Part shown: in pieces, positions 1-64,000 of the stretch
Layout: each line of letters opens with the position of its first letter
Numbering within the stretch: the stretch's first letter is position 1
Origin: a bacterium ADurb.Bin236
GTDB taxonomy: Bacteria > UBP15 > UBA6099
NCBI GenBank assembly: GCA_002069885.1
Contig: MWCD01000010.1
Span: forward strand, 1-64,000
Direction of reading: 5' to 3'
Length of the DNA: 64,000 nucleotides
Translations under genes and position numbers: made by a program
The notes under the pieces: generated by a model
Told to the model about the DNA's origin: nothing
What the model saw: only the letters and a program-made list of their open reading frames with translations
Databases searched by the model: none

Positions 1-3000
1 CCCTGCGGGGCCTCCGCCGATAACAAGACCTTTTTGAATGACTTCATTTCTAAAAACCTCGAGAGCTTTGTGTTCTTTGACTCTCGCCACCGCTCCGGCG
101 GTCAGTTCCTTCGCCTTTTCAGTGGCTATCTTGGGATTCTCCTTGTGAACCCATGAATCGTGTTCGCGAATGTTGGCGAATTCGAACAAATACTTATTCA
201 AGCCCGCCATCCGCAAAGTCTGCTGGAAAAGCGGAAGGTGCGTCTGCACCGTGCATGAGGAAATGACAAACCGGTTAAGTTTATGCTCGTTGACGACTTC
301 GATGATGTGGTCCAGATTGTCCTGCGAGCATGTGTACAGGCTCTCCTCGGCGTGAACCACTCCCGGCAGCGTTTTGCAGTATTCGACGACAGCCGGCACG
401 TCCACCACCGAGCCTATGTTGAATCCGCAGCGACATATCATAACGCCCACGCGAGGCTCTTCTCCCGCGACATCCCTTTCAGGCGGATACTGCACGGGAG
501 TAATGCGGGTGCCGCGCTCCGCAGCCAAGTCTATCATCGCCGCGCACGCCGCTCCGCTCGCCTGCGTCACCGAGTCGGGGATATCTTTCGGACACTGAAA
601 CGCTCCGGCGACATATATGCCTTCTTTCCCACTGCTGGTCGGGCATAACGGATCCGTTTCGCAGAATCCGTATTCGTTCAGTTTGACTCCGAATATGTCG
701 GCGATTTTTTTGTTCGTGCTCGTCGGCTCAAGGCCTACCGCCAGCACAACCATTTCAAACTCCTGAGTGGCCTGCTTTCCGTCTTCCCCCATATACGTGA
801 GCAATAAGTTCTTGGTCTTCTGAATTTCTTTTATTCCGGAGATGGCGCTGCGCACGTACTTCACGCCATATACATTTTTCGCGGTTTCATAGTAACGGTC
901 GAAGTTTTTGCCCTGCGCCCGCACGTCAATGCAGAACACTGTGCAATCCATATCCGGCTCGTGTTCTTTGCCTATGACGGCCTCTTTGGCCGTGTACATG
1001 CAGCACACGCCGGAGCAATATTCGTTCCCGACAGTAGCGTCTCGAGAGCCGACGCATTGTATGAAAGCCACATTTTTCGGAGCTTTATTGTCTGACTTCC
1101 TGCGAATGTGCCCGACCGTCGGCCCGGAGGCGCTCAAAAATCTCTCGAACTCGATGCTGGTGTACACATTGTCGTAAACCCCGTAGCCGTATTGGGTGAG
1201 CCTGCCTTTCGGGTTGAACGTTTCGAACCCGGGAGCGAGGATCACAGCTCCCACTTCCAGATTCATGTCAACATCGGTCTGATTGAAATCTATCGCATTC
1301 TGCTGGCATATCATCTCGCACATTCGGCAGTCCGAACACGGGCCGCATGAAAGGCATCTTTTCGCTTCCGCCACCGCTTGTTCCGGCGAATATGTCTTTT
1401 CCACCTCGATAAAACTTTTTCTTCTGACTTCCGGATCAACTTCCGCCTGTTTATTGCGGGATATTCTGGCGGCAGAAGAAATCGTCTTTTGATCCGCGTC
1501 CGTCGCCGGAGGCATTTCGTCTTCATATCTCGGCGCGGTCATGTCTTCGCCGTTGAGGTATCTCATAATTGAAACAGCCGCGTTCTGTCCGTCCGCGATC
1601 GCGCCGATAGCCATCCACGGGCCGCGCGCGCAATCCCCGCCCGCAAAAACTCCGGGCCTGTCCGTCTCCGCCGTCTTTTCGTTGACTATCACGGTTCCCC
1701 GCCCGCTGACTTTGACCCCTGAACCGTTCCCTCCAAAATTGACGTCCGGCCTCTGGCCTATCGAGATTATGAACGTGTCGACTTCCACGCTGGTTGCGAC
1801 GCTGTCGTCGAACATCGGATTGAAGCAAGCTTTTTCGTCGAACACCTGAGAGCAGCGCTTAAACTCGACTTTAGACACCCTGCCGTCCGTCGCGTGGATA
1901 GCCTTGACGCCCCACGAGTTCATAACCGACACGCCTTCAGCCTCGGCCTCGTGTATCTCCCATTGCCACGCGGGCATCTCTTCCCTGCATTCGAGGCAGG
2001 CCAGCGTCACCTGCGAAGCGCCCAGCCTCATCGCAGTGCGCGCGCAGTCGATAGCCACGTTCCCGCCGCCCAGCACCAGAACCTTTTTCCCTATTCCGGT
2101 TTCCTCGTTAAGTTTTGCTTTTCGCAGAAAATCGATTCCTGACAGAACCCCCGCCGCGTCCTCGCCGCTGACGCCGAGTTTCATGTCTTTGTGCGCGCCG
2201 ACGGCGATATACACGGCTTTGAACCCTTGGGTGAAAAGCTTGTCCACGCCGTCCGCGCCGTCGATATTCGCGTTGAGTTTAATCTCGACTCCGGCCCGCT
2301 CGATTCTTTCTATCTCGTATTTCAGGATTGCCATCGGAAGCCTGTATTCGGGGATGCCGACAGCGAGCATTCCGCCCGCCACAGGCAGTCTTTCGAACAC
2401 CGTGACCGGGAATCCGCTCTGAGCCAGCCTGTATGCCGCCGTCAGCCCGGCCGGGCCAGCCCCTATCACCGCCACTTTTTCTTCTCTCTCGGCGACATCT
2501 TTTTCCTTCGTCTTCCACGGTTCTCTCGAAGGGTCGGTCGCGCGGTCGATTCCGGACGCCTTTCCGACTATCCCGGCTTCCTCAAGCTCAAGGTCGCTTA
2601 TAAATCTTTTTAAATTATTTATGGCGACAGGCTCGTCCACTTTGTTCCGCGCGCACTGTTCTTCGCACGGATGGAAACAAACCCTGCCGCACACCGACGG
2701 GAACGGGTTGCGCGCGCGGACAACTTCGAGCGCGTCCTTGAAGCGACCTTCGGCAATAAGCTGCACATACCCTTGGCAGCTTATGTGGGCCGGGCAGGCA
2801 CTCTTGCATGGAGACGTCCTCTCCCTCTCGATGGCGAACCAGTTGGGGACCGCCTGCGGATAGAGCCGGAACGCGGCCCCGAATTCGTTCAGATATTCGT
2901 TCGTGGGATTCGGTATATGCACCGGACACACGCCCGCGCATTCAGCGCAACCTGTGCATTTCCCCTCGTCTATAAACCTCGCCCGCTTGTTCACCGAGAC

Positions 3001-3324
3001 GTCGAACCTGCCGGGTTCTCCTTCAATCTTCTGCACATCCGACATAGTGACTATGTTGATGTTCGGATGGTTGCCGACCGTGACCAGCTTGGGAGAGACA
3101 ATGCACATGGAGCAGTCGTTGGTGGGAAACACTTTGTCAAGCCGCACCATGTTGCCGCCGATGCAGGGCTGATTTGTGACCATGTGAACCTGAAAACCGC
3201 AGTCGGCCAGATCGAGCGAAGATTGCATGGCCGCTATGCCGCCGCCGACAACCATTACCGCCCCGATCTTTTCGCTTCCCGTTTTCGGTTCGCTCTCTTG
3301 TTGATTGACGTTCTCTTCCGTCAT
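1..3324 (-). CDS. hdrA: HdrA-like heterodisulfide reductase subunit A with an internal GltD-like module (partial, C-terminus off the left edge)
   Basis: The frame is open from an ATG at 3324 to base 1 (1108 codons), so the 3' end lies outside the window. Upstream GGAAGGA sits 8 nt before the ATG. Reading from the N-terminus: an HdrA Rossmann motif (VVGGGIAAMQ, about residue 25), a 4Fe-4S motif (CTGCAECAGVCP, about 123-135), then a glutamate-synthase small-subunit-like module: CKSACP near 173, CGRVCFHPCEEQC near 211-223, FAD motif IGAGPAG near 288 and a second dinucleotide motif LGGGNVAIDCA near 418. HdrA sequence resumes with a cysteine cluster (CLSCGPCSDCRMCEMIC) near 660, CVGSRD near 755 and CRCG near 961. 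It breaks off in a second FAD motif (IGGGPAG). HdrA is the flavin hub that distributes electrons to HdrBC. The inserted module suggests NAD(P)H as an additional partner (inference). It is the last visible gene of an hdrC-hdrB-hdrA operon, 41 nt after hdrB. Confidence 0.93.
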   Translation of the reverse strand, partial: MTEENVNQQESEPKTGSEKIGAVMVVGGGIAAMQSSLDLADCGFQVHMVTNQPCIGGNMVRLDKVFPTNDCSMCIVSPKLVTVGNHPNINIVTMSDVQKIEGEPGRFDVSVNKRARFIDEGKCTGCAECAGVCPVHIPNPTNEYLNEFGAAFRLYPQAVPNWFAIERERTSPCKSACPAHISCQGYVQLIAEGRFKDALEVVRARNPFPSVCGRVCFHPCEEQCARNKVDEPVAINNLKRFISDLELEEAGIVGKASGIDRATDPSREPWKTKEKDVAEREEKVAVIGAGPAGLTAAYRLAQSGFPVTVFERLPVAGGMLAVGIPEYRLPMAILKYEIERIERAGVEIKLNANIDGADGVDKLFTQGFKAVYIAVGAHKDMKLGVSGEDAAGVLSGIDFLRKAKLNEETGIGKKVLVLGGGNVAIDCARTAMRLGASQVTLACLECREEMPAWQWEIHEAEAEGVSVMNSWGVKAIHATDGRVSKVEFKRCSQVFDEKACFNPMFDDSVATSVEVDTFIISIGQRPDVNFGGNGSGVKVSGRGTVIVNEKTAETDRPGVFAGGDCARGPWMAIGAIADGQNAAVSIMRYLNGEDMTAPRYEDEMPPATDADQKTISSAARISRNKQAEVDPEVRRKSFIEVEKTYSPEQAVAEAKRCLSCGPCSDCRMCEMICQQNAIDFNQTDVDMNLEVGAVILAPGFETFNPKGRLTQYGYGVYDNVYTSIEFERFLSASGPTVGHIRRKSDNKAPKNVAFIQCVGSRDATVGNEYCSGVCCMYTAKEAVIGKEHEPDMDCTVFCIDVRAQGKNFDRYYETAKNVYGVKYVRSAISGIKEIQKTKNLLLTYMGEDGKQATQEFEMVVLAVGLEPTSTNKKIADIFGVKLNEYGFCETDPLCPTSSGKEGIYVAGAFQCPKDIPDSVTQASGAACAAMIDLAAERGTRITPVQYPPERDVAGEEPRVGVMICRCGFNIGSVVDVPAVVEYCKTLPGVVHAEESLYTCSQDNLDHIIEVVNEHKLNRFVISSCTVQTHLPLFQQTLRMAGLNKYLFEFANIREHDSWVHKENPKIATEKAKELTAGAVARVKEHKALEVFRNEVIQKGLVIGGGPAG

Positions 3325-3365
3325 GTTCGGTGTCCTTCCGGCGATATGCGGCCGCCGCCGCGATG

Positions 3366-4241
3366 TCACAGCAGATTCAGTTTTTTCAACAAAGGCAGCG
3401 GATCCACCAGATGCTTTTTCAGCCAGCTTTGAGCCTGCGGCAGTCCGAACGCCAGTCCCATCAGTTCAGTGATGAAAAACACCGGCATCCTGTTTCCCGG
3501 CTCCGTTTCCTGTCTCATGTCAATATTTGCGTGGCACATAGGGCAGGCGGTGACGATAGCCTCTGCCCCCGCCTCTTCGGCGGATTCCCTCAGCTTGCCG
3601 ACAAGCGTTTTGACCACGTCCGACCTTGCCATAGCGTGCCCCGCGCCGCAGCAGTCCGTCTTGTACGACCAGAATTTCGGCTCCGCCCCAAGCACAGCCA
3701 GAAGATTGTCCATCCCCGTCGGGTTGTCCGGGTCGGACCCCGTCAGTTTCTTTGGCGGCCTAGTCAGCAGACAACCGTAATAGCAGACGGCCTTAAGCCC
3801 TGCCAGCGGCTTCACCACGCGGGCGCGCGTTTCGCCAAGCCCGATTTGTTCGAGAGCGTCGAGGATGTTCACCGTCTTTATCGAGCCGCCGAAGGGCTTT
3901 TCGACAATTTCTTCCATCCGCTTTTTAACATCGGGGTCCTGCGCAACCGAAGTTTCCGCAACTTTTAATCTGTTGTAGCAGGCGGCGCAGGGAGCCAGCA
4001 CGTCAAGCCCGACAGGCTCCGCAAGTATCAGAGTCTTTAGCGGCAGAGCCAACGCAAGCTCGTGGCTCAGGTTGTGAGCGGAACTGGCCCCGCAGCACAC
4101 CCAGTCGGGTATCTCCGTTAACTCGACCCCGATATGCTTCAGCGCGGCGCGGGTCGAGTGGTCATATTCTCCGCCCGACGATTTCAGCGAACATCCGGGG
4201 TAGTACGCGAACCGCTTTGCCGCAGTCTTCGTCTCGGTCAT
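3366..4241 (-). CDS. hdrB: HdrB-like heterodisulfide reductase subunit B (CCG-domain protein)
   Basis: A 291-residue protein with two CCG modules, the cysteine motif that in HdrB binds non-cubane 4Fe-4S clusters and catalyses disulfide reduction. The first module has YYPGC near residue 17, VCCG near 49 and PCAAC near 85. The second has YYGC, DCCGAGH and CPMCH in the C-terminal half. All expected cysteines are present. Length is normal for the family. The start ATG overlaps the hdrC stop (ATGA), which indicates translational coupling, and hdrA follows after 41 nt. The substrate is unknown: in bacteria such HdrABC sets act on disulfides or pass electrons to other partners, and nothing here identifies a methanogen-type CoM/CoB disulfide. 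Confidence 0.93.
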   Translation of the reverse strand: MTETKTAAKRFAYYPGCSLKSSGGEYDHSTRAALKHIGVELTEIPDWVCCGASSAHNLSHELALALPLKTLILAEPVGLDVLAPCAACYNRLKVAETSVAQDPDVKKRMEEIVEKPFGGSIKTVNILDALEQIGLGETRARVVKPLAGLKAVCYYGCLLTRPPKKLTGSDPDNPTGMDNLLAVLGAEPKFWSYKTDCCGAGHAMARSDVVKTLVGKLRESAEEAGAEAIVTACPMCHANIDMRQETEPGNRMPVFFITELMGLAFGLPQAQSWLKKHLVDPLPLLKKLNLL

Positions 4242-4807
4242 ATTTTCGGTCCGGCCTTGTCTATGATTTTTCTAACTTCTTTATGCCCTTTCACTTTGGG
4301 CGAATACTTAATCTTCATTTTTTTCATCATTTCCTTGCCGATTTCCATGTCGTCCATGAAAGACTTCGTCCTGAGCTTATAATGGCCGAACAGCATCGGC
4401 TCGTTCATCCTGCCGCGCGCTCTCACAATGCCCATAAAAATGTCGTGGAACCGCTTGGTGTTAGGTTCCGGGCACTCGATCCCGCGCTCGACCGCCATCT
4501 CTTTCAGGATATCCATTACGCCCGCGACGTCTATCTCCATAGGGCAACGCGTCGTGCATGTGACGCACGAAGAGCACATCCAGATGGTTCTGCTCTTCAG
4601 AACCTCGTCTTCCATGCCGAGCGCGCACATGCGGATTATCTGCGTCGGGTTGTAATCCATTGCGAATTCCACCGGACAACCCACGCCGCATCGCATGCAT
4701 TGAATGCAACGCGAAAGATTCTTCGCGCCGCGCGCTTTTAATACATTTGCGAAATTGGGATTAATGTTGAAATTTACAAGACCTACGCTTGCAGCAGCGT
4801 CGCTGAT
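4238..4807 (-). CDS. hdrC: HdrC-like heterodisulfide reductase subunit C (iron-sulfur); start codon uncertain
   Basis: The protein carries two 4Fe-4S motifs (CIQCMRCGVGCP, and CSSCVTCTTRCP about 35 residues on), followed by an alpha-helical domain typical of HdrC, which links HdrA to HdrB. The first ATG of the frame (4696) lies inside the first cluster motif, after two of its four cysteines, so the real protein must begin upstream. Family-like sequence (NFNINPNFANVLKARGAKN) continues in frame before it. Between the in-frame TGA at 4811-4813 and the clusters there is no ATG, GTG or TTG. The coordinates assume an ATC start at 4807, which has GGGGG (4816-4820) 8 nt upstream; this is a guess. A 5' lesion or sequencing error is the alternative. 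The stop overlaps the hdrB start. Confidence 0.8.
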   Translation of the reverse strand: MSDAAASVGLVNFNINPNFANVLKARGAKNLSRCIQCMRCGVGCPVEFAMDYNPTQIIRMCALGMEDEVLKSRTIWMCSSCVTCTTRCPMEIDVAGVMDILKEMAVERGIECPEPNTKRFHDIFMGIVRARGRMNEPMLFGHYKLRTKSFMDDMEIGKEMMKKMKIKYSPKVKGHKEVRKIIDKAGPKI

Positions 4808-4819
4808 AGGTCATTCCCC

Positions 4820-5246
4820 CTATCTATAATTAAAGTAGCGTTTCTCTCACCGTTGCCGCGCGCGACCGCCGCCCGCCGGAGCATTTGCATGGGATTCGGT
4901 TGGTCTGCGGACTTTCAAACAGCCTGCCGTAAATCCTCGAGCTGCCGGTTTTTGTGTGTCTATATTATTCAGACTTCGGCCACAGCCGCGCGTCGTTTCC
5001 TTCGCGCGACCGTTGATATTATATGTTCAGCGTCTTCACCAGTCAACGATTGAAAAATGATTTTTGCATGATTCTCTGCGATGAGAAAGCCGCTCCTGCA
5101 TTCGCTTTTTTGTTTGCCGCAATACGGATTGTTCTCTCCTGATTCCGCTGCGCGCGCCGAGAAACGACGCCGGTCATTATTTGTTCTAAGTTGAATTCGG
5201 CGGCGCATTTGGTATATCATTAAGCAAAACGCGGATGGAAAACGCC
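4820..5246. other. Intergenic region between the divergent hdr operon and the small membrane-protein gene
   Basis: About 430 nt without a gene I can support. It must hold the promoters of the minus-strand hdr operon and of the plus-strand 5247 gene, but I see no convincing -35/-10 pair for either. A TATAAT at 4825-4830 faces the plus strand without a good -35. An 83-codon minus frame at 4969-5220 lacks a ribosome-binding site and has coding-unlike composition, so I do not call it. Confidence 0.5.
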
Positions 5247-5453
5247 ATGTCTGAAGATAAAGAAGAAATAAAAATCAGGAAAGTGTGCGGGCAATGCGGG
5301 CTTGTTCATGAAACAGCGGCGGAACCCGGCGAAGCCGGAGCGGACGACTGGAAGATGATAGCGCTTTCCATCGTCGGCATAGGGCTGATAGCCCTGATAT
5401 GGGTGTGGGTTTTCCGCTGGGGCGTGCCGCTTGTCAAAAGCGTGAGCGGCTGA
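5247..5453 (+). CDS. Small membrane protein with an N-terminal CxxC motif
   Basis: A 68-residue protein with an acidic/basic N-terminus, a single CGQC motif near residue 14 that could be half of a zinc ribbon, and one clear transmembrane helix (about residues 36-58, IALSIVGIGLIALIWVWVF), ending in a short polar tail. The ATG at 5247 is preferred over the in-frame ATG at 5235 because GGATGGA lies 7 nt before it. It sits 39 nt upstream of hspR on the same strand and is probably co-transcribed with it. I do not recognise the family. The single CxxC could bind metal as a dimer or act as a thiol sensor, but that is speculation. Confidence 0.65.
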   Translation: MSEDKEEIKIRKVCGQCGLVHETAAEPGEAGADDWKMIALSIVGIGLIALIWVWVFRWGVPLVKSVSG

Positions 5454-5492
5454 CCGCTCCCGCCGCTTTTCCAATCCATCAGGAATGAGTCT

Positions 5493-5798
5493 ATGAGCTT
5501 CCACGGTTACGATGAGCCTGTGTATATAATTTCCGTCGCGGCGGAACTGCTGGGCGTGCATCCGCAGACTCTCCGAATGTACGAACGGGAACAACTCGTG
5601 GTCCCCCGCCGAACCGACACCCAGAACCGGATGTACTCAATGCGCGACCTCGACGACGTCCGGGAAATCAGGAAATTGACCCGCGAGGAAGGCGTCAACC
5701 TCGCCGGCGTCCGCATCATCCTCCGGATGAGAAGGCAGATGGAGGAGCTTAACAGGAAAGTTTACGAACTTGGAACACCTGAGAAGGTTGACGGATGA
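5493..5798 (+). CDS. hspR: HspR, MerR-family heat-shock repressor
   Basis: A 101-residue MerR-type regulator. Its N-terminal winged helix-turn-helix reads PVYIISVAAELLGVHPQTLR, followed by YEREQLVVPRRT, the HspR signature, and EEGVNLAGVRIIL in the dimerisation part. Known HspR proteins repress dnaK/clpB operons by binding HAIR inverted repeats, with DnaK as co-repressor. AGGA lies 8 nt before the ATG. No dnaK, grpE, dnaJ or clpB gene is in the window, so this is an orphan copy as far as can be seen. Its stop codon overlaps the start of the next gene (ATGA), and a small CxxC membrane protein precedes it. I found no HAIR-like repeat nearby. Confidence 0.92.
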   Translation: MSFHGYDEPVYIISVAAELLGVHPQTLRMYEREQLVVPRRTDTQNRMYSMRDLDDVREIRKLTREEGVNLAGVRIILRMRRQMEELNRKVYELGTPEKVDG

Positions 5799-6634
5799 AC
5801 GCGTTGAAGGTTTTCGTTTCAGCGCTGGCGATAGCCTCCGCAGTATGCGTCAGAGCCGCGGCATGGACTGACGCGGTTCATGAAAATGCCGCGCTCTCCG
5901 CCTCGGCTCACTTCCCTACTCCACTCCGTAACATTGTTAAATCCAACCAGAAAGCTTACCTCGAAGGCGTAAAGAACAGCCCAGAACTCTACGACGAGCT
6001 AGTCAGGCAAAAAGAAGGGTTTTCCACCGAGCTACTCAGATTCAGAGGAATGGAAAGATTCATATATCACATAAAAAGAATGCAACGACTGATAGACGCT
6101 AAAGCCGAAGGCCCGGTTCAGGCGGCGGAACTGGGCGCGCTCTCTCGCGTGGCTCTAGACATGCTCGAACCGGCGCCTCCTTCCTCAAGTTTCCGCCCTC
6201 TCGAAATCGCCGGACATAGAATGTTTTTTCATTCCGATTTCGAGCAGACGGCGAAAAAATTCGATTTTCTTTTTGACGGCTCTGCGGTCATTAAAGACAT
6301 ACCGGCGAGGGTGGACGCCGATATGGATTTCGCAAACGAAAAAGGCTCCATCATCTACGAAGCGTACCGGCGCGGGGCCTCTTTCAAAACAGTTGACTCC
6401 GAAACTCAGGCCGCGCTCAACCGCGCGCTCAACCTGCTGACGGACGTTGTTTACACTCTGCACCAGACAAGAGGGGAACTGCACAAGAACCCGTACAGCC
6501 CGGAAAATTTTCTCAGACTGGAAAGATTTAAAAAACAAAGTAAAATCAAAGGCGGCGAGATCGAGGGGCCGAAGGGACCGTCCGCCCCGGACTCGCCGAA
6601 TAAACCGGATGTTCAGAAACCCGATCAGGATTAA
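5795..6634 (+). CDS. Secreted protein, possibly a degenerate zinc phospholipase C / P1-nuclease fold
   Basis: A 279-residue protein with a signal peptide (residues 1-22, cleavage likely after AAA), so the mature chain would begin with Trp. In zinc-dependent phospholipase C and S1/P1 nucleases the mature N-terminal Trp is a zinc ligand. Further echoes of that fold are AELGALSRVALDMLEPA, where the family has a helix with H-x3-D-x4-H, then HSDFEQTAK, where the family has HxxYE, and a final alanine-rich helix ending DVVYTLHQ. Several metal ligands would be replaced (the first helix His is Arg, the last one missing). So this is at best a degenerate member. The C-terminus is Lys/Pro/Asp-rich and disordered. 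The gene is translationally coupled to hspR. The family assignment is weak; the secreted location is fairly sure. Confidence 0.8.
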   Translation: MNALKVFVSALAIASAVCVRAAAWTDAVHENAALSASAHFPTPLRNIVKSNQKAYLEGVKNSPELYDELVRQKEGFSTELLRFRGMERFIYHIKRMQRLIDAKAEGPVQAAELGALSRVALDMLEPAPPSSSFRPLEIAGHRMFFHSDFEQTAKKFDFLFDGSAVIKDIPARVDADMDFANEKGSIIYEAYRRGASFKTVDSETQAALNRALNLLTDVVYTLHQTRGELHKNPYSPENFLRLERFKKQSKIKGGEIEGPKGPSAPDSPNKPDVQKPDQD

Positions 6635-6678
6635 TCCTCTTTTCGGGCGAAGGCTAAGGCGCGGCTGGAGTTGACAGG

Positions 6679-7164
6679 ATGGCAAAAAGAAAAAGCGTGT
6701 CGGCGAACGGCGTTCTGTTGCGCCACGCAACTGTGGACGACGCGGAGCAGATTCAAAAACTAATAATGAACTACGCGCGCAAAAACGAGATGCTCCCCCG
6801 CTCGCTCAACGCCATTTACGAACAGATTCGCGAGTTCATGGTGGTCGAGAAGAAAGGCGTTGTCCTCGCTTGCGTGTCTCTGCACGTCTGCTGGAACGAC
6901 CTTGCCGAGATAAGGTCGCTGGCCGTCGCTCCCCGCCATAAGAACAAAGGATACGGCTCAAAACTCGTCAGGCAGGCTCTCAAGGAAGCCGGAGAACTGG
7001 GTCTTCCTAAGGTTTTCACTCTGACATACAAGCCGGAGTTCTTCGAAAAACTCGACTTCGAGCGGATAGCCATGAGCGAGCTTCCCAACAAGGTGTGGGC
7101 GGACTGCATAAAGTGCGTGCATTTTCCTAATTGCAACGAGGTGGCGCTAATCACAGAATTGTGA
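6679..7164 (+). CDS. GNAT N-acetyltransferase, short ArgA-like type
   Basis: A 161-residue single-domain GNAT protein. LRHATVDDAEQIQKLI begins the fold. The acetyl-CoA pyrophosphate loop reads RHKNKGYGSKLV (about residues 92-103), preceded by the strand EIRSLAVAP. The C-terminal segment KVWADCIKCVHFPNC, with three cysteines, is typical of stand-alone ArgA-type enzymes. These make N-acetylglutamate for arginine synthesis without the amino-acid-kinase domain. No other arginine gene is adjacent. It lies 44 nt after the secreted protein and 39 nt before the HD-GYP gene. N-acetylglutamate synthase is the most likely role, but other amino-acid N-acetyltransferases share this architecture. Confidence 0.85.
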   Translation: MAKRKSVSANGVLLRHATVDDAEQIQKLIMNYARKNEMLPRSLNAIYEQIREFMVVEKKGVVLACVSLHVCWNDLAEIRSLAVAPRHKNKGYGSKLVRQALKEAGELGLPKVFTLTYKPEFFEKLDFERIAMSELPNKVWADCIKCVHFPNCNEVALITEL

Positions 7165-7203
7165 TTTAATATCATAGGAATTCTTGATCGGCGGTTTCAC
7201 CGG

Positions 7204-8838
7204 ATGGCGACTGTCAGAAAAAAATTGAATAAGCACACGGCGGGCAACGAGGATTTCGTTGAAGGCTCGCTCAATGAGTTCAGAGACAGGTTCAGTTCGC
7301 TTGAAAAACACGTCAGGCACGTTCAGTCCGAGCTTGAGGAACTTCAGACTCTGACCACGAAACTGCTTGACGTAGGCGTGGCCATCAGCTCGGAAATCGA
7401 CCTTTTCTCTCTTCTCACACGAATCATCGACGAAGCAAAAGGACTCCTTCACGCCGACAAAGGCACTCTGTACCTCGTCGACCCCGACAAGGAGGAGCTT
7501 TATTTCCATGTGGTGGATGTCGATCTGCTCAAGGAAATAAGGATTCAAATCGATCATTCGAGCATCGCCGGATACGTCGCCTCCACTTCGGAGGCGCTCA
7601 ACATCCCCGATGTGTATAAAATAGACAAAACGAAACCTTTCAAGTTTAACCGCAAGATAGACCAGAAGACCGGATACAGGACGAAATCGATGCTGACTGT
7701 GCCGATGGTGAACCGCAATGGGGACATCACTGGGGCGGTCCAGTTGATAAACAAGGTGATCGGCGACGAGGTGGTCGCTTTCAACGCGAGGGACCAGAGG
7801 ATACTGATGTCGCTGGCGTCGCAGGCGGCGGTGGCGATAGACAACGCTCAATTGTACAAGGAAGTGACGGACCTGTTCGACGCGTTGGTGAGGTTTTCTG
7901 CGAGCGCCATCGACGAGCGAGACCCGGCGACCGCCGGCCATTCCAGAAGGGTGGCGAGGTTCGCCGCCGCCACAGCCCGCGCGATGGGCTGTTTCTCTGA
8001 AGAGGAAATCAGCGAGTTGGAATACTCCGCGTGGCTGCACGACGTGGGAAAGATAGGAGTGCGCGAGCACATCCTTGTGAAAGAAAACAAACTGTATCCC
8101 GAAGAGCTGGCGAAAATCCGGGAGCGATTCGAGAGCGTCAAGCTGTCCGAAGACGTCGCCTCGCTTGGAAAACAGGCGGAGATACTCAAGCGTGGCGGCG
8201 GCTCAAAAGAGTTCGCCGCCCTCGCCGAAGAGCTTGAGCGCAGAAAAGCCGCGGTGGACATGGATTTCGCATTCATTGAGAGAATTAACAAACCCGGTTT
8301 CGTGAAGCCTCAGGAAGCCGAGCGCATAGACGCCATCGCCGCGAAAACTTTCATCGATTCGGACGGCGAAAGACATCACTGCCTGCTCCCCCGCGAAGCG
8401 GAAGTTCTTAAAATTGAAAAGGGCAACCTCACCGAAGAAGAGCGCCGCAACATGAACTCGCACGTTGAAAGCTCCTTCAAAATTCTCAGCCAGATACCTT
8501 TCTCGAAGAGGCTGCGCCACGTGCCTCAGTTTGCCGCCTGTCATCACGAGCGAATAGACGGAACAGGATATCCCCATCAACTGCGCGGCGACGAGATTCC
8601 GCTGCAAGGAAAGATTCTCGCTCTGGTGGACGTTTACGACGCGCTCACAGCGCAGGACAGGCCGTACAAACCAGCCATACCCGTTCAAAGGTCTCTTGAT
8701 ATTCTTCGCATGGAATCGGAATCCGGAAAACTCGATCCGGAAGTGCTGAAGGTGTTTTTGAAACACAAGATTTACGAGCTGCCCGACGACGCGGACAATA
8801 TTTCGCACATAGTCAGCAGAACGCTGAAAGAAGCCTGA
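7204..8838 (+). CDS. GAF - HD-GYP signalling protein (predicted cyclic-di-GMP phosphodiesterase)
   Basis: A 544-residue cytoplasmic protein. A short coiled coil (about 25-60) leads into a GAF sensor domain (about 60-215), then an HD-GYP domain. The metal-binding dyad is in WLHDVGKIG near residue 278, and the second signature HHERIDGTGYP near 448, followed by ALVDVYDALTAQDRPYKP. HD-GYP proteins hydrolyse cyclic-di-GMP in a bi- or tri-iron site. Unusually, about 100 charged residues (about 305-405) separate the HD motif from the HHER part. The family motif LxxEE...H seems to occur on both sides of this insert (KLYPEELAKI and NLTEEERRNM). The ligand of the GAF domain cannot be told. The stop is 15 nt from the convergent helicase stop. 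Confidence 0.9.
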   Translation: MATVRKKLNKHTAGNEDFVEGSLNEFRDRFSSLEKHVRHVQSELEELQTLTTKLLDVGVAISSEIDLFSLLTRIIDEAKGLLHADKGTLYLVDPDKEELYFHVVDVDLLKEIRIQIDHSSIAGYVASTSEALNIPDVYKIDKTKPFKFNRKIDQKTGYRTKSMLTVPMVNRNGDITGAVQLINKVIGDEVVAFNARDQRILMSLASQAAVAIDNAQLYKEVTDLFDALVRFSASAIDERDPATAGHSRRVARFAAATARAMGCFSEEEISELEYSAWLHDVGKIGVREHILVKENKLYPEELAKIRERFESVKLSEDVASLGKQAEILKRGGGSKEFAALAEELERRKAAVDMDFAFIERINKPGFVKPQEAERIDAIAAKTFIDSDGERHHCLLPREAEVLKIEKGNLTEEERRNMNSHVESSFKILSQIPFSKRLRHVPQFAACHHERIDGTGYPHQLRGDEIPLQGKILALVDVYDALTAQDRPYKPAIPVQRSLDILRMESESGKLDPEVLKVFLKHKIYELPDDADNISHIVSRTLKEA

Positions 8839-8853
8839 TTCCGTCCTCCGCCC

Positions 8854-11202
8854 TCACCCGCCTTTTAGAATCGTCTTCAACATTTCCGCCGCCGCCATTT
8901 TATCAAGAGGATTGTTCATGCTGCCGCACTTTGCCGACTGCACGCACGACGGACATCCATCTTCGCAGGGACATCCGGAAATAAGCTCCAGCGTTTTCTC
9001 GAACAGCTCTTCGATTCTGTTGAAACCCGCCTCGGCAAGCCCCATTCCGCCCTCGTAGGCGTCGTGGAGAAAAATCGCGGGCCTGTTTCCGGCGTCGGGA
9101 TGCATGTCTGTTGACACTCCTCCGACGTCCTGTCTGTCGCACATCGCAAGCAGCGGGAGCATCGCCAAAGTCGCGTGTTCAAGAGCGTGCAGCCCCCCCG
9201 CTAGGTCCATTCCGCGCTCCTGCAACCGCCTCTCCAATTTCTCGCTCGGAGAAAACCAGCAGCACTGCGTCCACAGCCGCTCCTCTGGAAAATCCAACTC
9301 CTCCGTGCCCATAGTCCTTTTATCCTTGTTCCTGATTTTCCTGTATGAGTGGACGCGCGAAGTGACGAACACGTAGCCGAAGAAAATATCCGTCGCGCCG
9401 ACTCGCGCGCGCTTCGTCTCGCGGTCGACCGTTATCCATTCCCTGCTGAGCGAGCGCGTGTAGTACGGCATGTCTTTCCTCGACACGACCGCCATTTTCT
9501 TCTCGGTGTCCAGCTTCTTTACGTAATAGTTTTCGCCCTGATGCAGATAGACGGCTCCCTCGTGCAGATAGCATTGCACGGTCGATGATTCCATCTCGCC
9601 GATAACGTTGCCGTCCTCGAGCATGATGCAATAGCGGGAGTTTCCGGCGGAGCGCAGATTGATGTCCGCCGCCGGATAGTCATCGCCGGCATAGCATGCG
9701 CCGCCGCGCCTCTCCACAAGCTCGCCCTTCTTTATCAGTTTGCGGACGACGGGCACGAAGTTCTCGCCGAACGCGGGCTCTTCGGAGCGCTTCAGGGGAA
9801 GCTCCGCCGCCGCCGCGCGAAGGTGCGCCTCCAATATGTACGGATTAGAAGGGTGAATCACCGCGCGCTCGACGGGAGAGCCGAAAAAATAATCGGGGTT
9901 TCTCATCAGGTACTGGTCAAGCGGCTCAGGGTAGGCGACCATCACGGCGAGAGACTGCTTGTGTCTGCGGCCCGCGCGGCCCGCCTGCTGCCACACGCTT
10001 GATATCGAGCCGGGGAACCCGTTGATGACCGCCGCGTCTAGGCTGCCGATGTCCACGCCGAGTTCGAGAGCGTTCGTGCATGCCACCCCCAGCAGTTCGC
10101 CCCGCGCGAGGCTTCTTTCAATAGCGCGTCTCTCAGACGGCAGATATCCGCCCCTGTATGACGCGATGGCGTCCTGCCCGATATCGTTCTTCAAAAGCTT
10201 CTCGCGCGTCATCCGAAGTATCACCTCGACCGTCGGCTTGGCTTTGCCGAAAACGATTGTCCTCAGCCCTGAGCCGACCAAGTGCGAAAAAAGGTTGATA
10301 GACTCCGTTATCGGGCTTCGGCGATCCTCCTTGGAGCCGCGCGCCAGTGGAGGATTCCACATGACGAACAGCTTGCCTGCCGCCGGGGCTCCGCTTCGGG
10401 TTATCTCCGCGACATCGCCCCCGACAAGGCGCGAGGCGTGCTCGCCGGGATTGCCGATGGTTGCCGAACAGCATATAAACGCCGGGTCGGAACCGTATGC
10501 CGCGCAAATTCTGCGCAGGCGTCTCATCAGGTTCGCGGCGTGAGACCCGAACACTCCACGGTATGTGTGTATCTCGTCCAGTACGACATAACGCAGGTTG
10601 CGGAAGAAGCCGCTCCACCAGCGCGAATGGTTCGGCAGTATCCCCAGCGAAAGCATGTCGGGATTGGTGAGGAGTATGTTGGCTTCGCGGCGCAGAGCAG
10701 AGCGGGATTCCTTCGAAGTGTCGCCGTCGTACGTGCCGAACTTCAACGAACGGCGCCCCATCCTGACGGAATGAAACGCCCGCGTCTCGTCGTATTCCGA
10801 TTCCGGGTCGGCCATCTCGTGGATCATCCGCGTCTGATCCTGACCGAGAGCTTTAGTCGGAAAAATGTAAAGCGCGCGCGCCTCCGGGTCGGACATCATA
10901 GTCTCAATGACAGGGATGTTGTAGCAAAGAGATTTTCCGCTGGAAGTGTCGGTGGCGAGGACCAAGCTCCGGCCCGCCCGCGCCAACCTCACCGCCTCCG
11001 CCTGATGCGAATAAAGCTTCTCTATGCCCAGCGCCTTCAGGTTGGACGCCAACAGCCCCGGCGGCGACGGTTTCAAATCGGAATACGCCGCTTTGCGCGG
11101 CGGATATCTGCGGGCGAACACCAACTGGTCCTGATAATCTTCAGATTCGCGAAGGCGGTCAATCAGCTTCTCTATTTCAGAAAGTTTTTTTGTTCTAGCC
11201 AT
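8854..11202 (-). CDS. MrfA-like DEAD/DEAH-box helicase with C-terminal zinc-binding DUF1998 domain
   Basis: A 782-residue superfamily 2 helicase. Walker A is TDTSSGKSL near residue 85, the Walker B box is LDEIHTYRG near 212, motif III is CCSAT, and motif VI is QQAGRAGRR near 405. The C-terminal part ends in a four-cysteine cluster (CPCEDGCPSCVQ, then C) near 745-760, the DUF1998 metal site. Bacillus MrfA (YprA), a 3'-5' DNA helicase that helps excise mitomycin crosslinks, has the same layout. GAGG lies 6 nt before the ATG. It is a single gene with no repair partner (such as MrfB) next to it. The helicase call is secure; the crosslink-repair role is by family resemblance. Confidence 0.9.
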   Translation of the reverse strand: MARTKKLSEIEKLIDRLRESEDYQDQLVFARRYPPRKAAYSDLKPSPPGLLASNLKALGIEKLYSHQAEAVRLARAGRSLVLATDTSSGKSLCYNIPVIETMMSDPEARALYIFPTKALGQDQTRMIHEMADPESEYDETRAFHSVRMGRRSLKFGTYDGDTSKESRSALRREANILLTNPDMLSLGILPNHSRWWSGFFRNLRYVVLDEIHTYRGVFGSHAANLMRRLRRICAAYGSDPAFICCSATIGNPGEHASRLVGGDVAEITRSGAPAAGKLFVMWNPPLARGSKEDRRSPITESINLFSHLVGSGLRTIVFGKAKPTVEVILRMTREKLLKNDIGQDAIASYRGGYLPSERRAIERSLARGELLGVACTNALELGVDIGSLDAAVINGFPGSISSVWQQAGRAGRRHKQSLAVMVAYPEPLDQYLMRNPDYFFGSPVERAVIHPSNPYILEAHLRAAAAELPLKRSEEPAFGENFVPVVRKLIKKGELVERRGGACYAGDDYPAADINLRSAGNSRYCIMLEDGNVIGEMESSTVQCYLHEGAVYLHQGENYYVKKLDTEKKMAVVSRKDMPYYTRSLSREWITVDRETKRARVGATDIFFGYVFVTSRVHSYRKIRNKDKRTMGTEELDFPEERLWTQCCWFSPSEKLERRLQERGMDLAGGLHALEHATLAMLPLLAMCDRQDVGGVSTDMHPDAGNRPAIFLHDAYEGGMGLAEAGFNRIEELFEKTLELISGCPCEDGCPSCVQSAKCGSMNNPLDKMAAAEMLKTILKGG

Positions 11203-11289
11203 TCACAACCTCGCCCGCCGGGCCGCGCCTCTGATTAGTATAACCCCCTTCAGCGATGTCATAAACATTCGGTTATCAATCTGCCGAGC

Positions 11290-11322
11290 AAAAAAAACGA
11301 CGCGGGTTTTTCGCCCGCGCCG
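11290..11322 (-). terminator. Rho-independent terminator of the acetoacetyl-CoA synthetase gene
   Basis: On the minus strand, a GC-rich stem pairs 11314-11322 with 11298-11306 (one mismatch) around a 7-nt loop, followed by eight T residues (11297-11290). It lies about 30 nt after the stop of the upstream gene and before the helicase start. Confidence 0.8.
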
Positions 11323-11354
11323 TTCGGGTTGCTGTTTGTTATCGCCGCGCCGGA

Positions 11355-13313
<1,959 letters not shown>

Positions 13314-13355
13314 TTGCGCCTCCCATAAAGTTGACATAGTCATAATACGAGTTTC

Positions 13356-13385
13356 ATCGTACCTTGAGGACGCGGCGCGTGTCAA
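13356..13385 (-). promoter_or_regulatory. Sigma-70-type promoter for acetoacetyl-CoA synthetase
   Basis: On the minus strand, a perfect TTGACA (13385-13380) is followed by an 18-nt spacer and TACGAT (13361-13356). Predicted initiation near 13349 leaves about 35 nt of leader to the ATG at 13313. Confidence 0.6.
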
Positions 13386-13588
13386 ATATAAAATAGTGAA
13401 TCAGCCGATTTTTGTAATAACGCAATTACTCGCAAGTGTAATAAGCTTGCGAAAACAATCATTGTCATAATGTGGGGGCGACGGGTTAAAACGCGAGGCA
13501 TCGAAAGAGCTATTAGGCGTAAAAAACAGAGAAAAACGGCAGAAATGTGTTATAATGTTTTGATGAACAACACAGCGAGGCATGCGTC

Positions 13589-14398
13589 ATGAGGAGAAGA
13601 ACATCAGCAATTGCGGCAGCAGCGGTAATTGTGATGGCAATAGCAATGTGGGGCGCTCAGATTAGCGAAGCCTCCAAGGGAAAGTCTCAGCCCGCAAAAC
13701 CCGCTCCGGCCGCATCGGCCTCGGCAAGGATTGAACAAAAAGTGGGAGATTCTCTTCGCAAGGGAACTCCGGCTATTCTCTATTTCTACTCGGACACGAT
13801 AAAAGACAGCCGGGACTCGCTGCCTGCGGTGAAAAAAGCGGCGCGCGGCGGCAAAGCGGAAGTTTTCGAGATAAAGGCCGAAGACAACACGGCGCTTAGG
13901 GGCGCTTATGATGTGCAGTTCGTTCCTACGGTTTTTCTTTTGAGACCAGAAACCGGGCTTGACGCGGTTTGGGTGGTGGATATTCAGGAAAAAGAAGTAT
14001 CCTCGGCGCTGGCTGCCCCGGCGAAACCTAATGAATATCAGAAATCCATCTCCAACTCGTTAAAAAAGAAAAGACCGCACCTGACTTTTTTCATGGCCGA
14101 ATGGTGCGGCTACTGCATGAGGCTCATGCCTGAGATAAACAAGTTCAAACGCGAGTATGCGGACTGTGTGGACGTGACGATGGTGGATGTGGACAAAGCT
14201 CCGAAGATGGTCGATCCTCACATGGCAACCGGGATTCCCGTCACCCTGCTCTCGGACGGAAACGGGGTGTTCAGGCTCAGAACCGGATATCCTCACGGCT
14301 ACGACAGGTTCACTCAGTTTTACGACACGCTGGGAGTGGACATGAAGTCATGCCGCAAGGAAGTGAAAGACGACGGCAAGTCCGGAGGGAAATCTTGA
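13589..14398 (+). CDS. Exported tandem thioredoxin-fold protein
   Basis: A 269-residue protein with a hydrophobic N-terminal signal (about 1-28) and an Ala/Pro linker, then two thioredoxin-like domains. The first (about 45-135; LYFYSDTIKDSRDS) has lost the CxxC. The second (about 145-245) keeps it as WCGYC, with the cis-proline region TGIPVTLL. It is likely a periplasmic thiol-disulfide oxidoreductase or a cytochrome-maturation-type reductase, which fits a genome that makes multiheme cytochromes. GAGG lies 8 nt before the ATG, and a TATAAT at 13551-13556 may be its -10. The next gene starts inside its stop (TTGA). Confidence 0.82.
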   Translation: MRRRTSAIAAAAVIVMAIAMWGAQISEASKGKSQPAKPAPAASASARIEQKVGDSLRKGTPAILYFYSDTIKDSRDSLPAVKKAARGGKAEVFEIKAEDNTALRGAYDVQFVPTVFLLRPETGLDAVWVVDIQEKEVSSALAAPAKPNEYQKSISNSLKKKRPHLTFFMAEWCGYCMRLMPEINKFKREYADCVDVTMVDVDKAPKMVDPHMATGIPVTLLSDGNGVFRLRTGYPHGYDRFTQFYDTLGVDMKSCRKEVKDDGKSGGKS

Positions 14399-15147
14399 AC
14401 GTCGAACTGGCGCGCAAAGCCGCCAACTTTATTAAGAACGCAAACAAAGCGGTCGCGCTCACCGGAGCCGGAATAAGCGTTCCGTCCGGGATACCGGATT
14501 TTAGAAGCCCCGGCTCAGGGTTGTGGGACAAGGTGGACCCCATCGAGGTGGCCACGATAGACGCGTTCAGAAGGAATCCGGAAAAGTTTTATTCGTTCAT
14601 GGGGCCGTTGTCGAAAGTGGTCGAGAAATCCAAACCCAACCCGGCGCATCTTGCGCTGGCAGAATGGGAACGGATGGGAAAGCTTCATTCGGTGATAACG
14701 CAGAATATTGACAATATGCACCAGAGGGCAGGCTCCCGCAAAGTCATAGAGTTGCACGGCAACGGAGCGTTCGCTCACTGCATGAACTGCCGCGCCGAAA
14801 TCGAGCAGGCCGAGATTGTGCGGAGGCTGGAATCAGGCGGAGGCGTTCCGCGTTGCGACTGCGGCGGGGTTATCAAGCCCGACGTCGTTCTGTTCGGAGA
14901 GCCTCTGCCCTTCAAACAACTGGTGCAGGCGGAGAGGGACGCTGAGAGTTGCGACGTCATGGTGGTGGTCGGCTCATCGCTGACCGTCGCTCCGGCGTCC
15001 ATGCTTCCGCAGGCGGCGCTGGCCGGCGGGGCATCCGTCATAGTGATAAACCTTCAAAACACTTACATTGACTCGCATGCGGCGGTGGTTCTGCGCGAAA
15101 AGGTGGAGGAAGCCCTCCCCGCCATTACTGAAATGCTGAAAGAATAG
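14395..15147 (+). CDS. Sir2-family NAD-dependent protein deacylase
   Basis: A 250-residue sirtuin. Signatures: GAGISVPSGIPDFRSP near residue 23, TQNIDNMH near 101, the catalytic His in ELHGNG near 121, a zinc site built from CMNC and CDC, and VVVGSSLTVAP near 190. It removes acyl groups from lysine with NAD. I start it at TTG 14395: GGAGG lies 6 nt upstream, the TTG overlaps the preceding stop (TTGA), and sirtuins start near here. An ATG 45 nt earlier lies inside the upstream gene. In archaeal and bacterial anaerobes such enzymes often reverse acetylation of acyl-CoA synthetases. The nearby aacS would be a candidate target, which is inference only. Confidence 0.92.
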   Translation: MNVELARKAANFIKNANKAVALTGAGISVPSGIPDFRSPGSGLWDKVDPIEVATIDAFRRNPEKFYSFMGPLSKVVEKSKPNPAHLALAEWERMGKLHSVITQNIDNMHQRAGSRKVIELHGNGAFAHCMNCRAEIEQAEIVRRLESGGGVPRCDCGGVIKPDVVLFGEPLPFKQLVQAERDAESCDVMVVVGSSLTVAPASMLPQAALAGGASVIVINLQNTYIDSHAAVVLREKVEEALPAITEMLKE

Positions 15148-15182
15148 CCGTGCTGACGTCCGCGCGGCGCGGGACTTTTGCA

Positions 15183-16022
15183 ATGTCTGAGCAGAAAAAA
15201 ATACTCGTTGTCGACGACGACAGAGACCTCTGCCGGATGCTCGAACGATACCTGACGGTGAAGGGATTCGCGGTCGATCAGGCGTATGACGGCGAGACCG
15301 CGCTCCGGCTGGTTCCAAAGAAAGAATATGATCTGATTATTTTAGATATTATGATGCCCGGCATAGACGGATACGACGTGTGCGGGCGGCTGAAAACTCA
15401 GCGCGAGTATAACCACATCCCAATCATCATGCTGTCGGCAAAGAGCGCCGAGATGGACATTGTGACCGGATTCAAGACAGGCGCGGACGAGTATGTTACC
15501 AAGCCGTTTGAGATTCAGAAGTTGATGAAGGCGATAAACGACACGATGGAGAAGCGCCGCCGCGCCCGCGAGGACCTCGGCATAAAACATGAGATTAAGT
15601 TCGAGTTCGAGAGCAGGTACGACTATCTTGACAAGGTAAACGAGCTAATCAGCCAGTTGTTTCTGCGGACGGATCTTGCTCCGGATGAAATATGGAACCT
15701 GAAGCTCGCCATGCACGAGCTTGGGATCAACGCTATCGAGCACGGCAACAAGCTTGACCCGAAAAAACAGGTTAAGGTTTCCTGCGCTCTGTACACTGAA
15801 AAACTTGAATTCGTAATAGAAGACGAGGGAGAAGGTTTCGACCCTTCGAGCATACCCGACCCGACGGCTCCCGAAGGAATAAGAAGAGACCGGGGCAGAG
15901 GGATATATCTGGTGAGCCAGCTTGTGGATGAAATAGAGTATATCAACGGAGGGTGCATGGCGAAGATGGTGAGGCATCTGAACAAGCCGCGCCGCGCCGG
16001 CGCTCCCAAAGGCCCGCAATAG
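15183..16022 (+). CDS. Response-regulator receiver fused to an RsbW-like anti-sigma histidine-kinase domain
   Basis: A 279-residue protein with an N-terminal receiver domain (VVDDD near residue 10; phospho-acceptor LDIMMPG near 55; LSAKS and TKPFE for the conserved Thr/Ser and Lys). A linker of about 20 residues follows, then a HATPase_c_2 domain. Its N box is HELGINAIEHGN, with G boxes DEGEGFDP and RGRGIYLV. Such fusions let a phosphorelay control a partner-switching module (anti-anti-sigma phosphorylation). No STAS anti-anti-sigma, PP2C phosphatase or histidine kinase is adjacent. The ATG at 15183 is chosen over a GTG at 15150 because the receiver fold starts immediately after it. Confidence 0.88.
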   Translation: MSEQKKILVVDDDRDLCRMLERYLTVKGFAVDQAYDGETALRLVPKKEYDLIILDIMMPGIDGYDVCGRLKTQREYNHIPIIMLSAKSAEMDIVTGFKTGADEYVTKPFEIQKLMKAINDTMEKRRRAREDLGIKHEIKFEFESRYDYLDKVNELISQLFLRTDLAPDEIWNLKLAMHELGINAIEHGNKLDPKKQVKVSCALYTEKLEFVIEDEGEGFDPSSIPDPTAPEGIRRDRGRGIYLVSQLVDEIEYINGGCMAKMVRHLNKPRRAGAPKGPQ

Positions 16023-16059
16023 CCGCCCTCTCCCGCGATCCCAAACGAAATTCCCCGCG

Positions 16060-16605
16060 TTACATCTTCGGAAGCTTATTTCTGTATCTTGCTCTCAGTT
16101 CGTTGAAGAAAGAAATATACTCAGGCGTCGCATAGTCCGGATACGTCCAACTCAAGGGTTTGAACACCGGTTTTGTGTAACTCAAAGTTATTTCAGCATA
16201 AATGCCGTCCTTTAGATATATCCTGTGACAGTTGTCCTTTGTGGTGGGAAGAACGACCTTGGCTGACGAAAGGTATCCGGGGTCGAGGTTCACCGTTCGG
16301 AGAAGCGCCACGCCATCGCCGGAAAGTTTCGAATGTCTCTCCTCTATCTCGTTGGCGGTCAGTTTCGCTTCTGATATAAAGTCCTGTTCTATAAGATTCT
16401 CGAATGCAAAAAAGATTTTTTTCAATCCTGCGCCCATCTCGCCGAAATAGTATTCGGTGAAATCGAAGTCGAACACTTCGCTTGAGAAAAAGATTGGGCC
16501 GAAAGCGGCTTCTAGGTCGGCCTTGGCGCGCTCCATGTCTGCTTGCGGGGAATATATCGCTCCGCAGAAGAGTTGAACCTTTTCAGGAGAGCTTGTCCGC
16601 CCCAT
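16060..16605 (-). CDS. DUF4416 family protein
   Basis: A 181-residue protein matching the DUF4416 pattern: MGRTSSPEKVQLFCGAIYS at the start, FDFTEYYFGEMG, then NLDPGYLSSAKVVLPTTKD near 115, and HRIYLKDGIYAEITLSY with PLSWTYPDYATPEY near the end. The function is unknown; the family is widespread in anaerobic and uncultured bacteria. ATG 16605 has GGTGA 6 nt upstream. It is the last gene of a minus-strand run (cNMP-domain protein, sugar-isomerase-like protein, this gene) with gaps of 12 and 5 nt, so the three are probably one operon. Confidence 0.85.
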   Translation of the reverse strand: MGRTSSPEKVQLFCGAIYSPQADMERAKADLEAAFGPIFFSSEVFDFDFTEYYFGEMGAGLKKIFFAFENLIEQDFISEAKLTANEIEERHSKLSGDGVALLRTVNLDPGYLSSAKVVLPTTKDNCHRIYLKDGIYAEITLSYTKPVFKPLSWTYPDYATPEYISFFNELRARYRNKLPKM

Positions 16606-16610
16606 GGTTT

Positions 16611-17414
16611 TCACCAAGCAAGGATTTTCTTCATGTGTTCGACAGTGTTGACGGCGGCCGTTTCGGGGTCTGGAAGAGGAAATATCTCGGCGGACAGAAA
16701 CCCATCGTAGCCGATGTCGGATAGGGCTTCGACGATTGAGCGGAAGTCGATGTGCCCCGCGCCGGGATGCCGTCGGTTGCTGTCGGCGATGTGAACGTGC
16801 GCCGCGCGGCTTCCCGCCAGACGTATGCTGTTTTCGATGGAGGCTTCTTCAATGTTCATGTGGAAAGTGTCGAGGAGAACGCCGCACGCGGGGCTGCCCA
16901 CTTTGTCAAGGAAGCGCAGGCAGTCCTCGACGGTGATAATGAAGGATGTTTCGTATCTGTTGATAGGCTCGACGGCGAGTTTGACGCCGCGCCTCTCCGC
17001 CCTGCCCGCGCATTCGGCCAGACACTCCGTCGCCCACCGTTCCGATTCCGGCGTGACGGGGTTCTTGCCGACTATGAGGCCAATGATGACAAGCGCGCCG
17101 AAACCGGCGGCGAAGTCGATGTGAGATTTAATCCGCTCGACTGCTTCGCGGCGCGTTTTCTCGTCTGGGGACGAAAAGCACAATCCGTCCTCGCCGAAAG
17201 CCCTTCCGGTTCCTATGGCCGGAGCGACAAGCCCGAAATCCGCAAGAAGAGTCCTGACGCGTCCGGCGTCCACGGTCGCCGGATTCCGCACATGCAGTTC
17301 AGCTCCGTCGAACCCGGCTCCGGAAGCCGCTCTGAAAGTGTCCTCAAATTCGCCCTTCAACGCGAGCGCGCTGAACTTGGCGTCCGGCTCGGACACCGCT
17401 ATGCTCAACTTCAT
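16611..17414 (-). CDS. Xylose-isomerase-like TIM-barrel protein (sugar phosphate isomerase/epimerase family)
   Basis: A 267-residue AP-endonuclease-2/xylose-isomerase-type barrel. GFDGAELHVR near residue 34, then the metal-ligand motifs KLAVEPINRYE near 145, GVLLDTFHMNIEE near 182, HVHIADSNRRHPG near 209 and the final Glu in GFLSAEIF near 240 are all conserved. The enzyme is therefore probably active. Relatives include tagatose/allulose 3-epimerases, hydroxypyruvate isomerase and inosose dehydratases, and the substrate cannot be told. GAGGAGA lies 7 nt before the ATG. It sits in the three-gene minus-strand run. Confidence 0.88.
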   Translation of the reverse strand: MKLSIAVSEPDAKFSALALKGEFEDTFRAASGAGFDGAELHVRNPATVDAGRVRTLLADFGLVAPAIGTGRAFGEDGLCFSSPDEKTRREAVERIKSHIDFAAGFGALVIIGLIVGKNPVTPESERWATECLAECAGRAERRGVKLAVEPINRYETSFIITVEDCLRFLDKVGSPACGVLLDTFHMNIEEASIENSIRLAGSRAAHVHIADSNRRHPGAGHIDFRSIVEALSDIGYDGFLSAEIFPLPDPETAAVNTVEHMKKILAW

Positions 17415-17426
17415 CGCTTGTTCTCC

Positions 17427-17948
17427 TCAGGACTTCGATTGTTCTTCGAATGCGTCCGGCACTCCCCAAGACACGAAATGTTTCGTCAGGAAGTTGGAGC
17501 CTCTCAGCCTCTGGCATATCAGTTTGGCCAAATTCCGGATCACCACATAGCCAATGTTCTTATCCTTTTCGACGAGCGAGTAGAAATGTGACATCGGAAG
17601 CAGAATGACAATGGAATCCGACATTGCGGTGACGGTGGCCGAATGAGGCATCTCGTCGATTATGGCTATCTCGCCGAACGCGTCGCCCTCGCCGAGAGTG
17701 GTTATCATCGCCGAGCCGTCGGCTCCTTCGCAACTGTCAACTATCGCCTGAGCCACGGACACCACGATCTCGCCCTGCCTTATGACATAAAGCATCTCTT
17801 TCGGCGGGTCGTTTTCTTCAATAATAACCGTTCCTATGGGAAACGACTGCTCCGAGCAGCCAGTAGCCATTTTTTTCAGGTCTTCGTCGCCTAACCCGTC
17901 GAAGATTCTGCTTTTTTTGAACACTTGAACTACTTGATTTATATCCAC
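17427..17948 (-). CDS. Cyclic-nucleotide-binding-domain protein without a DNA-binding domain
   Basis: A 173-residue protein made of one Crp/cNMP-type beta-roll (about 15-140) and a short C-terminal helix; there is no helix-turn-helix. The phosphate cassette reads FGEIAIIDEMPHSATVTA, where the Arg that contacts the cyclic phosphate in CRP is His. So cAMP binding in the usual mode is doubtful. About 14 residues (SCEGADGSAM) are inserted in the roll before the cassette. A GTG start at 17948 fits GGGGTGA 6 nt upstream better than the TTG at 17954. It is the first gene of a minus-strand operon with the TIM-barrel and DUF4416 genes. Confidence 0.82.
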   Translation of the reverse strand: MDINQVVQVFKKSRIFDGLGDEDLKKMATGCSEQSFPIGTVIIEENDPPKEMLYVIRQGEIVVSVAQAIVDSCEGADGSAMITTLGEGDAFGEIAIIDEMPHSATVTAMSDSIVILLPMSHFYSLVEKDKNIGYVVIRNLAKLICQRLRGSNFLTKHFVSWGVPDAFEEQSKS

Positions 17949-18130
17949 AGCCAATCACCCCGCGTCATTGTCTGGCGAATCCCGATTGGGCGTCCGCCTC
18001 TGATTATATATTCAACAATACTGCCTGAACCGTTTCATAATATTTTATTTTTTCCGCTTATACAAGCAAAATCAACAAAAACGGCCAAATATTTCGAACC
18101 GCATTTCCCTGATCGGGACTTCGCGACTCA

Positions 18131-19444
18131 TTATTGATCGAGAACGCGCTTGACGGCTGACATGGCGATTTCGGACGCGGATACGCCGCCCGGACCGCTC
18201 CCGTCGAAAACGCCGCGCCGCAGAGCGTCCACTACGGCATCAAGAGGCATCCCCGCTTTGACGGCCATTCTAGTCTTCAAGCCGTTCGCGCCTTTTGTTC
18301 CAAATATCTTCATCATCTCAAACTCGATGGCCGAGATATCGGGCGGACATCCGGGAATGAACACGCCGATATTTGCTAGCGCCTGAGAGCAATCGCCGAC
18401 GACAAGCGTCCGCTCCCTATCCACAACCGTGTCGGGATGGCCCACCGGCCTGCCCGCGATAATATGCGCTGGAGTCCCGTTCAGGGCGGACGCGCCTAAA
18501 AGAGCGTCCATCGCCTGCCTGATGAAACCCACGCAACCGCCGGGACAATATTTCTCCGCGCCTCCCGTGACGCTTATCCACGGACACGCTCCTTCGATAT
18601 CCCATTCGGCGTCTCTGAACCGCGCCGAGCGCCCTATCGCGCCCTCGGGCCGAACGTCCATCGTCGCCGCGCTCGACGCGCATTCCCCTCTATCCGCCAG
18701 CAGCCTAAGATGCGCGACATCGTGAATGCCGTACCCCATCAGGTTCGCCATCGCGACATCGACATTGGCCGGGTTGGAGCCGCCGACTATGAGCCCAAGC
18801 TTTCGCGGCGACGGATTCATAGGCCCCTGCCCTTCGCCTGCGACTATCGCGTCATAGACCGCGTAGTCAGGCGTTCGGCATGCGTGTATGTCTACAAGTT
18901 TCTGATGCATGCGAAAGTCATGCAACGCAAGCCTGTCGGGGTCCCTCATAGTCTGATGGGTCAAATCCATAGACGAGCACACAGTCGTGGTCAAGCTGGT
19001 CTTCGCTTTCGGAAGCGACAGAACAAAGTCGCTTTCAAGCAATATCTTCGGCAGCCTGAATTCCATCTGGGTCAGAGGGTTGTCCGGATTCGCCCTTGCT
19101 CGGCTCATCGAGCGGATGTCCTCGATTTCCGCGGTGGCGCGCAGCCTTGCGGTTTGTTCGGCTGTGAACCTGCTCGTTCGGGAAGCGCATCCGGGATGCG
19201 CGACTCCGGCGACCGCTATCTTTTCCGCGCCAAGAGCGGCCATCGCTTCGGCGGCGGCTATGACGACCTCTGGCCGGACGCCTTTAGCGTCTGCGTCGCC
19301 CCCGCCTGCGGCGTCGTCGCAAAACAGAGCCAGCGCGCGCGCGCCTTTCAGCTTCACGCCGTCGGCTTCCAGAAATTCCCTGATTTTTGCCGATATCTCG
19401 TCCGCGTCGTAAACGTCCTGCTTGGCGACGCGAACGGGCTTCAT
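18131..19444 (-). CDS. DUF362 family protein
   Basis: A 437-residue protein of the DUF362 type: VLSLPKAKTSLTTTVCSSMD, then an LGLIVGGSNPANVDVAMANLM region near 245, where the family has its conserved Asp. It ends in a domain with FIPGCPPDISAIE. No 4Fe-4S ferredoxin motif is present, unlike many members. One cysteine pair occurs in CPGGCVGF. DUF362 proteins have no agreed function; some are linked to iron-sulfur or anaerobic metabolism. The frame extends to 19669, but that would run into the divergent aroF leader. ATG 19444 is preferred with modest support (weak AAAGG upstream); ATG 19486 is possible. Confidence 0.8.
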   Translation of the reverse strand: MKPVRVAKQDVYDADEISAKIREFLEADGVKLKGARALALFCDDAAGGGDADAKGVRPEVVIAAAEAMAALGAEKIAVAGVAHPGCASRTSRFTAEQTARLRATAEIEDIRSMSRARANPDNPLTQMEFRLPKILLESDFVLSLPKAKTSLTTTVCSSMDLTHQTMRDPDRLALHDFRMHQKLVDIHACRTPDYAVYDAIVAGEGQGPMNPSPRKLGLIVGGSNPANVDVAMANLMGYGIHDVAHLRLLADRGECASSAATMDVRPEGAIGRSARFRDAEWDIEGACPWISVTGGAEKYCPGGCVGFIRQAMDALLGASALNGTPAHIIAGRPVGHPDTVVDRERTLVVGDCSQALANIGVFIPGCPPDISAIEFEMMKIFGTKGANGLKTRMAVKAGMPLDAVVDALRRGVFDGSGPGGVSASEIAMSAVKRVLDQ

Positions 19445-19675
19445 AAGCAGGCCTTTCGGCTTCTTTCCATTTTCCACGCGGTTCATGAACAAAATTAAAG
19501 CATGACGAGCCAAGAAGAGCAATACCCCGCCATTTCCACAGATGCGGGCTATTTCCGGGACAGCGTTTTTCGCCGCAAAGAGGAAGCTCGCGTGCGGGTG
19601 GCGCTCTCGCCCGCGTTGGCGTATATTATATCCGCGCCCATTGCGCGCCCGACAACAACCACGGAGCAAGCCGCC

Positions 19676-20701
19676 ATGCTGATAGTAATGAAAAACAACG
19701 CATCACCCGAACAGATTTCAGCGGTAGAGGAAGAAGTGAGAAAACTAGGATTCACCCCGTACGCCATCCCCGGCTCTCAAAGAACGGCCATAGGCGTGCT
19801 CGGCAATGAAAAACAGGTGGATTCTATAACCATAGAGGGACTGCCGGGAGTCATCAATGTCATTCATGTGTCGCGCCCGTACAAGCTTGTTGGCCGCGAG
19901 TTCAGGCAGACGTGCACGACGGTGGAAGTCGGCGGGTTGAAGATAGGCGGCGGGACGCTTACGGTCATGGCAGGTCCATGCGCCGTCGAGTCAAGAGAGC
20001 AGATAGTATCGACCGCAAAGTTCATAGCTTCTGTTGGAGCCGCCATGCTGCGCGGAGGGGCATTCAAACCCCGCACATCGCCATACGCGTTTCAGGGCCT
20101 GTGCGCGGAAGGCGTGAAACTTCTGGCGGAGGCTCGCGCCGCCTCCGGGCTGCCTTTCGTCACCGAGGTCATAGACGAGAAGTCTCTCGAAGTCTGCGCG
20201 GAGGACGCCGACATGCTTCAAATCGGCGCGCGCAACATGCAGAACTTCTCTCTGCTGAAAATGGTCGGCCAGAGCGGAAAACCCGTGCTGCTCAAACGCG
20301 GGATGTCCGCCACTGTCAAAGACCTGTTGATGTCCGCCGAGTACATAATGAGCGAGGGCAACGAGAAAATCGTGCTTTGCGAGAGAGGAATAAGGACTTT
20401 TTCGGACGCATCCCGCAACACGCTCGACCTGTGCGCGATACCGTATATCAAAGCCGAGAGCCATCTTCCGGTCGTGGTGGATCCCAGCCACGCGATGGGA
20501 GTGCGGGACAAGATAGCGCCAGTAGCGCTCGCTGCTGTCGCCTCCGGAGCGGACGGACTTATGATAGAAGTTCATCCGAATCCGCGCGCGGCTCTTAGCG
20601 ACGGCCCTCAGTCTCTGGATTTCGAGTGTTTCGCTCAGACGATGAAGCAGATCGCCGCCGTCGCCGCCGCAGTGGGCAAATCCATCGCTTCTGCGAAATA
20701 A
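19676..20701 (+). CDS. aroF: 3-deoxy-7-phosphoheptulonate (DAHP) synthase, AroF I-beta type
   Basis: A 341-residue enzyme for the first step of the shikimate pathway (phosphoenolpyruvate plus erythrose 4-phosphate). An N-terminal ferredoxin-like regulatory domain (residues 1-70, LIVMKNNASPEQISAVEEE) precedes the catalytic barrel. The barrel has MAGPCAVES near 100, RGGAFKPRTSPYAFQG near 127, LKRGMSAT near 210 and VVDPSHAMG near 270. Domain order and length match the Thermotoga-type enzymes that are inhibited by Tyr/Phe. ATG 19676 has GGAG 9 nt before it; the frame extends 58 codons upstream without support. It stands alone, divergent from the DUF362 gene. Confidence 0.95.
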   Translation: MLIVMKNNASPEQISAVEEEVRKLGFTPYAIPGSQRTAIGVLGNEKQVDSITIEGLPGVINVIHVSRPYKLVGREFRQTCTTVEVGGLKIGGGTLTVMAGPCAVESREQIVSTAKFIASVGAAMLRGGAFKPRTSPYAFQGLCAEGVKLLAEARAASGLPFVTEVIDEKSLEVCAEDADMLQIGARNMQNFSLLKMVGQSGKPVLLKRGMSATVKDLLMSAEYIMSEGNEKIVLCERGIRTFSDASRNTLDLCAIPYIKAESHLPVVVDPSHAMGVRDKIAPVALAAVASGADGLMIEVHPNPRAALSDGPQSLDFECFAQTMKQIAAVAAAVGKSIASAK

Positions 20702-20728
20702 CCCCGCGAACCGGCTGCCGCAATCCGC

Positions 20729-21898
20729 CTACTCGACCTCGTAATAGTAGTCTTGCATCACAATCGACGCGGAATGAGAGATGTCTCCCATAAGCGGCTT
20801 GGCTTTCATAATGTCAGAACCTGCCAGCCGCAGATTGCCGGTCACGAAATTGATCGTGTCTCGCTCGGATGGCCCGATCAACCGGCGGTCGAACCATATA
20901 TCCATATTGTCGCCGTTTATCTTGTATCCGAACGCGCCTTTGTCGAAAACTTCTGCGGCGTATTCTTTGAATTTCAATGTCTGAACTCTGTAATCGGCCT
21001 TGTTCGCCTCGGATTCCTCCCAGTCTATCTTACCGGGATGTATCAGCGCGGACGCCGGGAACTTCACGCCTTCGATAGCCGGAGCTATTTCGATGGTCGG
21101 AGCGTAATACCACGCCCAGACGCTCTGGGCCATTTCCATTATCTGCGCTTCTGACATAGCGCCCTCAAGCGCGCCCGCGCGCGCCTTCTGAAGCAATGCT
21201 GGATCAAACACGAGAGACCTGTTCACCAACGCGAACAGATACACGTTCGCGTCGAGAGGAGCGACCGTGCCGGGGCGAGGCTGTTCCTTGAAGCCCACCC
21301 TGAAATAAAACTTGTCGTCGTCATAGCCGAACCAAACGGCCCGCACGTCCATATACGCCGGTATTTCGCGCGGGTCGGCCTCTTCGTGCTCGAATATCAA
21401 ATCCAGATAATCGAACGGCGACCCCGGCCCTCCCGGCTCCCAGCCCGGCATCGTATCCTCAGGCGACATAACTCGCGCGACGTTCCCGGCGGTGTCTGTG
21501 GCGGACACGTAAAACGCCACGCCGCCCGCAGCTCCGAGGGGCGGTATTTCGCCTTCCCACTCAAGCCCGTCTTCATCTTCCACCATGTCCGCGCTTTCCC
21601 ATGTTTCTCCGCCGTCCGTCGAATAAAAAAGCTTTACTTCGTCCAAGGTCTCGAAATCGTCGTCTGAAAGCTTAAGCCTGCCCACCCGCGCGACAACCTT
21701 AACTGCATCGTCCGGCTTCGGATTCGCAGGATAGAACCTCACCGAACTGATTATCGGCGGGATATACTTCATAAACTGGGAAATCTTTTCCGCGTCGAAC
21801 GAGAAGTCCATATTCTGAGCCGCCGAATCGACCACCGCCGTTATCTCGATAATCGCGCAAACCGCCGCCGCTATCGCAAACGCTTTAATCTTATTCAT
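20729..21898 (-). CDS. Secreted protein with Ig-like and beta-sandwich domains (function unknown)
   Basis: A 389-residue protein with a signal peptide (about 1-27). An Ig-like segment (VKLFYSTDGGETWESADM, GVAFYVSATDTAGNVARV, about residues 55-130) is followed by a second beta-rich domain (RAVWFGYDDDKFYFRVGFKE, near 180). The same two-module order recurs in the N-terminal half of the ceramidase-like protein at 23517-25673, including a late NGDNMDIWFDRRLIGP that resembles RGDDELLFRFNRAALGP there. There are no catalytic motifs I recognise. AGGAGG lies about 12 nt before the ATG at 21898. Confidence 0.8.
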   Translation of the reverse strand: MNKIKAFAIAAAVCAIIEITAVVDSAAQNMDFSFDAEKISQFMKYIPPIISSVRFYPANPKPDDAVKVVARVGRLKLSDDDFETLDEVKLFYSTDGGETWESADMVEDEDGLEWEGEIPPLGAAGGVAFYVSATDTAGNVARVMSPEDTMPGWEPGGPGSPFDYLDLIFEHEEADPREIPAYMDVRAVWFGYDDDKFYFRVGFKEQPRPGTVAPLDANVYLFALVNRSLVFDPALLQKARAGALEGAMSEAQIMEMAQSVWAWYYAPTIEIAPAIEGVKFPASALIHPGKIDWEESEANKADYRVQTLKFKEYAAEVFDKGAFGYKINGDNMDIWFDRRLIGPSERDTINFVTGNLRLAGSDIMKAKPLMGDISHSASIVMQDYYYEVE

Positions 21899-22062
21899 TC
21901 CCGCAATAATCCTCCTAAAGAAATGCCGTCCGCGAATATTCAAACACATCCGCTCCGCCCGCGCAACATGAACCGCGCCGTTCGATTCGGAGCGCATCCC
22001 GGTCGCGTCGCCCGGATTTGAATAACGCTAGTGAAAGTTTTTAGAAAATCCCGTCATCACCA

Positions 22063-22092
22063 TTAGACACGGCGGGCCTGCGTGTCTACAAT
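22063..22092 (+). promoter_or_regulatory. Predicted sigma-70 promoter for the TPR protein gene
   Basis: TTAGAC (22063-22068), an 18-nt spacer and TACAAT (22087-22092), about 30 nt before the ATG at 22124. Confidence 0.45.
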
Positions 22093-22123
22093 AAAAGGTA
22101 ATTAAAAACAGAGGTGAGATTCA

Positions 22124-22954
22124 ATGAAAAACAGGTTGAGCGCGGTGGCGGTTCTGATTGTTGCGGCGGCTATGTTATTCGCGGCAGCGCGGGCGGGCGC
22201 GGACGAGGCTGCGGGCGACGCCCTGATGCAGAAAAAAGAATATAAAAAGGCCGCCGCTGAATACAAAAAAGTTATCGAATCAAAAGGCGAAAAAGAGGCT
22301 CTGGTCGTAAAACTCGCGGAGGCTTACGAAGCCGCGAAATGGCACGGCATGTCGGTTCAGGTTTGGGAAAGATATATCGAGTTGTTTCCTAACGGCAAAG
22401 TCATTGACAGAGCTAAAAAGCGGGCGGCCGCGGCCCGCAGATGGATGGGCGTCAACTTCTACAACCTCGGCGAGGACATGGATAAAGTCATCCACCAGTT
22501 GAAGCTCGCCGTGGAACTCGACCCTTCCCTGCTTGAGGCATACTACTGGCTCGGCAGGGTTTATGTCGAGGAAGGAATGCTCGACGAGGCGGTGTCCATT
22601 CTCGAAAAGCTCACATCAATGGATCCGAAGGACAAGAAAGCGGCTTGGCTGCTGAAGGAAGCTAAGGGGATGAAGGATGTCGGCGGCAACGCTTATGTGG
22701 CATACAGGGAAGGCTTCAACCTATACGAAAAAGGGATGCTCAACGAGGCTCTGACAAAATATTCTAAAGCCGCAGAACTGAATCCTGATTTTGCCGCCGC
22801 TCACGTTTGGATCGCGCGCATCCTGCTCGAAACCGAGCAATACTCGCTGTCGGAAAAGAGCTGGAAAAGAGTTCTTGAGCTTGAGCCTGACAACAAACGC
22901 GCCGAGTGGTTCATGAAACTTGCGGCCGGCAAAGCCAAAGAAACCGGACGCTGA
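22124..22954 (+). CDS. Exported tetratricopeptide-repeat protein
   Basis: A 276-residue protein with a signal peptide (about 1-27, ending ARAGADE) and at least five TPR units: two near 28-90, two near 118-180 (YYWLGRVYVEEGMLDEAVSI) and two near 195-265 (YREGFNLYEKGMLNEALTKY). TPR arrays scaffold protein complexes, here in the periplasm or at the envelope. GAGGTGAG precedes the ATG. sixA follows after 17 nt, so the two are likely co-transcribed. No partner is evident. Confidence 0.85.
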   Translation: MKNRLSAVAVLIVAAAMLFAAARAGADEAAGDALMQKKEYKKAAAEYKKVIESKGEKEALVVKLAEAYEAAKWHGMSVQVWERYIELFPNGKVIDRAKKRAAAARRWMGVNFYNLGEDMDKVIHQLKLAVELDPSLLEAYYWLGRVYVEEGMLDEAVSILEKLTSMDPKDKKAAWLLKEAKGMKDVGGNAYVAYREGFNLYEKGMLNEALTKYSKAAELNPDFAAAHVWIARILLETEQYSLSEKSWKRVLELEPDNKRAEWFMKLAAGKAKETGR

Positions 22955-22971
22955 ACCGGCGGCGGATTATA

Positions 22972-23463
22972 ATGAACGTCTATTTCATAAGGCATAGCGA
23001 GTCGGAACCTACCGGAGGCGGAAGACCGGATTCCGAAAGACCGCTTTCCTGCGAAGGCGAGAAAAAGGTCTTCGCAAGTCTTCCGGGGATATTCAAACTT
23101 ACCGGACAATTGGATTACATCCTGACAAGCCCCGCAGCGCGCGCCGCGCAAACGGCATATCTTATCGCCGCACATCAGAAATGCAGGAACTTCGTTTTTG
23201 AAATGCCCGAACTCGCCGCCCCCGGCTCTGAAATTGCCGTGGATACCATGCTGAACAAACTCATCGGCAAGGAAAATGTCGCGGTCGTCGGACATCAGCC
23301 TCATCTGACAGAACTTGTCGGTTATTTCACAGGTATGCCGCCGGAAGAATCCATCAGCATCGACAAAGGCGGCATGATTAAAGTCTCATTCAAAGGGTTC
23401 CCCGGCAAAGGCGCGGGAAAGATGCGCTGGAGCATGTCGCAGGACGATCTGATAAAAGTTTAA
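22972..23463 (+). CDS. sixA: SixA-type phosphohistidine phosphatase
   Basis: A 163-residue histidine-phosphatase-superfamily protein. The catalytic RHSES motif lies at residues 7-11, ILTSPAARAAQTA near 50 and the second His in VVGHQPHLTELV near 102. These match SixA, which removes phosphate from phosphohistidines in phosphorelays or PTS proteins. ATG 22972 has GGCGGA 6 nt upstream; the longer in-frame start lies inside the TPR gene. The substrate here is unknown. Confidence 0.9.
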   Translation: MNVYFIRHSESEPTGGGRPDSERPLSCEGEKKVFASLPGIFKLTGQLDYILTSPAARAAQTAYLIAAHQKCRNFVFEMPELAAPGSEIAVDTMLNKLIGKENVAVVGHQPHLTELVGYFTGMPPEESISIDKGGMIKVSFKGFPGKGAGKMRWSMSQDDLIKV

Positions 23464-23516
23464 TACAACAAAAACTGACGGAAACAAGCGACGGCCGCCG
23501 GTTATGCCTCGCGGCC

Positions 23517-25673
23517 TTATTTGAGTTGCGCCAGTATGTCCAGAAGCATATCCCTGACGAACTCGCCCTGCTTCGGCCCGAACATGGCGAACGTGGCCTC
23601 GTAAATATGTTTGTGATACCATTCTTCGGGGATGATGTAACCCATAGTGTCGTTCGTCACACCCGCCAGAACGCATGTCTCGACGCCCATTTCGGCGGCG
23701 CGCGCCCTGACCGGAAACCCCAGTTCGACGAACATTTCACCGGGGATGGCAAGGATTGCGAATTCGCCCATCCGCAACCCGGCCATCGTCGTCCACAACC
23801 CCAATTCAGGATGAACGAGGATTTCCTGCGTCACGAACTGTACAGGGAGGGAATCGGAAGTTTTGATAGTTTTCATAGCGTCCGCGACCGCCGCGGCGAG
23901 AAGCTCTCCCTGTCTGCGCGTTTTATCCGGGCCTGAACCGCAGTCGCCGGGGCATGCCGGGCCTGCATTGCCAAGCGTTCCGTTCATGAACATGCCGACT
24001 ACGCCGGGAAAGGCCTCTTTTAGCGCGCGCCGAGCCGAGCCGGGATATTCCGCCGAAAACTTCATGTTCGATTCGCTGAGAACAGTCGGGTGCGCCGAAT
24101 AATTAAATATGACCGCGATCGGCGAGCCGTCCAACGCCGAGTCGAAGCGGACGACGCGGACGATGTCGTCCACCGGGCCGCCTTCCTGCCGCCGGTTGAG
24201 CGTCAGGCCGGGAGCATGAGCAGACGCCGCGCCCGCTCGCGCCGGACGCATTTTTCCGTGCGCTTCCTTCGCCACCGTCACGAACCTGTCGACAATGTCC
24301 GCGTATAGCTTCGGGTCCGCGTCTCCTGCCAGTAGCGCCAATTCCGGGAACATCGCCCCGGACGACGAGTGCGAATGCGAGGCGGAGATCACGACATGAT
24401 CGCGAGGGATTCCGATAGAACGCTCCAGTTTGAGCGCCACTTCCTGATGAAATTTGCGCCTGAGAAGAAACGTGTCCGACGTGATGAATATGTAAGACTC
24501 TTCTCCGGCTTTAAGGGCCAGAGCCTGCGCCATGAGCGGGTCCAGAACTCCGCCCGAAGGCTTTCCCTGTCTCCCGGCGTATCCGGCAAGAGGAATGCCT
24601 ACCGGCGGGGTGATATCTATCTCCGCGGCGCCCGCATAAATCCGCGTTGCGTCAGGAGCGCCTTCTCTCACTCGATATTTGTGGTTTCTCATTATGAAAG
24701 TCAAGTATGGGGACGCCTCCCACGGGAGCAGGCCGTCGAGAGTTTTAACCGCGGCGGTCATAGACATCGTCTTGTATTCGCCGCCATTGTTCGGGCCGAG
24801 CGCGGCGCGGTTGAATCTGAAAAGAAGCTCGTCGTCGCCCCGGCGCAGTTTTACATCCGCTCCGGGTATCGGTTTTTTGGTTTCAAGCAGGCTCGAAAGA
24901 AGGAAGAGGCCCTGAGGCTCCACGCCGAGATAGCTGGAAAGCAACGGAGCGTAGGCCAGAAGAGGGGTGTTGAAAAGTTCCGCCATGCCGCCCCCGCCCG
25001 CCTCCGCGTTCAGCATCGGCATGAAATAGAAATAGGCCCCCCTGCCCGCCGCGTCTCCCTTTCCGGGCTTCCCGGCGGTCTTCAGCCTGACCAGCAACGA
25101 ATCCTGATCGTACGCGACCTCCAGCCTCAGAATGTCTATATCCTTCGGGACAACATAGTCTTCAGTTTCCGCGTCGTCCACGCCGACGAAATTCGACGCG
25201 CCGCCGGGAGCAGAACTCGCCGGGCCGGGCATCTCTGTGGTTTTATTGCCCGCCGTATCCGCCGCTTCGACGTAGTACGAAACCTCCGCGCCCGCTTTCT
25301 GCGGCGGCAGATACGCAAAGAAATAATCGGGATCGGCGTCGCCGCGCGCCATATCCACTCCCTGCCACGGAGAGCCGTCGACGGAGTAGAAAAGTTTTAC
25401 CCGAGACACTGGGAGAGACGCCTTGAGCTGGTCCTGCCGCGCCACCACGCTCACCTTCACGCGGCTGCCCGCGCCGGGTTCCGCCGGCGTATGAGACACG
25501 CGCTCGATTACCGGAGTTGCGTCGAAAAGGAAAGTGGCGAAAGGAGCCTTGGCGCCGTCCGCGAAAACAGGCGCGTCCCCTCCCGGCCTCGACTGCGGCT
25601 GCGAAGATGCAGCTAACGCGGCGGATGATAGTATCGCGACCCCAGCGACGATGCTCAGTATTGTGTTTCTCAT
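23517..25673 (-). CDS. Secreted neutral-ceramidase-like hydrolase with N-terminal Ig-like modules
   Basis: A 718-residue protein with a signal peptide (1-21). It then has an Ig-like domain (VKLFYSVDGSPW, VSYYVEAADTAGN; about 60-150) and a beta-sandwich (about 165-330) that resemble the 20729-21898 protein. A C-terminal catalytic domain of the neutral/alkaline ceramidase N-terminal type runs from about 340 to the end: GAAEIDITPPVGIPLAGYA near 342, VVISASHSHSSSG near 420 and NYSAHPTVL near 520. Most ceramidase-fold zinc residues look present, but the substrate is not necessarily ceramide: many bacterial relatives are uncharacterised. The ATG at 25673 follows GGGGAGA by 6 nt. It is the last gene of a DedA/LarA/YdjC-like/ceramidase-like operon with gaps of 30-45 nt. 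Confidence 0.85.
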   Translation of the reverse strand: MRNTILSIVAGVAILSSAALAASSQPQSRPGGDAPVFADGAKAPFATFLFDATPVIERVSHTPAEPGAGSRVKVSVVARQDQLKASLPVSRVKLFYSVDGSPWQGVDMARGDADPDYFFAYLPPQKAGAEVSYYVEAADTAGNKTTEMPGPASSAPGGASNFVGVDDAETEDYVVPKDIDILRLEVAYDQDSLLVRLKTAGKPGKGDAAGRGAYFYFMPMLNAEAGGGGMAELFNTPLLAYAPLLSSYLGVEPQGLFLLSSLLETKKPIPGADVKLRRGDDELLFRFNRAALGPNNGGEYKTMSMTAAVKTLDGLLPWEASPYLTFIMRNHKYRVREGAPDATRIYAGAAEIDITPPVGIPLAGYAGRQGKPSGGVLDPLMAQALALKAGEESYIFITSDTFLLRRKFHQEVALKLERSIGIPRDHVVISASHSHSSSGAMFPELALLAGDADPKLYADIVDRFVTVAKEAHGKMRPARAGAASAHAPGLTLNRRQEGGPVDDIVRVVRFDSALDGSPIAVIFNYSAHPTVLSESNMKFSAEYPGSARRALKEAFPGVVGMFMNGTLGNAGPACPGDCGSGPDKTRRQGELLAAAVADAMKTIKTSDSLPVQFVTQEILVHPELGLWTTMAGLRMGEFAILAIPGEMFVELGFPVRARAAEMGVETCVLAGVTNDTMGYIIPEEWYHKHIYEATFAMFGPKQGEFVRDMLLDILAQLK

Positions 25674-25718
25674 TGCCGTCTCCCCGAATGTGTGACGTGA
25701 GAATTTCAAATCATTCTT

Positions 25719-26633
25719 TCAATCGGTTTTCCTTCTGGCGCGCTGGAAATCCCGAAGCTGCCGCCAGCCGACAAGGCAAAGACCGGGCGAATTCTCTATA
25801 GCCGCCCGAATATCCGGGTCAAGCGCGAGTCCGAGGTCTCCCGTTCTCATTTCCGCTTCCGCCTCGTCCCATCCGCCGACCGCCGGGTGAAACACGACCT
25901 CCGTTACCCCCGGCTTAAGCTCGCTGATAACCTTCAGCAAACTTTCCTTCTTCTTGTCGTAAGGATCCTTCATGTTTACCATAGTCGTGAAATCCGGAAC
26001 GATGATGCCCGCGCGAACCAGAGCCGGGTCGTTAGGTCGTCCCGTCCATCTTATCGGAAGGTCGTGTTTCTCCGCCAGTTTGAGCGTCACAGAAAGCGAT
26101 TTCTTGTCGTAAAGATGATAGAAACCCTTGTGGCAGTCCAGATGCGTCACGTCCACGCCGTTCGCGTATGCCGCGTCCACCTGCGCGGTCAATTCCATCC
26201 CCATTTCGCCTAAAGTCGCCTTTGCAAAAAGAGTATTCAGGTCGGTTATGAAGAAGCCCTGCTCATTCAGGAGATTCGGGACTTTGTCTGCGGGGGACAG
26301 CGGAGAATAAAGGTTTCCGGGCGCGTCGTCGCGGGCTAGCGTGAGGTGAACGCCGACATCGAGCTTGGGATTGTTTCTGATTACTTCATAAGCTTCCTGC
26401 GCGCCGAGCGCGGCGGTCATAAGGCTCGTGCTGGTCAGCGCTCCTTCTGTGGCGGCTTTGAGAACGCCCTCATTGCTCCACTTCGACCTGCCCAGATCGT
26501 CTCCATTCATTATCAGGCCCTTTTCGCAGCCGATTTCGGCAAGGAATTGCTGCGCCGGAGAAACCTGAGCGAGAACCGGAGAAACAGAAAATAGCAGCGC
26601 CGCAACGGCTGCCGCAAAGACGAATGTTTTCAT
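25719..26633 (-). CDS. Exported YdjC/ChbG-like carbohydrate deacetylase
   Basis: A 304-residue protein with a signal peptide (about 1-22, cut near VLAQ). The mature part reads as a YdjC/ChbG-family TIM-type deacetylase: metal-binding MNGDDLGRSKWSNEGV near residue 42, GVHLTLARDD near 94, the second metal motif VTHLDCHKGFYHLY near 165, and VVFHPAVGGWDE near 250. Family members remove acetyl groups from chito-oligosaccharides or similar sugars and are usually cytoplasmic; the signal peptide places this one outside. GGAGG lies 7 nt before the ATG. It sits between larA and the ceramidase-like gene. Confidence 0.87.
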   Translation of the reverse strand: MKTFVFAAAVAALLFSVSPVLAQVSPAQQFLAEIGCEKGLIMNGDDLGRSKWSNEGVLKAATEGALTSTSLMTAALGAQEAYEVIRNNPKLDVGVHLTLARDDAPGNLYSPLSPADKVPNLLNEQGFFITDLNTLFAKATLGEMGMELTAQVDAAYANGVDVTHLDCHKGFYHLYDKKSLSVTLKLAEKHDLPIRWTGRPNDPALVRAGIIVPDFTTMVNMKDPYDKKKESLLKVISELKPGVTEVVFHPAVGGWDEAEAEMRTGDLGLALDPDIRAAIENSPGLCLVGWRQLRDFQRARRKTD

Positions 26634-26665
26634 AGGAGAACCTCCGTTTTTTCGCCCCGCCGGCG

Positions 26666-27949
26666 TCATCGGCACAGGCAGGGAACCACGTACGGGCCTT
26701 CCGGAATCACCGCCACGCGGGCGGAGCGCCCGCGCTTTTTCAGCGCGGCGTCCAACGCGGCTTGCAACGTCGGCGCGGAGCCGACTCTCGCCCGCGCTAT
26801 GTCTTTCTCCGTCAGGCCCCGCGACACCAGAACCACTTCCGCCTTGCGAAGCGCCGCCACATACTTTTCCGCCTGCCACTGATCCGGCGTAAAATTCTCC
26901 AGTTTCGATATGTGTTCTATGTATTTGTCGATGTCGCCGATTTCGCCGAACTTGTCCAAGCAGGCGGAGAAAGTGTCGTTTCCCAGCCCTTCTCCGCACT
27001 CTGAAGCTATTATAATAGTTCCCCGCTCTTTGACGACGTTCAGCGCGCCGACCATTCCTTTAATTGTCTGGTAGAACGTCTTATCCAGAGGATATCCCGC
27101 AGCCGAGGTTACAACGATGTCGGCCTGTTCTTTTGCCTGAGCCATGTCGTGCCGCATCGCGAACTCGACTCCCGCGCGGTGCGCCGCCTCAAGGTCGCCG
27201 CAGAATACCCCGCACAAATCCCGTTCCTCGTCCAGCGCCACATTCAAAATAAAATCCACGCCGGCCATTCTGGCTATCTCAGTCAATTCGGCGTGAAGCG
27301 GGTTCTCGGAAGTCACGCAGTTTGTCGCGTTCGGCATCTCCATGAAATGCGGGCTGTGAATTCGCCTGACCGTGTCTATCGACGCTATCCCCGGACACAC
27401 CGCTTTTCGACCGCCTGAATACCCCGCCATGAAATGCGGCTCTATAAGCCCGGTCAATATCTTTACATCGCTGTCGAGATATCTGGCGTCGAGTTTCACT
27501 TCCGTGCCCGACGCGGTGACGCCGATATTTCTGTGCGCAGCGTCGTCGAAGCAGTCATGGTTTAGCAGGTCGAACTCGCTTGCTATCTTTTCGCCCAGAA
27601 GCTCGACAGCCTCCGCGCCGATGTTAGGACGGTGCGTGCCTGTCGCGTTGAGAAGAATGATTTTTGATTTCGGAATACCCGACGCGGTCAGTTCCTCTAT
27701 CATAGGAGGAAGAATTAGGCTGTTCGGAACCGGCCGGGTGATGTCGTTGACTACAATGCAGGCAGACGATTTGCCGCGCGCAATTCTGAACAAGGTCGGA
27801 GAGCCGATGGGGACGGCAAGAGCCTCCCGGACCGCTCTTTCGGGGTCGGACTTCTTTTCCATTTTTTTCTTGCGGTATATTGCGGACAGGTTGGCGTCTG
27901 GGACGTCAACTTCAAGTTTGCCTTTGCCGAAAGCGACATCTATTTTCAT
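26666..27949 (-). CDS. larA: LarA-type nickel-pincer racemase (lactate racemase family)
   Basis: A 427-residue LarA homologue. The motifs that hold the nickel-pincer nucleotide are intact: NDITRP near 74, the GTHRP His near 110, EPHFMAGYSGGRKAVCPG near 178, where the His and the cofactor-carrying Lys are ten residues apart as in Lactobacillus LarA, and the His of RIHSPH sixteen residues after that Lys. The enzyme should interconvert D- and L-2-hydroxyacids; many homologues act on substrates other than lactate. The cofactor genes larB, larC and larE are not in the window. The ATG at 27949 is preferred over a GTG at 27961. NikR, the nickel regulator, is encoded 4.4 kb away on the same strand. 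Confidence 0.92.
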   Translation of the reverse strand: MKIDVAFGKGKLEVDVPDANLSAIYRKKKMEKKSDPERAVREALAVPIGSPTLFRIARGKSSACIVVNDITRPVPNSLILPPMIEELTASGIPKSKIILLNATGTHRPNIGAEAVELLGEKIASEFDLLNHDCFDDAAHRNIGVTASGTEVKLDARYLDSDVKILTGLIEPHFMAGYSGGRKAVCPGIASIDTVRRIHSPHFMEMPNATNCVTSENPLHAELTEIARMAGVDFILNVALDEERDLCGVFCGDLEAAHRAGVEFAMRHDMAQAKEQADIVVTSAAGYPLDKTFYQTIKGMVGALNVVKERGTIIIASECGEGLGNDTFSACLDKFGEIGDIDKYIEHISKLENFTPDQWQAEKYVAALRKAEVVLVSRGLTEKDIARARVGSAPTLQAALDAALKKRGRSARVAVIPEGPYVVPCLCR

Positions 27950-27992
27950 GACGAGCGCCACCCCTTCCGGGCGTCGCGGCGCCCCGCAGGCG

Positions 27993-28637
27993 TCATGCCG
28001 CCGTTTGCGCCGCCGCCTTCCTCTTCTTGCTTATGAACCTTATTATCAGATACAGCGCAATGAACGCGCCCGCTATCTCTACCGTCAGCAGAGCGAAGTC
28101 GGAGCTATGCAGATAGCCTTCCACATCCTTCGGCGTCCACCCCATCTTATTGAGAAAGTAAAAAGATATCATGGCTATCAACATGTAGCGGGTCGTCCTA
28201 AAAATCGCGGACACCAGAATGAATCTCGGAATGTTAAGATTGAACACGCCCGCTGAAATGGTAAAAACCTTGTAGGGAATGGGAGTGAAGGCGGCAATGC
28301 CTATCGCCCACATGTCATATTTCTGGAACAACGTCTCCACTTTATCCGTCTTCTCGCGGCTGAAAAATTTATGAAGCAGCGGCTGTCCGCCTTTTTTTCC
28401 TATTAAATATCCGAAACACGCTCCGACCACCGACGCGAACGATGTCCAAAGCGTTATCAGCACGACCATTTCCAGCGTTTTTCCGAACGCTATGAACGGA
28501 AGCAACACGTCCGGCATTATTATGAAACAGCATGACTCGGTGAAAGATATTATGAACAGGGCGATGTAACCGGAAGGCGCGAGAGTGGCAGAGCCGAAAA
28601 AAGTTATCCAGAACGCAGTGGTAAAATACTGTTTCAT
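27993..28637 (-). CDS. DedA/VTT-domain membrane protein
   Basis: A 214-residue polytopic membrane protein of the DedA/YqaA type with about five hydrophobic helices. The signature AAFTPIPYKVFTISAGVFNLN near 130, followed by FRTTRYMLI, is the conserved re-entrant loop and Arg of the VTT fold. Relatives act in lipid scrambling or undecaprenyl-phosphate recycling and in membrane homeostasis. AAGGA lies 8 nt before the ATG. It appears to lead a four-gene operon with larA, the YdjC-like deacetylase and the ceramidase-like gene. Confidence 0.9.
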   Translation of the reverse strand: MKQYFTTAFWITFFGSATLAPSGYIALFIISFTESCCFIIMPDVLLPFIAFGKTLEMVVLITLWTSFASVVGACFGYLIGKKGGQPLLHKFFSREKTDKVETLFQKYDMWAIGIAAFTPIPYKVFTISAGVFNLNIPRFILVSAIFRTTRYMLIAMISFYFLNKMGWTPKDVEGYLHSSDFALLTVEIAGAFIALYLIIRFISKKRKAAAQTAA

Positions 28638-28861
28638 TTAACCGTTCCTTTGTATTTAATAAATTGTGCCGCCGCGCGGCACGCCTTTTATCCTAAATTA
28701 AGAGGGCCGCGCTGTCAATTAATTCCGTCTCAGGCCCGCATAACTGCCCTCATCAGAAGTTGCCGCGCATCGCGACATAATTTCGCCATCGCTGATATAA
28801 TAATGAATGCTCCGGCGCGCTAGGAGCGCAATTGCCTTCGAGGGGGGACGGACAACACTCC

Positions 28862-29680
28862 ATGAACGCCACTATTGAGAGACTCGAAATCAACGCGGGC
28901 AACGCAAATCTTTCTTATTTGAAAGCCGGTTCCGGCCCCGTTCTGCTTATGATGCACGGACTGATGGCTAACGCGGTGGATTTCAAAATGCAGTTCGAGG
29001 AGTTTTCCTCGCGAAGACTTTGCCTTGCCCCCGACCTTCCGGGATTCGGCATGAGCCGTGAACACGGTTCGGAAGAGCCGGGACTCTACGTCGCCGCCGA
29101 CGCGATGGAAGCGTTCATCCGCGAACTCGTCCCCGAAGGAGAAAAACTAGACCTGCTCGGACATTCTTTCGGTTCGGTCGTGGCGCTCGAGTTGACTTCC
29201 CGCATCCCTGAAAAACTTCGCTCCGTCACAATCGTCGGAGCACCGACCGATATGACAGCAAAACCTCTCCAGCGCGCCCTTATGCCTTTCCTTCCCACAT
29301 TCTCTATTCTCGTGAACAAAATAACCATTGACTTCTATTCCCGCAACGTCAACATCGACCGCAGAAACCTCACTCCTGAAATCGACTCCCTCCTAGAAGA
29401 ACGAAACTCCATCGTGTCTCCGGAAGACGCCGATTCGATGATGTCCTACATCAAATCCTTCAAAGACTGGGTTCTGCCTGAATACCCGTCGGATTACGAC
29501 ATCCCCACCCTGATAGTCCACGGCGCGGTGGACAATGTGGTGTCAATGAACGCGGCGGAAAAACTAGCGTCGAAAATCCCGAACTCAACGGTAAAAATCA
29601 TCGGCAACGCCCGGCACTCCCCGATGTACGAACAAAGCGAAGAGTTCAACCGCATCCTCGGAGAATTTCTTAGGATCTGA
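28862..29680 (+). CDS. Alpha/beta hydrolase
   Basis: A 272-residue alpha/beta-hydrolase. The oxyanion-hole motif is MMHGLMAN near residue 32, the nucleophile elbow LGHSFGSV near 101, the acid HGAVDNVV near 222 and the catalytic His NARHSPMYE near 248. Proteins of this shape include serine esterases, lipases and C-C hydrolases; nothing fixes the substrate. The ATG at 28862 is used; AGGGGGGA lies rather far upstream (14 nt), so the start is less certain. It is a lone plus-strand gene between two minus-strand operons. Confidence 0.85.
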   Translation: MNATIERLEINAGNANLSYLKAGSGPVLLMMHGLMANAVDFKMQFEEFSSRRLCLAPDLPGFGMSREHGSEEPGLYVAADAMEAFIRELVPEGEKLDLLGHSFGSVVALELTSRIPEKLRSVTIVGAPTDMTAKPLQRALMPFLPTFSILVNKITIDFYSRNVNIDRRNLTPEIDSLLEERNSIVSPEDADSMMSYIKSFKDWVLPEYPSDYDIPTLIVHGAVDNVVSMNAAEKLASKIPNSTVKIIGNARHSPMYEQSEEFNRILGEFLRI

Positions 29681-29757
29681 TTCGAAGAAAATCGAATACC
29701 GGTTTCTTCTTTAGTCGACGCGTTGAGTTAAACCGGCACGGATATCGCTCTTGATAT

Positions 29758-30096
29758 TCAGAAGAGTTGAACAAGCCATTTGACCGGATAATAGACTATC
29801 GTCCAAAGCACAACCGCCATGCCGGTCATAAAAGCGGAAACAAAAACAGTCATAAAAACAAAAGTCAGCTCTCCGGACTTCTTTCTTGGGAAAGCCAGAG
29901 CAGCCGCCACAAACACTAACGCCGCGTAAGCCGTCAGCGCCGCAAAAATAAATTGCGAACCGGCGGGACGCCCTGCCGCGCCCGATATCGTGCACCCGAA
30001 ATAAAAAAGCGGGCCGAATTCGACTATCGGCAACAGCATCGCGTTCACAACTTTTTCCGACATGGTTCTTTCAGCGCTATTTCCGATTCTTCCCAT
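29758..30096 (-). CDS. Small polytopic membrane protein (function unknown)
   Basis: A 112-residue protein with three to four hydrophobic helices (about 22-42, 47-68, 75-107) and a short basic loop (PRKKSGE). No family is recognised. GGAG lies 9 nt before the ATG at 30096, which begins 3 nt after the stop of the propeller-type membrane protein, so the two are surely co-transcribed and may form a complex. Confidence 0.7.
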   Translation of the reverse strand: MGRIGNSAERTMSEKVVNAMLLPIVEFGPLFYFGCTISGAAGRPAGSQFIFAALTAYAALVFVAAALAFPRKKSGELTFVFMTVFVSAFMTGMAVVLWTIVYYPVKWLVQLF

Positions 30097-30099
30097 GAA

Positions 30100-31635
30100 T
30101 CATTTCTCCACAGCCGTGTCGCCAGATTTCAGGTATTGATCTATGTCGACTACAAAAACTCCGTTTGAAGCGGCGATATAAAGCTCTTTTCCTTTCGGAT
30201 CCGTCCTCAACGCGAAAACTTTTCCGCCAACGCGGTTCTCCCTCAGGACTGTCACTGAGCCTATATCAGTTGAAACAAGTTTTCCATCTCTGCTCCCTGT
30301 CGTGAAAAGGACTTGATTAGGGATGGAAACCGCCGCAACGCGCGCGCCCGACGCTGCCGGCAATTCGCGCCTCGCCCGCAATCGCTCAATATCTATCTCA
30401 CGGGCGACAGGCTCGAAAACTGATGTGACGAATGCCGTTTTGTCGTTTAATGCCAAAGCGCCGCCAGTCCCCAGCGAGACAGCGGACGCTTCGACGCGGA
30501 ACGAATACGGGTCAACGCGGACGACCCAAGAGCCGCCGCCCTTTTTCGCCGGGCCTGCCAATGCGACTACCTCTCCGCCGCTCAGAGTCAACATATCCCA
30601 CCCGCCCGCGCGAAACCCGACTCCCGGCTCCCTTGTGAAACGCAGCCCCCCCGCCTGTTCCCCAGTGTCAATCTCGAATTCCGCCAAACCCGGCAATCCG
30701 GAATATATCGCCCTCAGAAGATTGCCATGCAATCCTATCTCAGTAGGAGCGCGGCTCCAGTCCGTCGCGACCGAGAATGTCCTGATGATCCGGGCTTTTT
30801 CAGGCTCAACTTCGTAAACGAGCGCGGCCCTTGAATCAAGAGCGTAAACGACGCCGGTTTCAGGATGAATCAGCGCCTTGTCGAACGACTCATGGGCCGA
30901 TGCCGCCGTCGCCCTTTGCAACGAAGCGCAGCCGTTTTCAACCTTGAACAACCCGGCACGCCCCGAAGCAATCCAGACAGTTCCTTCATCCGAAACTGCG
31001 ATGTCTCTGACGGTTCCCAGTCTTCCAGCCTCCGGGCAGACGGTCTTAACTCCGGGCAAACTGGAAAAATCGTCGCCGGACAGAACGATTCTAGGCGCCG
31101 CATAATGCTGATAAGCCACAAGAGTCGCTATCGCGACCGCCGTCGCCGTCCTTGCAGCTAACCGTGGAAACGGGAGACGGCGGCCGAGCCGCGCCGCCGC
31201 AATAACAAAAACTGCCGCAACCGCCGATGCCGCCGGCGCATGTTCGATTATCGAGCACGCGGCTCCCTGCGGTATTGTCAGCCAATATACGGCGTCGTAA
31301 ATGCGCGCGGGAAGAACGCTCGTCCTTATTATCAGAGGAGGAGCCGCAACCGCCGCAAGGAGAACCGCAAATTCGAGGGCAAGCCCCGCAGACATTCTTC
31401 CTCCGCTGATTCTCAAGCTGATGTTTCGCGAAACAAATAGGAATATTGAGAAAACAGTGAACGCGGCGAGCGGAGCCTGAATCCCGGCAACCCCATCAAT
31501 TCTCATATAAGCCGTTCTGGCGCAGAACCACAATCCGGAAATGAAAAGAATCGCGTCCGCCGCCAAGTACGCAGTCGTCCACGGAATTGAACGATGCGCG
31601 ACGGCTGGAACGGTTTCGGTGCTGGGCGTTTTCAT
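30100..31635 (-). CDS. Membrane protein with a C-terminal beta-propeller-like domain (function unknown)
   Basis: A 511-residue protein. The N-terminal third (about 20-185) has five or so transmembrane helices. The rest (about 200-500) is a repetitive beta-rich domain with blades such as VRDIAVSDEGTVWIASG, LIHPETGVVYALDS, and FALRTDPKGKELYIAASNG, typical of NHL/YVTN-type propellers facing the periplasm. No catalytic motif is visible. It precedes a small membrane protein by 3 nt and follows a START-like gene by 110 nt on the same strand. I do not recognise the combination. Confidence 0.78.
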   Translation of the reverse strand: MKTPSTETVPAVAHRSIPWTTAYLAADAILFISGLWFCARTAYMRIDGVAGIQAPLAAFTVFSIFLFVSRNISLRISGGRMSAGLALEFAVLLAAVAAPPLIIRTSVLPARIYDAVYWLTIPQGAACSIIEHAPAASAVAAVFVIAAARLGRRLPFPRLAARTATAVAIATLVAYQHYAAPRIVLSGDDFSSLPGVKTVCPEAGRLGTVRDIAVSDEGTVWIASGRAGLFKVENGCASLQRATAASAHESFDKALIHPETGVVYALDSRAALVYEVEPEKARIIRTFSVATDWSRAPTEIGLHGNLLRAIYSGLPGLAEFEIDTGEQAGGLRFTREPGVGFRAGGWDMLTLSGGEVVALAGPAKKGGGSWVVRVDPYSFRVEASAVSLGTGGALALNDKTAFVTSVFEPVAREIDIERLRARRELPAASGARVAAVSIPNQVLFTTGSRDGKLVSTDIGSVTVLRENRVGGKVFALRTDPKGKELYIAASNGVFVVDIDQYLKSGDTAVEK

Positions 31636-31745
31636 TGCGGACTGTCTTTCAGGCTAAGCGTGTCTGACATATCGCCGCCGGATGTTCGCCGGTAGCCGCA
31701 TTACCGGTGATTGCGCGCCACCGCCGGCAAAATCCGCAGGGAGCG

Positions 31746-32279
31746 TCAGTTCCCGGTTTTCGGCTTGTAATCGTGTTCTACCACATATTTCTTTATAGCG
31801 TTGTTTCCCAGCTTAAAATCCTCTTCGGCGTTGTGTTTCAGTTGCTGAACGACAGCAAGCTCGAACAGTTGGCCGATTATTGGAACCTTAAGTTCGAAAA
31901 ATCCACTCAACACGCGTCTTGTGCGCCCGTCGCCGTTGTCGAAAAACTCCAACTTGTGACGGCAGTTAATAAGATTCGCCAAATAGTTCGGGATAATCTT
32001 CGTCGAATAAGTCCTGTCCCTGCGGTCCCAGATCGAATCCTCTACGAACGTGAGCATCTCCGGCTTGATGAGTTTTTGGGCGGCCTTCGGTATCTGCCCG
32101 TGCACGCACCATTTATTTTTGATCAATTTGCGGTCGCCTTCGTCCCGGCATTCCAAGGGCGTGTTCGTCTGGACGTTCGGCAGGTCTTTCAGGTCGTAAA
32201 GCCCTTCGGTTTCCATCAGAAGGTCAACCACTGTGTCTATCGGGAAATCATAATAATCGACAATTCTGTATCTTTGCAT
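31746..32279 (-). CDS. DUF2505-like / SRPBCC (START-fold) protein
   Basis: A 177-residue protein that begins RYRIVDYYDFPIDTVVDLL, the first strand and helix of the SRPBCC fold. It continues with a strand-rich middle (YSTKIIPNYLANLINCRHKLEF) and a long C-terminal helix (GQLFELAVVQQLKHNAEEDF). This is the layout of DUF2505 and other START-like proteins, which bind hydrophobic ligands. GAGGCGGA precedes the ATG. It lies between nikR and the propeller protein on the same strand. The ligand is unknown. Confidence 0.75.
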   Translation of the reverse strand: MQRYRIVDYYDFPIDTVVDLLMETEGLYDLKDLPNVQTNTPLECRDEGDRKLIKNKWCVHGQIPKAAQKLIKPEMLTFVEDSIWDRRDRTYSTKIIPNYLANLINCRHKLEFFDNGDGRTRRVLSGFFELKVPIIGQLFELAVVQQLKHNAEEDFKLGNNAIKKYVVEHDYKPKTGN

Positions 32280-32304
32280 GTTGTCCGCCTCGTTGAGGAA
32301 ATCC

Positions 32305-32326
32305 GCCCGCGCGCGGGCTTTTTTTT
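32305..32326 (+). terminator. Terminator-like hairpin with a T-tract on the plus strand
   Basis: A perfect 14-bp palindrome (GCCCGCGCGCGGGC, 32305-32318) followed by eight T residues (32319-32326). It reads as an intrinsic terminator for plus-strand transcription, yet both flanking genes are on the minus strand, where the tract is upstream of the stem. Confidence 0.5.
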
Positions 32327-32346
32327 AATTCCTAGCAATCTCCCGC

Positions 32347-32763
32347 TCAAACTATCGCTTCGAGCGTGGTGAAAGTCATCTGTCCGTGCACGACGCCTTT
32401 CGTGCCAACAATATGATCTCCCAGAGTTTTGATATCCCGCCCTTTGCCTCGCAGGATGAGCGCCTCCAGACAGTGGTGCGCGTCAACATGCACGTGCATC
32501 GCCGCCACCACCTGCCCGATATTCTGGTGCTGGCTGTGAGTGAGCTTGCTTGACAGCTCGCGCGAGTGATGATCGTAAACAATGGTTACCGTTCCTATCG
32601 AGTCCGCCTCGCCCCCGTCCCATTCATCCTTCACCAGCGCGTCGCGGATCAAATCCCTGATTGCCTCCGACCTGTTGGAGTATCCTTTGCGCTTCATATA
32701 TCGCTCGAATTTGTCGAGGAGGTCTTCTTCCATCGACATCCCGAACCTCGTCATGCCGCTCAT
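32347..32763 (-). CDS. nikR: NikR, nickel-responsive ribbon-helix-helix regulator
   Basis: A 138-residue NikR. The N-terminal ribbon-helix-helix (TRFGMSMEEDLLDKFERYM, then YSNRSEAIRDLIRDAL) binds DNA. The C-terminal ACT-like domain keeps all four nickel ligands: the His of SQHQNI, both His of HVHVD, and the Cys of HHCLEA. In well-studied bacteria NikR represses nickel uptake when nickel is plentiful. The ATG at 32763 is chosen over a TTG at 32778, with GGAG about 9 nt upstream. I found no GTATGA/TCATAC-type operator. No nickel transporter is in the window, but a nickel enzyme (LarA) is nearby. Confidence 0.94.
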   Translation of the reverse strand: MSGMTRFGMSMEEDLLDKFERYMKRKGYSNRSEAIRDLIRDALVKDEWDGGEADSIGTVTIVYDHHSRELSSKLTHSQHQNIGQVVAAMHVHVDAHHCLEALILRGKGRDIKTLGDHIVGTKGVVHGQMTFTTLEAIV

Positions 32764-32832
32764 ATAGTTGTTCTCCAATCCGACCTTGTGAAAGTGAATT
32801 TACCCGCGCGGCTCTCTCGTGTCAACAACGCG

Positions 32833-35082
32833 CTACCGAATCTGCTCGCACCCGCCGCCTTCGTCGATGACGCTGAGAGGGACGATAGGAGCGCCGGGAA
32901 GAATCGTCGCGCGCTCGCCCAACGGGGACGAAACCTCCGGATAGTCGTTCAACCTGTGATAAAACTTGCCGTCCAGCATCTTCATGGTTATGTCCACGCC
33001 GCGGACGCGAAGGTTTTTTATCTCCGTGCGGAAGTCCGACGCCAGAGCGCGCGGCAGAGCCGTCACGGAGCCGTCCAGCCCGAACTCCACCCCAAACACC
33101 CCGAATATTACCGCCTGCGCTCCGGCCAGCGAGGCTATCGAGTTCGCCCTTCCCTGCCGGTCGTAGCCCGGCTCGTCCACCCTGACTGTCTCCGGATAGT
33201 AAGGCATCGCCCCGCCAACCCACAATATCCTGTCCAGAAGCGCCTCCGCTTTTTCCGGTTTCCCCAGACGGTAAAGCGTCTCGACAAGGTCTGTCGCGTC
33301 CGCTATCCCGGCAAGATTTCCTTCCCAGTCATGTCCGGGATTTTCGCCCCCCGCCTCGCGCAACGCCATGCTGTAAACGCCCCGGGGAGCGAGGAAATCA
33401 TATTGATTTACATGCCCTATGAGCAACTCCGCCTGTTCCGGCGAGGGGACTCCTGTCTGCAGAACGTCCAGCGCGTCTCTCGCCCACACATGCCGGCGCT
33501 TGCCTTCAGCGTCTATGGATTCGTACCAACTCGCCACTGTGTCCCACAACTTTTCGTTTATAAGAACTGACAGCGCGTCGGCCTTGACCCGGAACGCCTG
33601 AGCCGTCCCGTTGTCATCGCCGACCATCTCTATCAGGTCCGCCACCGCGCGGTATATCCACACCCGGCGGGCGTTCGGAGTCGGCGCGAAATGCTCGTAT
33701 CCCGGCTTCTTCAGGTTTAGAAAAGTCTCGTTCTGGCCGTAATCGATGAGCGTCGGCGGCTCTCCTTCCGCCGCGCCCCGGTCGGCTATAGCCTTCAGGA
33801 CATCTATTATCCTGCCGCCCCTCGTCCCGAATATCAGAAACCGCGCGTCGCCCGTGATGGCTACGTAGTCGTATACCGCCTTAACCGCGCTGTAATCGTT
33901 ATACGGATGAGGAGCGCCGACGCCCGCAAGGCCGATCGGGCTGAATCCCGCTGCGGCATCCGCCCCGACATTGAGATAAAACCTTATATGGTTCCTCGCC
34001 GCTGCGGGATCCGCCAGTATCAGCATCCTCGACACTCGCGCGAAATCCCTAAGCCCGCTCGCCACCCCTCTGCCGTCGCTGCCGCCGCTCGACCAAAACG
34101 GCTCCATCCCCATCGCTTCCGGGATTCTCCACCTCGACATAAAATATCCCATGACCGACCTGTTGTAGAACTTGAGCAGGTCCATGTTCATGGTCCTGAG
34201 CCAAGGCCATTTTCTGAACGTTTCGTACATCTCAAGGTCGAGCGCGTTCCGACTCTCATCGAAAATATCCGTCGGGAGCTTGTCCTTGTGTCTGTTCAGC
34301 GTCTCAACCGCGTCTTTTATCTCCCCGACCGCGCACAGGAAACTAAAGCTCTTCATCTCTCTGGACTCGAAACGCGTTTTCGCAACCATCCGTCCGTCTT
34401 GAAAACTCGCGCCGGACATTGTCGAGCGGCAGAACACCCCGCCATCCGGCGACACTGCGGCCAGCATCGACAATCCCTCGTCCCATACGGCCATCGCCGG
34501 ATATGCCGCCGCCGGACGCTCCATGCCCCACTCTGCGGCTCCCGGTTTGCCGATGAAACCTTTCATCTCGACCGCCATCTCAGCTTCGCGAGGCTCGAAT
34601 CTCTGGTTCTTTATCTGAACGTCAAACAGAAACGCCGCCTCATTATGGACGGTGGTTATCCGCGACATCAGGGCAAACTCAGGCCGCTCAAGCGCCTTCA
34701 TCTCGAACGCTATCGGCATCCACACATGGTCTTCCGTAGTCGCGGTTTCGCCGTCCAATTTGACGGTTAAAGCAAACTCCTCGGTGACGAACGGGGGCGA
34801 CACGGGATTGGCAAATCCGAGCATGTTCCCCGCCGCCGGGCCGACCGCGAGCCTGCCGTTGAAAATTCGCGTGTGTTCGGGCGCAAGTATATTGTTGTCG
34901 GCCCCCGCCTCGAACGCGTTAAACATCGGCATAGTGTTCACGTATAAAACCTGAGGGGAAGGGCCTTGCGGTGAGACTTGCGCGAACGCGGAACCCGCGA
35001 ACGCCAGCAACAACGCGATAACACACAACGCCGACGCCTTCGCGGGCGACGACGCGCCCCTGTTTACGTTCATGAAAAACAT
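32833..35082 (-). CDS. Secreted protein with a six-hairpin (alpha/alpha) glycosidase-like barrel
   Basis: A 749-residue protein with a signal peptide (about 1-35, AFAQ cut). The N-terminal half is beta-rich (about 40-260). The rest reads as an (alpha/alpha)6 toroid like those of GH15/GH63/mannosylglycerate-hydrolase-type enzymes: FWSSGGSDGRGVASGLRDFA near 335, HPYNDYSAVKAVYDYVAITGD near 400, YGQNETFLN near 455, YESIDAEGKRRHVWARDAL near 530 and a Gly-rich turn with NSIASLAGAQAVIFG near 665. Such enzymes act on alpha-linked sugars; the reaction is not determinable. It lies 69 nt upstream of nikR on the same strand. Confidence 0.78.
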   Translation of the reverse strand: MFFMNVNRGASSPAKASALCVIALLLAFAGSAFAQVSPQGPSPQVLYVNTMPMFNAFEAGADNNILAPEHTRIFNGRLAVGPAAGNMLGFANPVSPPFVTEEFALTVKLDGETATTEDHVWMPIAFEMKALERPEFALMSRITTVHNEAAFLFDVQIKNQRFEPREAEMAVEMKGFIGKPGAAEWGMERPAAAYPAMAVWDEGLSMLAAVSPDGGVFCRSTMSGASFQDGRMVAKTRFESREMKSFSFLCAVGEIKDAVETLNRHKDKLPTDIFDESRNALDLEMYETFRKWPWLRTMNMDLLKFYNRSVMGYFMSRWRIPEAMGMEPFWSSGGSDGRGVASGLRDFARVSRMLILADPAAARNHIRFYLNVGADAAAGFSPIGLAGVGAPHPYNDYSAVKAVYDYVAITGDARFLIFGTRGGRIIDVLKAIADRGAAEGEPPTLIDYGQNETFLNLKKPGYEHFAPTPNARRVWIYRAVADLIEMVGDDNGTAQAFRVKADALSVLINEKLWDTVASWYESIDAEGKRRHVWARDALDVLQTGVPSPEQAELLIGHVNQYDFLAPRGVYSMALREAGGENPGHDWEGNLAGIADATDLVETLYRLGKPEKAEALLDRILWVGGAMPYYPETVRVDEPGYDRQGRANSIASLAGAQAVIFGVFGVEFGLDGSVTALPRALASDFRTEIKNLRVRGVDITMKMLDGKFYHRLNDYPEVSSPLGERATILPGAPIVPLSVIDEGGGCEQIR

Positions 35083-35188
35083 TCAGTTACACGCCGTTAT
35101 CATAATTATTCGCGGATGCGCGCGGATATTTCATCTGCCACAATCCATTCCGCATTATGTTCCCGCCCCCGCCTTTTTTCAAGTTTTT

Positions 35189-35217
35189 TAGACAAACCCG
35201 CTTGCCGTCGTTACAAT
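35189..35217 (+). promoter_or_regulatory. Sigma-70-type promoter for the HAD hydrolase gene
   Basis: TAGACA (35189-35194), a 17-nt spacer and TACAAT (35212-35217). Initiation expected near 35223-35225 is only 2-4 nt before the ATG at 35227. Confidence 0.55.
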
Positions 35218-35226
35218 TTCCGCATT

Positions 35227-35934
35227 ATGAACGACAGAAAGATACGAGCTGTCTTTTTCGACGCCGGCAACACGCTGCTGTTTCTTGATTTCGCCCAGAT
35301 AATCGATGAACTGGCCGAATCGGGGAAAGAGTCCGATGAGAGCGGGCTTCGCGCCGCCGAGATCGAAGCGAGACGACGCGTCGACGAATACATGTCACGC
35401 GACGACCGCGACGACAATATGATCTGGGAGATATATTTCACAACCATGTTCGCGGGCGTCGGCATCGGCGACAGAGAATTGGCGTTAGAAATCATCAGAC
35501 GTCTCCGCGCGCGCGACAGGCTCCACAATCTGTGGCGACACGCCCCGCCTGAATCGTCCGAAACTCTGGCCCGGCTAAAAAACAACGGCTACACACTCGG
35601 CGTCATTTCAAACGCGGACGGCCGCGTTGCCGGGTTCTTGGAAGAAGCCGGACTCTCTCGTTATCTGGATTTCATCATCGACTCCAAAATCGTCGGCGTA
35701 GAGAAACCCGACCCCGCGATTTTTCAAATAGCTCTCGAAAAAGCGGGCCACCCCCCCGAAGCCTGCGTCCATGTCGGCGACATCATCAGCGCGGACGTCG
35801 TGGGGGCGCGCTCGGTAGGCGTTCTCCCCGTCCTTCTCGACCCTGCCGACATCTATTCTCCCGACTGCGTCAAAATCAAATGTGTCTCCGAAATCGTTCC
35901 TCTCATTGAGAAGTGGAACAATGAATCCGAATAA
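35227..35934 (+). CDS. HAD-superfamily hydrolase
   Basis: A 235-residue haloacid-dehalogenase-type phosphatase. Motif I is FFDAGNTLL at about residue 10-18, where the second catalytic Asp (DxD) is replaced by Asn-containing GNT, as in many subfamily I members. Motif II is GVISNAD near 119, motif III the Lys in GVEKPDPAIF near 158, and motif IV HVGDIISADVVGA near 183. A helical cap lies between about 20 and 100. The substrate is unknown. No Shine-Dalgarno precedes the ATG at 35227, and a promoter ends 9 nt upstream, so the mRNA may be nearly leaderless. The frame continues upstream to 34978 without support. Confidence 0.88.
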   Translation: MNDRKIRAVFFDAGNTLLFLDFAQIIDELAESGKESDESGLRAAEIEARRRVDEYMSRDDRDDNMIWEIYFTTMFAGVGIGDRELALEIIRRLRARDRLHNLWRHAPPESSETLARLKNNGYTLGVISNADGRVAGFLEEAGLSRYLDFIIDSKIVGVEKPDPAIFQIALEKAGHPPEACVHVGDIISADVVGARSVGVLPVLLDPADIYSPDCVKIKCVSEIVPLIEKWNNESE

Positions 35935-36109
35935 TCCTATCTTCCTCTTGCCCGTGCCGCTAAAAAGTCATACTAATAAACAATTAGAAACAAATCGGTT
36001 TTGATTCATCGCTTTTCCCCGATTGTCGCGCTGTCGCTTCTATTTAAGTTTATGTGTTTTCTGTTGAATTATTCCGTAACAAAAGCCATAATTTTGCGGG
36101 TGATTTGAT

Positions 36110-37513
36110 ATGCTTACAAAAGTTGAGACATCAAAAGAAAAAATCCTTGTTAAAAATGTTCGCGTGCTAGACGTTGTCGGCGGCTCCCTGAGCGAGCCGA
36201 AGAACGTGCTTTGCGGCGGCGGGGTCATAAGAGATGTAGCCGCAGATATCAACACGCCGGATTGCGACATTATTGACGGTGAAGGCCGTACTCTTATGCC
36301 CGGCCTCATCGACTGCCACGCGCATATCCTTTCACCTTTCCTATCCGAGCAGAAAGGCTTCCTCGGCGCGTGGACGTTCCGCCAGATGAAAAAGAACCTC
36401 GAAGCCACCCTCTCTTGCGGCGTGGTGTGCGTCCGCGACATGCTGTCCACCATCCGCGCCATGAACTCCATCAGGAAAAAAATCGCGGACGGCGAGTGGA
36501 TTGGCCCGACAATATTCGCTTCAGGCGCGGTATTGAGTTGCAGCGACGGCTACCCGGAATTCATCAATCCCCTTTACTTCCCGCTGTCCGCCGCAATAGG
36601 CCAACCGAAAGTCAACATAACAACTCCGAAACAGGCGCGCGCGGTGGTGCGCAGGCTTAAGGAACTAGGAGCCGACCACATAAAAATCGGCTTCACAAGC
36701 TATACCCGGGAATTCGACGCCCACAAACGGATGCCAACCATCACTGATTTCGTGTTCGATTCCATCTGCAAAACCGCCCACGAGCATTTCCTCAAGGTCG
36801 CCGTTCACCACAACTGGTCGGAAGACCTCGTCCGCATTCTCAGACACGACATCGACACCCTAGAACACCTCGTCTATGACCGCGTTATCAAAGACGCCGA
36901 GATTGAGTTAATCCTCAAAAAAGGCATCACAGTCGTTCCGACGCTGACAATTTCCGAAGGCATGGCGCGTTTCGAGGAAAAACTGGACTTCCTCAAGAGC
37001 GAGCGCGCTGCGGAGATGTTCGAGGAGAAACCACTAAAGCACTTGACTTGGATCGCGGAAACTTGGCTGAACTTCAAAGGAGAGAGTTACGACAAGGCAT
37101 TCGGTTTCTGGCGGGCAAACAGAAAGAACTTCGCCGGAGTTCAGGAGACGGCACGCAAGCTGGTCGCGGCGGGCGTTCCGATATGCGCCGGAACTGACCT
37201 CGGAGCCGTCTGTGCGTTCCCCGGCGAGCTACCCGACGAAATCAAGCGGCTCCACAACGCCGGAATGTCAAAACTGGAGGCGATTCGCGCCGCCACCATC
37301 AACGCAGCCCGCATGCTCCGCGTCGAAGACAGGCTAGGCTCCGTCGAGCCGGGCAGAAACTCTGACATTATCATCGTCGACGGAAACCCGCTTGAAGATT
37401 TAAATGCCCTGCGCAGAGTGCGCATCGTAGGCAAAAACGGCTCTTGGTTCAAACCAAATCACCCCGAAGCCCCCGACTTCTGGCTCGGACACGAAACAGT
37501 GTTCAATGGATAA
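36110..37513 (+). CDS. Amidohydrolase (imidazolonepropionase-like)
   Basis: A 467-residue metal-dependent hydrolase of the amidohydrolase superfamily. The metal motif GLIDCHAHIL lies near residue 67, the bridging Lys in ADHIKIGFTS near 187, the His pair KVAVHHNW near 230 and EHLVYDR near 254, and the catalytic Asp CAGTDLGAVC near 364. The C-terminal return to the beta sandwich reads GSVEPGRNSDIIIVDGNP. Close relatives hydrolyse cyclic amides, Xaa-Pro dipeptides or N-acyl compounds; the substrate is open. The gene is monocistronic, between the HAD gene and typA. Confidence 0.9.
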   Translation: MLTKVETSKEKILVKNVRVLDVVGGSLSEPKNVLCGGGVIRDVAADINTPDCDIIDGEGRTLMPGLIDCHAHILSPFLSEQKGFLGAWTFRQMKKNLEATLSCGVVCVRDMLSTIRAMNSIRKKIADGEWIGPTIFASGAVLSCSDGYPEFINPLYFPLSAAIGQPKVNITTPKQARAVVRRLKELGADHIKIGFTSYTREFDAHKRMPTITDFVFDSICKTAHEHFLKVAVHHNWSEDLVRILRHDIDTLEHLVYDRVIKDAEIELILKKGITVVPTLTISEGMARFEEKLDFLKSERAAEMFEEKPLKHLTWIAETWLNFKGESYDKAFGFWRANRKNFAGVQETARKLVAAGVPICAGTDLGAVCAFPGELPDEIKRLHNAGMSKLEAIRAATINAARMLRVEDRLGSVEPGRNSDIIIVDGNPLEDLNALRRVRIVGKNGSWFKPNHPEAPDFWLGHETVFNG

Positions 37514-37554
37514 GCGCATCGGCAAGCCTCAATGATGGCAAATTCCATCTTCTA

Positions 37555-37582
37555 TTGGTTTTTTCGAATAAATACTTATAAT
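37555..37582 (+). promoter_or_regulatory. Sigma-70-type promoter for typA
   Basis: TTGGTT (37555-37560), a 16-nt spacer and a perfect TATAAT (37577-37582), about 50 nt before the typA ATG. Confidence 0.5.
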
Positions 37583-37635
37583 GATGCGCTGCGCCTCATG
37601 TAGTCGCGCGGGAACGAAAGCCGGTTTGAATAGTC

Positions 37636-39456
37636 ATGGAAATTAGAAATATAGCAAACATCGCGCACGTCGATCACGGAAAAACAACTCTGATAGACGC
37701 GATTCTCAAAGCCACCGGGGCAATCCCCACGAGGGTGGAGACCGCCGAGCGCATCATGGACAGCAACGATCAGGAGCGCGAGCGCGGCATAACCATATTC
37801 TCCAAGAACGCGTCGGTGAATTATAAAGGTACGAAGATAAACATAGTGGACACGCCCGGCCACGCGGATTTCGGGTCGGAAGTGGAACGAGTTCTGCGCT
37901 CGGTGGATGCCGCGCTGCTGCTTGTGGACGCGTTCGAGGGGCCGATGCCCCAGACCCGTTTCGTTCTCGGCAAGGCGCTTGAAATCGGTCTTAAAATGCT
38001 TGTGGTCATCAATAAAATCGACAGGCCGATGGCCCGCCCTGACGCCGTGTTGGACATGACTCTCGACCTGTTCGACAACCTCGGCGCTTCAGAGGAACAA
38101 CTGGATTTTCCGTACATATTCACCATAGCGCGCGACGGCGTCGCAGTTCGCAGTCTGGACGATCCTCACGAAGACATAACCCCTCTGCTTGATTTCATCA
38201 TGGAACACGTCAAGCCGGCTGCCGCGGACGCGGGCGGCATTTTCAGGATGCAGCCGGCCACTCTCGCATACGACAACTATGTGGGCAGGATCGCGGTCGG
38301 CAGGGTGTACGAAGGCCGCGCCAGAGGCAACACCCCCGTTTACGTAATAGGAACGGATGGCGCGCGCAGGGTCGGCAAAATCACCAGAATCTATTCTTTT
38401 GAAGGCCTCGACAGAATCGAAGCCAAAGAAGCGGTCGCAGGCGACATCGTGGCAATCGCGGGCATTCCCGATATCTACGTCGGAGAAACGATAACCAACA
38501 GCGAGGACGCCGAACCGCTGCCCGCCATCAGGGTCGATCCGCCGACGGTCGCCATGTCGTTTCTGGTCAACAACTCACCTTTCGCTGGCCGCGAAGGGAA
38601 ATTCGTAACCAGCCGCCACATTCTTGCCCGCCTCATCAAAGAAACCGAATCCAACGTCGGACTGAAAATCGAGTCGGATGAAAAAATGGATTCGTTCAGG
38701 GTGATGGGACGCGGGGAAATGTGTCTGGCAGTGCTGATAGAACAGATGCGACGCGAAGGCTACGAGCTTCAGGTGTCCCGCCCCGAAGTCATCATGCGCG
38801 AGATAAACGGAAAAATGTACGAGCCGATAGAACGGGGCGCGATAACCGTTCCAGACGAGTTGTCCGGCAGAGTGATAGAAGCAATAAACATAAGACAGGG
38901 AAGAATCGAGGACATGAAAAAAGCGGGCGACCGCGCGGTTCTGGAGTTCGAGATCCCCACGCGCGGCCTCCTCGGATTCAGGGCCGCCATCATGACCATG
39001 ACCCGCGGCGAAGGAGTCCTGTATCATTCATTCGACCACTACGGCCCCAAACGCGGAGCCATCAAAAAACGTCAGGTCGGCTCCATGATAAGCGGTTTCA
39101 CGGGAGTCGCAACCGCGTTTTCGCTTAACAATCTTCAGGAGCGCGGCCCTCTTTTCATCGGCCCCGGAACAGAAGTGTACGAAGGCATGATAGTCGGCGA
39201 ACACAACAAAGGCGCCGACCTCACCGTGACCCCAATCAAAGGCAAACAACTCACAAACATGCGCGCGTCCGGCGCAGACGACGCCATCAAGCTCACGCCG
39301 CCCATTCAAATGACTCTCGAAGCGGCCATCGAGTATATTCAGGATGACGAGTACGCCGAGATCACACCCAGCAACATCAGGATTAGGAAAATCCTAACCT
39401 CTAAATCCGACAGGAAGCGCCAGAACCGCCGCGAAGCTGAGGAACTTCAGGACTGA
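37636..39456 (+). CDS. typA: TypA/BipA ribosome-associated translational GTPase
   Basis: A 606-residue GTPase of the BipA family. G1 is AHVDHGKTT at about residue 10, switch I RERGITI near 49, G3 DTPGHADFG near 74, and G4 NKIDRP near 128. The C-terminal BipA-specific region has [18 protein letters not shown] near 445 and [17 protein letters not shown] near 517. BipA binds the 70S ribosome and supports growth under stress and low temperature, including 50S assembly. Length is normal. No clear Shine-Dalgarno lies before the ATG at 37636. It is convergent with yedF, 13 nt apart. Confidence 0.97.
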
Positions 39457-39469
39457 TTAAGAAAAATTC

Positions 39470-40078
39470 TCAAATCAACGGAGAAACGTTGCATTCGAGC
39501 AAAACGTTCAGTATTTCATAGGCGTTGGAAACCCGTCCGCGCCTGTCGGCGTCCATCAGGCCGTAATATTTCAGGCAGGTTCCGCAAGCCATTACGTCCA
39601 CGCCTCTATCCTCAAGGGTCTTGAGAGCGTCAGCGGTGTCCGAGCCGAGGACGGTCATCTTCACCCCCGCGTTCATGAGTATGATTTTCTCAGGGAGAAT
39701 GTCGTTTTCGGCCAGCGCGTTGAGCATGGCGCGCATGAGAACGCCGCCGAGTTCCTCGTCCGCGCCGATTCGATCCGAAGTGACGAGGAGCGCCCTGCCC
39801 TTGCGCATCGCGCCGCTCGACTCCGCGCCGACTTCGCAAAATGTTTCAGCAGACGGAAGGCCGGACTTCGCCGCGCCGCTCAACCTGACTTCGACGCGTC
39901 CGTCCGCCTGCGATATCTCAGCCGTGATTCCGGCGTTTTTAGCAAAACGCAAAATATTTTCCGCCGCGCTTATTTCGTCCACAAGCACGACCACTTCCTG
40001 CCCGCCGGCGGTTTCCACGGCTTTCTTTGCCATTATAACGGGCGTCGGACAACTCTTTCCTCTCGCGTCCACAATCAT
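39470..40078 (-). CDS. yedF: YedF-type sulfurtransferase-like protein (selenium metabolism)
   Basis: A 202-residue protein with an N-terminal TusA-like domain (DARGKSCPTPVIMAKK, the CPxP motif at about residues 10-13). A DsrE/DsrF-like C-terminal domain (LLVTSDRIGADEELGGVLM near 105; MACGTCLKYY near 175) follows. This two-domain form is the YedF family, usually found in genomes that use selenium. ATG 40078 has GGAG 6 nt upstream and starts exactly at the TusA domain; the frame runs 36 codons further without support. No selA, selB or selD lies in the window, and I saw no gene that needs an in-frame TGA to be read as selenocysteine. Confidence 0.92.
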   Translation of the reverse strand: MIVDARGKSCPTPVIMAKKAVETAGGQEVVVLVDEISAAENILRFAKNAGITAEISQADGRVEVRLSGAAKSGLPSAETFCEVGAESSGAMRKGRALLVTSDRIGADEELGGVLMRAMLNALAENDILPEKIILMNAGVKMTVLGSDTADALKTLEDRGVDVMACGTCLKYYGLMDADRRGRVSNAYEILNVLLECNVSPLI

Positions 40079-40222
40079 GTGTGTCTCCAAGCGCTTTGCG
40101 CGCGATAAACGAATCCTATGTCTCGCATAGACTATATCACAAATTAAGTAAGCGCGCGAAGGTGGATAGGCATGTCGCGCGCGCAAGACCGCGCGAAGGC
40201 GGCTCGTAAAACGAGCGCGGGA

Positions 40223-41935
40223 CTATTTGACAATCGGCAGCGCGATATACGAGGCTTTGTCCGCGCTCATGTGAATCGTGGTGTTGGCGACAACCGCGTC
40301 GTCCGCCGGGTCGGGCGTGTAGACGAATTCCTCCAGCCCGGTTTCCAGCGCCTTTTCAAACTTTCCGGGTTTGACATTGTGATAGCGACCGTTGTGGCTG
40401 TTGACGTCGAACCTCGGAAAGTTCGTTCCGGAAATGACCACGCGCAGACTGTGTCCGGCGTTAAAAATGATGCTGGTCGGCCAGACCTCAATGTCCATCT
40501 CATAGCTCTCGCCGGGAGTCAGGAGTTTCCTAGAGCGGGTTCCTTCTCTTTTCTGAGCGCGCGCTATTCCGTCGGTGACGAGCATCGAACGCCCGTCTGG
40601 GTAAACATCCGACAAGCGGACCACTATGTCGGTGTCCGGAACGTCCGTGGTGAAGAAAATCTTCGCGGTTATCGGACCGGTCACTTCGAGAGGCTGTTCG
40701 AGAGGTGGAGTGGTGAAAACAAGAACATCGTCCCGCTTTTCGATGGGGCGGAGATCGACGGGATGGCGCTGAAGGCCGTGCGCTCTGCTGCCGAGTGTCG
40801 GGACAGGGTTCCACGGGTCGTCCTTGAAGGCGAGAGCGCCCTCGCCTGCCGGTTTTGAGGTGGCGAGAGAGCCGTCGGCGGACATGTAGTAAACTGTGTT
40901 TTCGGCTGGTATCGGCCATGCGTCGGCAGAGCGCCACTCGTTGCCCGGCGCGCCCGGCGTTTCGGGGTCGCCCATAACGTAATACCGCACCGCCGGCCCG
41001 CTCATGTACCCCTTGTCCCTGCCCTGCAGGCACTCCTGAAACCACTCGATTATCTTTCCCAGATCGTAACGCGAGTTGCCGGGATATGTGAGGTCGCCTT
41101 GAGCGACGCCAGCGAGAGCCAGAAAACCTTCATGTGTCCACGGCCCGACAACCAGCCGCTGTTTCCCTCTCGCGTTCGGCCCGCCTCTCTCGTTTATCGC
41201 CTTGAACGCGTTCAGATTCCCTCGCGTGTACAGATCGTACCATCCTGACATGTGCATTATCGGTATGTTGATTTCCTCGAAGTTAGGCGTGATGTCCATC
41301 ATCTCCCACACCGGGTTGTAATCCACCTGAGAAAGAATGAGATTCATCATCTGCATGGGATATTTCTGGCCGAGTATCCATCCGTAGAAGAGCGCGCGGC
41401 GCACCGCTCCCCCCTGATACACTATGGTGTCGTATAGGCTTTCCGGAGCCGCCATCACATGCTGGCAGACAAGATGGGGAGACGGTTTTTTGTGCATCAC
41501 ATATTGAGTGATGCCTAGAGCGGAGATTCCGGCGGTTCCCACCCTGCCGTTGCACCACGGCTGTTTCGCCAGCCACTCAACCGTCTCGTATCCGTCCAGC
41601 GAATCATCGATGAAAACCGACGAAACGCCCTCTGAAGCGTAGCGGCCCCTAGTGTCCTGAACCGCGAGAGCAACGCCTTTCCCGGCCATAAAAGGCTGGA
41701 TGACGTTCATCGTGTCCTTGTTGTATGTGGTTCTGACGAGAACAACCGGGATTTTCTTGTCCGATTTCGGGATGTAAAGGTCTGTGGCGAGATTGACGCC
41801 GTCCGGCATGGGAATCATAACGGTGGATTTCTCGAAAGCCTGAGATAGAGCCGCGCCGGGCGCAAAAAGCAACGCGAAAACCACTGCGGCTATTGTTATG
41901 GATGCAGACGCTATAATCCTATTTAAACGAATCAT
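40223..41935 (-). CDS. Exported CocE/NonD-family (X-Pro dipeptidyl-peptidase-like) hydrolase
   Basis: A 570-residue protein with a signal peptide (about 1-31, ALSQA). The alpha/beta-hydrolase part (about 35-330) has VRTTYNKD near 68, VQDTRGRYASEG near 90, and the nucleophile serine in GTAGISALGITQ near 137. It also has HMSGWYDLYTRGNL near 223, with the acid Asp, and GPWTHEGF near 262, with the catalytic His. A jelly-roll C-terminal domain typical of the CocE family ends the protein. Relatives are acylases, esterases and Xaa-Pro peptidases. ATG 41935 follows a run of seven G by 6 nt. Confidence 0.9.
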   Translation of the reverse strand: MIRLNRIIASASITIAAVVFALLFAPGAALSQAFEKSTVMIPMPDGVNLATDLYIPKSDKKIPVVLVRTTYNKDTMNVIQPFMAGKGVALAVQDTRGRYASEGVSSVFIDDSLDGYETVEWLAKQPWCNGRVGTAGISALGITQYVMHKKPSPHLVCQHVMAAPESLYDTIVYQGGAVRRALFYGWILGQKYPMQMMNLILSQVDYNPVWEMMDITPNFEEINIPIMHMSGWYDLYTRGNLNAFKAINERGGPNARGKQRLVVGPWTHEGFLALAGVAQGDLTYPGNSRYDLGKIIEWFQECLQGRDKGYMSGPAVRYYVMGDPETPGAPGNEWRSADAWPIPAENTVYYMSADGSLATSKPAGEGALAFKDDPWNPVPTLGSRAHGLQRHPVDLRPIEKRDDVLVFTTPPLEQPLEVTGPITAKIFFTTDVPDTDIVVRLSDVYPDGRSMLVTDGIARAQKREGTRSRKLLTPGESYEMDIEVWPTSIIFNAGHSLRVVISGTNFPRFDVNSHNGRYHNVKPGKFEKALETGLEEFVYTPDPADDAVVANTTIHMSADKASYIALPIVK

Positions 41936-41965
41936 GCCATGCCCCCCCACAAGTCGATTTGCGAT

Positions 41966-41996
41966 ATTATACAATCGACCGCGATGATAGCGACAA
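41966..41996 (-). promoter_or_regulatory. Possible promoter for the CocE-like gene
   Basis: On the minus strand, TTGTCG (41996-41991), a 19-nt spacer and TATAAT (41971-41966). The -10 is perfect but the spacer is long. The start codon lies 30 nt downstream of the -10. Confidence 0.4.
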
Positions 41997-42052
41997 AAAA
42001 AGTTAAAAAACGCGTGGATATAGAGTAAAAGCATTATAGAAAGGAATAAATC

Positions 42053-42133
42053 ATGAAATATGCTGATGAACAAACGTCGAAAAGCAACAAGAATCGCGAC
42101 GCGCCCATGCTTGCCTATAGTTGTCAGTTTTAA
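42053..42133 (+). CDS. Possible 26-residue peptide ORF in an AT-rich intergenic region
   Basis: The ATG at 42053 has AAAGGA about 7-8 nt upstream and opens 26 codons ending TAA at 42131. The peptide is polar, Lys/Asn-rich at the start, with one Cys near the end, and has no recognisable signal. It lies in the unusually AT-rich stretch (about 42000-42360) between the CocE-like gene and the nrdD promoter. Nothing but the ribosome-binding site supports it. Confidence 0.2.
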   Translation: MKYADEQTSKSNKNRDAPMLAYSCQF

Positions 42134-42281
42134 ATACATTTTTTATTTGCTTAGCCACCAAGACTTAACCCATAACCGACAAAACCATAAGCTTTCGAAC
42201 ATCAAAGTATCAAAAAGACTCAATATATTGTGTGCCGAAAAAATAAATGAAAAAAAAGTACACTAAATATGGAAATTAAGG

Positions 42282-42310
42282 TTGACAGGGATTAAAAGAT
42301 AAATTAAAAT
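42282..42310 (+). promoter_or_regulatory. Strong sigma-70-type promoter of the nrd operon
   Basis: Perfect TTGACA (42282-42287), a 17-nt spacer and TAAAAT (42305-42310). Initiation near 42317 would give a leader of about 300 nt before nrdD. Confidence 0.7.
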
Positions 42311-42316
42311 CGAAAC

Positions 42317-42615
42317 TCATAGTTCAAACAGAGGTAAATATAGTTAAAACCATTAATAATAGCAGGCCGGAATTTTAATCCGGTTTAAGGGAATGCTTGA
42401 GTTGTTCTGAAATGCGTCCTGTGCGTCAAGGGGACACATGAGAAGGTCAAACTAGAATAATACCCCGGCGGAAGTTCAGCCGGCCCCTTAATGCCAGCCG
42501 GGAATAAAAGCCCGGAACCATAAATGACAACGCTGCCGGACGAGCGACGGCCCTGTGCGTATTGCGCGGGATTCGTCGTTTGAATCGGTCGCCATATTCA
42601 GGCCGGAGAAATTAT
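42317..42615 (+). promoter_or_regulatory. Long structured 5' leader of nrdD (candidate regulatory RNA)
   Basis: About 300 nt of leader follow the promoter. It holds several GC-rich hairpins: GGCCGGA/TCCGGTT (42365-42385), GGGG (42430-42433) able to pair with CCCC (42463-42466), CCGGC/GCCGG (42465-42483), and CCGGG/CCCGG (42498-42515). Two tiny ORFs are present: 5 codons at 42438, preceded by AAGGGG, and 19 codons at 42524-42583 containing a CAYC motif. This is the sort of architecture used by riboswitches or leader-peptide attenuators. I recognise no known class: cobalamin, TPP, c-di-GMP and SAM cores do not fit. GGAG lies 8 nt before the nrdD ATG. Confidence 0.5.
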
Positions 42616-44643
42616 ATGAACAGTCCAAAAGTAATAAAGCTGATACGGAAGAGAGACGGAAGGCTGCAGGAATTCAACGTCGCTCGAATAGTGGAGGCGG
42701 CGAGGAAAGCTCTGCACGCGTCCGGAGAGAAACAGGACCGCAACACGGCGGATGAGATCGGGCAGAAAGTGATGTCCCTGATCGAGTTGGTTTATTACAA
42801 GCGAGACAGAGTTCCGTCCGTCGAGGAAGTGCAGGATCTGGTGGAAAACGCGTTGATGGACGCGCACAAGCCCGCGGCGGCCAAAGCGTTCATCCTCTAC
42901 CGAGAGCAACGCGCCCAGATCCGTCAGGCTCGCTCTCTGCTCGAGGACGCTGTCCGGCTGGTCGACTCGTACGTCGACCGCGAAGACTGGCGCATAAATG
43001 AAAATTCCAACATGGATTATTCCCTACAGGGGCTGAACAACTACATCTCTTCCTCCGTGATATCGAGATACTGGTTGACAAAGATTTACAGCCCTGCGAT
43101 AGGCGAAGCGCACAACACGGGGCGGCTTCATCTTCACGACCTCGGTCTGCTGAGCGTTTACTGTTGCGGATGGGACTTGCAACAACTCTTGGAGAAGGGG
43201 TTTCAGGGGGCGTTCGGCAAAATCGCAAGCTCTCCGCCGAAGCATTTCCGAAGCGCGCTCGGCCAGATTGTGAACTTTTTCTACACCATGCAGGGCGAGT
43301 CTGCCGGAGCGCAGGCTTTCTCCAGTTTTGACACTCTTCTTGCTCCTTTCATCCGCTACGACGGCCTTTCTTATGAGGATGTCAAACAGGCGATGCAGGG
43401 GTTCGTGTTCAATCTGAACATCCCGACGAGGGTCGGTTTTCAAACTCCTTTCACAAACCTGACGATGGACTTGCAGCCCTCTTCGGTGTACGCCAACGAG
43501 CCGGTGATAGTGGGCGGCAAACGCCTGAAAGAAACATACGGCGAATTCCAGCATGAGATGAACATGATAAACCGCGCGTTCGCCGAGATTATGATGCAGG
43601 GCGACGCGTCAGGCCGTATTTTCACCTTCCCGATTCCGACGTACAACCTGACGAGGGATTTCGACTGGGACAACCCGAAGCTGCTCCCGCTGTGGCGGAT
43701 GACGGCGAAGTTCGGAATACCCTACTTCGCAAACTTTATCAACAGCGATATGAGTCCTGACGACGTCCGCAGCATGTGTTGCCGGCTAAAGCTGGACAAG
43801 AGGGAATTGATGAAGCGCGGCGGCGGGCTTTTCGGAGCGAACCCGCAGACCGGCAGCATCGGCGTTGTCACGCTCAACATGCCGCGAATCGGATACACCG
43901 CCACAGACGACGTTAATTTCTTTGAGCAAGTCGATGAACTGATGGATCTGGCCCGCGAGAGCCTCGACACCAAGCGCAAGGTGCTCGAGCATTTCACAGA
44001 CCAGACGCTTTATCCTTACTCGAAGTTCTATCTTGCCAACGTGAAGAGCGTCAGAGGCGCGTACTGGGCGAACCACTTTTCAACCATTGGCCTAATCGGC
44101 ATGCACGAATGCTGCCTGAACTATCTCGGCAAGGGAATAGACACCCCTGAAGGCCGCGAGTTCGCACTCAGAGTTCTCGACCACATGCGCGACCGCGTTA
44201 AAGACTATCAGTTGAACAGCAAAGAGGAAGTCAGTTACAACCTCGAAGCCACTCCCGGCGAAGGCACATCGTACAGGCTCGCCCGGCTCGACAGGAAGAG
44301 CTTCCCGAAAATCATAGCATCAGGCAAGGAGCAGCCTTTCTACACCAACTCCTCACAGCTTCCGGTGGACGCCACGAACGACATCTTCGCCGCGCTCACC
44401 CATCAGGACGAGCTTCAGGCGAAGTACACCGGCGGGACCGTCCTGCACGGTTTCATCGGCGAAAGCATCGAGGATCCGGTGGTGTGCAAGAAGCTGGTGC
44501 GAAAGATTGCTGAGAACTTCAGACTGCCATATTTTTCAATTTCGCCGACATTCACCATCTGTCCGAAACACGGATATATATCCGGGGCGCATCATACGTG
44601 CCCCTATGACGATGACGAGGAGGAGACGGCGGCAAACGCCTGA
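42616..44643 (+). CDS. nrdD: NrdD, class III ribonucleoside-triphosphate reductase, catalytic part lacking the glycyl-radical tail
   Basis: A 675-residue protein. An N-terminal ATP-cone (IRKRDGRLQEFNVARIVEAA, about residues 8-95) is followed by the ten-stranded NrdD barrel: FNLNIPTRVGFQTPFTNL near 275, the MCCRLKLDKREL segment near 386, and LFGANPQTGSIGVVTLNMPR near 408. Near the end it has CPKHGYISGAHHTCPY, the first part of the zinc knuckle. Family members then continue with the second CxxC half and the RVxGY glycyl-radical motif. Here the chain instead runs into an acidic tail (DDDEEETAANA) and stops with TGA at 44641. The missing part is encoded by the next ORF, in the same frame. The start at 42616 has GGAG 8 nt upstream. 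The enzyme makes dNTPs anaerobically. Confidence 0.95.
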   Translation: MNSPKVIKLIRKRDGRLQEFNVARIVEAARKALHASGEKQDRNTADEIGQKVMSLIELVYYKRDRVPSVEEVQDLVENALMDAHKPAAAKAFILYREQRAQIRQARSLLEDAVRLVDSYVDREDWRINENSNMDYSLQGLNNYISSSVISRYWLTKIYSPAIGEAHNTGRLHLHDLGLLSVYCCGWDLQQLLEKGFQGAFGKIASSPPKHFRSALGQIVNFFYTMQGESAGAQAFSSFDTLLAPFIRYDGLSYEDVKQAMQGFVFNLNIPTRVGFQTPFTNLTMDLQPSSVYANEPVIVGGKRLKETYGEFQHEMNMINRAFAEIMMQGDASGRIFTFPIPTYNLTRDFDWDNPKLLPLWRMTAKFGIPYFANFINSDMSPDDVRSMCCRLKLDKRELMKRGGGLFGANPQTGSIGVVTLNMPRIGYTATDDVNFFEQVDELMDLARESLDTKRKVLEHFTDQTLYPYSKFYLANVKSVRGAYWANHFSTIGLIGMHECCLNYLGKGIDTPEGREFALRVLDHMRDRVKDYQLNSKEEVSYNLEATPGEGTSYRLARLDRKSFPKIIASGKEQPFYTNSSQLPVDATNDIFAALTHQDELQAKYTGGTVLHGFIGESIEDPVVCKKLVRKIAENFRLPYFSISPTFTICPKHGYISGAHHTCPYDDDEEETAANA

Positions 44644-44721
44644 ACTCCGTCGATTAGTTCCGGCGAGAAGCGCCGCAACGCGGCGAACGCCCGCCGAAAT
44701 CTATGAAAGGAATCTAAAAAA

Positions 44722-44931
44722 ATGGCATCATGCAAAGAACAAACTGAAGTTTACGCCCGGGTTGTCGGATATTTTCGCCCGGTGAAACACTGGAACGTCG
44801 GAAAGCGAGAGGAGTTCAACAACCGAGTCGTGTATGAAACGGCTTCGTTCGACTCCGAGATAACTCGCTCAGCGGCGGTGGAAAATGAATTCGTTGCCGA
44901 TAAAATGGTTTCAGGGAACTTCGCTAATTGA
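44722..44931 (+). CDS. Stand-alone glycyl-radical domain of the split NrdD
   Basis: A 69-residue ORF that continues the NrdD alignment exactly where the larger protein breaks off. After MAS comes the Cys that would complete the zinc knuckle, then TEVYARVVGYFRPV, with the glycyl-radical Gly in RVVGY, and HWNVGKREEFNNR, the conserved NrdD C-terminus. A tail of about 28 residues follows that normal NrdD proteins lack. AAAGGA lies about 10 nt before the ATG, so it looks independently translated. It is in frame with nrdD, 123 nt separating the CPY of one from the CKE of the other, with TGA codons at 44641 and 44704. The radical subunit would have to assemble with the 675-residue part. It overlaps nrdG by 47 nt. 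Confidence 0.85.
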   Translation: MASCKEQTEVYARVVGYFRPVKHWNVGKREEFNNRVVYETASFDSEITRSAAVENEFVADKMVSGNFAN

Positions 44932-45673
44932 CTATCCCGGACGCGTCGCGTCCATAGTCTTCGTCGGCGGATGCAACTTCAGATGCAGATTTTGTTACAA
45001 CAGGGATCTGATATCAGCCGACACCGTCCCTGACGTCGACGCCGAAGAGATTCTCCGTGAGCTTAAACACAGGCGCGGGTTCATCGACGGCGTGGTGATT
45101 ACGGGCGGCGAGCCGACTCTCAACCACGGGATAATCGATTTCCTTTGCGCGGTAAAGCGCATCGGCATAGATGTCAAAATCGACACCAACGGCAGCAACC
45201 CTGAAACGCTGGAATGGATTATCGAGGAGCGGCTGGCCGAATATGTAGCGATGGACTATAAGGCCCCGCTCAGAAAACTCGACTCCGTAATTGGCGCAAA
45301 GGGCATGGCTGAACGCGTTCATGCTTCCGCCATGCTGCTGATTCACCGGGCAACCTGCCGCTATGAGTTCCGAACCACCGTGCATCCTTCTCTACACGAT
45401 CCTTTTGACATCGATGAGATGGCTGAAGAGATTCACGGAGCGGCGGCATACCACCTCCAGCAGTTCCATCCGGTGGATTCTCTCGACTCGTCTCTGCTCA
45501 GCGTTCCTGCGTACGGCCCTGATTTTTTCAGAGCCGTCTCCCACAGAATTTCCGATAGATTCCCCGTATTCTCCATCCGCAATCTTCCCGACTTTCAGAT
45601 GAATGAAGCGCCCGCATCCGACACCGAGACAGAATTAGCCCCAAAGTTTATTAACCACAGCGCAGACCGATAA
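44885..45673 (+). CDS. nrdG: NrdG-type radical-SAM activase of anaerobic ribonucleotide reductase
   Basis: A 262-residue radical-SAM protein. The cluster motif CNFRCRFCYN lies at about residues 31-40, the SAM-binding GGEP in VVITGGEPTLNH near 72, and KIDTNGSNPETL near 99. It begins SLIDYPGRVASIVF, as in the NrdG proteins of anaerobes that are longer than the E. coli form. It abstracts hydrogen to install the glycyl radical in NrdD. The ATG at 44885 follows GGTGG closely and lies inside the end of the glycyl-radical ORF (different frame), implying translational coupling of the three nrd genes. Confidence 0.92.
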   Translation: MNSLPIKWFQGTSLIDYPGRVASIVFVGGCNFRCRFCYNRDLISADTVPDVDAEEILRELKHRRGFIDGVVITGGEPTLNHGIIDFLCAVKRIGIDVKIDTNGSNPETLEWIIEERLAEYVAMDYKAPLRKLDSVIGAKGMAERVHASAMLLIHRATCRYEFRTTVHPSLHDPFDIDEMAEEIHGAAAYHLQQFHPVDSLDSSLLSVPAYGPDFFRAVSHRISDRFPVFSIRNLPDFQMNEAPASDTETELAPKFINHSADR

Positions 45674-45754
45674 ACCCAGTACGGCGCATTGAAAAGATTA
45701 TAACGAAAATCAGGCTCTATCATTGAGCCCGAATTCGTCATTGGGATTCGGGAT

Positions 45755-45786
45755 AAAAAACGGCTCCCCGTCAGGAGAGCCGTTTT
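45755..45786 (-). terminator. Bidirectional intrinsic terminator between nrdG and the multiheme cytochrome gene
   Basis: A stem pairing 45757-45766 with 45777-45786, CGGCTC with GAGCCG extended by an A/T stretch. On the minus strand it is followed by six T (45760-45755) and ends the cytochrome transcript. On the plus strand it is followed by only four T and probably also serves nrdG. Confidence 0.8.
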
Positions 45787-45813
45787 GATGGTTTCGCGAT
45801 TGGTAGCGCTATC

Positions 45814-47433
45814 TCAATGGCACTGAGCGCAATAGTCTTTCTTGTGGCAGAGCATGCAGAGCGCGTTTTTAGCTTTGGCCGCCGGACCGTGCGACGACAT
45901 GAAGTCTTCATTGTGGTCGGCGGGTTTAATATCTGAATGGCAATTCTCGCAGTCGGCTGTCTTGTGGCAGACGGCGCAGCGTTTGAACTGCTTGTTGGCG
46001 AGATCGCCGTGGTTGGAAGCGATATCGTCGGCGTGCGGGTACGCTCCGCCGCCGTGGCAGGTGTCGCAGTAAGACTTCGCGTGGCAGCCTACGCATCTGG
46101 CTTTGTTAGCGCGCGCTTCCGGGCCGTGCTTCATTTTGAAGTTAGCCTTCTTGTGGTCGGCAGGTTTGGATTTCTTGTGGCAGTCGTCGCAGAACTTCTG
46201 GTCGTGACAGAACGAACATTGGGTGGACTTCTCGGCGGCTTCCTTGCCGTGCGTTTTCAGATAGTCCTTCGGATGCGGGATAAGCGAATGGCACGCCTTG
46301 CACTTCTTTCCTTCGATATTGTGACAGGCGTTGCAAAATTCCACATTGCCGGCTGCGTCCGCTTTATGGTTTTTGACATAGCCTTTTGCGGAGTGAGAAG
46401 CGGGCGGATTCTTTGCGTGGCATTTATCGCAGAAGTCGCTTTTGTGGCACTTGGTGCACTCGGAGGGATTCTTTCGAAGAATCGGGCCGTGATTCTTCAG
46501 CACTTCCTCGGGGTGAGGCAGCGCGTATCCGTGGCAACTCTGGCAGAGGGGAGAAAACTTCATGTTGCCGTGGCAGGCGATACATGACGCCTCTTCTTTT
46601 TTCGCCTGTTTTGTGTGGTTCGTTCTCCAGTCCGCTCTATCATGATATTTAAATTTCTTGGAATCTCTGACGTGGCATTTCTGGCAGAATTCGGTGGCGT
46701 GGCAGTTGCCGCAGGACTCCTTGAGGGCTTTCGACTTGTCTTTTGAAAGCCTCTGGATCGAAGTCTGATGGCTGACTCCCCACGTGCTGTCGTGGTATCT
46801 GTATATTTTTTTCTGGTGGCAGGTTATGCAGAAGCTGTGCGTGTGGCAGTCGCGGCATTTCTGATTCTCTTTTTTTGCGACCATCGGGTGGGTGTAGCTC
46901 CAGCCCTTGGCATGGTCGTCAACCATCGTCTTGTGGCACTCGCCGTTATTGCAGTAATCCACGGTGTGGCAAGCCGCGCAAGACGCGTTTGTGCGCTGTC
47001 CGGGCTTGTCAACGTTGAAGAATTTGCCGTGCTCGTCCCATTTATTTGTGTTTTTGTCATGCGCCCATTTAGCCTGATGGCATTCGTTGCAGGAATCGTA
47101 ATGGTCGTGGCATGCCAGACAGCTTTTCGGGTCGGCCTTGTATTCGTTGATGTGGCGCGCCACCATTCCGGGCTTATGCGGCGCGGCGGAAACGTGACAC
47201 GCGTAACAATATCTGCTCTCGCAGTTTTCGGGGTCGATCGTTTCAAGTCCCTCGACATGGGAATCTATCCATTCCTGCGTAAAATGCGCGCCTATGTGCG
47301 GCGTCGGAACCTCGCAGGCTTCGGGGTCCGCTTTCGGTTTCTGCTTGCAGCCGGTTCCCGCGAAAACTACCAGCGCCGCAAGCGCGCATACCGCCAGTTC
47401 TTTCATTCTCATAGGTTTTCGCATATCTCTCAT
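45814..47433 (-). CDS. Large exported multiheme c-type cytochrome (22 CxxCH motifs plus one CX4CH)
   Basis: A 539-residue protein with an N-terminal signal sequence that ends at a lipobox-like FAGTGC, so it may be an outer- or inner-membrane lipoprotein facing the periplasm. I count 22 canonical CxxCH haem sites from CYACH near residue 75 to CAQCH, which is the very C-terminus. There is one further CNNGECH (CX4CH) after the fourth. Most sites come in close pairs separated by His-rich spacers with HG or DH repeats, a regular architecture of about 35-45 residues per pair. Such proteins move electrons across the periplasm or to extracellular acceptors. It lies downstream of rnfB in the same orientation, with an RseC-like gene between on the other strand. 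Confidence 0.95.
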   Translation of the reverse strand: MRDMRKPMRMKELAVCALAALVVFAGTGCKQKPKADPEACEVPTPHIGAHFTQEWIDSHVEGLETIDPENCESRYCYACHVSAAPHKPGMVARHINEYKADPKSCLACHDHYDSCNECHQAKWAHDKNTNKWDEHGKFFNVDKPGQRTNASCAACHTVDYCNNGECHKTMVDDHAKGWSYTHPMVAKKENQKCRDCHTHSFCITCHQKKIYRYHDSTWGVSHQTSIQRLSKDKSKALKESCGNCHATEFCQKCHVRDSKKFKYHDRADWRTNHTKQAKKEEASCIACHGNMKFSPLCQSCHGYALPHPEEVLKNHGPILRKNPSECTKCHKSDFCDKCHAKNPPASHSAKGYVKNHKADAAGNVEFCNACHNIEGKKCKACHSLIPHPKDYLKTHGKEAAEKSTQCSFCHDQKFCDDCHKKSKPADHKKANFKMKHGPEARANKARCVGCHAKSYCDTCHGGGAYPHADDIASNHGDLANKQFKRCAVCHKTADCENCHSDIKPADHNEDFMSSHGPAAKAKNALCMLCHKKDYCAQCH

Positions 47434-47466
47434 GCTTCCTTGTTTAGGTTTTTGCTTCGTGAAACC

Positions 47467-47495
47467 TTGAACGCGTTCCGGTTGTTCTGTAAAGT
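47467..47495 (+). promoter_or_regulatory. Possible promoter for the RseC-like gene
   Basis: TTGAAC (47467-47472), a 17-nt spacer and TAAAGT (47490-47495), with AAAGGAGA and the ATG at 47514 just downstream. Both boxes match consensus at four of six positions. Confidence 0.35.
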
Positions 47496-47513
47496 AAAGA
47501 AAGGAGACTGACC

Positions 47514-48011
47514 ATGCCCAGCGAACAGGGAATCGTGATTAGCACAAGCTCGCGGAAAGCCGTGGTCAGAACGGTAAGGAATGAAGCCTGCGCCGGTTGC
47601 GGCGGACAGAGCATGTGCTCGGCGATGGGAGGCGGCAAGATAAATTTCGTCGAGGCCGTCAACAAAGCCGGAGCCTCCAAAGGCGACCGCGTTCTGCTTG
47701 AAATATCCGACTCCGCTTTCATGACAGGCTCTTTCCTGATTTTCTTCGTTCCCATCGTGGGGTTGGTAGCCGGCGTTTTTTTAGGCAGCCACTTCGGCAA
47801 AATTTACGGTTGGGACCATAACGCCGCCGCTCTTATTTTCGGGCTTGGCGTTTTCGCCGTCTTTATGTCGGCGATGGTTCTGGTCGGCAACCGCACAGCT
47901 TCTAAAAACCCCGCTTACACTCCGACGATAGTCAGCGTGCTGACTCGCGCTAAAGACATGGACTCTGCGGCCACTAACATAGCAGGCGATTCAATCTGCC
48001 ATCCATCCTGA
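47514..48011 (+). CDS. rseC: RseC/MucC-family membrane protein
   Basis: A 165-residue protein. The N-terminal beta-rich part carries the conserved cysteines CAGCGGQSMC (about residues 25-34), followed by a polar stretch and two transmembrane helices (about 72-95 and 103-125), the RseC layout. In proteobacteria RseC (RsxC-linked) helps the Rsx/Rnf electron complex reduce SoxR or acts in envelope-stress control, and homologues are often found beside rnf genes, as here. AAAGGAGA lies 6 nt before the ATG. It is divergent from the cytochrome gene and convergent with rnfB. Confidence 0.85.
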   Translation: MPSEQGIVISTSSRKAVVRTVRNEACAGCGGQSMCSAMGGGKINFVEAVNKAGASKGDRVLLEISDSAFMTGSFLIFFVPIVGLVAGVFLGSHFGKIYGWDHNAAALIFGLGVFAVFMSAMVLVGNRTASKNPAYTPTIVSVLTRAKDMDSAATNIAGDSICHPS

Positions 48012-48117
48012 TCCGGGTTCAAGGTTTTCAAGTTTCAGAGCGAACGGCCGGATTCTCCGGGTTTCGCAAAAAAAGCTTATGTACATGCGGCTATCGTCGC
48101 CGCAGACGCATCCGAAT

Positions 48118-50217
48118 TTAAGAAACTTCGATCAAATCCCTGCTATAGCAAAGAACGCCGCACTGTAGGCAGCGGTCCGCCTCGTAAAGAGCCACGTCTT
48201 CGGCTAGACCGAGAGCGCATTCCTGAAAATCCTTGTTTCTGATATCCGGCTCGACTTCTGGCATCGACACTCTGGCTTTGTATGTTACACCCGTGACGGA
48301 TGGCAGACAGCTTTCCGGGATGTTCTTAATAAGAGCTTCGGGCGGAGCTTTCAGCTCAGCTTCCGGATCGAAGTAGAGATGCATGGCTCGTGCGGCGCGT
48401 CTTCCGTCTCCGATGGCGGACACCACAGTGAGCGGACCGTTGTAACAGTCGCCGCCGGTGAAAACGAACGGAGCTTTTGTCTGAAGAGTGCCGGGGTCGG
48501 CTACGATTGAGTTCCATCGGGTCTTTTCGACCTTGCCCTTTAATTCGGGGTCTGATTCGAGGAAGCTGACATCCGGGGCCTGCCCGATCGCCGCGATTAT
48601 GTTGTCCACTTTGATGACCTGTTCGGAACCTTCGATCGGCACAGGGCTTCTGCGGCCGCTGGCATCCGGTTCTCCGAGCTTCATCTTGAGACATTCAATG
48701 CCGACCAGTTCGCCTTTTTCATCCGTGACGACTTTCGTGGGAGCGACGAGGAAATGGAACTTCACTCCTTCGTGAATCGCTTCTTCGACTTCGTAAGGCT
48801 CTGCGGGCATCTCGGCGCGAGTCCTTCTGTACACCACCATCACTTCTTCGACGCCCATTCTGACCGCCGTTCTCGCGCAGTCCATCGCGGTGTTTCCGCC
48901 GCCGATTACCGCCACCCGCTTGCCGAGCTTCATCTTTTCGCCGACATGCATAGTCTCAAGAAATTTTATCCCGTGAATAACGCCCTTGGCGTCTTCGTTC
49001 TCGACTCTCATCGGCGAGCTTTTCCATGCGCCGATCCCAATAAACACGGCGTCGAACCCTTGGTCGGTCAGGTCTTTTATGGTGAAGTCCCTGCCGAACT
49101 TGACGTTCAGTTTGACGTCCACTCCCAAATCCAAAATGTGCTGGATTTCCTTGTCGAGAATCTTTTGTTTGGGCAATCTGTATTCGGGGATGCCGTATCT
49201 AATCATGCCGCCGAGTTCGGGCATCATGTCGAATATGGTCGCGCCGTGGCCGAGTCTGCGCAAATAATACGCGCATGTCAGGCCGGCCGGGCCGCCGCCA
49301 ACGATGGCGACTTTTTTGCCGCTTTCCGGGTTCCTGTCCACAGGATAGAAACCCGCGTTCATTTCTAGGTCGGCCGCGTAGCGTTTCAGATGGTTGATCG
49401 CCACCGGCTCGTCCGCGTCCTTTCTGCGGCACTGGTGCTCGCAGGGATGCGGGCACACCCTGCCCACGCTCAACGGCAGCGGGTTGCGCTCTTTTATCGT
49501 CTGGATCGCTTCTTTATATCTCTTGTGTTTGATGTGGTTGATATATTGCGGAATGTCAATCTGGGCTGGGCATGTCTGCCTGCACGGCGCGAGACAGTCG
49601 GAAATTTTGTTGAAGCTCAAAAGCCTTTCGGTCATAGACTGCAATTCGAGAACGTGTTTGGGGCATAGAGCTACGCAAGCGCCGCAGCCGGTGCATACGA
49701 CCGGGTCGATTACCGGCAGGCCTTCGGCTCCCATCTTTATCGCGCCGAACGGACAGTTCTTCGCGCAGGTTCCGAGGCCGATACAGCATCTGTCGCAGTT
49801 GCGAGCGCCCTCCCACATTGCCACCGCCGAGCGGCAGTCCTGAATTCCCTGATATTCATACAACTTGTCTATTCTGTAGCCTGCGCGGCATTTCAGGATT
49901 GAGACCTGCCGCTCTTTAGCTTTGACTTCCATGCCCATGACTTTGGCCACAGCGGCGGCTGAAGCCACTCCGCCCGCCACGCACACGTCCACGCCCGCTT
50001 TACCCTTCACGACCGCTTCCGCGGCTGCGGAGCAACCGGCGAAACCGCATCCGCCGCAGTTCGCGCCCAGCATGGCGCCTTCCACTTCGGCTATGCGCGG
50101 GTCTTCGTAAACATAGAATATTTTGGACGCCGCGCTCAACAGAACTGCCGCAGCCAGCCCCAGCCCCAACATCACAGCCGTCGCCTTCAATATCGCGCTG
50201 ATTACTTCAGGATCCAT
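48118..50217 (-). CDS. rnfB: RnfB fused to a GltD/NfnB-like NAD(P)H oxidoreductase module
   Basis: A 699-residue protein, about twice the normal RnfB size or more. The first 210 residues are RnfB: an N-terminal membrane helix, the CGGCGFAGC cluster near 54, then two ferredoxin motifs (CDRCCIGLGTCAKNCP near 142, CTGCGACVALCP near 177). The chain continues with a GltD-like module: CLAPCRQTCPAQIDIPQY near 209, CPHPCEHQCRR near 255, FAD motif VGGGPAGLTCAYYL near 305, GGGNTAMDCARTA near 438, and FTGGDCYNGPLTVVSAIGDG near 578. It ends with a CLQCGVLC motif. RnfB is the entry point for ferredoxin electrons. The fused part suggests direct exchange with NAD(P)H or electron bifurcation (inference). It is the last gene of rnfCDGEAB. 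Confidence 0.94.
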   Translation of the reverse strand: MDPEVISAILKATAVMLGLGLAAAVLLSAASKIFYVYEDPRIAEVEGAMLGANCGGCGFAGCSAAAEAVVKGKAGVDVCVAGGVASAAAVAKVMGMEVKAKERQVSILKCRAGYRIDKLYEYQGIQDCRSAVAMWEGARNCDRCCIGLGTCAKNCPFGAIKMGAEGLPVIDPVVCTGCGACVALCPKHVLELQSMTERLLSFNKISDCLAPCRQTCPAQIDIPQYINHIKHKRYKEAIQTIKERNPLPLSVGRVCPHPCEHQCRRKDADEPVAINHLKRYAADLEMNAGFYPVDRNPESGKKVAIVGGGPAGLTCAYYLRRLGHGATIFDMMPELGGMIRYGIPEYRLPKQKILDKEIQHILDLGVDVKLNVKFGRDFTIKDLTDQGFDAVFIGIGAWKSSPMRVENEDAKGVIHGIKFLETMHVGEKMKLGKRVAVIGGGNTAMDCARTAVRMGVEEVMVVYRRTRAEMPAEPYEVEEAIHEGVKFHFLVAPTKVVTDEKGELVGIECLKMKLGEPDASGRRSPVPIEGSEQVIKVDNIIAAIGQAPDVSFLESDPELKGKVEKTRWNSIVADPGTLQTKAPFVFTGGDCYNGPLTVVSAIGDGRRAARAMHLYFDPEAELKAPPEALIKNIPESCLPSVTGVTYKARVSMPEVEPDIRNKDFQECALGLAEDVALYEADRCLQCGVLCYSRDLIEVS

Positions 50218-50284
50218 TTTTCATCTCCCGCAAGTTAGCTTTGCATTCGGCCCCGCGTCTCTTGGGGCCGTGTTTCTGCCTTCT

Positions 50285-50860
50285 TCACACCATTCCGAGA
50301 AAGCCCATGAACGAAAGAGCTATCAACCCCGCCGTCACAAGCCCTATTGCAGTGCCAGAAAAAGCTTTTGGAATAGGCGCGGTCTCGAATCTCTCTCTGA
50401 TCCCCGCGAAGAGCACCAGAGCAAGCCCGTATCCGACCGCCGACGCAAATGAGAAAACTATCGACTTCACCAAATCATATTCGTTATCAATAATTATTAC
50501 GCACGCGCCTAAAACCGCGCAGTTTGTTGTTATAAGGGGAAGAAAGATGCCGAGCGCTTTGTACAGCGGCGGCAGCGCCTTTTTCATGAACATTTCCACG
50601 AACTGAACCAGAGCCGCTATCACGAGAATGAACGCTATCGTCCTCAGATATTGCAAATTGAACGGGACAAGCAGATATTCCCATGTCAGCCAAGACATCA
50701 CTGCCGCAAGCACCATAACGAAGACAACCGCGAAAGCCATCCCCATGGCTGTGTCGACCTTCTTGGAAACCCCGAGGAACGGGCAGTTGCCCAAGAACTT
50801 AGCGAGCAGGATATTGTTTACGAATATTGCGCCTATAATCATTAAGATATATTCGTTCAT
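50285..50860 (-). CDS. rnfA: RnfA, membrane subunit of the Rnf complex
   Basis: A 191-residue integral membrane protein with six predicted helices. It starts MNEYILMIIGAIFVNNILL and has the conserved LGNCPFLGVS (with the membrane Cys) near residue 25 and the mirrored ITTNCAVLGAC near 110. Those cysteines hold the intramembrane iron-sulfur cluster shared by RnfA and RnfE. GAGGTCGG precedes the ATG. It lies between rnfE (15 nt) and rnfB. Confidence 0.97.
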   Translation of the reverse strand: MNEYILMIIGAIFVNNILLAKFLGNCPFLGVSKKVDTAMGMAFAVVFVMVLAAVMSWLTWEYLLVPFNLQYLRTIAFILVIAALVQFVEMFMKKALPPLYKALGIFLPLITTNCAVLGACVIIIDNEYDLVKSIVFSFASAVGYGLALVLFAGIRERFETAPIPKAFSGTAIGLVTAGLIALSFMGFLGMV

Positions 50861-50875
50861 GTCCGACCTCTTAAA

Positions 50876-51463
50876 TTATTTTTTGCCCACAAGACTCATA
50901 AGCCCGAGAATCACTCCGAGGCAAACGAACGCGCCGGGAGCTTTAATCATGAACTCGAAAGGCATGTAAGACGCCGGCATAACGGCAAAACCCCATATTG
51001 ATCCCACCCCGAAAAGCTCTCTCAATGCCCCGAGGAATGTCAGCGCAATTGTGAAACCGATTCCTATGCCGAGTCCGTCCGCGAATGAATAAAGAACTCC
51101 GTTTTTCGCCGCGAAAGCTTCCGCTCTTCCAAGTATGATGCAGTTGACCACTATGAGCGGAATGAATATGCCGAGAATCTGATAAAAAGGAAACACATAA
51201 GCTTTCATCATCATCTCGACTATTACGACGAACGATGCAATAACAAGGATGTAGGCGGCAATACGAACCTTGCTCGGTATGACTTTCCGCAGCATTGATA
51301 TCAGCACGTTGGAGCAGACCAGAACGAAAGTGGTCGCCATACCCATGAAGAATCCGTTTGCAGCGGCCGCAGTCACGGCTAGTGTGGGGCATAATCCCAA
51401 AACAAGCTTAAACGGCGGGATTTCCTTCCATAATCCTTTGATAAACTCCTGATAGAATCTCAT
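50876..51463 (-). CDS. rnfE: RnfE, membrane subunit of the Rnf complex
   Basis: A 195-residue membrane protein with six helices, homologous to RnfA. FIKGLWKEIPPFKLVLGLCPTLAV begins the chain with one conserved Cys, and IPLIVVNCIILGRAEAFA near 107 carries the other, which completes the intramembrane cluster with RnfA. I start at the ATG at 51463, which has GGGTGG 5-6 nt upstream; a GTG 9 nt earlier is less likely. Confidence 0.96.
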   Translation of the reverse strand: MRFYQEFIKGLWKEIPPFKLVLGLCPTLAVTAAAANGFFMGMATTFVLVCSNVLISMLRKVIPSKVRIAAYILVIASFVVIVEMMMKAYVFPFYQILGIFIPLIVVNCIILGRAEAFAAKNGVLYSFADGLGIGIGFTIALTFLGALRELFGVGSIWGFAVMPASYMPFEFMIKAPGAFVCLGVILGLMSLVGKK

Positions 51464-51478
51464 ATTGGCCACCCGATA

Positions 51479-52069
51479 TTATTTAACTTCTGAGATGATC
51501 TTGTCGCCGTTGTCCCTAATAATGCCAATAGCGTCGTTTACGGCTTTACAAACCGCCCTAGATGAAATGCTAGCTCCCGTTACCGCGTCTATCCCGCCGC
51601 CGTCGGCTTTGAGAGCCAAGGTTACATCCAACGGAACGTTCTTGAACTGATCGATGAACTTAGGCTCTTTTGTCCTTGTGCCAAGTCCGGGAGTGTCGCT
51701 CATTGTGGTTATACTGACGCCAGACAACCTTTTCTTCTCTATGTCGTAACCGACCATCGCGCCTAGATCGCCGCCATAGCTGCTCGCAAATGTCTCTAAC
51801 GCGATAGCCAGCAGCTTGCCGTCTTTTTTCGCTGGATACACGGTTATCGTTTTCGCCGAATCTCCCTCGCCAATAGCAACCTCTATTTTGTCTTCGACAA
51901 GGCTGTTGTCGTAAGCTGGAAGAATACTTTTAAGGGCAGGTTCTTTAAGATACTGGAATTCGGCGGCGGCTATGGGCTTGGCGGTAATATTATTGATGTA
52001 GCTGAGAGCCGCGCCCGTAGTGGCCGAAATGATTGAAAGCACAACTATCATTTTAATAATATCACGCAT
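51479..52069 (-). CDS. rnfG: RnfG, flavin-carrying subunit of the Rnf complex
   Basis: A 196-residue protein with one N-terminal membrane helix (about 5-27) and a periplasmic FMN-binding domain. The covalent flavin site, [ST]GA[ST] in RnfG/NqrC, reads AVTGASISS near residue 165. So ApbE-type flavinylation of this Ser/Thr is expected, although no apbE gene is in the window. GGAGG lies 7 nt before the ATG, which overlaps the end of rnfD by 8 nt. Confidence 0.95.
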   Translation of the reverse strand: MRDIIKMIVVLSIISATTGAALSYINNITAKPIAAAEFQYLKEPALKSILPAYDNSLVEDKIEVAIGEGDSAKTITVYPAKKDGKLLAIALETFASSYGGDLGAMVGYDIEKKRLSGVSITTMSDTPGLGTRTKEPKFIDQFKNVPLDVTLALKADGGGIDAVTGASISSRAVCKAVNDAIGIIRDNGDKIISEVK

Positions 52070-53066
52070 CGGCGGCCGCCTCCTTGCTCTTTTTGGGAAG
52101 CCCCAGAATGGGCGGCCTTATCCTGTCGAAGAATGGAACAAGAAGGTTCATCAGGAGAATGGCAAACCGCGCCGAGCCGTTTGCGTGAGTCCCGTGCGTC
52201 CTTATCACTATCGTAAGAGCGGCGCAGCAGAGTCCGAACAGCAGCTTTCCCCATTTAGTGTTCGGGCTTGTGGTGTGTTCGGGCGCCAAGAAGAAGATAC
52301 AGAACAGCGTCGTCCCGGACACCAGATGGAACAGAGGAGAAGCGTACATCGTCGGGTCAACCGCGTGATAGATGCCGCCGAAAATAAATATACCGGCAAT
52401 GAATCCTGCGGGGACCTGCCAAGAGATGATGTTTCTGGCGATTAGGAACACGCCGCCTATAACCAGAGCCAGTCCCGCCACCGAGCCTATTCCGCCCGGC
52501 TGAAAGCCCAGAAAACTGTCCAGAAGGCTGAACTGGCCTGACATCTGCACGCCATATCTCTTCATTATTTCGATTGTGGTCTGAGCGGGAAGCGATTCCG
52601 CGATTCCGCCCCAGAGCGTGTGGTTCGGGCGGGGCCATTTGTTGATCAATCCGGGCCATGACAGCAAGAGGATAACCCAACCCACTATCACCGGGTTGAA
52701 AGGATATGCGCCCAAACCGCCGAAGAGCATTTTTCCAATAACGATGGAAGAACCCACGCCGACAACGATAACCCACCACGGCACATCCGCGGGAAGCATC
52801 AAAACCAGCAACAAGCCCGTCAGCGCCGCGCTTCCGTCAGCAAGAGCGCTTGCAGGTTTTTTCAGAGCGCGAAGCATGAGGTACTCGAACACAACCGCCG
52901 CGGCCACAGCAACCGCGATAGCTCGGACGGCTCCGGCCCCGAACATATACACGCCCACTGCGGCGGCCGGAATCAGCGCGATTATCTGGTTGTGCATTGT
53001 CCGCGCTATCGAGTTCCCGCCGTGTATGTGCGGCCCGACATCGACAATCAACCCGGATGACTTCAT
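52062..53066 (-). CDS. rnfD: RnfD, membrane subunit of the Rnf complex
   Basis: A 334-residue membrane protein of the NqrB/RnfD family with about nine helices: SPHIH-like DVGPHIHGGNSIARTMHNQI at the start, ALADGSAALTGLLLVLMLP near 87, AYPFNPVIVGWVILLLSWP near 133, and GFQPGGIGSVAGLALVIGG near 205. The usual covalent-FMN motif SGAT, expected before the last of these, is not visible; the aligned place reads LPAQTTI. ATG 53066 overlaps the rnfC stop (ATGA); the frame extends 34 codons into rnfC but is not needed. Confidence 0.95.
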   Translation of the reverse strand: MKSSGLIVDVGPHIHGGNSIARTMHNQIIALIPAAAVGVYMFGAGAVRAIAVAVAAAVVFEYLMLRALKKPASALADGSAALTGLLLVLMLPADVPWWVIVVGVGSSIVIGKMLFGGLGAYPFNPVIVGWVILLLSWPGLINKWPRPNHTLWGGIAESLPAQTTIEIMKRYGVQMSGQFSLLDSFLGFQPGGIGSVAGLALVIGGVFLIARNIISWQVPAGFIAGIFIFGGIYHAVDPTMYASPLFHLVSGTTLFCIFFLAPEHTTSPNTKWGKLLFGLCCAALTIVIRTHGTHANGSARFAILLMNLLVPFFDRIRPPILGLPKKSKEAAADA

Positions 53067-54412
53067 AACATGTTCCCTTTCCTCGGCAGCTTCATCTGCT
53101 GCTTGGCGTTCTGGAAATACTGGAGCATCGGCCTGCGAGACGGACAAATATATCCGCAAACACCGCATTCAAGACAGGCCGTTATGTGTTTTTTGACTAT
53201 TTCATCGAAAACCCTGAACTGGCAGTGCCGGCTAAGCATGTTGGGCTGCAGGCGCGCTGGGCAGAACTCCACGCACGCCCCGCAGTTGATACAATTGTTT
53301 TCTGCTATCGGCACCAGCTTGTCTGCCTTCAGCGCCACTATCGTATTGACGCCCTTCGTAAGCGGCATATCGAAGGAGAACTGGGACTTGCCTCTTATCG
53401 GGCCGCCGAAAACCAACTTCTTAATTGGAGCTTCAGGAACGTCGCAGAACTTCAGGATATCTCTCGCGGGCGTGCCTATCAGCGCGTCCACCGTCTGCGG
53501 CGGCGTAACGGCGTCTCCCGCCACAGTCACTATCATGCTCGTCTGCGGTATGCCGTCCCTAACCGCCTTCAACGCGGCGATGGCCGTCCTCAATGGAATC
53601 ACAGCCACCCCTACCGACATCGGAGACGCTCCGGCGGGAATCTCCCGCCCGGTCAGCCTCCACACAGTCAACTCTCTGAGCGTTCCGGGATATCTGCCCG
53701 ACATTATTTTTACTTCGGCCTCTCCCGACGCGGCTTTTTCCGCTTCTTTCCTCTGAGTGTCCAAACATGCAAGAACTGTTCTTCCGTTGACCCCGGAAAG
53801 TTTTTTCATCAGCTTAATCGCTTCGGGCACATCGTTCGACTGCCTTGTAATCATGTATTGATTTATAGATACGATAGGTTCTTCGTCGATTGCCGTCACA
53901 ATCAGCGTGTCGACGGGCGGCAGAGGATCGCGCCCTACATGGACGACAAGCCGGGACGGACACATATAAGGATTGAATATTGAATGAATAGACGGCGGCG
54001 CAGGCCCTTCGCACATAATGCCCATACGCCGTATTCGGTGCAACAATTCCCCATTTGATTTTGACAAATAATCCGGATCGGGCGTCGACTCGACAGGTTT
54101 GCGCTTCCCCTCGGTTTTGATAACCACCACAGAGGAAAACCCGCCGTAGGGGTTCGGCTGGCGCTCGATGCCCACAACTTTGCCGTCCATCGGCGCGTGA
54201 ACGTCCGCGGACATGAAGTCCATCGCCCACCCGATAGTCTGCCCGGCCTTTACCTCGTCCCCTGCTTTCACTACGGGCGCGGCCTCGGCTCCCTCGTGCT
54301 GCTTGAGATGGACATACAGGAATTCGGGAGCCGGCACGGCGTTAACCGGCAGCTTGTCCAGATTCTTCGCCGCTCTCAACGGCATTAAAATCTCATACAG
54401 AGAATTCAGCAT
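53063..54412 (-). CDS. rnfC: RnfC, NADH- and iron-sulfur-binding subunit of the Rnf complex
   Basis: A 449-residue protein. An N-terminal biotinyl-like barrel (GDEVKAGQTIGWAMDFMSADVHAPMDG, about 52-80) precedes the NuoF-like flavin/NADH domain (about 130-350, with FGGPIRGKSQF near 335). At the C-terminus are two 4Fe-4S motifs, CINCGACVEFCP near 377 and CLECGVCGYICP near 417. RnfC exchanges electrons with NADH at the cytoplasmic face. It opens the rnfCDGEAB operon, the clostridial-type order; GGTGGAG precedes the ATG. Confidence 0.97.
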   Translation of the reverse strand: MLNSLYEILMPLRAAKNLDKLPVNAVPAPEFLYVHLKQHEGAEAAPVVKAGDEVKAGQTIGWAMDFMSADVHAPMDGKVVGIERQPNPYGGFSSVVVIKTEGKRKPVESTPDPDYLSKSNGELLHRIRRMGIMCEGPAPPSIHSIFNPYMCPSRLVVHVGRDPLPPVDTLIVTAIDEEPIVSINQYMITRQSNDVPEAIKLMKKLSGVNGRTVLACLDTQRKEAEKAASGEAEVKIMSGRYPGTLRELTVWRLTGREIPAGASPMSVGVAVIPLRTAIAALKAVRDGIPQTSMIVTVAGDAVTPPQTVDALIGTPARDILKFCDVPEAPIKKLVFGGPIRGKSQFSFDMPLTKGVNTIVALKADKLVPIAENNCINCGACVEFCPARLQPNMLSRHCQFRVFDEIVKKHITACLECGVCGYICPSRRPMLQYFQNAKQQMKLPRKGNML

Positions 54413-54806
54413 GATTCTCCACCCGGCGTTTCATTTTATACTGCAATATATTTAATATGTATGAACTGTATAAGGGGATATTCAGCGTATTCCGCAGCAG
54501 TGTCTTCATTGTTTTTTCAGGCGCTCACCACGCCGTATTGCTAATTGCTATTAGTAATGTGCAAAATTTCACAATTATCTTAATTAACCTAGACAAGATT
54601 ATCAATAAAAAACGCCGCTGTCAATAAGGTTCCGCTGATTTTATGCGCGCCAAGTTTTTGGCCGGGTTTGAAGGCGCAATATTCCAAGATAGGTCTTCTT
54701 ATTAAAGAAATGAGATTGGCAGATTGCTTTCAAATATAAAATTTGCGGGGCTTGCGCGGCTTGTTGTATCATATCCCTCAATATCTATTAACAGGAGCGA
54801 ACAGGC
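54413..54806. other. AT-rich intergenic region between divergent rnfC and the symporter gene
   Basis: About 390 nt, clearly richer in A+T than the genes. It should carry both divergent promoters. On the minus strand a TATAAA at about 54430-54440 is a reasonable -10 for rnfC, with no good -35. Toward the plus strand TTGCGG / 18 nt / TATCAT near 54743-54772 is a weak candidate. I see no ORF, repeat or RNA structure. Confidence 0.5.
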
Positions 54807-56174
54807 ATGCTGCAACCTCAACACGGCAAGGAGAAAAGACTGCCATTCTCTATCAGCGCTATGTACAGCGCCGGAAACATGTCAAGCCAGTTCCTTCAAT
54901 GGGCTTTCGTCACGTATCTGGTTTATTACTATTCGCCGCCGGACAAGAACGGCCAGTTGCTTCCTATCGGAATAACAACCGCCGTTGTGGCGATCGGCAG
55001 ATTCCTCGACGGATTTATCGAGCCGCTTACCGGATACTGGAGCGACAGGATGAACACGCGCTGGGGCCGCCGCATCCCGTTCCTTTTGTTCGCCGGGTTT
55101 CCGATGTGTCTACTGTTTACGTTGCTGTGGTTCCCGCCCTTCGCGCCGAACACGACAGGCATGATAATCTGGCTAGTCGCTATCTCGACCCTTTTCTGGT
55201 TCTGCATCACTCTTGTGTTCTGCCCATATCTGGCGCTGCTCACCGAAATCGCGCACACCAGCTCAGAGCGCATTTTCCTGTCCCAGCTCATGCAGGTATT
55301 TCTCTTCGTGGCAACCGGACTCATCATGTATATGCCGACTCTGTTCGAGCCTATCCGCGAGAATCCTCAGATGTTCGTCATCATAGGAGTCCTCGCGCTC
55401 GTTTCGATATACACCACAGCGTTCGGCGTCCCCGAAAAGAAGCTGACCAAAAAACGAGAGCCGGAAGAGGCGTACAGCCTTATTGAAGCTCTCAAATGGA
55501 CTTTCACAAACAAGGCGTTCCTCGTTTACGTCATCAGCTCGCTGTTCCTGCTCCTCGGATTCCAAACCGTTCTGAACGGAATGATATACATTGTAACGGT
55601 AATGCTGGGACGGCCGGAATCTGAGCTTATTCTGTTTTTCGGCATAATTCTCGTTTCAACGGTCATCAGCTTCCTGATCATCCAGAAGCTCTCGGCGAAA
55701 TACACGAAAAAATTCACCTATTCACTCTGCATACTCCTGCTCGGACTTACTCTCCCTCTGGCATATTTCCTCGGATGGGACAGCCTCTTCGGGCTTTCCA
55801 CGTACCACGTCGCCTGCGTGGTGTTCTTTTTCCTCGGATTCCCGGTGGCCGGAACTGTGAGCCTCGGCCTGCCCATCATAGCGGATATCGCCGATTACGA
55901 CGCCACTATCACAGGCAGGCGTAGAGAAGCCATCTTCTACGGCGCTCAGGGCATGCTCCAGAAATACACCATCGCCCTCACTTATGTCATTCAGGGTTTT
56001 CTTTTCTCGCGGTATGGATATTCGAGCGACAACTTTCTAGGCATACAGTTGCTCGGCCCGGTCACAGGCGCTTTCGTGCTTGTCGGTTTCGTGATATTTC
56101 TTTTCTATCCGTTGAACGAGCGCACGCTTAAACTGGATCCGGTGGGTTTCGCCAAATTCAGGAAAAACAAATAG
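54807..56174 (+). CDS. GPH-family (MelB-like) sugar:cation symporter
   Basis: A 455-residue major-facilitator protein with 12 hydrophobic segments. The GPH signature GRFLDGFIEPLTGYWSDRMNTRWGRR-type loop lies near residues 60-85 (ending RRIPFLLF), and a second half motif GLPIIADIADYDATITGRRREA near 355. Members co-transport glycosides, pentosides, hexuronides or other small molecules with H+ or Na+. The substrate cannot be told. The neighbouring glycosidase-like and Ntn-hydrolase genes leave a sugar or an amide open. AGGAG lies 9 nt before the ATG. Confidence 0.9.
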   Translation: MLQPQHGKEKRLPFSISAMYSAGNMSSQFLQWAFVTYLVYYYSPPDKNGQLLPIGITTAVVAIGRFLDGFIEPLTGYWSDRMNTRWGRRIPFLLFAGFPMCLLFTLLWFPPFAPNTTGMIIWLVAISTLFWFCITLVFCPYLALLTEIAHTSSERIFLSQLMQVFLFVATGLIMYMPTLFEPIRENPQMFVIIGVLALVSIYTTAFGVPEKKLTKKREPEEAYSLIEALKWTFTNKAFLVYVISSLFLLLGFQTVLNGMIYIVTVMLGRPESELILFFGIILVSTVISFLIIQKLSAKYTKKFTYSLCILLLGLTLPLAYFLGWDSLFGLSTYHVACVVFFFLGFPVAGTVSLGLPIIADIADYDATITGRRREAIFYGAQGMLQKYTIALTYVIQGFLFSRYGYSSDNFLGIQLLGPVTGAFVLVGFVIFLFYPLNERTLKLDPVGFAKFRKNK

Positions 56175-56216
56175 AGCCGGACACGCATCGCCGTTCAGAA
56201 AATACCAACGCGAGCG

Positions 56217-57929
56217 TCAATGGTACTTCGCGATGGCTCCGCCCGTGACGAATTCGACCTCGACGTTGTTAAGTTCTTTCTTCCTGTACGGACGGTCGAT
56301 CGCTCGCCTGACAGAGGGCGTGATTTCAGGGTCGTCCAGCGCGAGCGCGAACTTGTAATATTCGAGAGCCTTGTCTCGGAGTCCAAGAAGGTCATAGCAT
56401 CTTCCAGCCCATAGCCTTGATTCGGCCTTTAGCTTATTCTGCCTGTAGTTCGGCGCGGCGTTAATTTCCAAATGCGCGAGCGCTTCCTTGAATTCGCCCT
56501 TTTTCAGAAGCAGAATTCCCGCGACGCGGTGGAAGATAGGTTCGTCCGGAAGAATTTCGGCGGCGCGGCGAAGGGATTTCACCGCTTCCGGGGTGTCAAA
56601 CAAATCGAGATATTTCGTCCACGCGTCTTCATAAAGTTCGAGGGCTTCGCGTTCGGTTTCGTTCAGATGCCCCCCGCCGGGCAGGTCTTTTTCCAGAGGA
56701 GCGGCTGCGGCGTCTCCAGCAAAAAGCGCGCTTAACTTGAATCCGAGGAACTTATCGCTTTGGCAAACCGGGAACCTTCCGCTCGCGATGTATATCTCGT
56801 CTTCGTCTGGAAGATAGACCAGAGAATTGGCGTTGTTGGATGCGGCCACGATATCTCCAACCACTCTCTTGCGACGCTCGAACGGATCTGTGTTGTCGCT
56901 CATTATCGAGACGGCGTCCTCTGGAGTCAGAGAGCCATGTTTCTCCTGCAGTATGTCATATATGCGCGACAGCCGCGCGTTGCTGTGCCTCTTCCACGCG
57001 GTCGGGGCCGTCTCCTTCTCTTTCATCTGATCGGTGATGTAATGATTCGTGCGCGCCAACACATCGTCTTTCGGGTCAAGGGTCTCGAAGCGGTTTGCGG
57101 AGAACCCGACCACGCGGGCGTCGCGTGCGCGCGAATCGACCACCAGAAACGACAGCCCCACCGTCCGCTTGCCGCGTGATATTATGTTCACGACGTCGTC
57201 CAGCCTTTGCGCCGTCTCCATTATCTCGATTATCATCGGGTACAGCAGCCTGCCGCGCACCGTCACGTCCTTCGTGAAGTTGGTGAACGGCAGAACGGCT
57301 ATCCCGGCGCTGTTTATGCCGAACGCGCCGAACGGAATGCCTAATGCTCCGAGCCAGATATAAGACTGCGCGTCATCGGGATTAAGAACGAGTACCGTTT
57401 GGTGTTTGTCCCAGAGGCCGCGTCCGAAAAAGTCGAAGTTCCTGCCAACTATGCAGCGGCCGCCGGCGGTTGCGCTGCCGCGCGCGAAGAATCCCGAACA
57501 TCCCGGCATAGCCATTGGCGCGAACGACCTGCCCGCGAGGTAATGCAGAGAATCGGCGAAGAGGGTGAAATTTGCGGCCTCTCGCGGCGGTATTCCCGCT
57601 TTCGCCGCGTACGCCCTAAGAAAACCGTCGAACCTGTTGCCCTTGTCGGAGGCAAACCTATTGAAGAGGGAATACAGCGCGCCGGCAACCATCGGCGGCA
57701 GCGATTTCGATATGTCCGCCGCGAAACTGTGCGCGATGAGCCTTTCCGGCAGATTCCGGTAGTACGCTATCATCGCGTCGCCCACTATGCCCGACGAAAG
57801 GTCGAACATCTGTTCGCCCATAGCCTCGTATGAGCCTTTCAGAGACATCAGATAAATGCCTTTGATTCTGTCCAGCCTGCCGCCGCCGGATTCCGCCGGC
57901 ATTCCTATCTTCATGTCGCCTTCCGCCAT
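56217..57929 (-). CDS. C45-type Ntn-hydrolase (acyltransferase-like) with C-terminal TPR repeats
   Basis: A 570-residue protein. The N-terminal 145 residues resemble the C45 pro-region. The likely autoprocessing site and nucleophile is Gly-Cys in MPGCSGFFARGSATAGG near residue 143, followed by CIVGRNFDFFG, as in acyl-CoA:isopenicillin-N acyltransferases and acid-ceramidase-like relatives. Further family motifs are FGAFGINSAGIAVLPF near 200 and ARTNHYITDQM near 290. The last 160 residues form two or three TPR units (PIFHRVAGILLLKKGEFKEA near 470). No signal peptide, so it is probably cytoplasmic. Substrates of this family are amides or acyl-CoA-derived amides. The ATG at 57929 has GGAGG about 10 nt upstream. 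Confidence 0.85.
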   Translation of the reverse strand: MAEGDMKIGMPAESGGGRLDRIKGIYLMSLKGSYEAMGEQMFDLSSGIVGDAMIAYYRNLPERLIAHSFAADISKSLPPMVAGALYSLFNRFASDKGNRFDGFLRAYAAKAGIPPREAANFTLFADSLHYLAGRSFAPMAMPGCSGFFARGSATAGGRCIVGRNFDFFGRGLWDKHQTVLVLNPDDAQSYIWLGALGIPFGAFGINSAGIAVLPFTNFTKDVTVRGRLLYPMIIEIMETAQRLDDVVNIISRGKRTVGLSFLVVDSRARDARVVGFSANRFETLDPKDDVLARTNHYITDQMKEKETAPTAWKRHSNARLSRIYDILQEKHGSLTPEDAVSIMSDNTDPFERRKRVVGDIVAASNNANSLVYLPDEDEIYIASGRFPVCQSDKFLGFKLSALFAGDAAAAPLEKDLPGGGHLNETEREALELYEDAWTKYLDLFDTPEAVKSLRRAAEILPDEPIFHRVAGILLLKKGEFKEALAHLEINAAPNYRQNKLKAESRLWAGRCYDLLGLRDKALEYYKFALALDDPEITPSVRRAIDRPYRKKELNNVEVEFVTGGAIAKYH

Positions 57930-58092
57930 CCTGATTTGTCCTCCACGTTTCCTCTTTCGATTCCCGTTATTATAGGAGGTTTGGCGTCCATCCGCAAAAA
58001 AATGAAAAGTTGCCCTCCGGCCATTTCATAACAACCCCTGTTATTTAAAAACAGGTTTGCATTGTTGAGCCGGACTGTATAATAAAAAGACG

Positions 58093-60090
58093 ATGAGCGG
58101 ATCGGGATTGACATTCGACGGTTTTCGCGCGGCTTATGTCGCGGGCGGCCCCGGCTGTCTTGAATTCGTGAAGAATCTGTTTGCGCCTCAAAACATTAAT
58201 GAACCGGCGTTTTCGTTCGCCGGAGACGCGGCCCGCGTCAAGGCTCTGGCGGAAGCGAACTTCAACTTCGCGGTATACCCTTATTTCCTCGGACAGCCCC
58301 CGGAATCATCGGGCGCGCAAAAGGACTCGTTCGCAGCTTTCGCGGAATCGGCGGCTGCCGCCGGAATCGAGACGATAGCGCTTGTCGTATCCTCCTCATA
58401 CGCGCGCCGGGACGGTTTCAAGAGCGCTCCATGGGCGGCAAGGTTGCCCAACGGCAAACACGCGATGTATTCGCGAGCAGGCCGACGCGCTCTCTCATGC
58501 TGGGTCTCCGAGGAATGGATTGAAACCCTGAGAGTCAACGCGACTGAGGCTCTCTCCGCGGGAGCTTCCGGCGTTTTTATGGATTTTCCATGTTTCGGCT
58601 CCGCGCCGATTATCATCGGAGACGCTTTGGCGGGCGCGGCCGGCTGCCACTGCCCGGCATGCCGCGCGGCTTTCAGGAGTCATCTCGAAGAATCCGGGTC
58701 GAAACCTTTTTCGATACCGGCGAAACCGTCGCTCTCGGACGACCGATTCGCGATTTATTCCAAGTGGAGGGCGGGCGTGGTCTCCTCCGCGCTGGATTCG
58801 ACGATGTGCGCCGTCAAAACAGCCGACCCCGCCGCGCTGTTCGGTGTCGTCGCGCCGCATATCGCCCACCTGCCCTCTCTTCCGCTATTCGGGCTGGCCC
58901 CCGCATGGGCGTTGTCTAAACCGAATATCTGCTGCGTCGAAAGACATTCATATATAACATTCGGGCGCGAAGGATTGTTTTACGAATCGCCGGGCATCCG
59001 CGCGCTGCAGGCTTGCTCGCGTGGAACGCTCGTCGCTTCGCTTGCCTATCCGTTCGGCCCCGCGCCTGACATCCCGGCTCCCTCCGAGAGGGCGGCCGCC
59101 ACAGTCGCCGCCGCTTCCGCCTGCGGCGCTTCGGCTCTAATCCGCGCAGCTGAATACCGCGACGATCCGTCTTCTGACAACATCGGCTGCTCCATCACCG
59201 ACCCCGCATTCGCGGACAGGCGAGATGCGCTCGCCGCCATTTACAACTTCATCGACAAAAACGCCGACGTTTTCGAAGACGCAGCGCCTGTGGCAAGAGT
59301 CGCGGTTCTATACTCTCTCAAAGCCGTCGAAGCCGCGCCTTCTTTCGTTCAATCTTTTTTTCGAATATACCACACTCTGACTGAAACGCAGATTCCGGTT
59401 CTGCCGATTGAAGCGTCGCGCATCGGAGACGCTGGCGCGCTGGAGGGCGTCCAAGTCGTCATCTCGCCCTCCCCCGCCGCGCTCGAAGACGCCGCCGGAC
59501 TCGACCTCGCTTCACTCTTCAATGGCAAGCGTTTGATTTGCAGCGGAGCAATCCCGGAATGCGTTTCTGGCGCGGACGCCTCTGAAATCGACCCTACATT
59601 CATGGATATTGAATTAAGCCGCTGGGAGCGCATGTCCAAGGGCCGCGCGGGGCGCGCGCTTCTCGCCCGCCTCTCTGGAGAAGCGGATATTTTCGGAGGG
59701 TTTCCACTAAGCCGCAGGGCAGGACTCCCCGCCTTTCCCTTCCTTTGCTCTCAATCCATGAGCGCCCTGTGCCCACCACCGAAAAACTGGAAAATCCTCT
59801 ACGACGCCGTTTCAAATGCTTTGAAAGCGTTCCCCCCGGATGTCGTAATCGAATCCCCCGCCTACATACATGTCCAAGAATGGAAAAAAGGAACATCGTC
59901 AATTTTCCATATCGTGAACCTGCTGTCGGACACTAAGCTGCCGGACCAGATAGCCCTCCGGTTCCCCGTTCCCGTTTCAGCCCGCGTTATCGATTCGGAT
60001 AAAAACAAAATCACATACGTCAGCAACGAAACCAGCGTCTATGCTCAACCCCGCCCCTACCAGATAATCGAAGTTAAAAACAGATATTAA
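58093..60090 (+). CDS. Putative glycoside-hydrolase-like TIM-barrel protein
   Basis: A 665-residue protein without an obvious signal peptide. The N-terminal half reads as a (beta/alpha)8 barrel: FNFAVYPYFLGQ near 56, ALVVSSSYARRDGF near 96, ATEALSAGASGVFMDFP near 158, with a possible catalytic Asp. Then comes a cysteine cluster (CHCPACRAAF near 183) that recurs in uncharacterised glycosidase-like families (GHL6/GH42-like). A beta-galactosidase-trimerisation-like domain (VVISPSPAALEDA near 455) and a small C-terminal beta domain follow. The fold is a reasonable guess, the substrate unknown. No Shine-Dalgarno is clear before the ATG at 58093. Confidence 0.75.
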   Translation: MSGSGLTFDGFRAAYVAGGPGCLEFVKNLFAPQNINEPAFSFAGDAARVKALAEANFNFAVYPYFLGQPPESSGAQKDSFAAFAESAAAAGIETIALVVSSSYARRDGFKSAPWAARLPNGKHAMYSRAGRRALSCWVSEEWIETLRVNATEALSAGASGVFMDFPCFGSAPIIIGDALAGAAGCHCPACRAAFRSHLEESGSKPFSIPAKPSLSDDRFAIYSKWRAGVVSSALDSTMCAVKTADPAALFGVVAPHIAHLPSLPLFGLAPAWALSKPNICCVERHSYITFGREGLFYESPGIRALQACSRGTLVASLAYPFGPAPDIPAPSERAAATVAAASACGASALIRAAEYRDDPSSDNIGCSITDPAFADRRDALAAIYNFIDKNADVFEDAAPVARVAVLYSLKAVEAAPSFVQSFFRIYHTLTETQIPVLPIEASRIGDAGALEGVQVVISPSPAALEDAAGLDLASLFNGKRLICSGAIPECVSGADASEIDPTFMDIELSRWERMSKGRAGRALLARLSGEADIFGGFPLSRRAGLPAFPFLCSQSMSALCPPPKNWKILYDAVSNALKAFPPDVVIESPAYIHVQEWKKGTSSIFHIVNLLSDTKLPDQIALRFPVPVSARVIDSDKNKITYVSNETSVYAQPRPYQIIEVKNRY

Positions 60091-60162
60091 CCCGAAAAAA
60101 CCGATAGAAAGGTTTTCGCCTTCGGCGATTGGGCGAAAACAATTCCAAACGATTGTTCGGTT

Positions 60163-60795
60163 TCAGTCTTTCTTAGCTTCTTGCGCGGGTTTTTCTTCTT
60201 TCTTTTCTTCCGGAAGCCAAAGGCATTGCTCGGCGTCGCGTTTGCATATATTGAGAATGTGGTCGATCGGGGTCGGCGTTTTTTCGTTGAGGACATATCC
60301 CGCAGGCGGCTCCACCGGCCTGCAATAGTGCGGATTGAGAAAACAGAAGTTAGTTATTTCGGGGTCCTGCTTGAAAGGTTTCGGAGCCTCGGCCTCGGCT
60401 TTCTTCTCTACTGATTTATCTTTCTTATTCGCCTCTTTTTTATTCTTCTCTTTTGAATCTGTGACATTTTCCTCATTAGCTTCCGGCGCAACCTTGTCCA
60501 GTTCAGTAACCGGAGGAGAATTCTTTAATTTTTCATCTTTTGATTTCGATGGGTTGGGCATTCCAGTCCACGGACGGCATTTTTCAGGAAATTCAGTGCA
60601 GTATTCCATCTTCTGTTGGACGACGACGGCGTTTCTATCGCCGGGGACAATCTCCACCCTCGGTCTTTCAGTCGGGGAAACGCACTGTCCGGGATCGGCG
60701 GCTGTCTCGGCAAACGCAGACGCGCCTGTCGTCATTACCGCGACAGCAATCGCCGCCGAAGTTAGAAACAGTCTAATAATCGATGTCGTTTTCAT
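60163..60795 (-). CDS. Secreted Lys/Glu-rich protein with three C-x6-C units
   Basis: A 210-residue protein with a signal peptide (1-29, ASAFAE). A highly charged, probably disordered centre (KEKNKKEANKKDKSVEKK, about 110-128) separates cysteine units of the same form: YCTEFPEKCRPW near 65, FCFLNPHYCRPV near 150 and ICKRDAEQCLWL near 185, each C-x6-C followed by a proline- or tryptophan-containing turn. The spacing suggests three small disulfide-bonded or metal-binding hairpins. One more Cys lies near the mature N-terminus. The family is not recognised. GGAGGGA precedes the ATG at 60795. It follows the glycyl-radical activase gene after about 120 nt. Confidence 0.72.
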   Translation of the reverse strand: MKTTSIIRLFLTSAAIAVAVMTTGASAFAETAADPGQCVSPTERPRVEIVPGDRNAVVVQQKMEYCTEFPEKCRPWTGMPNPSKSKDEKLKNSPPVTELDKVAPEANEENVTDSKEKNKKEANKKDKSVEKKAEAEAPKPFKQDPEITNFCFLNPHYCRPVEPPAGYVLNEKTPTPIDHILNICKRDAEQCLWLPEEKKEEKPAQEAKKD

Positions 60796-60915
60796 TATTT
60801 CCCTCCGCGCATATATATTTATTTTAACGGCGGCACACAAGAAATCAAATGCGAAAACGACATCCATTCAAGTCGAAGCGACGATTCATGCGAAACTTCC
60901 ACTGAGACGCCCGTG

Positions 60916-61845
60916 TCATCTGTTAATGAACGTTTTGAAACCCGCTTCGCGCAATTGGTTCACTATCTTTGCAATCGTGTCTTCTTCCAGCGCTCCGAAG
61001 TTGCGGTATTCCCCGCCTCTGCCTATCTTCTGCCACTTTGTCGCCGCCATGCTGTTGTACGGCATAAGGTGAACCAGCCCGCGATATCCGTTGCGCATCA
61101 GCAATACGGCGGCTCCTTCTATGGATGTTTCGTCCGTGTTGACTCCGGGGATGAGAGGTACGCGCGCTATCAAGGCGCTTTCGCCTTTTAATTGAATCAG
61201 ATTTGATAGGTTCCTCTCAACGACTTCGAGGTTCGCGCCTGTAAGCTCCTTGAGAATGCCGGGATCGGGATGTTTTATATCAAAGAGAACTAGGTCGGCA
61301 AGCTCAGCGAGGCGGGAGACTAGAGAGTTGTTGAACGCGCCGCAGGTTTCGACTGCCGAGTGAATGCCCCTTTTTCTGAATTCTTCTAAAAGGGCGAACA
61401 GGAAGTCCGGTTGAGCGGTCGGCTCGCCGCCCGACACAGTGGCGCCGCCGCCGGACTCATCATAGAACGGCCTGTCCGCCTCGACCGCGTCGGCAATTTC
61501 CGCCACTGTGGCGACTCTTCCGATGATTTCCATGGCGCCGGTTTCGCAGGCCGCCGCGCAGGCTCCGCACGCAGAGCACTTTCGCGGGTCTCTTACAACG
61601 GCGCGTTTTTTCATCGCGAGCGCGCCTGCCGCGCAAGCCTTCACGCACGCGCCGCACGCGGCGCACTTCTCGCCGAAATATGACGCCTCCTCCCGCGCCG
61701 ACTGTGATTCCGGGTTGTGACACCACGCGCACTTCAGCGGGCATCCCTTCAGGAACACCGTCGTCCTTATGCCCGGCCCGTCGTAGAGCGCGTACCTCTG
61801 TATGTCAAATATCAAGCCTTTTATTTCCACTCCGCAGTCATTCAT
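60916..61845 (-). CDS. Glycyl-radical enzyme activating protein (radical SAM)
   Basis: A 309-residue activase of the PflA/CutD type. After YALYDGPGIRTTVFLKGC comes the radical-SAM motif CPLKCAWC at about residues 35-42. An inserted two-cluster ferredoxin domain follows (CAACGACVKACAAGA near 61, CSACGACAAACETGA near 90), typical of activases for non-PFL glycyl-radical enzymes. SAM-binding SGGEPTAQP lies near 135. It installs the glycyl radical in the enzyme encoded just upstream. ATG 61845 has GGAG 8 nt upstream and begins 13 nt after the enzyme's stop. Confidence 0.94.
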   Translation of the reverse strand: MNDCGVEIKGLIFDIQRYALYDGPGIRTTVFLKGCPLKCAWCHNPESQSAREEASYFGEKCAACGACVKACAAGALAMKKRAVVRDPRKCSACGACAAACETGAMEIIGRVATVAEIADAVEADRPFYDESGGGATVSGGEPTAQPDFLFALLEEFRKRGIHSAVETCGAFNNSLVSRLAELADLVLFDIKHPDPGILKELTGANLEVVERNLSNLIQLKGESALIARVPLIPGVNTDETSIEGAAVLLMRNGYRGLVHLMPYNSMAATKWQKIGRGGEYRNFGALEEDTIAKIVNQLREAGFKTFINR

Positions 61846-61858
61846 GCTCAACTCCGCC

Positions 61859-64000
61859 TCACGAATGTTCCGAGCGCGAGATAATCTCATTCTGAATCTC
61901 TCGTCCAAGCTCGGTGAAATAAGCGCTGTATCCGCCGACTTTCACAATGATGTCCCTGTGCGCGCCGGGATTTTTCTGAGCGCAGCGGAGCATCTCGGCG
62001 GAGGCTACGGTGGGTTGAAGCTGCTCTCCTCCGAGCCTGAAATATGTCTTTATGAGGGAAATCCATTTGTCCCGCGTCTCGTCCGAACCGCCTATGGCCG
62101 AAGGATGAAGTCTTATGTTTGCCGCGCATCCGAGGACTTCCGTGAAATCGATGGCGGCGATGGATTTCAGGACTCCAGTCGGGCCGTTCTTCTCCACATT
62201 GTACGGATTGCAACTCGCGGCGAAAGGCATCCCGGCGCGGCGTCCGTCCGGCGTGGCAAGCGACATCCTGCCGTCTATCGTGTGCGCCGTCATGCTATTA
62301 ATGAAAGGAGCAAGGAAACCGCCCTTGTATGTTTTGTGTTTTTTCAGTTCCCGGAATATATGGTTTGTCACGCTCCGGGCAATGTCGTCCGACTCCGGGT
62401 TTCCGTTACCCCATTTGCCGGGAAGCGACAAAACAGCCGTCCTCACGCGCCGATGCCCTTTGAAGTTGTCGTCCATCGCCCTAATCAGGCGCGCAAGAGA
62501 AAAAAGCCCGCGCTCGAACACAAGCTTCTTGATGGTGAAAAGAGAATCTGTTACATTCGCGACGCTGCTCATGAGCAGAACGCCCTCGACGCCTCCGTCC
62601 GCTCCGCCTTCCGTCATGTCTTTCATCGAGTCGAGAGTTTCTTTCAGGAAAAGCGAGATGTTGGGAGCGGGCAGGATTCGGGCATAAACGGCGTCTCGGG
62701 CGCGGGCGGCGGCGGCGATCTTGGCGATTTCGTTGTCGAGTTGAGCGAAAAAAGCGCCGAGCAACTGTTCAAATGATTTGAACGAGTCCGGCGCGCCCGT
62801 CCGCAATCCCGCGCCTTTGACAATTCCCGCGGCAGTCTTCGTGTCGCCATTGCGCAACGCCATGTCGAGCGCGCGGCACAACAGTATCGACGAGAAGCCC
62901 TCCCCTCCCGTCCTGCCAGCGACCGCCATGTCAACGCACCCGGTTATCGCGTAGTCGTTCGCGTCCTCCTCGGAAAACCCGCTCTTTACCATTGCCGCGA
63001 AGCAGATCTCGTCGTTCATCATCGACACGCTGGAAACGCATCTTGAATGAATCTTCGCCGTTTCTCGGCAGAGTTTTTCAGGAGACCGGGGGTGAAGTCT
63101 GACCACGAAGTTGAGAGAGGCCTTCGAGCGCTCGGCGGCTTCCAGCATTATGTACGTAAGCTCGTTCGTCGCGTCTTCTCCGCTTCTCGTCAGGCCGCCG
63201 AGAGTCACCGGCTCAGAGCCTTCGTATCTTTGAGTGAACTCCGCCGTCAGGCTGGAACCCGGCCGCATGTTGTGGCTCATCACTTTCAGGAAAAGCTCTT
63301 CAAGAATCTCTCGCGCCTCATCGCCGCTTATCTCGCCCCGCTCAATGTCTCTTCTGAAATAGGGCAGAAAAATCTGGTCCAGACGCCCCGGCGCGTGAAC
63401 GTTGAACGGCATGGCAAGGTCGGAAATGTTCTTCAGAGTCCAGAACGACTGAACCACCTGCCTGAACGAACGAGCGGGATGAAGCGGCGCAACCCTGCAG
63501 TCGGCTAGCGATTGCGAGAGAAAAGCGCGCCCCCGCTCGTCTCCTGCCTTGCCAGCCCGGTTCAGCGCCGCTTCTACGGCGGCGGAAAGCCTTTCTGCGA
63601 ACGCCACCGCCCCGTCTAGCGCGGTCTTTGCAGTTCTAAGAAAATCCGCCTCGTTCGCCGGACCGTTTGCCGCGCGGCGCATTCTGTCTTTGACGTCCTC
63701 CCGCATGGCCAGCAGCCCGCGCGACATCGCCGTCTCATAATCGAGAACGAGATGCCCCTGCCATGTCCCGATCGCGGCGGCGGGCGAGATTATCGTGACT
63801 TCCCGCGCGGTGGCCGGCAAAGCATCGATGAACTCCGAAAAACTATCCGGACATAGACGCAGCGCGGCCACATCCCGCCTTACTATGTCGGCGGCGGTTT
63901 TACCGCGCCAGTAAGGAAGTATGTCTTCCAGCAATTCTCTTCTGTCTGCGCTTCGTATCCTGTACGGGTTTACCCTGCGTTTGTCTATCGTGGCGCTCCC
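61859..64000 (-). CDS. Glycyl-radical enzyme of the dehydratase/lyase type (partial, N-terminus off the right edge)
   Basis: The frame is open to the last base, so the start is outside the window; 713 codons are visible and about 80-100 N-terminal residues are missing. After RVNPYRIRSADRRELLEDIL come the family segments LGGLTRSGEDATNELTY, the thiyl-radical Cys in DYAITGCVDMAVAG, and PFINSMTAHTIDGR with the usual active-site loop. The C-terminal glycyl-radical motif is IVKVGGYSAYFTELG. Choline-TMA-lyase, glycerol/diol dehydratase and 4-hydroxyphenylacetate decarboxylase relatives have Glu two residues after the Cys (GCVE); here it is Asp (GCVD). The substrate is therefore unknown. The dedicated activase follows 13 nt downstream. 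There are no microcompartment genes in view. Confidence 0.93.
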   Translation of the reverse strand, partial: GSATIDKRRVNPYRIRSADRRELLEDILPYWRGKTAADIVRRDVAALRLCPDSFSEFIDALPATAREVTIISPAAAIGTWQGHLVLDYETAMSRGLLAMREDVKDRMRRAANGPANEADFLRTAKTALDGAVAFAERLSAAVEAALNRAGKAGDERGRAFLSQSLADCRVAPLHPARSFRQVVQSFWTLKNISDLAMPFNVHAPGRLDQIFLPYFRRDIERGEISGDEAREILEELFLKVMSHNMRPGSSLTAEFTQRYEGSEPVTLGGLTRSGEDATNELTYIMLEAAERSKASLNFVVRLHPRSPEKLCRETAKIHSRCVSSVSMMNDEICFAAMVKSGFSEEDANDYAITGCVDMAVAGRTGGEGFSSILLCRALDMALRNGDTKTAAGIVKGAGLRTGAPDSFKSFEQLLGAFFAQLDNEIAKIAAAARARDAVYARILPAPNISLFLKETLDSMKDMTEGGADGGVEGVLLMSSVANVTDSLFTIKKLVFERGLFSLARLIRAMDDNFKGHRRVRTAVLSLPGKWGNGNPESDDIARSVTNHIFRELKKHKTYKGGFLAPFINSMTAHTIDGRMSLATPDGRRAGMPFAASCNPYNVEKNGPTGVLKSIAAIDFTEVLGCAANIRLHPSAIGGSDETRDKWISLIKTYFRLGGEQLQPTVASAEMLRCAQKNPGAHRDIIVKVGGYSAYFTELGREIQNEIISRSEHS

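Follow-up and report, generated by a model that had tools for sequence, protein, structure and literature searches.

The class III ribonucleotide reductase of the bacterium ADurb.Bin236 (GTDB lineage Bacteria; UBP15; UBA6099) is very probably bipartite, with a separate, exchangeable radical subunit of 69 residues that completes the zinc site of the catalytic protein NrdD. Direct support is provided by the conservation of two genes under purifying selection, by the recurrent splitting of nrdD in other lineages, by the complementary distribution of zinc ligands over both proteins and by mobile copies of the small gene that lack a NrdD partner. The locus is located on the plus strand of contig MWCD01000010.1, within a 64,000-nucleotide stretch of DNA (the window).

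The nrdD gene (42616-44643) encodes a 675-aa protein of the PRK08270 type (NF006126, 1014 bits), which contains an ATP cone, a ten-stranded barrel and a finger loop, as well as candidate zinc ligands one to three (PF03477, PF13597). The finger-loop MCCR (43774-43785; M387, C388, C389, R390) is invariant in alignment A2, and a cysteine motif MCCR or MGCR has been described for the finger loop of NrdD (PMC9669993). The first part of the zinc knuckle (44560-44601) consists of C649 (44560-44562), H652 (44569-44571) and C662 (44599-44601), which are likewise invariant in A2, while the fourth ligand is absent from NrdD. After the CPY motif, the protein sequence continues with an acidic tail, DDDEEETAANA (44608-44640), and terminates with ...FTICPKHGYISGAHHTCPYDDDEEETAANA at the stop codon of the 675-aa chain. 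The RVxGY glycyl-radical motif, missing from this chain, is found on a separate 69-aa ORF (44722-44931), which carries RVVGY plus the NrdD C-terminus; the radical Gly16 (44767-44769) is part of EVYARVVGYFRPV and is preceded by the candidate fourth zinc cysteine (44731-44733). PF13597 matches NrdD over positions 1-526 of 562 (E 7e-177), lacking the C-terminal end of the family, and the small ORF over positions 526-562 (E 1e-9), i.e., exactly over the missing end; this confirms the claim of the earlier note that NrdD stops inside its zinc knuckle and that the rest resides on the small ORF. The latter overlaps by 47 nt with the start of nrdG2 (44885-45673), encoding a radical-SAM activase (TIGR02495, NrdG2, 191.9 bits versus a cut-off of 131). 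A large ORF with multiple CxxCH motifs (45814-47433, minus strand), resembling a multihaem cytochrome, adjoins the nrd operon.

In the fused class III enzymes, such as those of Thermotoga maritima, Prevotella copri, Streptococcus thermophilus and phage T4, both the zinc site and the radical glycine are located on the catalytic chain (PMC11226230, PMC9669993). The window locus shares with them the barrel, the ATP cone (present in most), the finger loop, the order of zinc knuckle and RVxGY domain, and NrdG, but its chain is broken inside the zinc site and completed by a separate 69-aa protein. The four candidate ligands are thus distributed over two chains, with C649, H652 and C662 on NrdD and the fourth on the small ORF.

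The two pieces are separated by a 78-nt intergenic gap (44644-44721), in which an RBS-like AAAGGAA (44706-44712) is located 9 nt upstream of the ATG of the small ORF. No terminator was called between the two genes in this gap. A candidate regulatory hairpin in the gap was rejected, as its z-score is only about -1.4 to -1.9 and the structure is lost in one of the same-genus relatives (L033). The distance from the end of CPY (44607) to the cysteine at 44731 is exactly 123 nt, in frame, and the only in-frame stops are two TGA codons at 44641 and 44704 (U676 and U697 of a read-through chain); the spacing, the two stops and the separate AAAGGA and ATG are all present in the window sequence as previously noted. 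This shared frame would be compatible with one continuous NrdD, made either by reading the TGA codons as tryptophan or selenocysteine or by bypassing the gap; the small ORF would then simply represent the 3' end of the gene. However, two same-genus assemblies (L032 and L033) show the same split, and the gap of L032 contains a 1-nt indel that shifts the small ORF into another frame while both ORFs stay intact. In L033 the small ORF is in frame with nrdD, but the gap sequence has diverged; in both relatives the RBS-like motif and the ATG are kept. Elsewhere, frames vary freely and other genes intervene. The frame change in L032, with both ORFs intact and under selection, refutes readthrough as a conserved mechanism and makes it a most improbable explanation for the window itself, where the common frame is accidental. 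The related proposal of the earlier note, an in-frame insertion tolerated by readthrough or bypass, fails on the same frame change and on the genes that separate the two pieces in other loci (thyX or a restriction-modification pair).

The selection on both ORFs is apparent from pairwise comparisons of the window with L032 and L033, which for NrdD yield a dN of 0.003, a dS of 0.17-0.25 and a dN/dS of about 0.013-0.015; for the small ORF, dN is 0-0.012, dS 0.12-0.17 and their ratio about 0-0.07. Purifying selection, the preserved RBS and the frame change in L032 indicate that both ORFs are selected as separate genes. The window and its close relatives are metagenome assemblies, and the genome also encodes a class II reductase that could serve as a backup, such that NrdD need not be essential in this bacterium. 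Both observations would suit a decaying locus or an assembly artefact with the small ORF as a remnant, yet independent assemblies (L032, L033 and G001-G003) agree on the split, both ORFs are under purifying selection, and the same arrangement is found on complete plasmids of cultured bacteria, which leaves decay or artefact scarcely credible. Two findings that could have spoken for it were looked for on the suggestion of the earlier note: a relative with a continuous frame, whereas all same-genus relatives are split, and a second full-length nrdD elsewhere in the genome, which contains no other copy. The window nrdD is the sole one, and neither a second NrdD nor any other NrdD-type radical domain was found in the genome, which is 92.6% complete.

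The cultured bacteria with split loci on plasmids include Cupriavidus necator H16, C. metallidurans, Paracoccus denitrificans, Bradyrhizobium, Shinella, Cereibacter and Sulfuricystis. On plasmid pHG1 of C. necator H16 (L303, 771-3144), NrdD is a 676-aa protein of 76.2 kDa without the radical motif; its residue Gly650 belongs to the zinc knuckle (CPTHG650Y), and the glycine of RVMGY is found on a separate 66-aa ORF. Gly650 of this protein was reportedly proposed as the radical site by Siedow et al. 1999; if so, the assignment was misplaced. In C. necator H16, nrdDG is described, in a second-hand account, as essential for complete anaerobic denitrification (PMC2864759), and the gene numbering given there for C. 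metallidurans skips one gene between NrdD (Rmet_5137) and NrdG (Rmet_5139).

A search of related genomes for a tail-less NrdD next to an ORF of roughly 70 residues, as proposed in the earlier note, found this arrangement repeatedly. Relatives within the same family and order are split, as are Elusimicrobia (208-237 nt from the NrdD stop to the radical motif, in all frames) and a contig labelled Aenigmatarchaeota, among others, while Smithella, other Syntrophales and Dehalococcoidia among the genomes examined contain fused NrdD. When 386 genomes were screened with a profile of the radical domain, 91 strong places were detected in 87 genomes; the domain is a stand-alone ORF in 41 of these 87 (26 families) and part of a fused chain in 46 (33 families). 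In the phylum of genome G340, all 19 genomes with a match to the domain contain stand-alone ORFs only. Most split loci show the order nrdD, small ORF, nrdG, but thyX is located between nrdD and the radical ORF in L162 and L184. In another locus (L180, genome G150), this position is occupied by the gene of a DNA methyltransferase, next to a likely restriction gene. Trees of the NrdD core (58 rows, C-terminal part excluded) require at least 13 changes between the split and the fused state with FastTree and at least 12 with IQ-TREE, of which 8 or 7, respectively, are forced by well supported branches, and a single clade of all split rows is rejected (p-AU 9e-49). The break always occurs within the same short stretch of NrdD. 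Its retention at low dN/dS in two same-genus assemblies, together with its recurrence in many phyla, places the split far beyond chance.

Some radical domains are linked to redox modules. The stand-alone subunit is fused to a thioredoxin-like domain in L168 (genome G128; Pfam) and to a glutaredoxin-like, thioredoxin-like domain in L175 (genome G308; judged by eye), and L190 and L191 encode apparently full chains of NrdD, radical domain and redoxin.

The distribution of candidate zinc ligands, whose roles are deduced from the alignment, links the two proteins. In fused relatives, the fourth zinc cysteine is located five residues before the E of E-V-Y, and the cysteine of the small window ORF aligns with this invariant residue (C706, alignment A2). 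Among 58 split loci, 36 contain the fourth cysteine on NrdD (CPxC) and none of these 36 has a cysteine at position -5 of the subunit; this count includes four loci (L179, L181, L183 and L184) in which the subunit was not returned by the motif search and was scored from the sequences. In 13 loci, the window included, the fourth cysteine is absent from NrdD and present at -5 of the subunit. The remaining 9 contain neither cysteine, and all 9 have a histidine on NrdD in CPY(P/E)H(T/S). The cysteine at -5 is therefore found in 13/22 pairs without a fourth NrdD cysteine versus 0/36 with one (Fisher p 1.6e-7, a value that ignores kinship). Each pair in the 58 loci thus carries exactly one candidate fourth ligand, at one of three mutually exclusive locations. 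Several of the CPxC types combine a helix-like tail on NrdD with a helix-like start of the subunit, and judging from their sequences these two elements may pair. Conservation, recurrence and this ligand rule strongly support the two-subunit NrdD with a shared zinc site that the earlier note had considered.

A more serious alternative, though still an unlikely one, is that a once-mobile intron or intein left a neutral split, whose products assemble by chance affinity without any functional advantage. Introns and inteins favour reductase genes (PMC3653736), and a homing-endonuclease insert is indeed present in the stand-alone gene of L184. In this locus (minus strand, reverse complement 4767-5800; order nrdD, thyX, radical ORF), 870 nt containing a LAGLIDADG ORF (PF14528) interrupt the radical ORF directly after the codon of the radical glycine, and the joined flanks read RVVGYLRPVSQWN. 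The ends of the insert (U before it and G at its end) look like those of a group I intron, and an Rfam search of the insert produced no match at E <= 0.01. Split nrdA and nrdD genes are also described for the phages Aeh1, phiAS4 and 949, where some of the fragmented genes still encode working enzymes (PMC3653736). These phage splits are either sporadic or associated with introns, inteins or homing endonucleases, whereas the split of the window type is recurrent, affects one place and lacks such remnants. The 78-nt window gap contains its own RBS, offers no room for an ORF and shows no trace of an endonuclease or intein; furthermore, the same stretch is broken in several independent origins, accompanied by matching zinc ligands or paired helix-like tails. 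Mobile insertion may thus explain the start of some splits, but not their persistence.

The bipartite reductase is compatible with a structural model, obtained with AlphaFold2 for the read-through window chain as a single chain from a 39-row alignment that included fused homologues (mean pLDDT 78, pTM 0.78). The radical domain (703-742) is modelled confidently (about 79-85), while the linker (669-703), which includes residues of the acidic NrdD tail, stays under 50 and appears disordered. The model superimposes on the solved structures 4u3e (Z 33.5, rmsd 2.9, 539 aligned residues) and 8p2s (Z 33.5, rmsd 2.9, 559 aligned residues), and both alignments run through residues 741-743. As a single read-through chain was built with fused homologues, a correct placement of the domain is expected almost by construction, and because of these homologues in the alignment the model demonstrates compatibility rather than proof of assembly.

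Based on these data, we infer that the two proteins assemble physically, that NrdG activates the small one and that it can be replaced after damage. The nrdD product would constitute the catalytic core, supplying Cys-His-Cys as the first three zinc ligands. The small protein would dock in the barrel mouth, at the place of the normal C-terminal domain of NrdD, where its cysteine would complete the zinc site and Gly16 would be set beside the finger-loop cysteines. NrdG2, encoded by the overlapping ORF, would generate the radical on the small protein, from which it would be passed to the finger-loop cysteine. Because the radical subunit is separate, cleavage by oxygen would not oblige the cell to make the 76-kDa core anew: a fresh subunit could take the place of the damaged one, and it might even be supplied in trans by phages or plasmids.

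A comparable division of labour is known for GrcA/YfiD, a small stand-alone glycyl-radical protein that is activated, docks on a large catalytic chain and rescues damaged pyruvate formate-lyase (PMC12338860); for the window protein, such a part is proposed by analogy. GrcA is of the pyruvate formate-lyase (PFL) type (PF01228) and serves as a backup for an enzyme already equipped with a radical domain, whereas the window protein is of the NrdD type (end of PF13597) and provides the sole radical domain for its core. PF01228 does not match the 69-aa ORF, for which PF13597 is the only hit; in this genome, PF01228 matches are confined to the long frames (815-995 aa) of six PFL-type glycyl-radical enzymes. 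One of these six is also encoded in the window (match at 61913-62221, minus strand; open frame of 870 aa). The precedent of GrcA and the presence of NrdD-type domains without NrdD on phage contigs could be taken to mean that the small protein functions in repair only, as a cofactor, and that the 675-aa NrdD normally uses another radical source. This is very unlikely, as the window NrdD itself lacks a radical glycine, a second NrdD is absent, three candidate zinc ligands await a fourth, and a dedicated subunit is a simpler solution than an unknown radical source. Another two-chain reductase is NrdJa/NrdJb of Pseudomonas aeruginosa, whose second chain bears a zinc-containing C-terminal part (PMC9669993), but this enzyme belongs to class II, is B12-dependent, lacks a glycyl radical and is split elsewhere.

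Stand-alone radical domains are also found apart from any NrdD. Among the best 80 IMG/VR loci, the domain forms a short ORF in 65, with neither nrdD nor nrdG at a distance of up to 5 kb, and is part of a fused chain in 15; 50 of the NrdD-less records, searched over their whole length (8.6-100 kb, possibly fragments), encode only the last part of PF13597 and no NrdD core. The cysteine at -5 is present in 50 of 56 distinct phage radical ORFs. About 20 distinct phage radical ORFs (e.g., L204, L207, L208, L209 and L218) contain RVCGY or RVCGF, with a cysteine right before the radical glycine, where the cellular proteins have valine or methionine. One phage-like contig (L223) encodes a serine recombinase and a reverse transcriptase (PF00078) in addition to a stand-alone radical ORF. 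Named phage genomes in INPHARED yielded three matches only, at least two of which are fused NrdD, and the phage evidence therefore rests on IMG/VR contigs and prophage regions. In cellular genomes, extra copies belong to a Mu-like prophage in L173 (with Mu transposase, GemA and Mu F), adjoin a GemA-like gene in L154 and similarly in L150, and accompany thyX in L299. A further copy, in L171, shares its plasmid-like contig with genes for a ParA-like protein and a replication initiator. Allochromatium vinosum carries a radical ORF (L304, 2989-3198) on pALVIN01, a complete 102-kb plasmid without NrdD. The second, NrdD-distant copy is of the same type as the chromosomal subunit in four of five comparable genomes, namely G023, G041 (which has two such copies), G340 and G439; in G469 the types differ. 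Replacement of the subunit after oxygen damage fits the many NrdD-less domains in phage contigs and plasmids. Whether the stand-alone domain acts as an exchangeable mobile subunit, by which phages and plasmids supply or renew the radical of the host enzyme, usually with a matching type, is an evenly balanced question.

The pieces of this system are already visible in databases. Short proteins named nrdD by NCBI (WP_160786477.1, WP_011154154.1) represent the same kind of ORF, with 57-66 aa between the large gene and nrdG, but these names are automatic labels only. The arrangement itself appears to be undescribed: neither NCBIfam nor PHROGs yielded a model dedicated to the small protein, and a description of a separate NrdD radical subunit was not found in the open-licence PMC literature, although subscription papers may contain one. 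If about half of the sampled genomes with this type of NrdD are split, "NrdD" purified from these organisms would show no activity, and a search for its radical glycine would have to extend to an ORF that annotations may miss; the incomplete gene tables of Cereibacter, for example, list no small radical ORF. The separate subunit would also assign a concrete function to very small phage genes of a kind left mostly unnamed in PHROGs, and it offers a simple test of glycyl-radical enzyme repair by subunit swap, which has so far been demonstrated for GrcA and pyruvate formate-lyase.
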